Assembly (NCBI GenBank): GCA_029262875.1
Contig: JAJCYO010000170.1
Coordinates: 1 to 36,668 of the forward strand
From: Flavobacteriales bacterium
GTDB taxonomy: Bacteria; Bacteroidota; Bacteroidia; Flavobacteriales_E; Vicingaceae
Direction of reading: 5' to 3'
Length of the DNA: 36,668 bases
Part shown: positions 1 through 36,668 of the stretch, one piece after another
How the letters are laid out: each line of letters begins with the position of its first letter
Numbering within the stretch: the stretch's first letter is position 1
The notes under the pieces: model-generated
What the model saw: the letters and a program-made list of their open reading frames with translations, nothing else
Database searches by the model: none
Told to the model about the DNA's origin: nothing
Made by a program: the position numbers and the translations under genes

Positions 1-270
1 AATACCTCCAACTGCTGGAGCATTTAAAACATTACTACCATAAGTTCCTCCTCTAACTAAATTGCCATTTTCTTTTAAGTGTACCGTATAGTTACATGTT
101 AATGCTAAAGACCAAGAATGTGCAATATTATAATCTTTATCAATTAAATATGTTGTATTACTATTTTGTAAATTGTATAGTGCATAGCCATCAAAGGTTT
201 GGGCTGAGACTGAACTAAATGATAGCAAAAGAATAGATATAGATAATATCCAATAGTTAGGGGTTTTCAT
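1..270 (-). CDS. Arylsulfotransferase (ASST)-like secreted protein, N-terminal part only
   Basis: The frame opens at ATG 270 and runs off the left edge, giving 90 residues. It begins with a signal peptide (MKTPNYWILSISILLLSFSS, then VSAQ as the likely cleavage site). The mature start reads DGYALYNLQNSNTTYLIDKD, then YNIAHSW and, further on, LKENGNLVRGG. This pattern of text-like beta-strand repeats resembles the first blades of bacterial arylsulfate sulfotransferase-like propellers in Bacteroidota, which often carry a T9SS tail. The tail and the catalytic histidine region lie outside the window, so enzymatic activity cannot be judged. The gene is separated from recG by 147 bp with no clear promoter. 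Family assignment is from recalled similarity and is moderate; secretion is well supported. Confidence 0.6.
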   Translation of the reverse strand, partial: MKTPNYWILSISILLLSFSSVSAQTFDGYALYNLQNSNTTYLIDKDYNIAHSWSLALTCNYTVHLKENGNLVRGGTYGSNVLNAPAVGGI

Positions 271-417
271 GAATCTTGTTTTAGGTTTTTTAAAAATAAT
301 TAATGTTACGAGTCTTTGACTCAGCAATAATTAAAAGGTTTAATTAGGAAATGAAAAAATATTCAATCAACTCGTTATTAGTTAATTAAAATCCCAAACA
401 AGTTAATAAAAGGTAAT

Positions 418-2526
418 TTAAGAGATCCTACTCCAGTTTACTTTATTGCCAAAACGTAATTTTAAAGTAGCAACCAACCGATGGTTTTTCTCCATTTCCA
501 AATTAGGATCTTCTTTTAAAATGGCTACTGCAATGTCTCTTGCATATTGTAATATCTGTCCATCTCTAACCAAATCTGCAATATTTAAGTTTAGTAAACC
601 ACTTTGTTGGGTTCCTTGAATGTCCCCTGGTCCACGAAGTTTTAAATCCACTTCGCTAATTTCAAATCCATCATTGGTTTTCACCATGGTATCCATTCTT
701 AACCTACCATCCGCACTTAGTTTATTTCCAGTCATTAGGACACAATAGGACTGTTCCGCACCTCTCCCAACTCGACCTCTTAATTGATGGAGTTGTGATA
801 ATCCAAAACGTTCCGCACTTTCTATAACCATAACACTTGCATTAGGAACATTTACGCCAACTTCTATTACAGTCGTTGCCACCATAATTTGGGTTTCACC
901 TTTTACAAACCGTTGCATCTCAAAATCTTTGTCAACAGCTTTCATTTGCCCATGAACTATACTTATTTGGTATTGAGGTCTTGGAAATCTTCTGATAATA
1001 CTTTCATAACCATCCATCAAATCTTTGTAATCCATTTTTTCAGATTCCTTGATTAATGGATACACAATATAGATTTGCCTTCCTTTTTTCACTTCTTCTT
1101 CAATAAAACCAAACACTTTTAATCGAGAAGAATCAAACCGATGTATTGTTTTAATGTCTTTTCTACCTGGTGGTAATTCATCAATTACAGAAACATCTAA
1201 ATCGCCATAAAAAGTCATGGCTAAAGTCCGAGGTATTGGTGTAGCCGTCATCACTAACACATGCGGAGGGAATTGTTTCCCCTTTCTCCATAATTTAGAA
1301 CGTTGTTGAACCCCAAAACGATGTTGCTCATCTATTACCACAAAACCTAAATTTTGAAACTTGACTTTATCTTCTATTAAAGCATGGGTTCCTATTAGGA
1401 TATTTAATTCTCCGTTTTCTAATTGCTCATGAATTTCTCTTCGTTTAGCCACTTTTACAGAACCAGTCAGTAGCTCCACTTTTAAATCAATTCCTTTTAG
1501 CAACTCCGTTATTCCTTCATAATGTTGATTCGCTAAAATTTCTGTTGGAGCCATTAAACAGGTTTGATATCCATTGTCAATTGCAATTAAAATACTCATC
1601 AAAGCCACTATCGTTTTACCGCTTCCAACATCTCCTTGTAATAACCGATTCATGTGTTTTCCATAGCCAACATCATCTCGAATTTCCTTTAACACTCTCT
1701 TTTGTGCACCGGTTAATTCAAATGGTAAATTTTCATTAAAAAATTGATTAAAATATTTTCCTACCTTATTAAAGGTAGCTCCCTTAATTGTTTCTGTTTT
1801 AACAACCTTTTGCCGAAGCATGTTCAGTTGTAAATAGAATAGCTCTTCAAATTTTAATCGATGCCTCGCTTTTTGAAGCAGATGGTTGTTTAACGGTTGG
1901 TGTACATTAATTACGGCTTCTTCTTTACCTATAAGTTTGAGTCTATCTAATAATTCTAATGGTAAAGTTTCATTAATTTTTCCCCCAAGTTGTGGAATAA
2001 GATTTTTTTGAATTTTATGTATTCCTTTCGAATTTAAGTTCATTCTGGTAAGCAGGTCTGTAGTAGGGTAAACTGCCTCTAATGTTACTTTGTTCGCAAT
2101 AAGTGATTGATCAACATCATCTAATTCGGGGTGAGCAATATTGTACCTGTTGTTATACTTTGATGGCTTCCCATAAACAATATATTCTTGTCCGATAACA
2201 ATAGAAGATGCCAACCATTTAATCCCTTTAAACCATATCAATTCAATCTCTCCGGTCTCATCCTTTAGCGTAGCCACCAACCTCTTCCCTCTTCGTTCTC
2301 CTAAAGTTTTTAAATCAGTTATTTTTCCCTTTAATTGGAGGTATGCTTCATCAGATGCGATTGCAGAAATAGTATAAAGCTTAGACTTGTCAACGTAACG
2401 AAAGGGGTAATAAACCAACAACTGACCAAAAGTAGCTATTCCCAATTCCTTCCTAAGCATCTCTGCACGCTTAGGTCCCACTCCTTTTAGGAATTCTATT
2501 TTGGTATCTAAAAAGTGGTTGCTCAT
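418..2526 (-). CDS. recG: ATP-dependent DNA helicase RecG
   Basis: A 702-residue protein, normal length for RecG, which remodels stalled replication forks and branch-migrates Holliday junctions in the cytoplasm. The N-terminal part (about 1-230) holds the wedge/OB-fold region used to split forked DNA. The helicase core follows: GDVGSGKT (Walker A) at 298-305, APTEILANQH at 326-335, DEQHRFG (motif II, DEQH rather than DEAD) from 399, then MTATPIPRT (motif III). The C-terminal lobe carries QLRGRVGRG, the conserved motif VI arginine finger region, and the TRG-like element GTQQSG. The start MSNHFLD is the only good ATG. It is divergent from the amidase gene, with 172 bp between the start codons, and appears to be a single transcription unit. 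Confidence 0.97.
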   Translation of the reverse strand: MSNHFLDTKIEFLKGVGPKRAEMLRKELGIATFGQLLVYYPFRYVDKSKLYTISAIASDEAYLQLKGKITDLKTLGERRGKRLVATLKDETGEIELIWFKGIKWLASSIVIGQEYIVYGKPSKYNNRYNIAHPELDDVDQSLIANKVTLEAVYPTTDLLTRMNLNSKGIHKIQKNLIPQLGGKINETLPLELLDRLKLIGKEEAVINVHQPLNNHLLQKARHRLKFEELFYLQLNMLRQKVVKTETIKGATFNKVGKYFNQFFNENLPFELTGAQKRVLKEIRDDVGYGKHMNRLLQGDVGSGKTIVALMSILIAIDNGYQTCLMAPTEILANQHYEGITELLKGIDLKVELLTGSVKVAKRREIHEQLENGELNILIGTHALIEDKVKFQNLGFVVIDEQHRFGVQQRSKLWRKGKQFPPHVLVMTATPIPRTLAMTFYGDLDVSVIDELPPGRKDIKTIHRFDSSRLKVFGFIEEEVKKGRQIYIVYPLIKESEKMDYKDLMDGYESIIRRFPRPQYQISIVHGQMKAVDKDFEMQRFVKGETQIMVATTVIEVGVNVPNASVMVIESAERFGLSQLHQLRGRVGRGAEQSYCVLMTGNKLSADGRLRMDTMVKTNDGFEISEVDLKLRGPGDIQGTQQSGLLNLNIADLVRDGQILQYARDIAVAILKEDPNLEMEKNHRLVATLKLRFGNKVNWSRIS

Positions 2527-2652
2527 TGAGGGTTAAAAGTAAACAGAAATGTATAGATTTTATGTTGTACTCTAAATATTTAATCAATGATTTTGATCGG
2601 ATTAACAACTAACTTTTGAAAACTTTAAACATTCAAATTAATAAGGTTCTTA

Positions 2653-2666
2653 AAATTCATGAATTT
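2653..2666. other. Perfect 14-bp palindrome upstream of the amidase gene
   Basis: AAATTCATGAATTT reads identically on both strands. It lies in the divergent recG/amidase gap, with its right end 32 bp before the amidase ATG. It could be a binding site for a dimeric regulator, but the sequence is AT-rich and a chance occurrence is possible. No exact TAnnTTTG promoter box was found in this gap; TTTG at 2592-2595 and a TAACTTTTG at 2610-2618 are the nearest approximations. Confidence 0.25.
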
Positions 2667-2698
2667 CACAATTACAGTGATGGAAACTGTTGTTTGTT

Positions 2699-3856
2699 AT
2701 GAAAAGTAAATTATTTATACTCTTTTTAATTTTACCATTTGGACTACTTTCCCAGAGTAACTTAAAAATTAAAGTTGTTAAGGGAGAGGTCCTCATTTCT
2801 ATTTTTAAAAAGTACTTAATAGATAATTATTCTTGTAACGATGCTGAGTTTTGCAAACTAAATACCCTAAAAAGCAAAGAGTTGATTCTTGCTGGAAAAT
2901 CATATTTGCTACCAATTAAAACTTTTCAGTATGATGGTAAAAGTATTCGTTCAACACTCGGAATAACAGATTGGGAAATCGCTAAAAAAATTGAAGCTTA
3001 CAATAATGATTTGTTAAAAACTAAGGTTAAAAAAGATGCTTACAAAAACGGTGAATTATGGGTTCCAAACCACCTATTAGTAAAATGTAATACTATTAAA
3101 AACTCAGCTAACGAAAAAGCTGCTCCTAATGTAAAAGTCTTTCCCATTTTTGGAAAAACTCATGAATCAGTTGAAATTATTGATACTGAATTAAGTGGCT
3201 CTACTTTTTATTTAGTCAGTGGTCATGGTGGTCCAGACCCTGGAGCAATTGGGAAATATGGCAGCGCCTCCTTATGCGAAGATGAGTACGCTTACGACAT
3301 AACATTAAGATTGGCTAAAAACCTATTATCGCACAGTGCAATGGTCTATTTAATAATTCGAGATACGAATGATGGTATTCGATCAACAGATATTCTACCT
3401 TGTGATAGAGATGAAACATGCTGGAAGAAACAAACAATCCCTTTGGATCAAAAAAAGCGACTTAAACAGCGATCGGATATGGTAAATGAACTTTATCTGA
3501 AAAATAAGCAGGCAAATAAAAAGCAATATATGATTGTTTTACACATTGATTCTCAAAGTAAAACTAAACGTGCTGACATGTTTTTTTACCACCATTCTTC
3601 AAGTAAATTGGGTAAATCAATGGCAAATCAACTTCATAAGACCATCAAGGAAAAGTATAAAGAACATCAAAAAGGAAGAGGATACAAAGGAACGGTAACC
3701 ACAAGAGATTTACATATGATTCGTGAATCCTATCCTGCAACGATTTACATTGAATTGGGTAACATCATGAATGGTTTAGACCAAAAAAGATTTACTATGG
3801 AAAGTAATAGGCAAGCTGTTGCTGACTGGCTAGCTATAGGAGTTCTTAAGAATTAA
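2699..3856 (+). CDS. Secreted N-acetylmuramoyl-L-alanine amidase (Amidase_3)
   Basis: A 385-residue exported zinc amidase that would cut the amide bond between muramic acid and the stem peptide of peptidoglycan. I chose ATG 2699 because it gives a clean signal peptide (MKSKLFILFLILPFGLLSQ); an in-frame TTG three codons earlier is less likely. Residues about 21-130 form a divergent LysM-like or cell-wall-binding region (KVVKGEVLISIFKKY, then WVPNHLLV). The catalytic domain spans about 165-385: SGHGG with zinc ligand His176, the acidic cluster at Glu194/Glu196, VLHIDSQ with His282, and YIELGN with catalytic Glu352. The 3' end is only 3 bp from that of pdhC, which is convergent. It acts in the periplasm, probably in cell separation or wall turnover. 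Confidence 0.85.
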   Translation: MKSKLFILFLILPFGLLSQSNLKIKVVKGEVLISIFKKYLIDNYSCNDAEFCKLNTLKSKELILAGKSYLLPIKTFQYDGKSIRSTLGITDWEIAKKIEAYNNDLLKTKVKKDAYKNGELWVPNHLLVKCNTIKNSANEKAAPNVKVFPIFGKTHESVEIIDTELSGSTFYLVSGHGGPDPGAIGKYGSASLCEDEYAYDITLRLAKNLLSHSAMVYLIIRDTNDGIRSTDILPCDRDETCWKKQTIPLDQKKRLKQRSDMVNELYLKNKQANKKQYMIVLHIDSQSKTKRADMFFYHHSSSKLGKSMANQLHKTIKEKYKEHQKGRGYKGTVTTRDLHMIRESYPATIYIELGNIMNGLDQKRFTMESNRQAVADWLAIGVLKN

Positions 3857-3859
3857 GTA

Positions 3860-5116
3860 CTATATATTCTGGGCTCCTAATAAGATTACCGGGTTTTCCA
3901 TATAATCTTTAAATGATTGTAAAAATTTAGAACCAGCAACACCATCCACTACTCTATGATCGCATGAAAGTGTTACTTTCATTACATTTCCTGGAACTAC
4001 TTTACCATCCTTAACAACAGGAACTTGTTTTGTTCCTCCAACTGCTAAAATACAAGCATCTGGTGGATTAATTATAGCCGTAAATTCTTCAATCCCAAAC
4101 ATTCCTAAATTAGAAATGGTAAACGTACTTCCTTCCCAATCTTCTGGTTGTAATTTTTTGTCTCTTGCTCGAACAGCATAATCCTTTACTTCTGTAGAAA
4201 TTTGACTTAGCGTTTTCCCATCTGCAAATCGTACCACAGGAACCAATAATCCATCTTCAACAGCCACTGCCACACCAATATTTATGTGTTCATTATACCT
4301 TATTCTATCTCCTAACCATGATGAGTTTACAGCTGGATTTTTCTTTAGAGCAGAAGATACTGCTTTAATAATGATATCATTAAATGAAACTTTTAACGGT
4401 GCAATTGCATTAATGGACTTACGAGCAGAAATGGCATTATCCATGTCTATATCCATCGTTAGGTAAAAATGAGGCGCTGAAAATTTACTTTCTCCTAACC
4501 GTTGAGCAATAACTTTTCGCATTTGCGACACTGGTACTTCCGTATATTTTTCTACTCTTACAAAGTTGGCAGCACTTCCACCACCATAATTTTCAATGTC
4601 TCTTTTTACAATTCTACCACCATCACCAGTTCCATTAACCATTGCAAGATTAATGTTCTTCTCTGCAGCTAATTTCTTCGCTAATGGTGAAACCATTATT
4701 CTACCATTGCCATTAGATAGAGTCGTTACAACAGGTGAAGTTTTAGCTGCCTCTACTACTTTTGGTGTATCTTTTTTAACTTCTACAGTTACTGGTGCTA
4801 TAGGCTTTTCTTCAGGTTTCTTTTCCGCTACAACTTCTGCTTTCGGTTCCTCTTTTAGTAAAGCTGAAAAATCTTCCCCTTTCTCTCCAAATACTGCCAA
4901 AACAGTATCAACAGGTGATGTACCTCCCTCTGGAACTCCAATATGCAGGAGTGTACCATCAACAAAAGATTCGAATTCCATTGTTGCTTTATCCGTTTCT
5001 ATATCAGCCAATAAATCACCTTCGCTCACTTTATCTCCAACTTTTTTATGCCATTTAGCTACCACACCTTCCGTCATGGTATCACTCAATTTGGGCATTC
5101 TAACTATTTCAGCCAT
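3860..5116 (-). CDS. pdhC: Dihydrolipoamide acetyltransferase, E2 of pyruvate dehydrogenase
   Basis: A 418-residue E2 core enzyme that moves acetyl groups from lipoyl-lysine to CoA. One N-terminal lipoyl domain is present, with the lipoylation motif ETDKATMEF and Lys43. A Pro/Glu/Lys-rich linker (about 85-135) leads to a peripheral-subunit-binding domain (about 141-176, SPLAKKLAAEKNI to GRIVKRDIENY). The catalytic domain (about 190-418) ends with SCDHRVVDG, giving His387 and Asp391 as the active-site pair. The substrate could in principle be another 2-oxoacid, but pairing with a pdhA-type E1 alpha 25 bp upstream supports pyruvate. No E1 beta gene is in the window. E3 (lpdA) is about 30 kb away on the same strand. 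Confidence 0.93.
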   Translation of the reverse strand: MAEIVRMPKLSDTMTEGVVAKWHKKVGDKVSEGDLLADIETDKATMEFESFVDGTLLHIGVPEGGTSPVDTVLAVFGEKGEDFSALLKEEPKAEVVAEKKPEEKPIAPVTVEVKKDTPKVVEAAKTSPVVTTLSNGNGRIMVSPLAKKLAAEKNINLAMVNGTGDGGRIVKRDIENYGGGSAANFVRVEKYTEVPVSQMRKVIAQRLGESKFSAPHFYLTMDIDMDNAISARKSINAIAPLKVSFNDIIIKAVSSALKKNPAVNSSWLGDRIRYNEHINIGVAVAVEDGLLVPVVRFADGKTLSQISTEVKDYAVRARDKKLQPEDWEGSTFTISNLGMFGIEEFTAIINPPDACILAVGGTKQVPVVKDGKVVPGNVMKVTLSCDHRVVDGVAGSKFLQSFKDYMENPVILLGAQNI

Positions 5117-5141
5117 TATTCTTACTTAATTAGTGTTTTTA

Positions 5142-6137
5142 TTAATCTTTTATAAAAGGATAATCTTCTGCATAAATGTCTTCATACATTGCTTCTGGCT
5201 CTGGAAAAGGAGAATCCTCAGCAAACTTTATAGCATCAAGAATTTGATTTTTTACTTTATCATGGATTTTTTCAATTTGCTTATCCGTAGCATACTTATT
5301 TGCCTTAATTGTTTTCAAGACTTTACTAATTGGATCATCATCTTGATATTCTTCTTCCTCTGCTTTTGTTCTGTACTTACGTGGATCAGACATTGAATGC
5401 CCTTTAAACCTGTAAGTTTCCATTTCCAGCAAGTAAGGTCCTTTTCCTTCTCTACAATGCTTTGCAGCCTTCTCAATCGCATTGTGAACTGCTTCTACAT
5501 CCATTCCATCAACCGCTTCACCCGGCATATCGTAACTCAAACCAATCTTGTATAACTCAGTAACATTTGATGTTCTTTCTACTGAAGTTCCCATAGCATA
5601 CTTATTATTCTCAATAATGTATATCACTGGTAATTTCCATGTCATAGCCATATTAAAGGCTTCGTGCAATGCCCCTTGTCGAATTGCACCATCTCCCATA
5701 GAGCACATCGTTACAGCATCAGTTCCCTTGTATTTTTCTGCAAAAGCTAAACCAGCTCCTAACGGAATTTGGCCACCAACAATGCCATGCCCTCCAAAGA
5801 CTCTTTTACTTACATCAAACATGTGCATGGAACCACCTTTACCTTTAGATAATCCAGTAGTTTTACCATAAAGCTCTGCCATCATATATTTAATATCAGT
5901 TCCTTTTCCTATAGGATGCGCATGACAACGATAGGCAGTTATCATATTGTCCTCTGGCTTAGTTGCAGAAACTGCTCCAGCAACAACAGCTTCCTGTCCA
6001 ATGTATAAATGTAAAAAACCACCAAACTTACGCTGAATATAGAGTTGACTCAACTTCTCCTCGAACTTTCGCATAAGGTACATTGATTCGTACCAGCTTA
6101 AGTATTGTGCCTTAGAAAATTTATTCTTTTTTGCCAT
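5142..6137 (-). CDS. pdhA: Pyruvate dehydrogenase E1 component, alpha subunit
   Basis: A 331-residue thiamine-diphosphate-dependent E1 alpha that decarboxylates pyruvate together with a separate beta subunit. The TPP-binding motif is visible as GDG at 148-150 followed about 30 residues later by ENN (176-178). The region GKGKGGSMHMFD and the loop RFKGHSMSDPRKYR are hallmarks of pyruvate-type E1 alpha, the latter being the loop phosphorylated in the mitochondrial enzyme. Length is normal for Bacteroidota. pdhC follows after 25 bp and the pair is surely co-transcribed; cdd lies 45 bp upstream. pdhB is not adjacent and must be encoded elsewhere, since E1 alpha alone is inactive. Confidence 0.93.
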   Translation of the reverse strand: MAKKNKFSKAQYLSWYESMYLMRKFEEKLSQLYIQRKFGGFLHLYIGQEAVVAGAVSATKPEDNMITAYRCHAHPIGKGTDIKYMMAELYGKTTGLSKGKGGSMHMFDVSKRVFGGHGIVGGQIPLGAGLAFAEKYKGTDAVTMCSMGDGAIRQGALHEAFNMAMTWKLPVIYIIENNKYAMGTSVERTSNVTELYKIGLSYDMPGEAVDGMDVEAVHNAIEKAAKHCREGKGPYLLEMETYRFKGHSMSDPRKYRTKAEEEEYQDDDPISKVLKTIKANKYATDKQIEKIHDKVKNQILDAIKFAEDSPFPEPEAMYEDIYAEDYPFIKD

Positions 6138-6156
6138 AAGTTTTAATGTTAACGCA

Positions 6157-6164
6157 CAAATTTA
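6157..6164 (-). promoter_or_regulatory. Candidate -7 promoter element for pdhA-pdhC
   Basis: On the minus strand this reads TAAATTTG, an exact match to the Bacteroidota -7 consensus TAnnTTTG, ending 20 bp before the pdhA ATG. No TTTG-like -33 box is found at the usual spacing, so the assignment is weak. If used, it would allow pdhA-pdhC expression separately from cdd. Confidence 0.28.
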
Positions 6165-6182
6165 GAATAAATATTTATGATT

Positions 6183-6668
6183 TTAATCTTTTTTAAGGAT
6201 ACTCGCTCCATCAAAAGCAAAAGGTAAAAGATCTTTAATGCTCTTAAAATGCCAGATTTTAGAATCTCCAGATTTTAAAATTAATTCAATGGATTGATTT
6301 TGAGTGGTTTCATACTCAATCAACACTTGTCTACAAGCACCACAAGGTGATACTGGTTGCTCGCTTGAATGCTCCGTTGTGATTACAATTTTATCAATAT
6401 TTTGATTCGGAAATTCCGATTTCGCAGCAAATACAGCTACCCTTTCAGCACAAAGTCCAGAGGGATAAGCTCCATTTTCCTGATTGGTACCACTTACAAT
6501 TTCTCCATTAGCCATTTTACAAACTGCGCTCACTTTAAAATTAGAATATGGAGCGTAAGCATTATGTAAATTTCCTTCAGCTTGGTCTATTAAACCTAAT
6601 AAATCCTCATCTATACCGTTAGTTGAATCATATTCTATAAATTCGATATTCAGTGATTTTTTATTCAT
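6183..6668 (-). CDS. cdd: Cytidine deaminase
   Basis: A 161-residue pyrimidine-salvage enzyme converting cytidine and deoxycytidine to uridine and deoxyuridine. The zinc site is intact: the first motif is CAE, with Cys73 and catalytic Glu75, and the second is PCGAC with Cys109 and Cys112. The upstream block with NFKVSAV and GTNQENGAYPSGLCAER is the substrate-binding signature. The three-cysteine zinc ligation and short length fit the tetrameric class of the enzyme rather than the long E. coli dimeric form. It is divergent from the lipoprotein gene, with 68 bp between starts, and is followed 45 bp later by pdhA. Confidence 0.93.
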   Translation of the reverse strand: MNKKSLNIEFIEYDSTNGIDEDLLGLIDQAEGNLHNAYAPYSNFKVSAVCKMANGEIVSGTNQENGAYPSGLCAERVAVFAAKSEFPNQNIDKIVITTEHSSEQPVSPCGACRQVLIEYETTQNQSIELILKSGDSKIWHFKSIKDLLPFAFDGASILKKD

Positions 6669-6686
6669 TTAACAATTTATTAATGT

Positions 6687-6724
6687 TACTTTTAAACTTC
6701 TTAAAATTAAAGAAGTCAAACATA
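6687..6724. promoter_or_regulatory. Shared cdd/lipoprotein control region with inverted repeat
   Basis: In the 68-bp divergent gap, ACTTCTT (6696-6702) and AAGAAGT (6710-6716) form a perfect 7-bp inverted repeat with a 7-base spacer. Directly to its right is TATGTTTG on the minus strand (6717-6724), an exact TAnnTTTG match pointing at cdd. Directly to its left is TACTTTTA on the plus strand (6687-6694), one base off consensus and pointing at the lipoprotein operon. Both predicted transcription starts would fall inside the repeat, an arrangement expected of an operator controlling both directions. No good -33 boxes were found. Confidence 0.35.
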
Positions 6725-6736
6725 ACAAAATTAACA

Positions 6737-7120
6737 ATGAAAAAACACTTTTTTATAGTAGGTCTTATCATAATTACGCTGTTCTCCTGTTCTAAAGAAG
6801 AAGGTGAAGGGGGCAGATCATCTATCTCAGGTACGGTTCATATGACTGATGTTACAGGGTTTAATGCAGGAGATGAATACGATGCCCCAGATTATGATGT
6901 TTACATCATTTATGGAGAAGATGACAATATTTATGATGATGATATGAAGACAAACTATGACGGTACTTTTGAGTTTAAAAACCTAAGAGAAGGCTCTTAT
7001 AGATTATATTGCTATACATTAGATTTAAACGAACCATCTGGCAAGTCCCCTGTTTTTAAAGCAATTACCATTAGTGGCAATGAAGAAGGTAGCGTTGGAA
7101 CAATCGAAGTTGAAAAGTAA
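6737..7120 (+). CDS. Small acidic lipoprotein of the polyphosphate-polymerase operon
   Basis: I chose ATG 6737, which gives 127 residues beginning MKKHFFIVGLIIITLFSCSK; LFSC with Cys18 is a lipobox, so the protein should be lipid-anchored in the envelope. An in-frame opening reaches 84 bp further upstream but lacks a signal. The mature protein is very acidic (GDEYDAPDYDVYIIYGEDDN and a following run of Asp), which would suit binding of divalent cations. The second half (YDGTFEFKNLREGSYRLYCY) looks like a small beta-sandwich of the carboxypeptidase-regulatory or transthyretin-like kind. Its TAA is followed with no spacer by the TTG start of the VTC gene in the same frame. The function is unknown; operon context suggests an accessory envelope role. 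Confidence 0.75.
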   Translation: MKKHFFIVGLIIITLFSCSKEEGEGGRSSISGTVHMTDVTGFNAGDEYDAPDYDVYIIYGEDDNIYDDDMKTNYDGTFEFKNLREGSYRLYCYTLDLNEPSGKSPVFKAITISGNEEGSVGTIEVEK

Positions 7121-7879
7121 TTGGATAAATTAAATAATATATTAAATCAGTTAGACCCCATCTCTTTAGAGGAAATGGATAGGGTTAAATTGCAAAATAG
7201 AACGGATACCAAATTTGTTTTCAATGCTGATTTACTACCCGTTATCTTGAATGAAATTAGGGACTTTTATTCTGTTTTAGAGATTAAAGAAAAACGAACG
7301 AATAGCTACGAGACGCTTTATTATGACACAAAGGAATTAAGAAGTTACATTCAACATCATAATGGAAAAGCAAACAGAATCAAAATTCGATTTAGAAAAT
7401 ACATTGAATCTGAATTGAACTTTTTAGAAGTCAAATTCAAAAATAATAAAGGAAGAACAATAAAAGCAAGAAAAAAAACTGGTAGCATTGAGACCATTCT
7501 ATCTCAGGTTTCTAAGGATTTTATTGAGGCTAATTCTTTTTATAAAGGTGATGAAGTTCTTCCTGCTATGTGGAACAGCTTTACCCGTTTAACTTTGGTT
7601 CATAAAACTCAGAATGAACGATTGACAGTTGATTTAAATTTAGTGTTTAAGTCATTCTCAGAGAATACCGAAAAAGGTATTCCTCATATTATTATTGCTG
7701 AAGTAAAACAAGAAAAAGCTTCTGGTAATTCTGATTTTATTAAAGCCATAAAAAAGCACCACATTCAAAAAAGCGGCATGAGTAAATATTGTGTTGGTAC
7801 TGCTTTATTGAATAAAAACTTAAAACAGAATAATTTTAAAGAACGAATTTTAAAAATAAATAAACTCAAACATGCTTAA
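7121..7879 (+). CDS. VTC-domain polyphosphate polymerase family protein
   Basis: A 252-residue cytoplasmic protein of the VTC (triphosphate tunnel) family, whose yeast member Vtc4 makes polyphosphate from ATP. Expected tunnel residues are visible: Arg27 and Lys31 in NRTDTKFVF, YYDT at 67-70, the basic strand RIKIRFRKY with Arg86/Arg90/Arg92, the FLEVKFK strand (Glu103, Lys105), Glu194 in IIAEVKQE, and the C-terminal SGMSKY with Lys222. The start is taken as TTG 7121 because residues ISLEEMDRVKLQNR look like part of the conserved fold; the next ATG (7175) would remove half of it. It shares an 8-bp overlap with the DUF4956 gene. Family call is strong; polyphosphate as product is inferred from the family. 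Confidence 0.82.
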   Translation: MDKLNNILNQLDPISLEEMDRVKLQNRTDTKFVFNADLLPVILNEIRDFYSVLEIKEKRTNSYETLYYDTKELRSYIQHHNGKANRIKIRFRKYIESELNFLEVKFKNNKGRTIKARKKTGSIETILSQVSKDFIEANSFYKGDEVLPAMWNSFTRLTLVHKTQNERLTVDLNLVFKSFSENTEKGIPHIIIAEVKQEKASGNSDFIKAIKKHHIQKSGMSKYCVGTALLNKNLKQNNFKERILKINKLKHA

Positions 7880-8570
7880 TACTATTCTACTAAAGGTAAC
7901 GGAAAATGTCGATCAGATTCCAATATTAGGGTCAAAGTTATGGGACTATAATGATTTTGGAGAAATGATCATTAGATTCGTTATGGATTTCATTGTTGCT
8001 TTTATCATTATCAGATTAATTTATTACCCTATACATAAAAGGAAAGATTACCTGTTTACTTATTTCATGTTTAACATATTAATTTTCTTTATATGTATCC
8101 TGCTGAATAGTGTTAAATTAAAGCTTGGCTTTGCGTTCGGGTTGTTTGCCATCTTTGGAATTTTAAGGTATAGAACGGAACAGCTCCCTATTAAAGAGAT
8201 GACTTATCTTTTTATGATAATAGCCATTGCCATTATTAATTCATTAACTAATAATAAGATAAGTATAGGTGAAGTTGTGTTTACTAATGTTGCCATTATT
8301 ACTGGGGCTTTTTTACTCGAAAAAGTATTTTTGTTAAAACATGAGTCAAGAAAAGATGTACTTTACGAAAAAATTGAAAATGTAAAACCTGAAAACCATG
8401 ATCAATTAATAACTGATTTAAAAGAAAGAACTGGATTGGATATACATCGTGTTCAAATTGGTAAAATTGATTTTTTGAGAGATACGGTTAGAATAATCGT
8501 TTATTATCACGAAGAGAATCCTGACAACAGTTACAATGAGTCCACTTACGTAAGTAATAAGAATGAATAA
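7872..8570 (+). CDS. DUF4956 integral membrane protein
   Basis: A 232-residue inner-membrane protein with about five hydrophobic segments at roughly 31-53, 60-80, 86-98, 110-125 and 134-155, and a soluble C-terminal domain (about 160-232). The loop LRYRTEQLPIKEMTYLF between segments 3 and 4 is the characteristic part of DUF4956. As I recall, this family is often found next to VTC-domain polymerases in bacteria, which suggests a membrane partner that anchors the polymerase or moves its product; no biochemical role is established to my knowledge. The start ATG overlaps the VTC stop by 8 bp and the gene overlaps the next by 8 bp, so translation of all three is probably coupled. Confidence 0.78.
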   Translation: MLNTILLKVTENVDQIPILGSKLWDYNDFGEMIIRFVMDFIVAFIIIRLIYYPIHKRKDYLFTYFMFNILIFFICILLNSVKLKLGFAFGLFAIFGILRYRTEQLPIKEMTYLFMIIAIAIINSLTNNKISIGEVVFTNVAIITGAFLLEKVFLLKHESRKDVLYEKIENVKPENHDQLITDLKERTGLDIHRVQIGKIDFLRDTVRIIVYYHEENPDNSYNESTYVSNKNE

Positions 8571-9207
8571 AAAGTTAATCATAATACTATTATTATTTCC
8601 ATTCCTTACTAAAGCTCAAGTTGTAAGCGATGCTAAAGTATGGGCTGGTGTATCTGTCAATAAAAAAATAAAGAAGTTTGAATTTTCTTTTAGTGAAGAA
8701 TTAAGAATGGACGAAAATGCATCTCATGTTGATAAATTTTTTAGTGAAATAGGTGCACAGTACAAAGTGATAAAAGGTGTTTATGTTGCTCTAAACTATA
8801 GGTATAGTAGAGATAATGATTATGAAACCCGCAATTACGATATGAAGCATCGAATTGATATTGGAGTAACATATAAACATAAATTAAATGATTTTCGTTT
8901 TTCTTTTAGAACTAAAGTACAAACTAAAAGTGCACTACCAGAAGACAACAATCCAACTTTTAGTAGGAACAAACTGGCTATCAAGTATAAACTCAAGAAG
9001 AACATCATTCCTTTTGTTGCTTACGAGTTTTACTATCAGTTTAATGATGAAAAGGTTATTAATAGAACTCGAATATCTTTAGGAAGTTCTTATAAAATCA
9101 ATGATAATAGTGCTGTTAAACTTTTCTATATGTATGAAAATAAGTTTAACACAAGAAACCTAAAACATAATCATGTTTATGGTGTAAGTTATAGTATTGA
9201 TTTATAA
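8563..9207 (+). CDS. DUF2490 outer-membrane beta-barrel protein
   Basis: A 214-residue exported protein with signal peptide MNKKLIIILLLFPFLTKAQ. The rest is a series of alternating beta strands rich in aromatic and charged residues (FEFSFSEELRMD, VYVALNYRYSRDND, HRIDIGVTYKHKL, VKLFYMYENKF), ending in a strand with a terminal hydrophobic residue pattern as in outer-membrane barrels. The EELRMDENASHVDKFFSEIGAQYK block matches DUF2490 as I know it. It is the last gene of the lipoprotein-VTC-DUF4956 operon, overlapping the previous gene by 8 bp. The role is unknown; an outer-membrane exit or anchoring point for the module is a possible inference. Confidence 0.75.
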   Translation: MNKKLIIILLLFPFLTKAQVVSDAKVWAGVSVNKKIKKFEFSFSEELRMDENASHVDKFFSEIGAQYKVIKGVYVALNYRYSRDNDYETRNYDMKHRIDIGVTYKHKLNDFRFSFRTKVQTKSALPEDNNPTFSRNKLAIKYKLKKNIIPFVAYEFYYQFNDEKVINRTRISLGSSYKINDNSAVKLFYMYENKFNTRNLKHNHVYGVSYSIDL

Positions 9208-9227
9208 ACCACTGTTTCATATATTTG
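9197..9227 (+). promoter_or_regulatory. Candidate promoter of the PASTA-T9SS-rluD operon
   Basis: TTG at 9197-9199 is followed after exactly 20 bp by TATATTTG (9220-9227), an exact TAnnTTTG -7 element of the Bacteroidota type. The predicted start of transcription near 9233 is about 15 bases before the ATG at 9248. The -33 part lies inside the last codons of the DUF2490 gene. The same 20-bp spacing is seen at 13182-13212. Confidence 0.5.
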
Positions 9228-9247
9228 CTTTCAATTAAAACTTATCG

Positions 9248-10096
9248 ATGTTCAAATTTCTACGTAGCAAAGCTTTTCTAATCAATTTAGGTATAGCAAT
9301 ACTATTTGTCATTTTATCCTTTTGGGGAATTTTTAAGTTTATTGATAGTTATACAATGCATGGAGAAACTGTAAGTGTACCATCATTGGAAGGATTGACT
9401 ATTGATGAAGTTGAAGAAATTTTGGTTGAAAAAAAACTACGTTATACCATTCTTGATTCCATATATGTATCTGATGCTGAAAAAGGAATTGTATTGGAGC
9501 AAAACCCTTCTCCAGATGATTTAGTAAAAGAAAATAGAACCATATATATTACGACATCAAAGATAGTTCCTCCTAAAATTTCTATGCCTAGTGTTGCTGG
9601 GGAAATGTCTCTTCGATTAGCCATTGCAAAATTAGAGAGTTATGGACTAAAAGTTAAAACAAAATATATCCCGTCTGAATGCGTTAACTGTGTAATAAGA
9701 CAAGAAATAAATGGAAAAGAAGTGAAGCCAAACACTAAAATAAAGAAAGGTTCTACCGTTTTACTCACTATTGGTAGCGGGACAAGTAATGTAAAAGTAC
9801 TGGTTCCTTATTTATTAAATTTAACAAAAGATGAAGCAGAAAGTAAATTAATGGAGTCTGCTCTTAGTATTGGGTTTAATGATTATGAAAATTGTCAATG
9901 TACGACAAAAGAGGACTCTTTAAATGCCAAAGTTTATCGTCAAACACCAATGAGAAGTTTAAAAAACCCAATAAATATGGGTAGCTTAGTAGACTTATAT
10001 TTTACGTGTGATAGTTCAAGAATAAACTATGATGAAACTATGGCGAATGATACAACTACTACTATACCAACAGATTCTTTAAATGACGCTCACTAA
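9248..10096 (+). CDS. Membrane-anchored protein with three PASTA domains
   Basis: A 282-residue protein with an uncleaved N-terminal membrane anchor (about 12-31) and the rest in the periplasm. Three PASTA domains follow at about 42-108 (VSVPSLEGLTIDEVEEILVE), 111-178 (SMPSVAGEMSLRLAIAKLES) and 184-255 (VKVLVPYLLNLTKDEAESKL). PASTA domains bind peptidoglycan fragments or beta-lactams in serine/threonine kinases and penicillin-binding proteins, but no kinase or transpeptidase domain is present here. The second domain contains a CVNC and the third a CQC cysteine pair. The gene overlaps the T9SS gene by 14 bp. In related genomes such a protein commonly sits beside an RluD-type synthase, as here. 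A wall-sensing or scaffold role is inferred. Confidence 0.85.
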   Translation: MFKFLRSKAFLINLGIAILFVILSFWGIFKFIDSYTMHGETVSVPSLEGLTIDEVEEILVEKKLRYTILDSIYVSDAEKGIVLEQNPSPDDLVKENRTIYITTSKIVPPKISMPSVAGEMSLRLAIAKLESYGLKVKTKYIPSECVNCVIRQEINGKEVKPNTKIKKGSTVLLTIGSGTSNVKVLVPYLLNLTKDEAESKLMESALSIGFNDYENCQCTTKEDSLNAKVYRQTPMRSLKNPINMGSLVDLYFTCDSSRINYDETMANDTTTTIPTDSLNDAH

Positions 10097-11978
10097 AAAA
10101 ATATACACAACACTATTCCTTTTTTTTACTGTAACTTTTGTTTCAGCACAAAAAGATACGCTTATAGAGTTAGGTATGAACAATACAATAAGGGCTTTTT
10201 ACAATTCAAGTATTGACGATCCAAATTCTCCTTACATTAAAAAATCTACTAACGATAAGGCTTTACTAACCTTACCTTTTATAGACGATTTTTCACAATA
10301 CAATATTTTCCCAAACCCAGCACTATGGCAAGATTTGGATGCTTATATTAATTCTAATTTTGCCGATAATCCGATTACATTTGGAGTTGCTACTTTAGAC
10401 GGATTGGATCAAACCGGAACCCCATATAATTTTGCTTTACCAACAGCTTACGGACCTGCTGATTCACTAACTTCTCAGCAAGTTGATTTATCAACTATCA
10501 TTGATAGTGTATTTTTAAGTTTTTATTACCAACCACAGGGTAATGGCAATAAACCTGAGACAAAAGATAGTCTAAGATTAGAGTTCTTTAGACAATCAGA
10601 TAGTAGTTGGGTGAGAATGTGGGGAGCTCAAGGAGCTGCTAACCAACCATTCCAGCAAGTGATGATACCTGTAGATACTTCTTTTCAAAATAATGAATTC
10701 CAATTCCGTTTTCTAAACTGGGCAACACTATCAGGTAATGTTGATCATTGGAACATCGATTATGTTTATTTAGATGAGAATCGAAATCATGCTGATACAG
10801 CTTTAAATGATGTATCATTTATCACAAACCACCATAGCATGTTAGCAGAATTTACGGCTATGCCATGGTCTCACTATTTAACTGATACCATTGGATTGAT
10901 GGATACCGCAATGAATGTAACCTATCGAAATAATCATAGCTCCACTTATGCTGTTTTTTACAAATATCAAGTGATAGATAATAATGGTGTAGGTCCAAAT
11001 ATTGGAGTACCATATCCAACAACTGCATCATCAAAGAATGTAGCTCCTTATTCAAATTTGACCGAACCGCAAGCGGTTTATAATCTACCCATTAATAATT
11101 TTTCTTTTCCATCGGATGCATCTCAAACGAAAGTATTTCAAATAAAAAATTACTTTACGGTAACTCCCACAGATGTTCATACCAACAATGATACTGTTGA
11201 GTCTTATCAAGTTTTTGGCTCATACTATGCTTATGATGATGGAAGTGCTGAAGGTGGTTATGGTGTGCAAGGCATTGGGTCTAAATTAGCACATGAGTTT
11301 AACATTAAGAAAAATGACACCTTAAAATCTTTTCAAATATATTTTAATCCAATAATGAATAATTTAAGTGCTCAAACATTTAGATTAAAAGTTTGGAGTA
11401 GCCTAAGTCCAGAAGTTGAAATATATTCTCAACCAGCTGCACTTTTCACTAGCCCTATCTATACTAACACAAACGCGTTCCTAAATTATGACTTAGATGT
11501 ACCCCTTTACCTTCCTGCTGGGACTTATTATTTTGGTTGGGAAAAAATTTCTTCTGAATTTTTAAATGTAGGATGGGATGTTAATACTAACAATAGAACC
11601 AAAGTTCATTTTAATGCCGTTGGTGTTTGGCAAAACCCCACAGCAAGTATGCCTGATGGCTCTTTAATGCTAAGGCCAGTCTTCGGTAGTGTAGTCGACC
11701 CTCAAGTGAGTGTTGATGAAAAAGAAACGATTAAAGATGATTTTGAAGTCTATCCTAACCCTACAACAAACACTATTTATTTTAAAAACAATAGCACTGG
11801 CAATAACTTTTACCATATTCAATTAATTGATGTTTATGGTAAAGTAATTATTGAAACAGCGTCTTCTATTTCTAATAAAATTGATGTTTCTAATGTTTCC
11901 AACGGTATATACATTGTTCGCTTCGTGAATAATGACACCAAGAACTTCGTATTGAAAAAAATAATTATATCTAAATAA
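10083..11978 (+). CDS. Secreted protein with T9SS type A sorting domain
   Basis: A 631-residue exported protein. It has a signal peptide (MTLTKKIYTTLFLFFTVTFV, cleaved after SAQ) and a C-terminal T9SS sorting domain from about residue 555, recognised by DDFEVYPNPTTN, the strand IQLIDVYGKVI, and the final NGIYIVRF and KKIIISK strands. The middle holds predicted beta-sandwich modules: a LamG/carbohydrate-binding-like block around 90-240 (IIDSVFLSFYYQPQG, WNIDYVYLDENR) and a later one from about 380. No catalytic motif is recognised. After crossing the inner membrane through Sec, it should be exported and attached to the surface by the type IX system. It overlaps the PASTA gene by 14 bp and is followed 1 bp later by the pseudouridine synthase. 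Confidence 0.82.
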   Translation: MTLTKKIYTTLFLFFTVTFVSAQKDTLIELGMNNTIRAFYNSSIDDPNSPYIKKSTNDKALLTLPFIDDFSQYNIFPNPALWQDLDAYINSNFADNPITFGVATLDGLDQTGTPYNFALPTAYGPADSLTSQQVDLSTIIDSVFLSFYYQPQGNGNKPETKDSLRLEFFRQSDSSWVRMWGAQGAANQPFQQVMIPVDTSFQNNEFQFRFLNWATLSGNVDHWNIDYVYLDENRNHADTALNDVSFITNHHSMLAEFTAMPWSHYLTDTIGLMDTAMNVTYRNNHSSTYAVFYKYQVIDNNGVGPNIGVPYPTTASSKNVAPYSNLTEPQAVYNLPINNFSFPSDASQTKVFQIKNYFTVTPTDVHTNNDTVESYQVFGSYYAYDDGSAEGGYGVQGIGSKLAHEFNIKKNDTLKSFQIYFNPIMNNLSAQTFRLKVWSSLSPEVEIYSQPAALFTSPIYTNTNAFLNYDLDVPLYLPAGTYYFGWEKISSEFLNVGWDVNTNNRTKVHFNAVGVWQNPTASMPDGSLMLRPVFGSVVDPQVSVDEKETIKDDFEVYPNPTTNTIYFKNNSTGNNFYHIQLIDVYGKVIIETASSISNKIDVSNVSNGIYIVRFVNNDTKNFVLKKIIISK

Positions 11979-11979
11979 A

Positions 11980-13014
11980 TTGGAGCAAGAAGAAGATTTA
12001 ACCGAAAACCAAGGACTTTTTGAACACCACAATTTTACTGTTGACAAAGGACAAGAGCTTCTAAGAGTTGATAAATTCTTAATGGATCGCATTTCTAATA
12101 CAACGAGAAATAAACTTCAAAATGCTGCTGCCGATGGGCACATCAAAGTGAATAAAAAATCGGTGAAATCAAATTATAGAGTTAAACCATTTGATGAGGT
12201 TACCGTTGAACTTCCTTACCCACCAACTGAAATTGAATTAATACCAGAAGATATTCCTTTAGATATTTTGTATGAAGATGATGACGTCTTGGTGGTTAAC
12301 AAACAAGCAGGGTTAGTTGTTCATCCTGGATATGGAAATTTTACTGGTACTTTAGTAAATGGACTGATTTTTCATTTTGAAAATCTTCCCAAAACAGATG
12401 TTCCTAATCGACCAGGTTTGGTTCATCGCCTGGATAAAAATACCACTGGAATAATGGTTGTCGCTAAAACGGAACATGCATTAACACATTTGGGAAAACA
12501 ATTTTTTGATAGAAATACCGAAAGAAGGTACCATGCTTTAGTGTGGGGAGATGTTAAGGAAGAGAATGGAACAGTTGAAGGTAATGTTGGAAGAAGCTTA
12601 AAAAATAGAAAAGTAATGGATGTTTTTCCAGAAGAAGATTATGGAAAACATGCGGTAACCCATTATAAAGTACTCAAAAGATATGGTTATGTTACATTGA
12701 TAGAGTGTAAGTTAGAAACAGGTCGTACACATCAAATAAGAGTTCATATGAAGCATGTGGGACATCCCTTATTTAATGATGATTCTTATGGGGGGGATAG
12801 AATTCTTAAAGGAACCTCATTCAGCAAATACAAACAGTTTATTACAAATTGCTTTAATCTACTTCCGAGACAAGCGCTTCATGCAAAATCATTGGGATTT
12901 GAGCATCCAAAAACAGGTAAGTGGCTTCAGTTTGAATCCAACTTACCAGAAGATATGAAAGCTGTATTAAATAAATGGGAAGTTTATACAGCAAACCGGA
13001 CAGAAAACCACTAA
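11980..13014 (+). CDS. rluD: RluD-family 23S rRNA pseudouridine synthase
   Basis: A 344-residue RluA/RluD-type enzyme that isomerises uridines in 23S rRNA. An S4 RNA-binding domain lies at about 28-75 (LLRVDKFLMDRI to VKPFDEVTVEL). The catalytic motif HRLDKNTTGIMVVAK gives Asp152 as the nucleophile, and the later CKLETGRTHQIRVHMKHVGHPL block is the conserved RTHQIR region. The first ATG inside the frame lies within the S4 domain, so the TTG at 11980, one base after the upstream TAA, is the most likely start. This is the second TTG start in the window sitting against an upstream stop. The exact target uridines cannot be told from the sequence. Confidence 0.9.
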   Translation: MEQEEDLTENQGLFEHHNFTVDKGQELLRVDKFLMDRISNTTRNKLQNAAADGHIKVNKKSVKSNYRVKPFDEVTVELPYPPTEIELIPEDIPLDILYEDDDVLVVNKQAGLVVHPGYGNFTGTLVNGLIFHFENLPKTDVPNRPGLVHRLDKNTTGIMVVAKTEHALTHLGKQFFDRNTERRYHALVWGDVKEENGTVEGNVGRSLKNRKVMDVFPEEDYGKHAVTHYKVLKRYGYVTLIECKLETGRTHQIRVHMKHVGHPLFNDDSYGGDRILKGTSFSKYKQFITNCFNLLPRQALHAKSLGFEHPKTGKWLQFESNLPEDMKAVLNKWEVYTANRTENH

Positions 13015-13039
13015 ATATTAACACCAACTTTATTCCTCC

Positions 13040-13075
13040 TAAATCAATTTAGATTAGTACTGATTAATCGATTTA
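13040..13075. other. 36-bp imperfect inverted repeat after rluD
   Basis: TAAATC (13040-13045) pairs with GATTTA (13070-13075), with further pairing inside (ATT at 13047-13049 with AAT at 13066-13068). A second, shorter palindrome AGTACT is nested at 13056-13061. A run of seven T begins near 13095. The structure could be a weak terminator for the PASTA-T9SS-rluD operon or a regulator site before the adhesin gene; the T run is about 20 bp too far away for a standard terminator. Confidence 0.28.
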
Positions 13076-13181
13076 GACGATCAAAACTGTATTCCTCTTT
13101 TTTTATTATAATTTAATGCAACCTTTAGTGTTTATAATACGTTTAAAGAATATCATTGCATTATTTACGTGTTTTTACGTA

Positions 13182-13212
13182 TTGTGTAATTAAGTGGATT
13201 TGCTTATTTTTG
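13182..13212 (+). promoter_or_regulatory. Candidate promoter of the large adhesin gene
   Basis: TTG at 13182-13184 is separated by 20 bp from TATTTTTG at 13205-13212, an exact match to the Bacteroidota -7 element TAnnTTTG. Transcription would start near 13219, giving a leader of about 48 bases before ATG 13267. This also argues against an upstream in-frame start at 13156, which would precede the promoter. Confidence 0.42.
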
Positions 13213-13266
13213 GTAAGCATTTTATACGGCTCGGTTTATTGGGCCAATAAATTGGTTAAGGCTATA

Positions 13267-16200
13267 ATGAAAAATACACTACTCTTATTCATATCAATAT
13301 TAGCTTATTTGAGCATAGATGCTCAGGTGGTACAGTTAGGCTCTGGTACTGCTACTAATGGTATAACTACCGCATCACCAGTCAATACCTATTTCCGTAG
13401 ACAAGTATCTCAGTTTGTTTATACTGCGGCCGAAATTAATGCTGCTGGGGCAAATGGTGCAAACACTCTATCTCAATTAGGATTCTATGTAACAAATCAA
13501 CCTGTATACGCTATTCCAGGTTATACAGTCAAAATAAAACATACTACTGCAAACAATGTAAATAATGCTCTTGGTACAACAGGTTGGACTACGGTAAAAA
13601 CAGCTTTTAGCTATTCTCCAAATCCAGGAGGATATGATATGATTGTTTTTGATACTCCCTTTAACTGGGATGGTGTACAAAACATTGGAGTAGAAATTTG
13701 TTGGTCTCAAATTCAACCTACCTGGGATGCTTCTGGTCAATGTAGAATTTACAATACAAATAGAGGATACCGGTATTCTAAAGATGATAATACAGGTAGC
13801 ATATGTGGGAATACGCCCGGAACAAGAAGTGCTAACAAACCTCAAGCACAACTTGTATTTAAAACTGCATCTACTTGGAATGGGTCGGTAAATTCTGATT
13901 GGTTTAATGATGCCAACTGGGATATTGGCGCTCCTGATACCGAATTGGATGCGATCATTCCTAATGGTCCTTCTAACATGCCTTCGATAGGAGCTGCTGG
14001 TGCAGTTTGCAAAAATCTACAAATAGATGCTGGAGCAAGTTTAACGCTATCTGGATCGAACAACATTGATATTTATAGAGATTGGACAAATAATGGGACA
14101 TTTACTGCCAATAACGGAAAAGTTACTTTAAAGGGTACCGCAGCCAATAGTATTAATGGAGCTACCAATCAGGATTTATACAATTTAACTATTGACAACG
14201 TTAACGGAGCAAGTATTTCATCTGGAAGTATTAACATTAATGGAACATTAGACATAGGCATTGCCACAGGAAACTTTAATACAAATAATGCTTTAACTGT
14301 TGTTTCTAATGCATCTGGAACAGGAAGAATTGATGAATTAACTTCTAAATGTATGTATACATTGGATATGTCTGATACTTACGGAGATAGCTGGAACGGT
14401 GGTTATATTACTGTGCTAATAGATGGTATAATTGAAGGTACTTATTTTGCTAAAGGATCTAATTCTATCAGTAATTTTATTGCAGCTGTTGGTGCCAACG
14501 TACAATTGAATTATACAGCTGGTATATACGAGTTTGAAAACTCCTACATTCTTTATGATGGAACGGGAGCTCCTATTTTTTCTGATGGAACGACACCAAC
14601 AGTGGGAACCAATGTGTTTAATACCACTTCAAATTGTTCCTTTTTTAATCCTATTTCTGGAGACATTACGATGGAACGTTATATAGATGCCGGAGCGACT
14701 GATTGGAGATTTCTGACTTCTGCAGTTTCAGGCACTACACTTGCTGACTTTAATGATGACTTTATCACTAGTGGTTTTACTGGTTCGGATTTCCCGTTGT
14801 GGCCCACAGCAGCAAACCCTTGGGCCTCTATCTATTTTTATGACGAGACTCAACCGAGTTTTCAAGATAGCGGTTTTGTGGCTGCAACAAACACAACTAA
14901 TCCTTTAGCTGTAGGAGAGGGAATATGGGTTTGGAGTGGTGATACTATTACCGGTACTCAGCCTTTTACAATTGATATTACAGGGCCACCTAATGTTGGG
15001 AATATTAGTCTTCCTTTATCTTACACTAACTCTGGAATGCCTACAGATGATGGTTGGAATATGGTAGGGAATCCATACCCATCTACTTTAGATTGGGATT
15101 CTCCAAACATAACTAAAACAGGAATTAATAATGCTATCTATATATGGAATCCTGATTTACAACAATTTGCTAGTTATTCCGGGGGGATAGGCACAAACGG
15201 AGGATCAAGAAACGTGGCTTCTTCCCAAGCAATTTGGGTACAGGCAACAAGTGCTTTAGCTGCGATCCAAGTAACTGAATCAAGCAAAACAGCTGTTGAT
15301 GGTTCTTTTCTTAAAACCATCATCTTGCCGTTAAGAATTAAAGCTCAGAATAGTTATGGACAGGATGAGTTGGCCATTAATTTTGAGAGTAATGCCACAA
15401 ATAATTTTGATGAAGACTATGATGCACGAAAAATGATTTCAGTAAATACTAATTTACCTATTGTATCAAGCGTTACAAATGGTGTTGATTTTTCAATTAA
15501 TCAATTGCCTCACCAACAAATTGATATTCCTATTAAAATCTTAACTGGAGTTAGTGGAATTCATAATATAGATATAGAGAATATAGCTTCTTTTAGTAAT
15601 TCTGCTTGTCTAATCCTAGAAGACTTATTTACAGGTGCTATATACGATTTAAATACTGTTTCGTCATTCACTGCCTATATTTACGATTCTACTTCAACAG
15701 CGAGGTTCCTACTGCACATTGGAGCACCTTTTAGCATTAATACAACAGATGTTAGCTGTAATGGTAATACAGATGCTAAGATTATCTATTCGAAAAACAG
15801 TTCTACACCATTTGATATCACATGGAAAAATAGCTTGGGAACTACCATTTCCTCAAATACTAATGTTTACACAGACTCTATTATTAATTTACCCGCTGGA
15901 AATTACAGCATAGAAACAACAGATGTGGTTTGTGGAAATACTACTAAAACTGTTTTAGTAAACCAGCCAAACGAAATAACAAGTTATTTCAATACTATTA
16001 ATGATACTATTTATATAAGTAATGGTGGTAACATTACCTTTACTAATCAATCTGCTAATGCAACCAATTATTTTTGGGATTTTAATGATGGAACTAATTC
16101 TATAGTACATTCTCCACTTCATAATTATACTCAAGCTGGTGATTACTTGGTAAATTTATCTGCAAGTATAAATACGAATTGCTCTAAATCTTATAGTCGT

Positions 16201-16479
16201 TTAATTACAGTTGTTGGAAATGCTACTGGTATTGATGAGAACATGTCTAACGGTGAAGTTACTACATGGGTAAACAATGGTATTTTATCCATTGATATGG
16301 CAAACAATAATTATGATTTTTTAGAGATAAGAAATGTACTTGGGCAAATTGTTTATGCTGAAAGCAATCCTTCGGCAATGTTTACTTTAAATGTAAATGA
16401 ATTGAGCAGTAGCTTATTTATTATAACACTTAATAAAAATGAGGAAACTGAGGTTATTAAGGTTCCTTATGTGAAGTAA
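13267..16479 (+). CDS. Large T9SS-secreted adhesin with SprB-like repeat and PKD domain
   Basis: I chose ATG 13267, giving 1070 residues and a signal peptide (MKNTLLLFISILAYLSIDAQ); 37 in-frame codons upstream add only a misplaced hydrophobic stretch. The domain order is: an N-terminal beta-sandwich about 22-200 (GSGTATNGI, FRRQVSQFVYTAAEINAAG, QLGFYV); a beta-helix-like region of autotransporter style about 203-345 (TWNGSVNSDWFNDANW); a block containing YGDSWNGGYITV about 365-400; a further beta-rich region; a SprB-like repeat about 824-901 (TTDVSCNGNTDAKI to LPAGNYSIETTD); a PKD domain about 902-985 (NYFWDFNDGTNS, HNYTQAGDY); and a C-terminal type A sorting domain (YDFLEIRNVLGQIVY). It is a surface protein, probably for adhesion or gliding. 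Its ligand is unknown. Confidence 0.82.
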   Translation: MKNTLLLFISILAYLSIDAQVVQLGSGTATNGITTASPVNTYFRRQVSQFVYTAAEINAAGANGANTLSQLGFYVTNQPVYAIPGYTVKIKHTTANNVNNALGTTGWTTVKTAFSYSPNPGGYDMIVFDTPFNWDGVQNIGVEICWSQIQPTWDASGQCRIYNTNRGYRYSKDDNTGSICGNTPGTRSANKPQAQLVFKTASTWNGSVNSDWFNDANWDIGAPDTELDAIIPNGPSNMPSIGAAGAVCKNLQIDAGASLTLSGSNNIDIYRDWTNNGTFTANNGKVTLKGTAANSINGATNQDLYNLTIDNVNGASISSGSININGTLDIGIATGNFNTNNALTVVSNASGTGRIDELTSKCMYTLDMSDTYGDSWNGGYITVLIDGIIEGTYFAKGSNSISNFIAAVGANVQLNYTAGIYEFENSYILYDGTGAPIFSDGTTPTVGTNVFNTTSNCSFFNPISGDITMERYIDAGATDWRFLTSAVSGTTLADFNDDFITSGFTGSDFPLWPTAANPWASIYFYDETQPSFQDSGFVAATNTTNPLAVGEGIWVWSGDTITGTQPFTIDITGPPNVGNISLPLSYTNSGMPTDDGWNMVGNPYPSTLDWDSPNITKTGINNAIYIWNPDLQQFASYSGGIGTNGGSRNVASSQAIWVQATSALAAIQVTESSKTAVDGSFLKTIILPLRIKAQNSYGQDELAINFESNATNNFDEDYDARKMISVNTNLPIVSSVTNGVDFSINQLPHQQIDIPIKILTGVSGIHNIDIENIASFSNSACLILEDLFTGAIYDLNTVSSFTAYIYDSTSTARFLLHIGAPFSINTTDVSCNGNTDAKIIYSKNSSTPFDITWKNSLGTTISSNTNVYTDSIINLPAGNYSIETTDVVCGNTTKTVLVNQPNEITSYFNTINDTIYISNGGNITFTNQSANATNYFWDFNDGTNSIVHSPLHNYTQAGDYLVNLSASINTNCSKSYSRLITVVGNATGIDENMSNGEVTTWVNNGILSIDMANNNYDFLEIRNVLGQIVYAESNPSAMFTLNVNELSSSLFIITLNKNEETEVIKVPYVK

Positions 16480-16480
16480 A

Positions 16481-16978
16481 TCATCCTGTAAGATTTGCGA
16501 ATGGCCTTTTGTGATGTTGTTTGACAAAGTCTTTCAGCAGTTGTCTTTCTATTTCTCTTGGATCATGCGCTGTTAATTTCCAACAAAATATCAGGTTGGG
16601 ATGGTTTTTTAATTGCCAAATGTACCTTCCTCCCCAATGTCCCACACTCTTCGTTTGTCCAAACCTTAAATATTGACCAATCCTTGAATTTAGCGTTGCC
16701 TTTCCAGCTAAACTTCCCGCTTTTCCTATATATACTACTTTAACACCTGAAACGACATTCAAAGCCAATTCATTTATAGAGACATTAGGATTTTTTCCTT
16801 TAAAATACCCTCCAACACCTTGGGAAAGAAATTCGGCATGCTCCGGATCGGCATCAATGATCAAATAAACGCCTTTCTCTTTTGGAATAGATTCTCTATT
16901 GCTCCATAATTCTTGAACCGTTTTAAACCCTTTAAACCCGTTCTTTTTGATGGCTGAAATGCTGTTAAAATTCATCAT
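16481..16978 (-). CDS. GIY-YIG nuclease-like protein with long insertion
   Basis: A 165-residue protein with the residues of the GIY-YIG fold: GVY at 36-38, YIG at 83-85, Arg99 in LNSRIGQYLRFG, Glu142/Glu144 in REIERQLLKDF, and Asn162 in RPFANLTG near the end. These match the catalytic arginine, metal-binding glutamate and C-terminal asparagine of the family. The GVY-YIG spacing is about 45 residues, compared with roughly 10-15 in most members, because of the insert HAEFLSQGVGGYFKGKNP and following. No DNA-binding domain is attached. The gene is 67 bp after the SPOR/TSP3 protein gene and its 3' end is 1 bp from that of the adhesin. The substrate is unknown; a DNA nuclease is a family-based inference. 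Confidence 0.7.
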   Translation of the reverse strand: MMNFNSISAIKKNGFKGFKTVQELWSNRESIPKEKGVYLIIDADPEHAEFLSQGVGGYFKGKNPNVSINELALNVVSGVKVVYIGKAGSLAGKATLNSRIGQYLRFGQTKSVGHWGGRYIWQLKNHPNLIFCWKLTAHDPREIERQLLKDFVKQHHKRPFANLTG

Positions 16979-17045
16979 TACTACTTTTGACTATAGCATT
17001 GGCTACCATAATTCCTAAAATAATTGCAATAAAGAAATAAGACTA

Positions 17046-19115
17046 TTACTCCGAAAGGATCTCTTTGGCCTTATTAACAGGAATTAGCTCTTCTTTATGA
17101 AGGGCGATAATAAATGCTCCTCCTATTCCATTTTCGACCATTTTAGCTTTAAATGCTTCAGCTTCTTCATAACTCGTGAACTCACCTCCAGCAGTATATC
17201 GAGTTAAACCACCTTCTAATTCTGTTTGCTCAACTCCCTCCGTTTCCATAAACTTACTTAACACCTCGGTTGGTAGTTGATTTTTATAGCTACCTATCTG
17301 AACCTTAAACTTAACAGAGGCTTTATCATAGCTTTTATCTTCATTAGGCCTAATATTTTCGACAGCCGAAGATTCTACACCAGCTTGTGATAATGGAATT
17401 CGTTTTCCATCCTTATATGCTACAATAAACGCATCTTCAACACCATAATCAACAGCCAAATCTATTTTCTTACTCGCGGCATCTTCCATTGTTTTAAAAG
17501 AACCAGTATAGAGGTATTTCCATAAGCCATCATCTGCCTTAATCTCCATAATATTGTTTAACCCATTAAGATAATTCTTAGATAAACGTTTAGAAAATGC
17601 TCCCAATTGAACCCTAAAAATTAATCCTTGAGAATTTACTGGGTCACTATCAACATTATCAACAGACATGTTATTGGCCGCATCTCCGACTGATTTAAAT
17701 GTTCCATCTTTCTCTTCCTCAATTACTATAGCCGCATCAAACCCTTCAGAAGTCAATTGCATCTTACGTTTTATCGCTTCGGGTAGGTTATCGTAATCTC
17801 CAACTGCAATTACTGTTAAACTATCACCAAATGTTTTTATTTCTACATCTGGAATACTTAAAAACTTATCCACTAAGTCTGCGTCAATAGCTTCTGTAAA
17901 CTCACCAACTTGCACTTTATACTTTTTCTTCTTCTTTCTCTTCTCAGCAGCAATAATTCTAGTCTCAGTATCTGAGAACATTCCTGTAGAATCTAAATAT
18001 CTTTGATAAGCTATGTATATCATAGTATCGGTCATTTCAACTCCATTTGGTGTCACAGGAGCTTTTTCACGTGTTTCTAACTCATCATCCTTATAGTTTG
18101 GAACGAAATCGCCATCTTTATCCAATGGGCATCCCTTTTCATCAACCTCAACTCCTGGTGGAGTCCAAGGGCATTCATCAATAAAATCAATAACCCCATC
18201 ACCATCTTCATCTTCGGTGTCATAGGCTAAATAATCTATATCTTCTTCAAATTCTTCTATTTCTTCTTTTTTCTTATGCTTTAAAAAGTTATAACTCACA
18301 GAAAAAGAGCTCATTAAAAATTTATCATTACCACCGTTTCCAGCCTGAGTTCCAATTCTTTCACCACCACTTTCTTCTGTTATATTATCAATTACATCTG
18401 TAAATGTAAAATGGAGAGATGTACCAACTGTAAAATCTATATTTTTAGTCATGTGCATCTTAGCACCTATCCCTAAAGGTATTGCAAAAGTTCTTTCTGG
18501 ATATTTTCCATATCCATCTACATTTAATTCTCTTAAATCTGTTTCATAGAAGTAATCTCGTTGTATTATGATAGCATTAGAGGCATTTGGGTCCGTTTCC
18601 GCAATGTTTCGAATGGAACCATCACTCCAGTAGTTGTACTCATTACCAAATTCATCGTACAAATCCGTTTTTGAATGAAATTCAACTGATTCAATTCCTA
18701 AAGATATAAATGGGCTAATTATTCTATCTTCTGGCAAAAATTGATCGAAATTATACATTAAAGCAAATCCACCAACAGTAATACTGGACCTGAAGTTAAG
18801 GTTTCTATTTATCGAGCGTTCATTTGCACTTAATGTTCCAAAAAGCACATAAAACTTAGCTGTTAAATAAGCATTTAATTGTTGTCTTACATGTAAATCA
18901 TAACCAATATTACTCACCAATGGATTTCCATAGTTTTCATCAAGTATATCTCCATAAAATTTGAACATCCCCACTCCTAACCCAACAGTAGGTCCATAAA
19001 TCATCTCTTGTGGAGCCTTCTCTTCAGGTTCCGCAATAGAATCATTCTCTTCTTGTGAAAACACAGAAGTGCAGAATAAAAACATAATTAACAAAAATGA
19101 TAATCGTCTTAGCAT
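17046..19115 (-). CDS. Outer-membrane barrel with Asp-rich repeats and three SPOR-like domains
   Basis: A 689-residue exported protein with signal peptide MLRRLSFLLIMFLFCTSVFS. An outer-membrane beta-barrel spans about 38-278 (SPFISLGIESVEF, NYWSDGSIRNIAE, RTFAIPLGIGAKM, VIDNITEESGG). A strongly acidic segment and a TSP type 3-like calcium-binding region follow at about 288-350 (EDEDGDGVIDFIDECPW, then CPLDKDGDFVPNYKD). Three SPOR-like repeats end the protein at about 398-468 (KYKVQVGEF), 498-576 (IFRVQLGAF) and 601-678 (KFKVQIGSY). SPOR domains bind peptidoglycan lacking stem peptides, so a link between outer membrane and wall is likely. In other Bacteroidota barrels the calcium repeats usually lead to an OmpA domain, which is absent here. 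The barrel is paralogous to that encoded at 20568-21878. Confidence 0.72.
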   Translation of the reverse strand: MLRRLSFLLIMFLFCTSVFSQEENDSIAEPEEKAPQEMIYGPTVGLGVGMFKFYGDILDENYGNPLVSNIGYDLHVRQQLNAYLTAKFYVLFGTLSANERSINRNLNFRSSITVGGFALMYNFDQFLPEDRIISPFISLGIESVEFHSKTDLYDEFGNEYNYWSDGSIRNIAETDPNASNAIIIQRDYFYETDLRELNVDGYGKYPERTFAIPLGIGAKMHMTKNIDFTVGTSLHFTFTDVIDNITEESGGERIGTQAGNGGNDKFLMSSFSVSYNFLKHKKKEEIEEFEEDIDYLAYDTEDEDGDGVIDFIDECPWTPPGVEVDEKGCPLDKDGDFVPNYKDDELETREKAPVTPNGVEMTDTMIYIAYQRYLDSTGMFSDTETRIIAAEKRKKKKKYKVQVGEFTEAIDADLVDKFLSIPDVEIKTFGDSLTVIAVGDYDNLPEAIKRKMQLTSEGFDAAIVIEEEKDGTFKSVGDAANNMSVDNVDSDPVNSQGLIFRVQLGAFSKRLSKNYLNGLNNIMEIKADDGLWKYLYTGSFKTMEDAASKKIDLAVDYGVEDAFIVAYKDGKRIPLSQAGVESSAVENIRPNEDKSYDKASVKFKVQIGSYKNQLPTEVLSKFMETEGVEQTELEGGLTRYTAGGEFTSYEEAEAFKAKMVENGIGGAFIIALHKEELIPVNKAKEILSE

Positions 19116-19167
19116 AAAAGTCTTAATCTATAACTGATACGAAGATAATAAATTAAAGATACAAAAA

Positions 19168-20550
19168 TTATTTATACCATTTTTGGTTAGAAATCATCAA
19201 CGCTTCCTGAACCGTAATTCTTTTACCAGAATTATAAGCTGTAACAAAGGCTGTTTTAACATTATTTCTAACATTATTTCTCTTATCTCGAGCGGATTTA
19301 TACTCTCCAAAAGATCCTACCAAGTATTTGATCCATCCTTCATGGTTTATAGTACTTACGTTATCTTGTAAGTTAAACTTAACTGCAAAGTAATTTGATG
19401 CAACCGTCTTGTGCCCCGCCCCAACCTGAACCTTGTATGTAACACCATTTTCTGGATTTGGAGTAGTTGTCACTTTATTATTTGAATTATCCGTAGTTGC
19501 TGGTTCTTCAGCTGCTGGTTCCTCCTGAGTTGGTTCTTCCGCAACAGGTTCTTCTATTACTGGCTCTTCCACAACAGGCTCCTCTACTACTGGTTCTTCT
19601 GCTATTGGTTCTTCCTGAGTTGGTTCTTCAGCAACTAACTGTTCAACATTTAACTCAAAATTAGAACCATCAATATTGTATTTACTTGTAACATCGTTTT
19701 CTAAATAAGAGTAATATCCTTTAATATTATAGCTTCCATTTTCTGTTTCTGAATTTGCTTCTATACTATAAACAACAGTATAGGTATCTCCTTTAGGAAT
19801 AGCCATCCATAATATTTTAACCTCATTTTCTTTAAAAGAAAAAACACCACCTTTAGAATCATCTTCGCTTGCGGTGAACCCTGGAGGGATTTGTTCTGTT
19901 ATTTTGGCAAACCCTTGTATCCCTTTTTTATCGATCTCTACAGTTACTTTGTATTTTCCATCCTCAACACTTTCGACTGTTCTATTACAATTAATTGTTA
20001 CTATCTCTATAACTGGTTCTTCTTCAGCAGGCTCCTCTTCAACTACAGGTTCCTCTGCTGGATCTTCAGTCGTAGGCTCTTCCTCTGCTGGTTCTTCTGG
20101 TATTGTTTCTGCAACAAGAGGTTCGCTAACTACAGAGAAATTTGCTGTAGGTATTTCTATATTTTTTCTTTCGCTTTCTGAAATAAAAGAAAACTTACCT
20201 CCTAAAGTAAAATCTCCAGAAGTGGTTTCATTCGGCTTTATTTTATAGGATATTGTGAATTCACTTTCGGCTGGAAGAGCCATCCATATGAATTTAACTT
20301 TATTATCTTTAAAAGAGAATGTAGCACCTTTTGTCTCAACAGGCTCTGCAGTAAAGCCATCAGGAAACACTTGTTGAACTTTAGCAAATCCTGTTATATC
20401 TTCTTTTTTGATCGTGATTTCAACAACCGCCTCTGTTCCTTGGGTTATAGAGTCGGGAAGTTTCTGAGTTACAGTTAAATCTCCAGTGAATATTAGTTGG
20501 TAAAAAAACAATCCAAGTACTTGGATCAATAGAATTAACTGTTTAATCAT
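19168..20550 (-). CDS. Two-repeat SPOR-domain protein with Glu-Pro spacers
   Basis: A 460-residue protein with an N-terminal hydrophobic signal or anchor (about 1-23). Two homologous beta-rich modules of about 118 residues occur at 25-142 and 185-303; both share GFAK, then PDGFTA or PPGFTA, FSFK, and IWMALP or LWMAIP. I do not recognise this module as a named family. They are separated by acidic Glu/Pro-rich spacers; the second spacer (308-352) is nine perfect EEPxx units. A SPOR-like domain follows at about 370-449 (YKVQVGAGH, WIKYLVGSFGEYKSA), ending like those of its neighbour (SGKRITV). The rigid spacers suggest a fibre or ruler between two layers of the envelope. It lies between two barrel genes, with gaps of 17 and 52 bp. 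Confidence 0.68.
   Translation of the reverse strand: MIKQLILLIQVLGLFFYQLIFTGDLTVTQKLPDSITQGTEAVVEITIKKEDITGFAKVQQVFPDGFTAEPVETKGATFSFKDNKVKFIWMALPAESEFTISYKIKPNETTSGDFTLGGKFSFISESERKNIEIPTANFSVVSEPLVAETIPEEPAEEEPTTEDPAEEPVVEEEPAEEEPVIEIVTINCNRTVESVEDGKYKVTVEIDKKGIQGFAKITEQIPPGFTASEDDSKGGVFSFKENEVKILWMAIPKGDTYTVVYSIEANSETENGSYNIKGYYSYLENDVTSKYNIDGSNFELNVEQLVAEEPTQEEPIAEEPVVEEPVVEEPVIEEPVAEEPTQEEPAAEEPATTDNSNNKVTTTPNPENGVTYKVQVGAGHKTVASNYFAVKFNLQDNVSTINHEGWIKYLVGSFGEYKSARDKRNNVRNNVKTAFVTAYNSGKRITVQEALMISNQKWYK
19495..19629 (-). repeat. 15-bp tandem repeat encoding nine EEPxx units
   Basis: Nine consecutive 15-bp units encode EEPTQ, EEPIA, EEPVV, EEPVV, EEPVI, EEPVA, EEPTQ, EEPAA and EEPAT. 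The first and seventh units code the same residues, hinting at duplication of a block. Unit number could vary between strains and change the spacer length. A shorter, less regular acidic/Pro spacer lies at about 20004-20100. Confidence 0.85.
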
Positions 20551-20567
20551 TTCATATTATTGTTGTG

Positions 20568-21878
20568 CTATTGATCAAAATAAAAATCTATTAAAGTATT
20601 AAGATCCTTAGCGGATAAATTATTTTCTCCTTCAAAGAAACCATCAATTGCGTTGGTTACTTCTTTTGCAGAGATATAGTTGTCTTTATCTGAATCTAAT
20701 GCCTGAAATTTTTCAGGGATAGTTGTATTACCAACTGAAGCACCATTATTTGAAGCTTCATACTGCTTTTGAATTTCTTCCATTTCCTCTTTTGATAAAT
20801 CTTCGGCAACAAACACTCTGTATTCTGTTTCAACAGAATCTTTCATTTTTTCTTGTGTTGCCATCATCTCTTCCGTTAATGTAATTCCATCCTTCGTCAC
20901 CAAAGATCCTTCCGGTGTATCTAATTCTTTATCTTTGTAATCAGGTACTCCATCTTTATCTCCATCTAAAGCACAACCTTTATTATCAACTTTTACACCT
21001 TCAGGTGTACTCTGGCATAAATCTTTATGATCAAAAACACCATCTCCATCACTATCGTCCTTATCTAAGTCAGCAAAATCAAAGTCTTTATACTTATCAT
21101 CTTTCCCACTTGATGTTGAAAAATTATACTGTAGACCAAAGGATGTATAAAACATTTTATCATTCCCTCCGTCAGCAACATTGTCTATGTAGTCAGTCAT
21201 TGTCAAAATATAAGCTGCAGAAATTCTTGCATCGATGTGCTTGGATAATTCAAACTTTAATCCAAACCTAATTGGGATTGTGAACGATGTCTTTGAATAA
21301 TTAGTAGTACTATCTTTTAAGGCTGTCTCATAGTCATAATCTCTTACTAAAACAGAAGATAATGTATCAGCTCCAGGAAAAGACTGAGACATATCTCTCA
21401 AAGTACCATCACTCCAATGATTATAAAATGCACCATTTGATGATAAATCTCCCTTTGGATCAAACGCAAGGTATCCAAATCCGAATGATAAATACGGAGA
21501 AAATAATGAATTTTCATTGATTATCTTCCCATTATCAAAATCTAATAGTAAATTCAAATCAATATTTGTTATGCTTGATTCGAAATTCAGAAACACACTA
21601 TTATCTAACTGACTTTTAGAAACTTTTCCAAACATTCCATTAACGGAAACTCCAAAGATGCTTCCAATCTTCTTTTCTAAGTAAAACCCATAAGCTGGTC
21701 TCCAGTATGTGTACATTGTCGCTCCACTTGATCCTTTGATGTCTCCCATGTAAGAAAGAGCACCACCATGAACTCCAATTGAAGGTATATATTTTAAGCC
21801 ATCAGACTTTTTTTCTTGACTGAAAACCATCCCTATTAATAGGAAAGTAATTGCGGATAATAAGGTAATCTTTTTCAT
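20568..21878 (-). CDS. Outer-membrane barrel with Asp-rich repeats and EF-hand tail
   Basis: A 436-residue exported protein with signal peptide MKKITLLSAITFLLIGMVFSQ. The barrel at about 28-254 shares landmarks with the 17046-19115 protein: SPYLSFGFGYLAF, NHWSDGTLRDM, the RDYDYET strand, FTIPIRFGLKF and YIDNVADGGNDK. A TSP type 3-like Asp-rich segment follows at about 265-320 (DKDDSDGDGVFDHKDLC, then DGDKDGVPDYKD). Instead of SPOR domains, the C-terminus has an EF-hand: DSDKDNYISAKE at 395-406 is a canonical 12-residue loop (acidic at 1, 3, 5 and 12), followed by a degenerate second hand. It is the first gene of the three-gene locus, behind the candidate promoter and palindrome at 21948-22012. 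A role as a calcium-responsive partner of the SPOR proteins is inferred. Confidence 0.7.
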   Translation of the reverse strand: MKKITLLSAITFLLIGMVFSQEKKSDGLKYIPSIGVHGGALSYMGDIKGSSGATMYTYWRPAYGFYLEKKIGSIFGVSVNGMFGKVSKSQLDNSVFLNFESSITNIDLNLLLDFDNGKIINENSLFSPYLSFGFGYLAFDPKGDLSSNGAFYNHWSDGTLRDMSQSFPGADTLSSVLVRDYDYETALKDSTTNYSKTSFTIPIRFGLKFELSKHIDARISAAYILTMTDYIDNVADGGNDKMFYTSFGLQYNFSTSSGKDDKYKDFDFADLDKDDSDGDGVFDHKDLCQSTPEGVKVDNKGCALDGDKDGVPDYKDKELDTPEGSLVTKDGITLTEEMMATQEKMKDSVETEYRVFVAEDLSKEEMEEIQKQYEASNNGASVGNTTIPEKFQALDSDKDNYISAKEVTNAIDGFFEGENNLSAKDLNTLIDFYFDQ

Positions 21879-21888
21879 AATTGTTAGA

Positions 21889-21908
21889 TTATTGCGTTAG
21901 TGCAATAA
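21889..21908 (-). other. Small stem-loop before the barrel/SPOR locus start codon
   Basis: TTATTGC (21889-21895) and GCAATAA (21902-21908) form a perfect 7-bp inverted repeat with a 6-base loop, ending 10 bases before the ATG at 21878. As RNA it would overlap the usual ribosome-binding zone and could modulate translation. A 5-bp hairpin, TTCGG/CCGAA, lies further upstream at 21923-21936. Confidence 0.35.
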
Positions 21909-21947
21909 AAATAAAACAAATATTCGGAATACCGAACTTTACAAACA

Positions 21948-21969
21948 GTTATTAACACGTGTTGATAAC
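21948..21969. promoter_or_regulatory. 22-bp near-perfect inverted repeat (candidate operator)
   Basis: The left arm GTTATTAACAC (21948-21958) and right arm GTGTTGATAAC (21959-21969) match as inverted copies at 10 of 11 positions, meeting at CACGTG. It begins about 6 bases after the predicted transcription start from the minus-strand promoter at 21981-22012, a usual place for a repressor site. No U run follows on either strand, so it is not a normal terminator. The outer 9-mers, TTATTAACA and TTATCAACA, differ by two and one bases from the DnaA box TTATCCACA, so DnaA binding is an alternative. Confidence 0.5.
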
Positions 21970-21980
21970 TAGCTTACCGA

Positions 21981-22012
21981 CAAATCTATCATATAAATAA
22001 AGTCATTAGAAA
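21981..22012 (-). promoter_or_regulatory. Candidate promoter of the barrel/SPOR locus
   Basis: On the minus strand TAGATTTG (21988 to 21981) matches TAnnTTTG exactly, with TTTC, one base off the -33 TTTG, 20 bp upstream (22012 to 22009). Transcription would start near 21975, giving a leader of nearly 100 bases that contains the 22-bp inverted repeat and two smaller hairpins. Confidence 0.38.
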
Positions 22013-22052
22013 AATTAGGAGTGCACTTATAAACGGGGAAATGTTAATAAAG

Positions 22053-22763
22053 TTAAAAGTTCGGCTTCAACAAATAATTGCTGTAGAAGTCGTCTATGCA
22101 TTTAACGGCATCATCTACATTGTCCACAAGCTTAAACAAATCAAGGTCTTTAGCACTGATATTATTTTCTGCTCCTAAAACAGTTTGCTCTATCCAATCT
22201 ACCAACCCTTCCCAGTAAGTTTTTCCAACAAGTACGATTGGAAATTTACCTATCTTGCCCGTTTGAATAAGCGTGAGTGCCTCAAAAAGTTCATCAAATG
22301 TTCCAAATCCTCCTGGCAAAGCAATAAATCCTTGAGAGTATTTCATGAACATTACCTTCCTAACAAAAAAGTAATCGAAATTCATAAGCTTGTCAGAATC
22401 AATGTATCTATTATTAAATTGCTCAAACGGAAGTTCTATATTTAATCCTGCTGATCTCCCTCCAGCTTCATAAGCACCTTTATTTCCAGCTTCCATAATC
22501 CCAGGACCACCTCCTGTAATAACTCCATAACCTTTTTCAGCTAATTTAGCAGCAATACCTTCAGCCATCCCAAAATACTTATTGTCTATTTTAGTTCGAG
22601 CCGAACCAAATATTGAAACGCAAGGACCAATTTTTGCCATCTTGTCAAACCCTTCCACAAATTCCGCCATCACTTTAAATATTATCCAGGAATCATTCGT
22701 TTTTATTTCGTTCCAATCTTTTTTCTTGAATTTTTTCTTTATCTTTTTTTCATCATCTGTCAT
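22053..22763 (-). CDS. LOG-family (TIGR00730) nucleotide phosphoribohydrolase
   Basis: A 236-residue Rossmann-fold protein with both signature motifs of the LOG family: GGGPGIME at 84-91 and PGGFGTFDE at 150-158, with Glu158 as the expected catalytic glutamate. Family members cleave nucleoside 5'-monophosphates to free base and ribose 5-phosphate. In plants they activate cytokinins; in bacteria a purine or pyrimidine monophosphate nucleosidase role is more likely. Older annotations as lysine decarboxylase are wrong for this group. A Lys-rich N-terminus (about 5-16) precedes the domain. It lies 9 bp after uvrA and ends the eight-gene minus-strand run. Nucleotide salvage after repair is one speculative link. 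Confidence 0.85.
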   Translation of the reverse strand: MTDDEKKIKKKFKKKDWNEIKTNDSWIIFKVMAEFVEGFDKMAKIGPCVSIFGSARTKIDNKYFGMAEGIAAKLAEKGYGVITGGGPGIMEAGNKGAYEAGGRSAGLNIELPFEQFNNRYIDSDKLMNFDYFFVRKVMFMKYSQGFIALPGGFGTFDELFEALTLIQTGKIGKFPIVLVGKTYWEGLVDWIEQTVLGAENNISAKDLDLFKLVDNVDDAVKCIDDFYSNYLLKPNF

Positions 22764-22772
22764 AATCTTCTT

Positions 22773-25601
22773 TTATTTTAATTCTTCTTTTAAATACTTA
22801 GCAGTATAACTCTCTTTACTACGTATTATTTTCTCAGGGGTTCCCTCTGAAACAATTGTACCCCCGTCTAAACCAGCCTCTGGGCCAATATCCACAATAT
22901 GATCAGCAACTTTAATAATATCCATATTATGCTCAATAATTAGCACTGTATTTCCTAAATTAACCAGCCGATCTATAACTTCTAAAAATATCTTTATATC
23001 ATCAAAATGGAGGCCCGTTGATGGTTCATCTAAAATGTAAAACGTTTTCCCTGTTTGCTTTTTAGAAAGCTCTGTTGCTAATTTTACTCGTTGAGCTTCT
23101 CCTCCTGATAACGTTGTTGAGGGTTGCCCTAAACGTATATAACCCAATCCAACATCCTGTAGCGTCCTTATCTTTTGAATAATTGAAGGAATGTTTTCAA
23201 AAAAATCAACTGCTTGGTTTATCGTTAAATTCAAGATGTCACTTATCGACTTTCCCTTATACCTCACTTCTAATGTTTCCCTATTGTACCGTTTAGAATT
23301 ACAATCTGTGCACTCGACATAGACATCAGGTAAAAAATTCATCTCAATGGTTTTTACTCCAGCTCCTTTACACGTCTCACACCTGCCTCCCTTAACATTA
23401 AAAGAGAATCTTCCTGGTTTATAACCTCTTATTTTAGCATCGGGCAAATTGCTATAAAGTAATCTTATGTCTGTGAAAACTCCAGTATATGTAGCTGGGT
23501 TTGAACGAGGTGTTCTTCCTATTGGTGATTGATCTATATCAATAATTTTATCAATATGCTCTAATCCTTTTATTGATGTATAGTCTAACGGTTTTTTAAC
23601 CGCTTTATAAATGTGTTGATTTAATATTGGGTAGAGGGTTTCATTTATTAGTGTAGATTTACCACTACCAGAAACTCCAGTAACACATATTAATTTTCCT
23701 AACGGAACCTTTAAATTTATTTTTTTAAGATTGTTACCTACAGCTCCTTTCAATTCAATGTATTTCCCATTTCCCTTCCTTCGTTTTTTAGGAATCTCTA
23801 TCTCAATTTTACCACTTAAAAAATTAGCCGTTTCCGTATTATTTTTCACAAAATCTTTCGGTTTTCCAGTTGAGACTATTTCTCCTCCATGCAATCCTGC
23901 TTTCGGTCCTATATCAATAATGTAATCTGATGAAAGCATAATGTCTTTATCATGTTCGACAACAATTATTGAATTACCTATATCTCTTAACTCTTTTAAA
24001 GAAGTTATTAGTTTTTGATTATCTCTCTGATGTAACCCAATACTTGGTTCATCTAAAATATAAAGCACATTAACCAGTTGAGAACCTATTTGAGTAGCCA
24101 GCCTTATTCGTTGAGCTTCACCACCAGACAATGTCCTTGAACTTCTATTTAATGATAAATAGGTCAATCCAACATCCAATAAAAACTTAACTCTTGTATT
24201 GATCTCTTTCAATACTTCCTTTGCTATTACCTGTTGGTTTTCAGATAGTTTCTGCTGAACAGTAGAAGACCAAGTATAAAGTGATAACAAATCCATTTCT
24301 GCAATTTCCGCTATTGATTTATCATCAATTTTAAAATACATTGCTTCTTTTTTTAGCCTACTCCCTTGGCAATTTGAACAAGTTACTTTATTCATAAAGT
24401 TATTTGCCCACCTCCCTATTGACTTACTTTTATTTTCTTCAAACTGTCGAATTATTATATTCACAATTCCCTCAAACTCTATATTATAATCAGATGTTAC
24501 CCCAGCTACCTCCTGTTGAATTGTTAATGTTTCCGTAGAACCACTCAGCAAGTAATCTATTGCTTCATCAGAAATTTCTTTAATCGGTGTGTTTAGTGTA
24601 AACCCAAAATTGTCACCAATGGCCTCTATCTGTTTAAAGGTCCAATTATTTTTATATTCACCTAAGGGAATAATCCCACCTTTTTTAATGGTTGAATTTT
24701 GATTTGGAATAATCTTTTTAAGGTCTATTTCCGAAACTAAACCTAAACCATTGCATTTTTTACAAGCCCCATATGGAGAATTAAAAGAAAACAAATTAGG
24801 TGCTGGATCATCATAAGAAATTCCAGTTGTTGGACACATTAGGTTTTTACTAAGTAAAGAATACTTATTTGCTTCAACATCAAAGACCATAATAGATCCT
24901 TTACCATGTTTCATCGCAACGTTAACCGAATTTGAAATACGTTTTTTATCTCCTTTTTTAACTTTTATCTGATCAATAACAATCTCAATATCATGCGTTT
25001 TATAACGATCTAATTTCATTCCAGGTGCTATGTTCGTTAACTTCCCATTAACTCTCACCTTTATAAAACCTTGTTTCGATATTTGATTAAATAAATCCTG
25101 ATAGTGTCCTTTTCTACCTTTAACAACTGATGCTAAAATAATTAGTTTCTTATTCTCATATTTTTCTACTATTAAATCTGTAATCTGAGAAGTAGTGTAT
25201 TTAACCATCTTCTCTCCCGTATTGTATGAATAAGCCTCAGAAGCCCGAGCAAATAACAACCTAAAAAAATCATACACTTCAGTAATTGTTCCAACCGTTG
25301 ACCTTGGATTTTTACTAATTGTTTTTTGTTCTATTGAGATTACTGGACTCAACCCACTAATTTTATCTACATCAGGACGCTCCATGGTCCCTAAGAAATT
25401 TCGAGCATATGCAGAAAACGTTTCTAAGTACCTACGCTGACCTTCTGCATAAATGGTATCGAAGGCTAAGGATGATTTCCCACTGCCACTTACGCCTGTC
25501 ATTACAACTAATTTATTCCTTGGAATTTTTACGGAGATATTTTTAAGGTTATGAACCCTTGAACCTATAACATCAATAAATTCTTCTTTATCGTCAATCA
25601 T
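22773..25601 (-). CDS. uvrA: UvrABC excision-repair damage-sensing ATPase UvrA
   Basis: A 942-residue protein of normal length for UvrA, which recognises bulky DNA damage with UvrB in nucleotide excision repair. Two ABC-type ATPase units are visible: Walker [10 protein letters not shown] at 36-44 and GVSGSGKST in the second half, each with its own signature LSGGEAQR ([29 protein letters not shown]) and Walker [10 protein letters not shown] or LDEPSTGLH. Zinc-binding cysteine pairs include [16 protein letters not shown] and the late CETCKGAG with CTDC. UvrA is usually a free-standing gene, whereas here it overlaps the polysaccharide transferase gene by 8 bp and precedes the LOG gene by 9 bp, so it is probably co-transcribed with the export genes. 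Confidence 0.97.
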
Positions 25602-26667
25602 CTAAAGATTTATTGATATTTTTTTTGGCTATTACAAACAAAGCTCCAAAAACAATTAAGAAATAAGTAATGAAAATAACCGTATATAAATGGCTCCAAA
25701 CTTTTATGTTTGATATTATATAAACAACAATTGCTGAGGAAATTATCGAAATTAGTGCAATTAGTGCTGCTACTTGTTTTTCTGACAAGCCAAGGTAAGA
25801 CAAATGGTGCGTTGTATGGTCTTTTCCACCAATAAATGGAGAATTACCTTTGCTTATTCTTTTAATCACGACAGTAGTCGTATCTACAATGGGAATAATA
25901 AACGATAACAAAGGGATTAATAACTGTCTGGAGATAGAAAATTCTACAGTCGTAACAGGATTCCATAAATAATTAATACTCAACGCAGCCAATAACACTC
26001 CTAAATACTGGCTACCTGTATCACCCATATACATTTTAGAGGGGTTCCAATTAAAATATAAAAAGCCTAGTAATGATGCTAACAAGCCTATAACTATAGT
26101 TGTCCCTACACTATCAGTCTCATTATTGATAAGCATTAAAAACAAAATAGTAAAGCTAATTACAATAGATACGATGGTTGTTATTCCGTCCATATTGTCT
26201 AACATGTTTATCGAATTCATTAATCCTACCACCCATAGAATAGTCAATGAATAATTGAGAATATTATTATCAAATATATTGATAAATGTTCCTGAATAAA
26301 TGAGGATAACACCACATAAAACTTGAGTCAAGAACTTTAGAACAGGTCGAGTGTTGTAAGCATCATCTGACAATCCCATTAAAAACCCAAGCGAAGTTGC
26401 ACCAACTATTCCTGTGAACCTGAAATCTATGTTGCTGCCAGCGTACGAAAAAATAAAAGAGTGAAGAATAATAGATAATAAAAATATAATATAAAAGACC
26501 AGGCCACCTAATGCTGGTTTAACCTGATCGCTCCATCTAATTATGGTTTCACTTTCATTTCTAATACCGAGTGTCTTAACAAACCTCAGCATAATACTAT
26601 TAATCAGTATTGAGAACAATAATGCTCCTAAAAAAAATAATATATGTTTCCATGAAAATGAATGCAT
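25594..26667 (-). CDS. WecA/MraY-like polyprenyl-phosphate sugar-1-phosphate transferase
   Basis: A 357-residue polytopic inner-membrane enzyme with about ten hydrophobic segments. It transfers a sugar 1-phosphate, usually GlcNAc-1-P, from a UDP-sugar to undecaprenyl phosphate, the first step in building a lipid-linked glycan. Landmarks are KPALGGL (50-56), the catalytic DD at 101-102, NMLDNMDG at 154-161, and the loop GGKDHTTHHL near 283 corresponding to the His-rich element of WecA-type enzymes. The HHL motif and context favour the polysaccharide-initiating type over peptidoglycan MraY. Its ATG abuts the rfbC stop (TAGATG), so translation is coupled. The sugar specificity cannot be read from the sequence. 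Confidence 0.87.
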   Translation of the reverse strand: MHSFSWKHILFFLGALLFSILINSIMLRFVKTLGIRNESETIIRWSDQVKPALGGLVFYIIFLLSIILHSFIFSYAGSNIDFRFTGIVGATSLGFLMGLSDDAYNTRPVLKFLTQVLCGVILIYSGTFINIFDNNILNYSLTILWVVGLMNSINMLDNMDGITTIVSIVISFTILFLMLINNETDSVGTTIVIGLLASLLGFLYFNWNPSKMYMGDTGSQYLGVLLAALSINYLWNPVTTVEFSISRQLLIPLLSFIIPIVDTTTVVIKRISKGNSPFIGGKDHTTHHLSYLGLSEKQVAALIALISIISSAIVVYIISNIKVWSHLYTVIFITYFLIVFGALFVIAKKNINKSLDD

Positions 26668-27210
26668 CTAAAATGGTGTTACATATTGATTAAAAGCACA
26701 TGCCTCTTTATCTTTTTTCGACAATACAGGCTTGTCAATTCCCCAATTAATATTTAAATCCTTATCATTCCATAATATGGCATCTTCTGATTCCTTATTA
26801 TAAAAATCGCTGCACTTATAAGAAAAGATCGTGTTATCTTCTAATGTTAAAAATCCGTGAGCAAACCCTTTAGGAATGTAAAACATTCTTTTATTTAACG
26901 CTGATAACTCAGTAGCGTAATGCTGTCCATAAGTTTTAGAATCTTTCCTTAAATCAACTGCTATATCTAACACACTGCCTTGTACTACCCTAATTAGTTT
27001 TGCTTGTGAAAATGGAGGTTTTTGAAAATGTAACCCTCGAAGTACATTTCTCTGAGACAAAGATTGATTATCTTGTACAAAAAGATCCTTTATCCCATTT
27101 TTAAAAAAATCATCTTTATTATACGATTCATAGAAGTAACCTCTTTCATCTTCAAATACATTGGGTTCAATTATGATCAATCCCTCAATCTCTACATTAA
27201 TAAATTTCAT
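26668..27210 (-). CDS. rfbC: dTDP-4-dehydrorhamnose 3,5-epimerase
   Basis: A 180-residue cupin-fold enzyme, normal length for RmlC, which epimerises dTDP-4-keto-6-deoxyglucose on the way to dTDP-L-rhamnose. Visible motifs are FEDERGYFYESYN (19-31), LRGLHFQKPPFSQAKL (58-72) with the catalytic His61, VVQGSVLDIAVDLRK (75-89), and YIPKGFAHGF with the second conserved His. The partner genes rfbA, rfbB and rfbD are absent from the window, so they are encoded elsewhere or this enzyme serves another 6-deoxy sugar. It starts 5 bp after the tyrosine kinase gene and abuts the WecA-like gene. Confidence 0.92.
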   Translation of the reverse strand: MKFINVEIEGLIIIEPNVFEDERGYFYESYNKDDFFKNGIKDLFVQDNQSLSQRNVLRGLHFQKPPFSQAKLIRVVQGSVLDIAVDLRKDSKTYGQHYATELSALNKRMFYIPKGFAHGFLTLEDNTIFSYKCSDFYNKESEDAILWNDKDLNINWGIDKPVLSKKDKEACAFNQYVTPF

Positions 27211-27215
27211 TGAAA

Positions 27216-29666
27216 TTATTTTTTTCTACCAAACATACCACTTAAAAAACCTGACTTTTCTTTAGGTTCATCTTCATAATAGCCACCATATCCATATCCA
27301 TATCCTCCACCATATCCATATCCTCCACCGTAACCATATCCATAACCTCCACCATAAGCACTTTTCCCATGCTCTACAGCATTTAAAATAATGGATAATT
27401 TTTTTATTCCATTATCCAACATGAGCCTATCTACATTATTGACAAAGTATTTTTTAGAGTACTCGTTTTTAAAAACATAGACTGGGTAATCTGCTTTTTT
27501 GAGTATTTCCATCGCATCAGAAACCAATCCGATTGGAGGGTTATCTATAATTACAAAATCATACTCCAGTTGTAATTTTTTTACAATGTTATCCAGTTCT
27601 CCATTTATAATTAATTCTGAAGGATTTGGTGGAACCGGACCTGAAGTTATAAAATCTAAATTCTCAAGTTCACTATGGTGAATACATTCTTTTATTTCCT
27701 TGCTTTTTATAAGGAGTGTACTCATTCCTACTGTATTTTCAACCCCAAACCCAAGGTGAATTTTAGGTTTTCTCATGTCCAAATCTAAAATCACTACCTT
27801 CTTTCCAGAATAAGCAATAATTCCGGCAGTATTAATTGCGCAAAAGGTCTTCCCTTCTCCTGAAACAGTAGATGTTACCGCCAATAATTTTTTACCCTCC
27901 GTACCAGAAATGAATTGCATGTTAGAACGAATTGCTCTAAATGACTCCGCAATTATCGATTTAGGATTTTTATTTACTACTAATTGTGAAACAGGAATAT
28001 CATGTTTATACTTTGGAACAATTCCTAATACACTTACTCCTGCATAAGAATGCCTTATAATTTCATCAACAGACGAAATGGTATTTTTCAGTATATATTT
28101 GGCTAATAAGAGAAGCAAGCTTAATACAAAACCTATAATAAATCCAAAAAGGACAAACACTTTTTCATTAGGGAATACTGGAACCGTTGGGATTAATGCT
28201 CTATCTAACACCGTATGCTGGGTTACAAATCCAGCATCTGAAATGGAATATTCAGTTCTTTTTTCCATTAAGAGGTTATAAAATTTTTCATCTAAAGAAA
28301 GTACTCTTTGCAAACGCGCATACTCTAATTCTTCTGCCGGAACATTTAAAAACTTCTTTTCTACATCAGATATTTTACTTAATATCTCTGTTCTTCTTAT
28401 AGAAAGTTTTGCAATAGACGAATTTAGACTTTCGAACAACACTTTCTTTTGAACATCAATTTGGTATTCTAAAGATTTTACGGCTTCACTATCTTTTGTT
28501 ACCTCAAATTGCATATTTTCTAATTTGAATAACAGTTCCTTTAAAGTCGTGATCAATGACATTATTCCACCTGCATACTCTGTTCCAGCCAAAATTGGCA
28601 GCAACTCATAAACATCAATATCTTTATTATTTAAGGATATGGATGTTTTTATATCCTCCAAAATTTTCTTTTGTAAGTCAATATCAAATAATTCATTCTC
28701 CAATTTATTACTTCTATCAAAGTAGATTGTAGAACGATCCATTGTAGAAAAATTAGTCCCTTGCTGAAATTCTTGAATCTTATTCTCTGATCCTTTTACT
28801 TTGTTATAATACTTGTCTAATTGTGAATCTATAAATTGAAGTGCTTTTTTGGAACTTTTACTTCTTTCCTCAATATCGTAGGCGATATACTCATTAGCTA
28901 TGGCAGTAACAATATCTTTTGCCTTTTCTCCATTGTTATCTTGGAATTGTATATTAATTGTTTTTGCCGCATTACTTAAAGGAAAAACTGCTAATCTGCC
29001 AATATAGCTATTGGTTAAATTCTCATAACTATTAATTTTAAAGAATAAGCTACCATCTTGTAAGCTGGTATAATCCTTGAAATTTTTCTTATCTAAGAGA
29101 TTTATTTTTAAATCTACTTTCGGATGATCAACAACTGTATTTAACCCAAACTCGCCTATCAACTCATCGTTTTGCGTTAATTTAAACTTATACTTATCAA
29201 TAAATTCGATAAAAAATGATTGTCCTATAACCGTAGAATCTTTAATAATATAATCCACCTTAATTGGAGTAGATCTGTATAACTCATTCGTCAAAAATTC
29301 TCCTTGCTTGTAATAACTAACATCTATTGGAATTCTTTTTAGAGCCCTCTTAAACAACAATTTAGACTTAAGTATTTCTACATCCTTTGCGAGGTTGTTG
29401 ATTTCCTGAAACTCACTAACCTCTAATACTTTGTTTGCTGTATTTAAAGATCCAACCTGGTATATCAATTTAGACTCATAAATTGGAACAGTATACCTCA
29501 AATATATAAATGCAGATGCAACACATACAGAAATAATTATAGCGAACCATAATAAGTTTCGCTTTAATAAATGAAAAAACAAAATTGGGTCAGACTCCGT
29601 ATTTAAGTTCGATCTTTTCCTTGCTTTTTCCTCGTTTATGGTATATGAAGAATTATCTTCAGACAT
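27216..29666 (-). CDS. Wzc-like polysaccharide co-polymerase and tyrosine autokinase
   Basis: An 816-residue inner-membrane protein that would control polysaccharide chain length and export through cycles of tyrosine autophosphorylation. The first membrane segment lies at about 37-56, followed by the periplasmic Wzz-type domain and coiled coils (about 270-470), a second membrane segment near 503-525, and a cytoplasmic BY-kinase domain. The kinase has Walker A VSGEGKT near 605, Walker A' LDLDMRKPK, and Walker B VIIDNPPIG. The C-terminal tail (771-797) contains 11 tyrosines in a Gly-Tyr repeat, an extreme form of the autophosphorylated Tyr cluster, then a basic end. It lies 4 bp after the Wza-like gene. 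It probably forms a complex with that protein across the envelope. Confidence 0.9.
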   Translation of the reverse strand: MSEDNSSYTINEEKARKRSNLNTESDPILFFHLLKRNLLWFAIIISVCVASAFIYLRYTVPIYESKLIYQVGSLNTANKVLEVSEFQEINNLAKDVEILKSKLLFKRALKRIPIDVSYYKQGEFLTNELYRSTPIKVDYIIKDSTVIGQSFFIEFIDKYKFKLTQNDELIGEFGLNTVVDHPKVDLKINLLDKKNFKDYTSLQDGSLFFKINSYENLTNSYIGRLAVFPLSNAAKTINIQFQDNNGEKAKDIVTAIANEYIAYDIEERSKSSKKALQFIDSQLDKYYNKVKGSENKIQEFQQGTNFSTMDRSTIYFDRSNKLENELFDIDLQKKILEDIKTSISLNNKDIDVYELLPILAGTEYAGGIMSLITTLKELLFKLENMQFEVTKDSEAVKSLEYQIDVQKKVLFESLNSSIAKLSIRRTEILSKISDVEKKFLNVPAEELEYARLQRVLSLDEKFYNLLMEKRTEYSISDAGFVTQHTVLDRALIPTVPVFPNEKVFVLFGFIIGFVLSLLLLLAKYILKNTISSVDEIIRHSYAGVSVLGIVPKYKHDIPVSQLVVNKNPKSIIAESFRAIRSNMQFISGTEGKKLLAVTSTVSGEGKTFCAINTAGIIAYSGKKVVILDLDMRKPKIHLGFGVENTVGMSTLLIKSKEIKECIHHSELENLDFITSGPVPPNPSELIINGELDNIVKKLQLEYDFVIIDNPPIGLVSDAMEILKKADYPVYVFKNEYSKKYFVNNVDRLMLDNGIKKLSIILNAVEHGKSAYGGGYGYGYGGGYGYGGGYGYGYGGYYEDEPKEKSGFLSGMFGRKK
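27276..27356 (-). repeat. Gly-Tyr coding repeat at the kinase C-terminus
   Basis: Low-complexity DNA built from TATGG/ACCATA-like units encodes residues 771-797 of the tyrosine kinase, alternating GYG and GGG steps with 11 Tyr. It is likely to expand and contract by replication slippage, changing the number of phosphorylatable tyrosines. Confidence 0.8.
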
Positions 29667-29670
29667 TTAT

Positions 29671-30444
29671 TTAGTTATTGTTTATATTATTAATCACTAT
29701 TAACAATGTTAGTGTACTCGCAATTAAACTAACAATAGGAGCAATATCTCTAACTAATTCTTGTAAATAGTCAGAACGTGGTTCAACATAAATAATATCA
29801 TTTGCTTGTAAAACAAAATCAGATTGCTTAACACCCTCAAGTGTACTAAAATCAAACAAATAGACCTTTGGATCTTTCAAATCCCCCCTTATTAATTTAA
29901 TTCGTTTAGCTTTTGCTAACTTAGTCAACCCTCCTACAGCACCCAATGCTTCCAGCAATTTCATATTATCATTAATCAAAGGCACTATTTGAGCCTTACT
30001 ACTTCCTCCTGGAAAAACAGTCACTCTTTTATTTACAACCTTAACTTGCACAAAAGGTTTTATATAATATTTCGTATATTTTTCCTCCAAAAGGGCTTCA
30101 ACTTCCTTAATGGTTTTACCTTTTAGTTCTATCCTTCCCAGTATTGGAAGTTTTGCCTGTCCATCAAATTCAACCAAATACTGAAAGCTTGTATTTTTAG
30201 TTATTGTTGTTTGTTGTTCTTTTATAGCAGTAAAATCTACTAATAAACTACCATCATTGGTATAGAGTTTAAATTCAATGATATCACTAGGGGAAATAAC
30301 ATACTCAGCGGATGATTCTGATGGAGGAGCATCGTAGGGGTAATCTTTCCCAGTCTTCATCATTACATTTGAATTGTAATTGCATGCAAACAATGAAATT
30401 ATCATCATAAACGCCACTACCCTTTTTAATCTATTTAAAATCAT
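29671..30444 (-). CDS. Wza-like outer-membrane polysaccharide export lipoprotein
   Basis: A 257-residue lipoprotein: signal MILNRLKRVVAFMMIISLFA followed by Cys21 of the lipobox LFAC. The poly-export domain starts at about 48 (YVISPSDIIEFKLYT) and includes LPILGRIELKGKTIKEVEALLEE; an SLBB-like domain follows at about 130-215 (VTVFPGGSSKAQIVPLINDN, LLEALGAVGGL). The C-terminal stretch at about 230-253 (IAPIVSLIASTLTLLIVI) is hydrophobic and could form the helical outer-membrane pore segment seen in Wza. Length is on the short side compared with about 380 for E. coli Wza, meaning fewer SLBB domains. It precedes the Wzc-like gene by 4 bp and should be its export partner. Confidence 0.88.
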   Translation of the reverse strand: MILNRLKRVVAFMMIISLFACNYNSNVMMKTGKDYPYDAPPSESSAEYVISPSDIIEFKLYTNDGSLLVDFTAIKEQQTTITKNTSFQYLVEFDGQAKLPILGRIELKGKTIKEVEALLEEKYTKYYIKPFVQVKVVNKRVTVFPGGSSKAQIVPLINDNMKLLEALGAVGGLTKLAKAKRIKLIRGDLKDPKVYLFDFSTLEGVKQSDFVLQANDIIYVEPRSDYLQELVRDIAPIVSLIASTLTLLIVINNINNN

Positions 30445-30467
30445 CTTTTATTTCTTTTACAAGTTAA

Positions 30468-30475
30468 CAAATCTA
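30468..30475 (-). promoter_or_regulatory. Candidate internal -7 element before the export genes
   Basis: On the minus strand this reads TAGATTTG, identical to the -7 box at 21981-21988 and an exact TAnnTTTG match, 23 bp before the export-lipoprotein ATG. No good -33 box is found at 20-bp spacing. It lies in the only gap larger than 10 bp inside the eight-gene run. Confidence 0.27.
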
Positions 30476-30488
30476 TTAAAATCTATGA

Positions 30489-30506
30489 GAAAATACACGT
30501 ATTTTC
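30489..30506 (-). other. Inverted repeat over the GT4 stop codon
   Basis: GAAAATAC (30489-30496) and GTATTTTC (30499-30506) are perfect 8-bp inverted arms with a 2-base centre, overlapping the TGA stop (30505-30507) of the glycosyltransferase gene. No T run follows on the minus strand. It could be a weak attenuator, an RNA-processing site or a regulator site before the export genes. Confidence 0.33.
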
Positions 30507-31713
30507 AGTTATTGTTTAATAAGGATAAATAAAGATTTCTCATGTCTTTTACTAAACGCATATAATGAAATTCCTTTTTAACAAAATCCCAACCCTTTTC
30601 TCCCATTTTTCTTCTTAATTCATCACCCTCTACCAACCTTAATAATGCCGTTACAACTTCTTCTAAATTTGTAGATTCAACCACAAAAGCTGTCTCATCT
30701 TTCAAAACTATATTTTTCACCCCGCCAACATCAGTCGTTACTATTGGTTTATTTGACGCCTGAGCCTCAATCAAAGTGACTGGAGTGCCTTCATTAAGGG
30801 AAGTCAAAGCAATTATATCCATTCCAGCATTAACCCAATCAATATCCTTAATCCAAGACGTTAATGTTACTGTAGCTGATCTTTGCTCGTTACTCCATTC
30901 TACATAATCTAAGTTGATACGTTTTAACTGACCAATTAGTTTACTCTTATCTTCCCCATCCCCTACCAGAAAAGCACGAATTTTCTTTTTTGTTCTTTTT
31001 TGAAGCTCATTAATAGCGTCAATAAATAATGTATGATTTTTTATTGGCACCAATCTTCCAATAATGCCAATCGCTATCTCATCACTTTCAATCATGTATT
31101 TCTCTCTAAAAGATTTTCTCTTCTCTTCTACATTTTCTTGAAATTTATCTAAATCAAAACCCAATGGGATTACAGCAACTTTATCTTCCTCACAAATGTT
31201 GTGGTGTTTCCATAATTCTTCTTTTTGGATAGCACTAATAGCAATTATTTTAGTTGATTTTTTTGATAATTGACGTTCTGCATTCTTGTAAAACTGAGTC
31301 TCCGATTTACCAAAATATGAATGGAATACATGTCCGTGAAACGTATGTATTATTATTGGAACGTTACACTTTGATGCCGCATATCGTCCTAATGCACCAG
31401 CTTTTGCAGCATGAGTATGAACAATATCTGGTTTATACTCTTGGATTATTTTTTTTATCTTCTTATAGGCTTTTAGATCACCTGTAAGCGTAATTTTTCT
31501 CTGCATTTCAGGTATTATAACCGGAGTTATTCCAAGTTTTTCTAAAATAAATTCTGAACTCTCTTCTTCCTCATATTTCACCCCTCCAATTAGCAAAGTC
31601 TCGAACTCTGGCTCTAAGTATTTTGATAAATACGCAGCATTATGAGATGGCCCTCCTAAATTAAATCGATTGATAATCCTTAATACCTTAATTTTCTTTT
31701 TTTCTCCTTTCAT
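30505..31713 (-). CDS. Family 4 glycosyltransferase
   Basis: I chose ATG 31713, whose A and the asnB stop form TAATG, giving 402 residues starting MKGEKKKIKVLRIINRFNLG; an ATG nine codons earlier is possible but would overlap asnB by 28 bp. The fold is GT-B. The N-terminal acceptor domain has INRFNLGGPSHNAAYLSKYL, then HTHAAKAGALGR and HTFHGHVFHSYF. The nucleotide-sugar domain has IGIIGRLVPIKNH, FLVGDGEDKSKL, and the retaining GT4 catalytic signature SLNEGTPVTLIEAQASNKPI with two Glu spaced as EX7E. It is the only glycosyltransferase in the window, so the glycan built here must rely on enzymes encoded elsewhere, or be very short. The donor sugar is unknown. Confidence 0.9.
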   Translation of the reverse strand: MKGEKKKIKVLRIINRFNLGGPSHNAAYLSKYLEPEFETLLIGGVKYEEEESSEFILEKLGITPVIIPEMQRKITLTGDLKAYKKIKKIIQEYKPDIVHTHAAKAGALGRYAASKCNVPIIIHTFHGHVFHSYFGKSETQFYKNAERQLSKKSTKIIAISAIQKEELWKHHNICEEDKVAVIPLGFDLDKFQENVEEKRKSFREKYMIESDEIAIGIIGRLVPIKNHTLFIDAINELQKRTKKKIRAFLVGDGEDKSKLIGQLKRINLDYVEWSNEQRSATVTLTSWIKDIDWVNAGMDIIALTSLNEGTPVTLIEAQASNKPIVTTDVGGVKNIVLKDETAFVVESTNLEEVVTALLRLVEGDELRRKMGEKGWDFVKKEFHYMRLVKDMRNLYLSLLNNN

Positions 31714-33644
31714 TAACTTTGCATGTATTTTCTCCACCATGTATTAAACACTATTAATGCCCAAATGGTTGCTTGTGTATCTTCAGGATTATTGGAAAAC
31801 AGTTGTTGTTTTAGTTCTCGTATTGCGGCAACATTAAATATACCTTGCTCCTCAATAAAATCATCGGCCAACAAATCATCTTCAATTTTTGAACGCAATT
31901 CATTTCGAAACCATTCTAAAAGTGGAACTTCAAAACCATGTTTTGGTCGCTTATATATTTCATCAGGCAATTCATCCCTAAATGCATCTTGAAGAATTTT
32001 TTTCTTCATGTCCGTATTAATTTTAAATGCAACTGGCAGTGAAAAAGCAAAATTTACTAACCTATGATCTAAAAATGGAGTCCTAACTTCTAAACTATTG
32101 GCCATACTCATAGCATCTACTTTGCGCAGCATATCATTGGTCAATACCATTTTCATATCGGTATAAAGTACATCATTAATGTCACCATCTCTACGAATCC
32201 CCTTCAATAATTCTTCTTTACGTTTTTTATATTCAAATGCAGTATCGCTTAGTCGTTGGGGATTAAAAACCAATTCTTCTTTTAGCAAATAATTAGCTCT
32301 CTCTTCATTAATAATAGACGCCCATTTCCAATACCTAGCTTTATTTGTAAGCTTTGCTCCCAAACTAAACTTATGAAGTTGTCTATTAAGATTTGTAAAT
32401 TTTGAGTTCCTCGATTTTGGCAGACTCCTCCATAGGGGATGTCCCATTTTCACCATTGATTCTTTAATGCCCGGGTGTCGAGATTTAAATTCGGCCATAT
32501 GCTTATTGTATCCCGAAAACATTTCATCAGCTCCATCTCCAGACAGAGCAACAGTTACATGTTCCTTGGTATATTTACTCAATAAATAAACTGCTATAGC
32601 TGATGAATCAGCAAATGGCTCATCAATGTAGTCCAAAATATTATTCAGATTTTCGTACAAATCGTCATTTGAAAGTGAAAAAACTTGGTGGTTACTTCCT
32701 ATTTTTTTTGCAACGGCATTAGCATAACTTGTTTCGTCAAAAAAGGGTTCATCTTTATATCCAATTGAAAAAGTTTTTAAATCTGGTTTATGCCTTTTGG
32801 CCAACAAGCTAATAATAGAGGAATCAACTCCACCACTTAAAAATGTTCCCACGGGAACATCTGATATTAATCTCTTTTGAACCGCATCGTCTAATAAATT
32901 ACAGAGCATTTCCTGCGCCTTACCATAATTCATCGCATTGGTTTGAAGTGTCGCTTCTTGATTAAATGGAAGTTCATAATACAATTGTTCTTCTATTTTA
33001 TCACTTAGTTTATTGGTTCCCTTAATAAAAATAAAATGCCCTGGTTTTAATTTTTTAACTCCTTCCAGTATTGAATTATTTGTTGGTATATAATTGAATT
33101 GCAGGTAATTAAAAAGGCTTGCCTTGTCTATTTCTTTCTTAATGTTAAATGTTAAAATGGCTTTTAATTCTGAGGAAAAGATAAATTGTTCTCCATCAAA
33201 ATAATAAAGAAGTGGTTTTATCCCCATTCTATCCCGAGCAATAAATAAAGAATCGTCCTTTTTATCGTAAATACCGAAAGCAAAAAACCCATTTAATTTT
33301 TCTAAACATTCACTTCCATGCTTAATGTATAGATTTAATAAAACTTCTGTATCTGAAGTAGTTGTAAAAGAAACACCCTCACTAATGAGCTCTTCTTTTA
33401 ATTCCTGATAATTATAAATTTCTCCATTAAATACAATGCTATATCTTTCTGTAAGATCCGTAAAAGGTTGATTCGCCTCTTTTGAGGTATCAATGATAGA
33501 AAGTCTTGCGTGACCTAATGAGAGATTATTAAACTTTATTGTGCTCCTATTGTCTGGGCCCCTTTTAGAAAGTGTTCTAGTGGCTGTAGCAATTTTGCTA
33601 AGTTCTTTCTGATTAGAAGATACAATTCCTACAATTCCACACAT
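31713..33644 (-). CDS. asnB: Glutamine-hydrolysing asparagine synthase / sugar amidotransferase
   Basis: A 643-residue two-domain enzyme. The N-terminal class II glutaminase starts MCGIVGIV, with Cys2 as the nucleophile, and includes RGPDNRS (28-34), NGEIYNYQEL and the ammonia-channel region. The synthetase domain has the ATP pyrophosphatase motif SGGVDSS near 270-276, SGDGADEMFSGY, and the conserved DAMSMANSLEVRTPFLD. In primary metabolism AsnB makes asparagine; in polysaccharide loci such proteins (for example the WbpS or WbmE type) may amidate sugar carboxylates. Placement as first gene of this operon, overlapping a GT4 gene, favours sugar amidation but the sequence alone does not decide. 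The upstream gap contains the lpdA terminator; TATACTTG on the minus strand (33681-33688) is a weak -7 candidate. Confidence 0.9.
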   Translation of the reverse strand: MCGIVGIVSSNQKELSKIATATRTLSKRGPDNRSTIKFNNLSLGHARLSIIDTSKEANQPFTDLTERYSIVFNGEIYNYQELKEELISEGVSFTTTSDTEVLLNLYIKHGSECLEKLNGFFAFGIYDKKDDSLFIARDRMGIKPLLYYFDGEQFIFSSELKAILTFNIKKEIDKASLFNYLQFNYIPTNNSILEGVKKLKPGHFIFIKGTNKLSDKIEEQLYYELPFNQEATLQTNAMNYGKAQEMLCNLLDDAVQKRLISDVPVGTFLSGGVDSSIISLLAKRHKPDLKTFSIGYKDEPFFDETSYANAVAKKIGSNHQVFSLSNDDLYENLNNILDYIDEPFADSSAIAVYLLSKYTKEHVTVALSGDGADEMFSGYNKHMAEFKSRHPGIKESMVKMGHPLWRSLPKSRNSKFTNLNRQLHKFSLGAKLTNKARYWKWASIINEERANYLLKEELVFNPQRLSDTAFEYKKRKEELLKGIRRDGDINDVLYTDMKMVLTNDMLRKVDAMSMANSLEVRTPFLDHRLVNFAFSLPVAFKINTDMKKKILQDAFRDELPDEIYKRPKHGFEVPLLEWFRNELRSKIEDDLLADDFIEEQGIFNVAAIRELKQQLFSNNPEDTQATIWALIVFNTWWRKYMQS

Positions 33645-33691
33645 AAATTATCTTACGCTTAGATTCTAATAAAGTTCAGACAAGTATAAAC

Positions 33692-33725
33692 AAAAAATCC
33701 TTCTTAAAATTAAGGAGGATTTTTT
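33692..33725 (-). terminator. Intrinsic terminator after lpdA
   Basis: The arms AAAAAATCCTTCTTA and TTAAGGAGGATTTTTT pair along about 14-16 bp with one G-T wobble, around a tight A/T centre. Read on the minus strand, the G+C-containing stem ends in six T. It lies 20 bp downstream of the lpdA stop and 48 bp upstream of the asnB start, so it separates the two transcription units. A run of A on the other side would make it work in both directions. Confidence 0.82.
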
Positions 33726-33745
33726 ATAAATATCAGAATTACCTT

Positions 33746-35134
33746 CTACATATGAATTACTTCATCATATGCAGCAGCTGCAGCTTCCATTATTGCTTCA
33801 CTCATTGTTGGATGAGGGTGAACGGTCTTGATTAATTCGTGTCCTGTAGTTTCTAATTTTCTAATTGCAACAATTTCAGCAATCATTTCTGTAACATTAG
33901 CACCAATCATATGCCCTCCTAATAATTCACCATATTTAGCATCAAAAATTAATTTAACAAACCCATCTTTATGACCTGCTGCACTTGCTTTACCTGATGC
34001 TGAGAAAGGGAATTTACCAATTTTCAATTCGTAACCAGCTTCTTTTGCCATTGCCTCTGTCATACCAACTGAAGCAACTTCAGGAGAGCAATAAGTACAA
34101 CCAGGAATATTACCATAATCCAATGGTTCTACATCCATTCCAGAAATTTTCTCTACACATATAATCCCTTCAGCAGAAGCAACGTGCGCCAATGCATGCC
34201 CTTTTGTAACATCTCCAATAGCATAATATCCTGGAATATTTGTTTGATAGTAATCGTTGGTTATAATGATATCTTTATCAGTTGCAATACCTACATCCTC
34301 TAATCCAATGTCTTCAATATTTCTTTTAATTCCTACGGCTGAAAGAACAACATCACAGTCTATTGTTTCTTCTCCTTTTTTCGTTTTAACTAAAACTTTA
34401 CATCCAGCACCCTTTGTATCAACACTCTCCACAGAAGATTTAGTCATTACCTTGATTCCTGATTTCTTAAAAGAACGCCCCAATTGCTTGGAAACATCAA
34501 CGTCTTCTATTGGAACAATGTTATCCATAAATTCAACAATCGTTACATCAACCCCCATCGCACTATAGAAGTATGCAAATTCTACTCCTATTGCCCCAGA
34601 ACCAACCACTACCATCTTTTTAGGCAACTTAGGTAAAACTAATGCTTCTCTGTAGCCAATTATTTTTTTACCATCTTGTGGTAAATTTGGTAATTCTCTT
34701 GAACGTGCTCCTGTCGCTATAATAATATTATTGGCAGCATACTCGGTTACTTTTCCTGCATCATCTGTTACATCAATTTTTTTTCCAGCTTTAACTTTTG
34801 CCGTCCCTTTTATAACATCAATTTTGTTCTTTTTCATTAAGAACTGTATTCCGTTACTCATTCCTTCGGCCACGTCTCTACTTCTTTTAACAATTGCAGG
34901 GAAATCAGCGTCAGCTCCTTTAATTTTTATACCATAATCCTCAGCATGATTAATGTATTCAAAAACATTAGCACTCTTTAACAATGCTTTTGTTGGAATA
35001 CAACCCCAGTTCAAGCATATTCCTCCTAATTCTGCTCTTTCAATAACAGCAGTTTTCATTCCCAATTGAGAAGCTCTAATAGCAGCAACATATCCACCAG
35101 GTCCGCTTCCTACAACAATTAAATCATAACTCAT
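33746..35134 (-). CDS. lpdA: Dihydrolipoyl dehydrogenase (E3)
   Basis: A 462-residue FAD disulfide reductase that reoxidises dihydrolipoamide of 2-oxoacid dehydrogenases or the glycine cleavage system, using NAD. The FAD-binding motif VGSGPGGYVAAIRA is at 8-21, the redox-active disulfide GGICLNWGCIPTKA gives Cys40 and Cys45, the NAD-binding motif VVGSGAIGVEFA follows in the middle, and the C-terminal HPHPTMSE supplies the catalytic His441/Glu446 pair. All key residues are present. It is the E3 expected to serve pdhA/pdhC, encoded about 28 kb away on the same strand. It looks monocistronic: a terminator follows and a divergent gene lies upstream. On the minus strand TTACTTTG, about 30 bp upstream, is a near-match to the -7 element. 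Confidence 0.95.
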   Translation of the reverse strand: MSYDLIVVGSGPGGYVAAIRASQLGMKTAVIERAELGGICLNWGCIPTKALLKSANVFEYINHAEDYGIKIKGADADFPAIVKRSRDVAEGMSNGIQFLMKKNKIDVIKGTAKVKAGKKIDVTDDAGKVTEYAANNIIIATGARSRELPNLPQDGKKIIGYREALVLPKLPKKMVVVGSGAIGVEFAYFYSAMGVDVTIVEFMDNIVPIEDVDVSKQLGRSFKKSGIKVMTKSSVESVDTKGAGCKVLVKTKKGEETIDCDVVLSAVGIKRNIEDIGLEDVGIATDKDIIITNDYYQTNIPGYYAIGDVTKGHALAHVASAEGIICVEKISGMDVEPLDYGNIPGCTYCSPEVASVGMTEAMAKEAGYELKIGKFPFSASGKASAAGHKDGFVKLIFDAKYGELLGGHMIGANVTEMIAEIVAIRKLETTGHELIKTVHPHPTMSEAIMEAAAAAYDEVIHM

Positions 35135-35213
35135 ATCTTATAATGTTTTTTGAATTTTTAATACAAAGTAAGATGCGAATTTAATAAAAGTTGGCTAAGA
35201 AATTAAATGATTA

Positions 35214-35245
35214 TGTGATTAAGTTAAATAAGAAATTTATCTTTG
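35214..35245 (+). promoter_or_regulatory. Candidate promoter of the M61 peptidase gene
   Basis: TATCTTTG at 35238-35245 matches TAnnTTTG exactly; TGTG (35214-35217), one base off the -33 TTTG, is 20 bp upstream. The predicted start near 35251 is about 18 bases before the ATG at 35269. The rest of the 134-bp divergent gap with lpdA shows no other clear structure. Confidence 0.38.
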
Positions 35246-35268
35246 GATTTGTTATAAAATTCCACCAA

Positions 35269-36668
35269 ATGAAATACATTGTTTCTTACGAAAAGCCAAA
35301 CAATCATTATGTTGATATTGAATACATTATTGACAACATTACTTGTGAAAAATTGGAACTCCAATTACCAGCATGGAGGCCAGGAAGATATGAATTAGGG
35401 AATTTTGCTAAAAATATTCAGAAGTGGGAAGCTTTTAATGAAAAGGGAGAATCATTACCCTCAAAGAAAATAACTAAAGATTTATGGGAAGTTGAAACGA
35501 ATGGAAATCAAACCGTTCATATTAAATACAATTATTTTGCTAACGAAATTAATGCTGGATCTTCATACTTAGATGATAAGCAACTATATGTCAATGGAGT
35601 AAATTGTTTTCTCTATGTTCCTTCAAGGATAAATGAATCCTGTATTTTAGAACTAAAAATTCCTGCTGACTATAAAATTGCTTCGGGATTGAAAGAAACC
35701 AAAAAGCATCAATTTACTTGTCAGGACTTTCATGAATTAGTTGACTGCCCTTTTATAGCAAGTAATAGTTTGCAACACCACAGCTATGATGAAAGTGGTG
35801 TTAAGTTTCACATCTGGTTTCAGGGTGAATGCAAACCTGATTGGAATACATTAGAAACCGATTTTAGAAAATTTAGTCGAGCCCAAATAGGAGCTTTTGG
35901 AGATTTCCCAACAGAAGAATACCATTTTTTGTTCCAAATACTAACGCATCGTACCTATCATGGTGTGGAACACTATAATTCAACAGTAATTTCATTAGGG
36001 CCGTCTTATGATGTTATGCGAAAAGATGGGTGGTACAATGAATTACTTGGTGTTAGTTCTCATGAACTATATCACACATGGAATGTAAAACAAATTAGAC
36101 CAATAGAAATGTTTCCTTATGATTATGGTAAGGAAAATTATACAGAATTAGGATACCTTGATGAAGGAGTAACAACCTACTATGGAGATAAATTCTTACT
36201 GACTTCTGGAGTGTTTGATTGGAAACAATATGCAAAAACTTTTAACCAACTATTAAAAAGACATTTTGACAATTTTGGAGTAACTAATTATTCTGTAGCA
36301 CAATCTTCGTATGACACATGGTTAGATGGTTATGTTGCAGGAGTTCCAGGGCGAAAGGGATCAATATATACAGAAGGCGCTTTAATTGCATTTATGACGG
36401 ATGTATTCATACTTCAAAACACCAATAACCAAAAATCTCTTAATGATGTGATGAGAGTCTTATATCAGGATTATGCCAAACAAGGTAAAGGTATTTCAGA
36501 TATGGATTATAAAAACGTCATTGAGCAAGTTTCTGGGGCACCCTATAATGATATTTACAATAACTTTATACATGGCATAGCTGATTATACAAAAAACCTT
36601 AAGGAAAGCTTAAACTATATTGGGTGTGACCTGCAGATTTCTCCTTCAAAAAAACATCATGAAGCTTA
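35269..36668 (+). CDS. M61 (glycyl aminopeptidase) family metalloprotease, C-terminus cut by window
   Basis: The frame opens at ATG 35269 and is open to the window end, giving 466 codons. The N-terminal part begins MKYIVSYEKPNNHYVDIEY, the beta-sandwich domain of M61 peptidases, with QLPAWRPGRYELGNFAKNI as a family landmark. The zinc site is SSHELYHTWNVKQIRP, an HExxHxWN motif, followed by GYLDEGVTTYYGD, where the glutamate is the third zinc ligand. IYTEGALIAFMTD follows, another family landmark. There is no signal peptide, so the protein is predicted to be cytosolic, unlike many exported members. A C-terminal PDZ domain, common in the family, would lie beyond the window. Peptidase activity is inferred from intact zinc ligands; substrate preference is not visible. 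Confidence 0.88.
   Translation, partial: MKYIVSYEKPNNHYVDIEYIIDNITCEKLELQLPAWRPGRYELGNFAKNIQKWEAFNEKGESLPSKKITKDLWEVETNGNQTVHIKYNYFANEINAGSSYLDDKQLYVNGVNCFLYVPSRINESCILELKIPADYKIASGLKETKKHQFTCQDFHELVDCPFIASNSLQHHSYDESGVKFHIWFQGECKPDWNTLETDFRKFSRAQIGAFGDFPTEEYHFLFQILTHRTYHGVEHYNSTVISLGPSYDVMRKDGWYNELLGVSSHELYHTWNVKQIRPIEMFPYDYGKENYTELGYLDEGVTTYYGDKFLLTSGVFDWKQYAKTFNQLLKRHFDNFGVTNYSVAQSSYDTWLDGYVAGVPGRKGSIYTEGALIAFMTDVFILQNTNNQKSLNDVMRVLYQDYAKQGKGISDMDYKNVIEQVSGAPYNDIYNNFIHGIADYTKNLKESLNYIGCDLQISPSKKHHEA

Follow-up and report, generated by a model that had tools for sequence, protein, structure and literature searches.

It was found that four adjacent genes of a Flavobacteriales bacterium, which encode an acidic lipoprotein (hereafter LIP), a VTC-type polymerase, a DUF4956 inner-membrane protein, and a DUF2490 outer-membrane beta-barrel, almost certainly make up a conserved functional module, judging from comparisons of sequences and gene neighborhoods. 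The most likely reading, and the best single explanation though a tentative one, is that the operon encodes an envelope-spanning polyphosphate (polyP) synthase-exporter. As listed in Table 1, the genes lie on contig JAJCYO010000170.1 (assembly GCA_029262875.1), whose analyzed stretch of 36,668 nucleotides is called the window here. The earlier note on this DNA had claimed this gene order within positions 6737-9207, with the first two genes abutting (0-bp gap) and overlaps of 8 bp at the other two junctions, and all four genes were found at exactly those coordinates. As for the TTG start of the VTC gene, the relatives in L010 and L022 are of equal length and likewise begin straight after the LIP stop codon. 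The VTC and DUF4956 genes are present in one copy each in the genome. No terminator-like site was found at the operon, promoter-like matches were not above chance, and an Rfam search of the window gave no match. Genes resembling cdd, pdhA, and pdhC adjoin the operon (window 3860-6668). Such genes are also the upstream neighbors of a bare VTC-DUF4956 pair in several Flavobacteriales (L110, L116, L127, L147, and L166), where the pair is often followed by type IX system porV- and porU-like genes.

Table 1. Genes and junctions of the operon in the window, and examples of the YD gene at other loci.
Feature	Position	Strand	Detail
LIP, acidic lipoprotein gene	6737..7120	+	127 aa; ATG at 6737; net charge -13
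VTC-type triphosphate-tunnel polymerase gene	7121..7879	+	252 aa; TTG start; PF09359, 2.6e-26
DUF4956 inner-membrane protein gene	7872..8570	+	PF16316, 2e-56
DUF2490 outer-membrane beta-barrel gene	8563..9207	+	PF10677, 2.3e-25
LIP/VTC junction	7118..7123	+	Stop TAA abuts TTG start, 0-bp gap (sequence)
VTC end / DUF4956 start	7872..7879	+	8-bp overlap (sequence)
DUF4956 end / DUF2490 start	8563..8570	+	8-bp overlap (sequence)
YD gene	L105:5635-6216		Example; about 20 further loci have a YD gene
YD gene	L128:5800-6228		Example
YD gene	L131:5795-6199		Example

Are LIP and DUF2490 true members of this gene set? In the family of the window's organism, 26 of 46 genomes have a VTC gene, and two kinds of loci were recognized. 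The first kind has the layout of the window; in genera g4 and g5 and in one g16 genome, a gene for a secreted repeat protein, named YD here, lies between LIP and VTC. The second kind has DUF4956-VTC followed by a lipoprotein-like protein of about 490 residues with a CotH match. Two g10 genomes, which belong with the first kind, have the order LIP-DUF2490-VTC-DUF4956. In a sample of 296 genomes of the phylum, VTC was found in 48 and DUF4956 in 74, and the DUF4956 scores fall into two classes, the A-type of the window (153-205 bits) and the B-type (39-74 bits). When named genomes were scanned with a DUF4956 alignment, at least 534 relatives were obtained; the analysis used the best 80 of them, and 62 of these have enough flanking sequence. 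At these 62 loci, VTC was found in 58 cases, DUF2490 in 38, LIP in 28, YD in 19, and CotH in 14, the last with a strict profile built from the kinase core to avoid type IX sorting domains, which probably undercounts. All 66 LIP and DUF2490 neighbors at the full-flank loci lie on the DUF4956 strand. The order LIP-VTC-DUF4956-DUF2490 was seen at 13 loci and the same order with YD inserted at 9, while LIP-(YD)-DUF2490-VTC-DUF4956 and VTC-DUF4956-LIP-DUF2490 also occur. VTC and DUF4956 overlap or abut in 48 of 74 relatives and lie at most 50 bp apart in all of them.

DUF2490 was found at 15 of 19 A-type VTC loci versus none of the 34 B-type loci examined, many of which have short flanks (p = 6e-10), and at 27 of the 28 full-flank loci with LIP versus 11 of the 34 without LIP (Fisher p = 1.6e-7); since genomes rather than independent events were counted, both p-values overstate independence. 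As 104 of the 296 phylum genomes carry DUF2490 genes, usually a few each, chance adjacency would be rare. The rearranged gene orders are a stronger argument for linkage than the p-values. Thus, the idea that LIP and DUF2490 belong with the other two genes, for which the earlier note had proposed a neighborhood check, survived it: the two genes are not chance neighbors but keep to the set in several orders across Bacteroidota, with a DUF2490 clade of their own. Since VTC-DUF4956 stands alone at 17 of the 62 loci, LIP and DUF2490 are frequent accessories and are not obligatory. The YD gene, located between LIP and VTC (or DUF2490), encodes a secreted protein of 130-200 residues that contains YD-like repeats; the two YD proteins tested gave no Pfam match.

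The window DUF2490 protein is a full-length match to PF10677 (89.8 bits against a cut-off of 29.8), and its model is a beta-barrel with a pLDDT of 92.6. KdgM, NanC, and VhGalP are uptake porins, and the lumen of KdgM and NanC is basic. The model resembles KdgM with a Z-score of 16.4 (2.1 A over 154 residues, about 12% identity) and NanC and VhGalP with a Z-score of 14.8. Thus, DUF2490 shares the barrel fold and the basic lumen with KdgM and NanC (PDB 4fqe and 2wjr), which are 12-stranded channels for acidic sugars (PMC4849052). In contrast to them, the KdgM family is absent among its Pfam matches up to E 1. When the strand residues were split into inward and outward ones by hydrophobic periodicity, R48, R80, R97, R116, K118, R135, K137, and R170 were assigned to the lumen, and each of these positions is basic in at least 90% of the proteins. 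It was considered whether this basic lumen is a module-specific adaptation; this was ruled out, since most of the ladder is common to other DUF2490s. In a tree of 42 module proteins and 18 others, the latter being a non-exhaustive sample taken mostly from strong Pfam matches, the module side is set off by a branch with 100/98 support and takes in every gene order as well as a locus without VTC (L177). Residue 80 is Arg in 42 of 42 module proteins and in 0 of 18 others, while residue 62 is acidic in 38 of 42 module proteins and basic in 17 of 18 others; both residues are lumenal and lie on adjacent strands. On sequence grounds, the module DUF2490s are a dedicated clade, which R80 and the acidic residue 62 mark within the DUF2490 family (TC 1.B.81; PMC4827864) as sampled here. 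The window genome has four DUF2490 matches.

The window VTC protein matches PF09359 with 93.1 bits (cut-off 23), and neither an SPX domain nor a membrane domain was found in its 252 residues by the Pfam search. Profile alignments linked the A-type to the B-type VTC (hhalign 99.6%) and the B-type VTC to Vtc4 structures (1.1e-22). Thus, the window residues were mapped onto Vtc4 via the B-type VTC by HMMER and hhalign alignments: K31, R90, R92, K105, and R156 correspond to Vtc4 K200, R264, R266, K281, and R361, and R167, E194, K196, S221, and K222 to Vtc4 R373, E426, K428, S457, and K458. Where a Vtc4 residue is named in neither PMC9911596 nor PMC4641920, its number was assigned by counting along the alignment and from general background. 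Each of the ten residues is conserved in at least 89 of 91 relatives. The position of Vtc4 K455, in contrast, is Gly219 in the window protein and is variable among the 91 relatives; the view that the tunnel residues are intact therefore holds for every mapped Vtc4 residue but this one. In hydrolytic tunnel enzymes, Glu occupies positions that are basic in Vtc4 (PMC4641920). Of the three such positions that could be mapped, two are basic in the window VTC (R27 and K196) and the third is Asp29. It is likely that the window VTC synthesizes polyP, as its residues suggest.

The DUF4956 protein matches PF16316 with 190.8 bits (cut-off 30.6). In its AlphaFold2 model (mean pLDDT 86.9), five membrane helices are combined with an alpha/beta domain at the C-terminus. 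Arg35 and Arg48 in helix 1 are conserved as Arg or Lys across relatives, and R99 and R101 in an R-Y-R-T motif at 99-102 are invariant. By the positive-inside rule, R99 and R101 are predicted to lie on the cytosolic side, as is the small C-terminal domain. In the yeast Vtc subunits, basic residues in membrane helix 1 affect polyP synthesis and transfer (PMC9911596). A fold search of solved structures gave no match to the DUF4956 model at E up to 0.001, and a sequence-profile search did not find a solved relative. The best Z-score, 6.2 to helices of RND transporters, is not meaningful for a helical bundle. A likeness to MgtC was expected from the motif; the hhalign probability was 1.3% in a comparison with only three MgtC sequences, and no MgtC Pfam match was found in the window protein. 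In genomes lacking VTC, A-type DUF4956 genes of L211 (6763-9871) and L212 adjoin genes for a calcineurin-like phosphoesterase and for a secreted 341-residue protein that gave no Pfam match. In Carboxylicivirga-like genomes (L132, L137, L145, and L173), DUF4956 is isolated, and VTC is far off or on other contigs.

LIP has the lipobox LFSC and the mature N-terminus CSKEEGEGG. In the alignment, C18, G23, G25, and G26 are invariant, giving G-X-GG after CSKEE. In Capnocytophaga, C-X-K-(D/E)2-X is the optimal surface signal of lipoproteins (PMC5080379). The window CSKEEG matches this signal; 24 of 61 motifs fit it strictly, and many others are C-X-K-E-A. Thus, LIP is probably located on the outer face of the outer membrane. 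LIP is predicted to have one prealbumin/Ig-like domain, as the Pfam search gave only sub-threshold matches to folds of this type. The relatives of LIP gave matches to these same folds, in some cases above the cut-off, and some relatives have two copies of the domain.

In the exporter reading, the cytosolic VTC protein would polymerize polyP from ATP inside its tunnel, as its fold and residues suggest. The chain would be fed into DUF4956 at a cytosolic face with conserved basic residues, and, if the yeast Vtc4 polymerase and the membrane channel that it feeds are a guide, DUF4956 may bring it through the inner membrane. The polyanion would then cross the outer membrane by way of DUF2490, whose small barrel has a basic lumen, and LIP, at the outer membrane and probably on its outer face, may be an assembly factor, a plug, or a binding partner. 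The product, the direction, the complex formation, and the role of LIP are the parts that I infer here. A pathway across both membranes, as had been proposed, is well supported by the domain types, the surface-export motif, and the anion-porin fold. Synthesis and export are favored by the kept Vtc4 tunnel residues and the two polymerase-type basic residues, by the KdgM/NanC-like fold and basic lumen of DUF2490, by the single module clade with its private charge pattern, and by the association of DUF2490 with LIP and with A-type rather than B-type loci. Moreover, B-type DUF4956 genes adjoin HlyD-like adaptor and OEP/TolC-like genes in L213 (4033-6938), L214, and L215, possibly as another export machine, and in L216 (5515-8301) DUF4956 is followed by a gene of the phosphate-porin family Porin_O_P and a CotH gene; these are again cases of an inner-membrane DUF4956 beside outer-membrane conduits. 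On the other hand, the basic residues of the lumen are for the most part shared by other DUF2490 paralogues, and the channel role of DUF4956, which has no solved relative, is putative.

Bacterial polyP is usually attributed to cytosolic PPK1 and PPK2. No match to PPK1 or PPK2 was found in the window genome, whose estimated completeness is 100%; apart from VTC, no polyP polymerase of a known type was found there, which also favors the exporter. It was considered whether VTC replaces a lost PPK1. For the window genome and a small number of further ones this is possible; however, PPK1 was found in 267 of the 296 sampled genomes, including nearly all VTC carriers, and this counts against a simple replacement. 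As PPK1 accompanies VTC in most carriers, the product of VTC is probably a pool of its own that is coupled to the membrane.

Could the same genes serve another purpose? The nearest folds of DUF2490 are uptake porins, a point against the exporter, and substrate binding is common among surface lipoproteins of Bacteroidota. It is thus conceivable that polyP, or an anionic oligomer of another kind, is taken up through DUF2490, with LIP binding it at the surface, DUF4956 moving it inward, and VTC acting as a hydrolase or in reverse. This is improbable, since no recurrent TonB-dependent partner or ABC importer was found in the loci read, the VTC positions noted above are of the polymerase type, and the HlyD/OEP neighbors of other DUF4956 genes suggest export. 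The 17 loci with VTC-DUF4956 only, which weaken the exporter, would fit a self-contained periplasmic phosphate store or signal, with LIP and DUF2490 as a separate envelope pair that is regulated in common with it but has no part in its product; I consider this unlikely, since LIP and DUF2490 stay with the pair through several rearrangements and the DUF2490 clade is dedicated. The substrates of tunnel enzymes are diverse (PMC4641920), and together with the loss of Vtc4 K455 this may mean that the product of VTC is some other polyanion, or that VTC acts on the head group of a lipid or glycan, a very improbable case given that every other mapped Vtc4 tunnel residue is kept.

A further alternative, which has somewhat more in its favor but is also unlikely, is that VTC and DUF4956 deliver a phosphoanhydride, polyP or a different one, to the outside of the cytoplasm, where it would be the phosphate donor for exported CotH-family kinases. 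Surface proteins would be the targets of these kinases, with LIP and the repeat protein as substrates or scaffolds, and DUF2490 would only hand the donor on. The 14 CotH genes at the full-flank A-type loci are on the same strand, and CotH also lies beside several B-type pairs. In L177 (6974-9727), DUF4956-DUF2490 is followed by a clear CotH match (7e-72), and no VTC match was found anywhere in the genome; such retention of DUF4956-DUF2490-CotH is also a point against the exporter. In streptococci and clostridia, CotH, a polyP polymerase, and DUF4956 (and DUF4832) cluster beside pel genes (PMC7112168). In several loci, the gene directly upstream of LIP encodes a protein whose C-terminus resembles a type IX sorting domain, so that kinases of this kind could work at sites with little ATP. 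On the other hand, most A-type loci have no CotH nearby. No CotH gene was found next to the window operon; seven CotH matches lie elsewhere in the window genome. To my knowledge, no polyP-using kinase is known here.

How does the module compare with known systems? Like the yeast VTC complex (Vtc1/Vtc3/Vtc4; PMC9911596), it has a tunnel-fold polymerase with the mapped catalytic residues, coupled genetically to a membrane protein of several helices in which basic residues are conserved. In contrast to yeast, the polymerase has no SPX match or fused membrane domain, the membrane partner is DUF4956 rather than a Vtc1-type protein, and outer-membrane parts are added. The pel-side cluster (PMC7112168) also has a VTC-type polymerase adjoining DUF4956, with CotH as in many A-type relatives. 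However, it belongs to Gram-positive bacteria with no outer membrane and lacks LIP and DUF2490, while the window operon lacks CotH, DUF4832, and pel genes. In Bacteroides thetaiotaomicron, the neighboring genes BT3498-BT3499 encode DUF4956 and DUF2490 and appear in an expression table without a function (PMC10434189). Neither the four-gene unit nor bacterial VTC-type synthesis coupled to two-membrane export was described in the literature searched, mostly without subscription papers. Thus, the VTC-DUF4956-CotH association is already known, and the variant with LIP and DUF2490 is new here.

The module consists of four named, co-inherited genes, in a genome in which no known type of polyP polymerase was found besides VTC, and suggests a role for DUF4956 and DUF2490, two widespread families without an assigned function. 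It also makes the phosphate source of exported CotH kinases testable. A dedicated trans-envelope machine may secrete polyP in Bacteroidota and provide the cell surface with this high-energy phosphate polymer, in many lineages for exported CotH-family kinases that work without ATP, a speculation that I regard as rather improbable. If true, it would be an extracytoplasmic phosphorylation pathway powered by polyphosphate.
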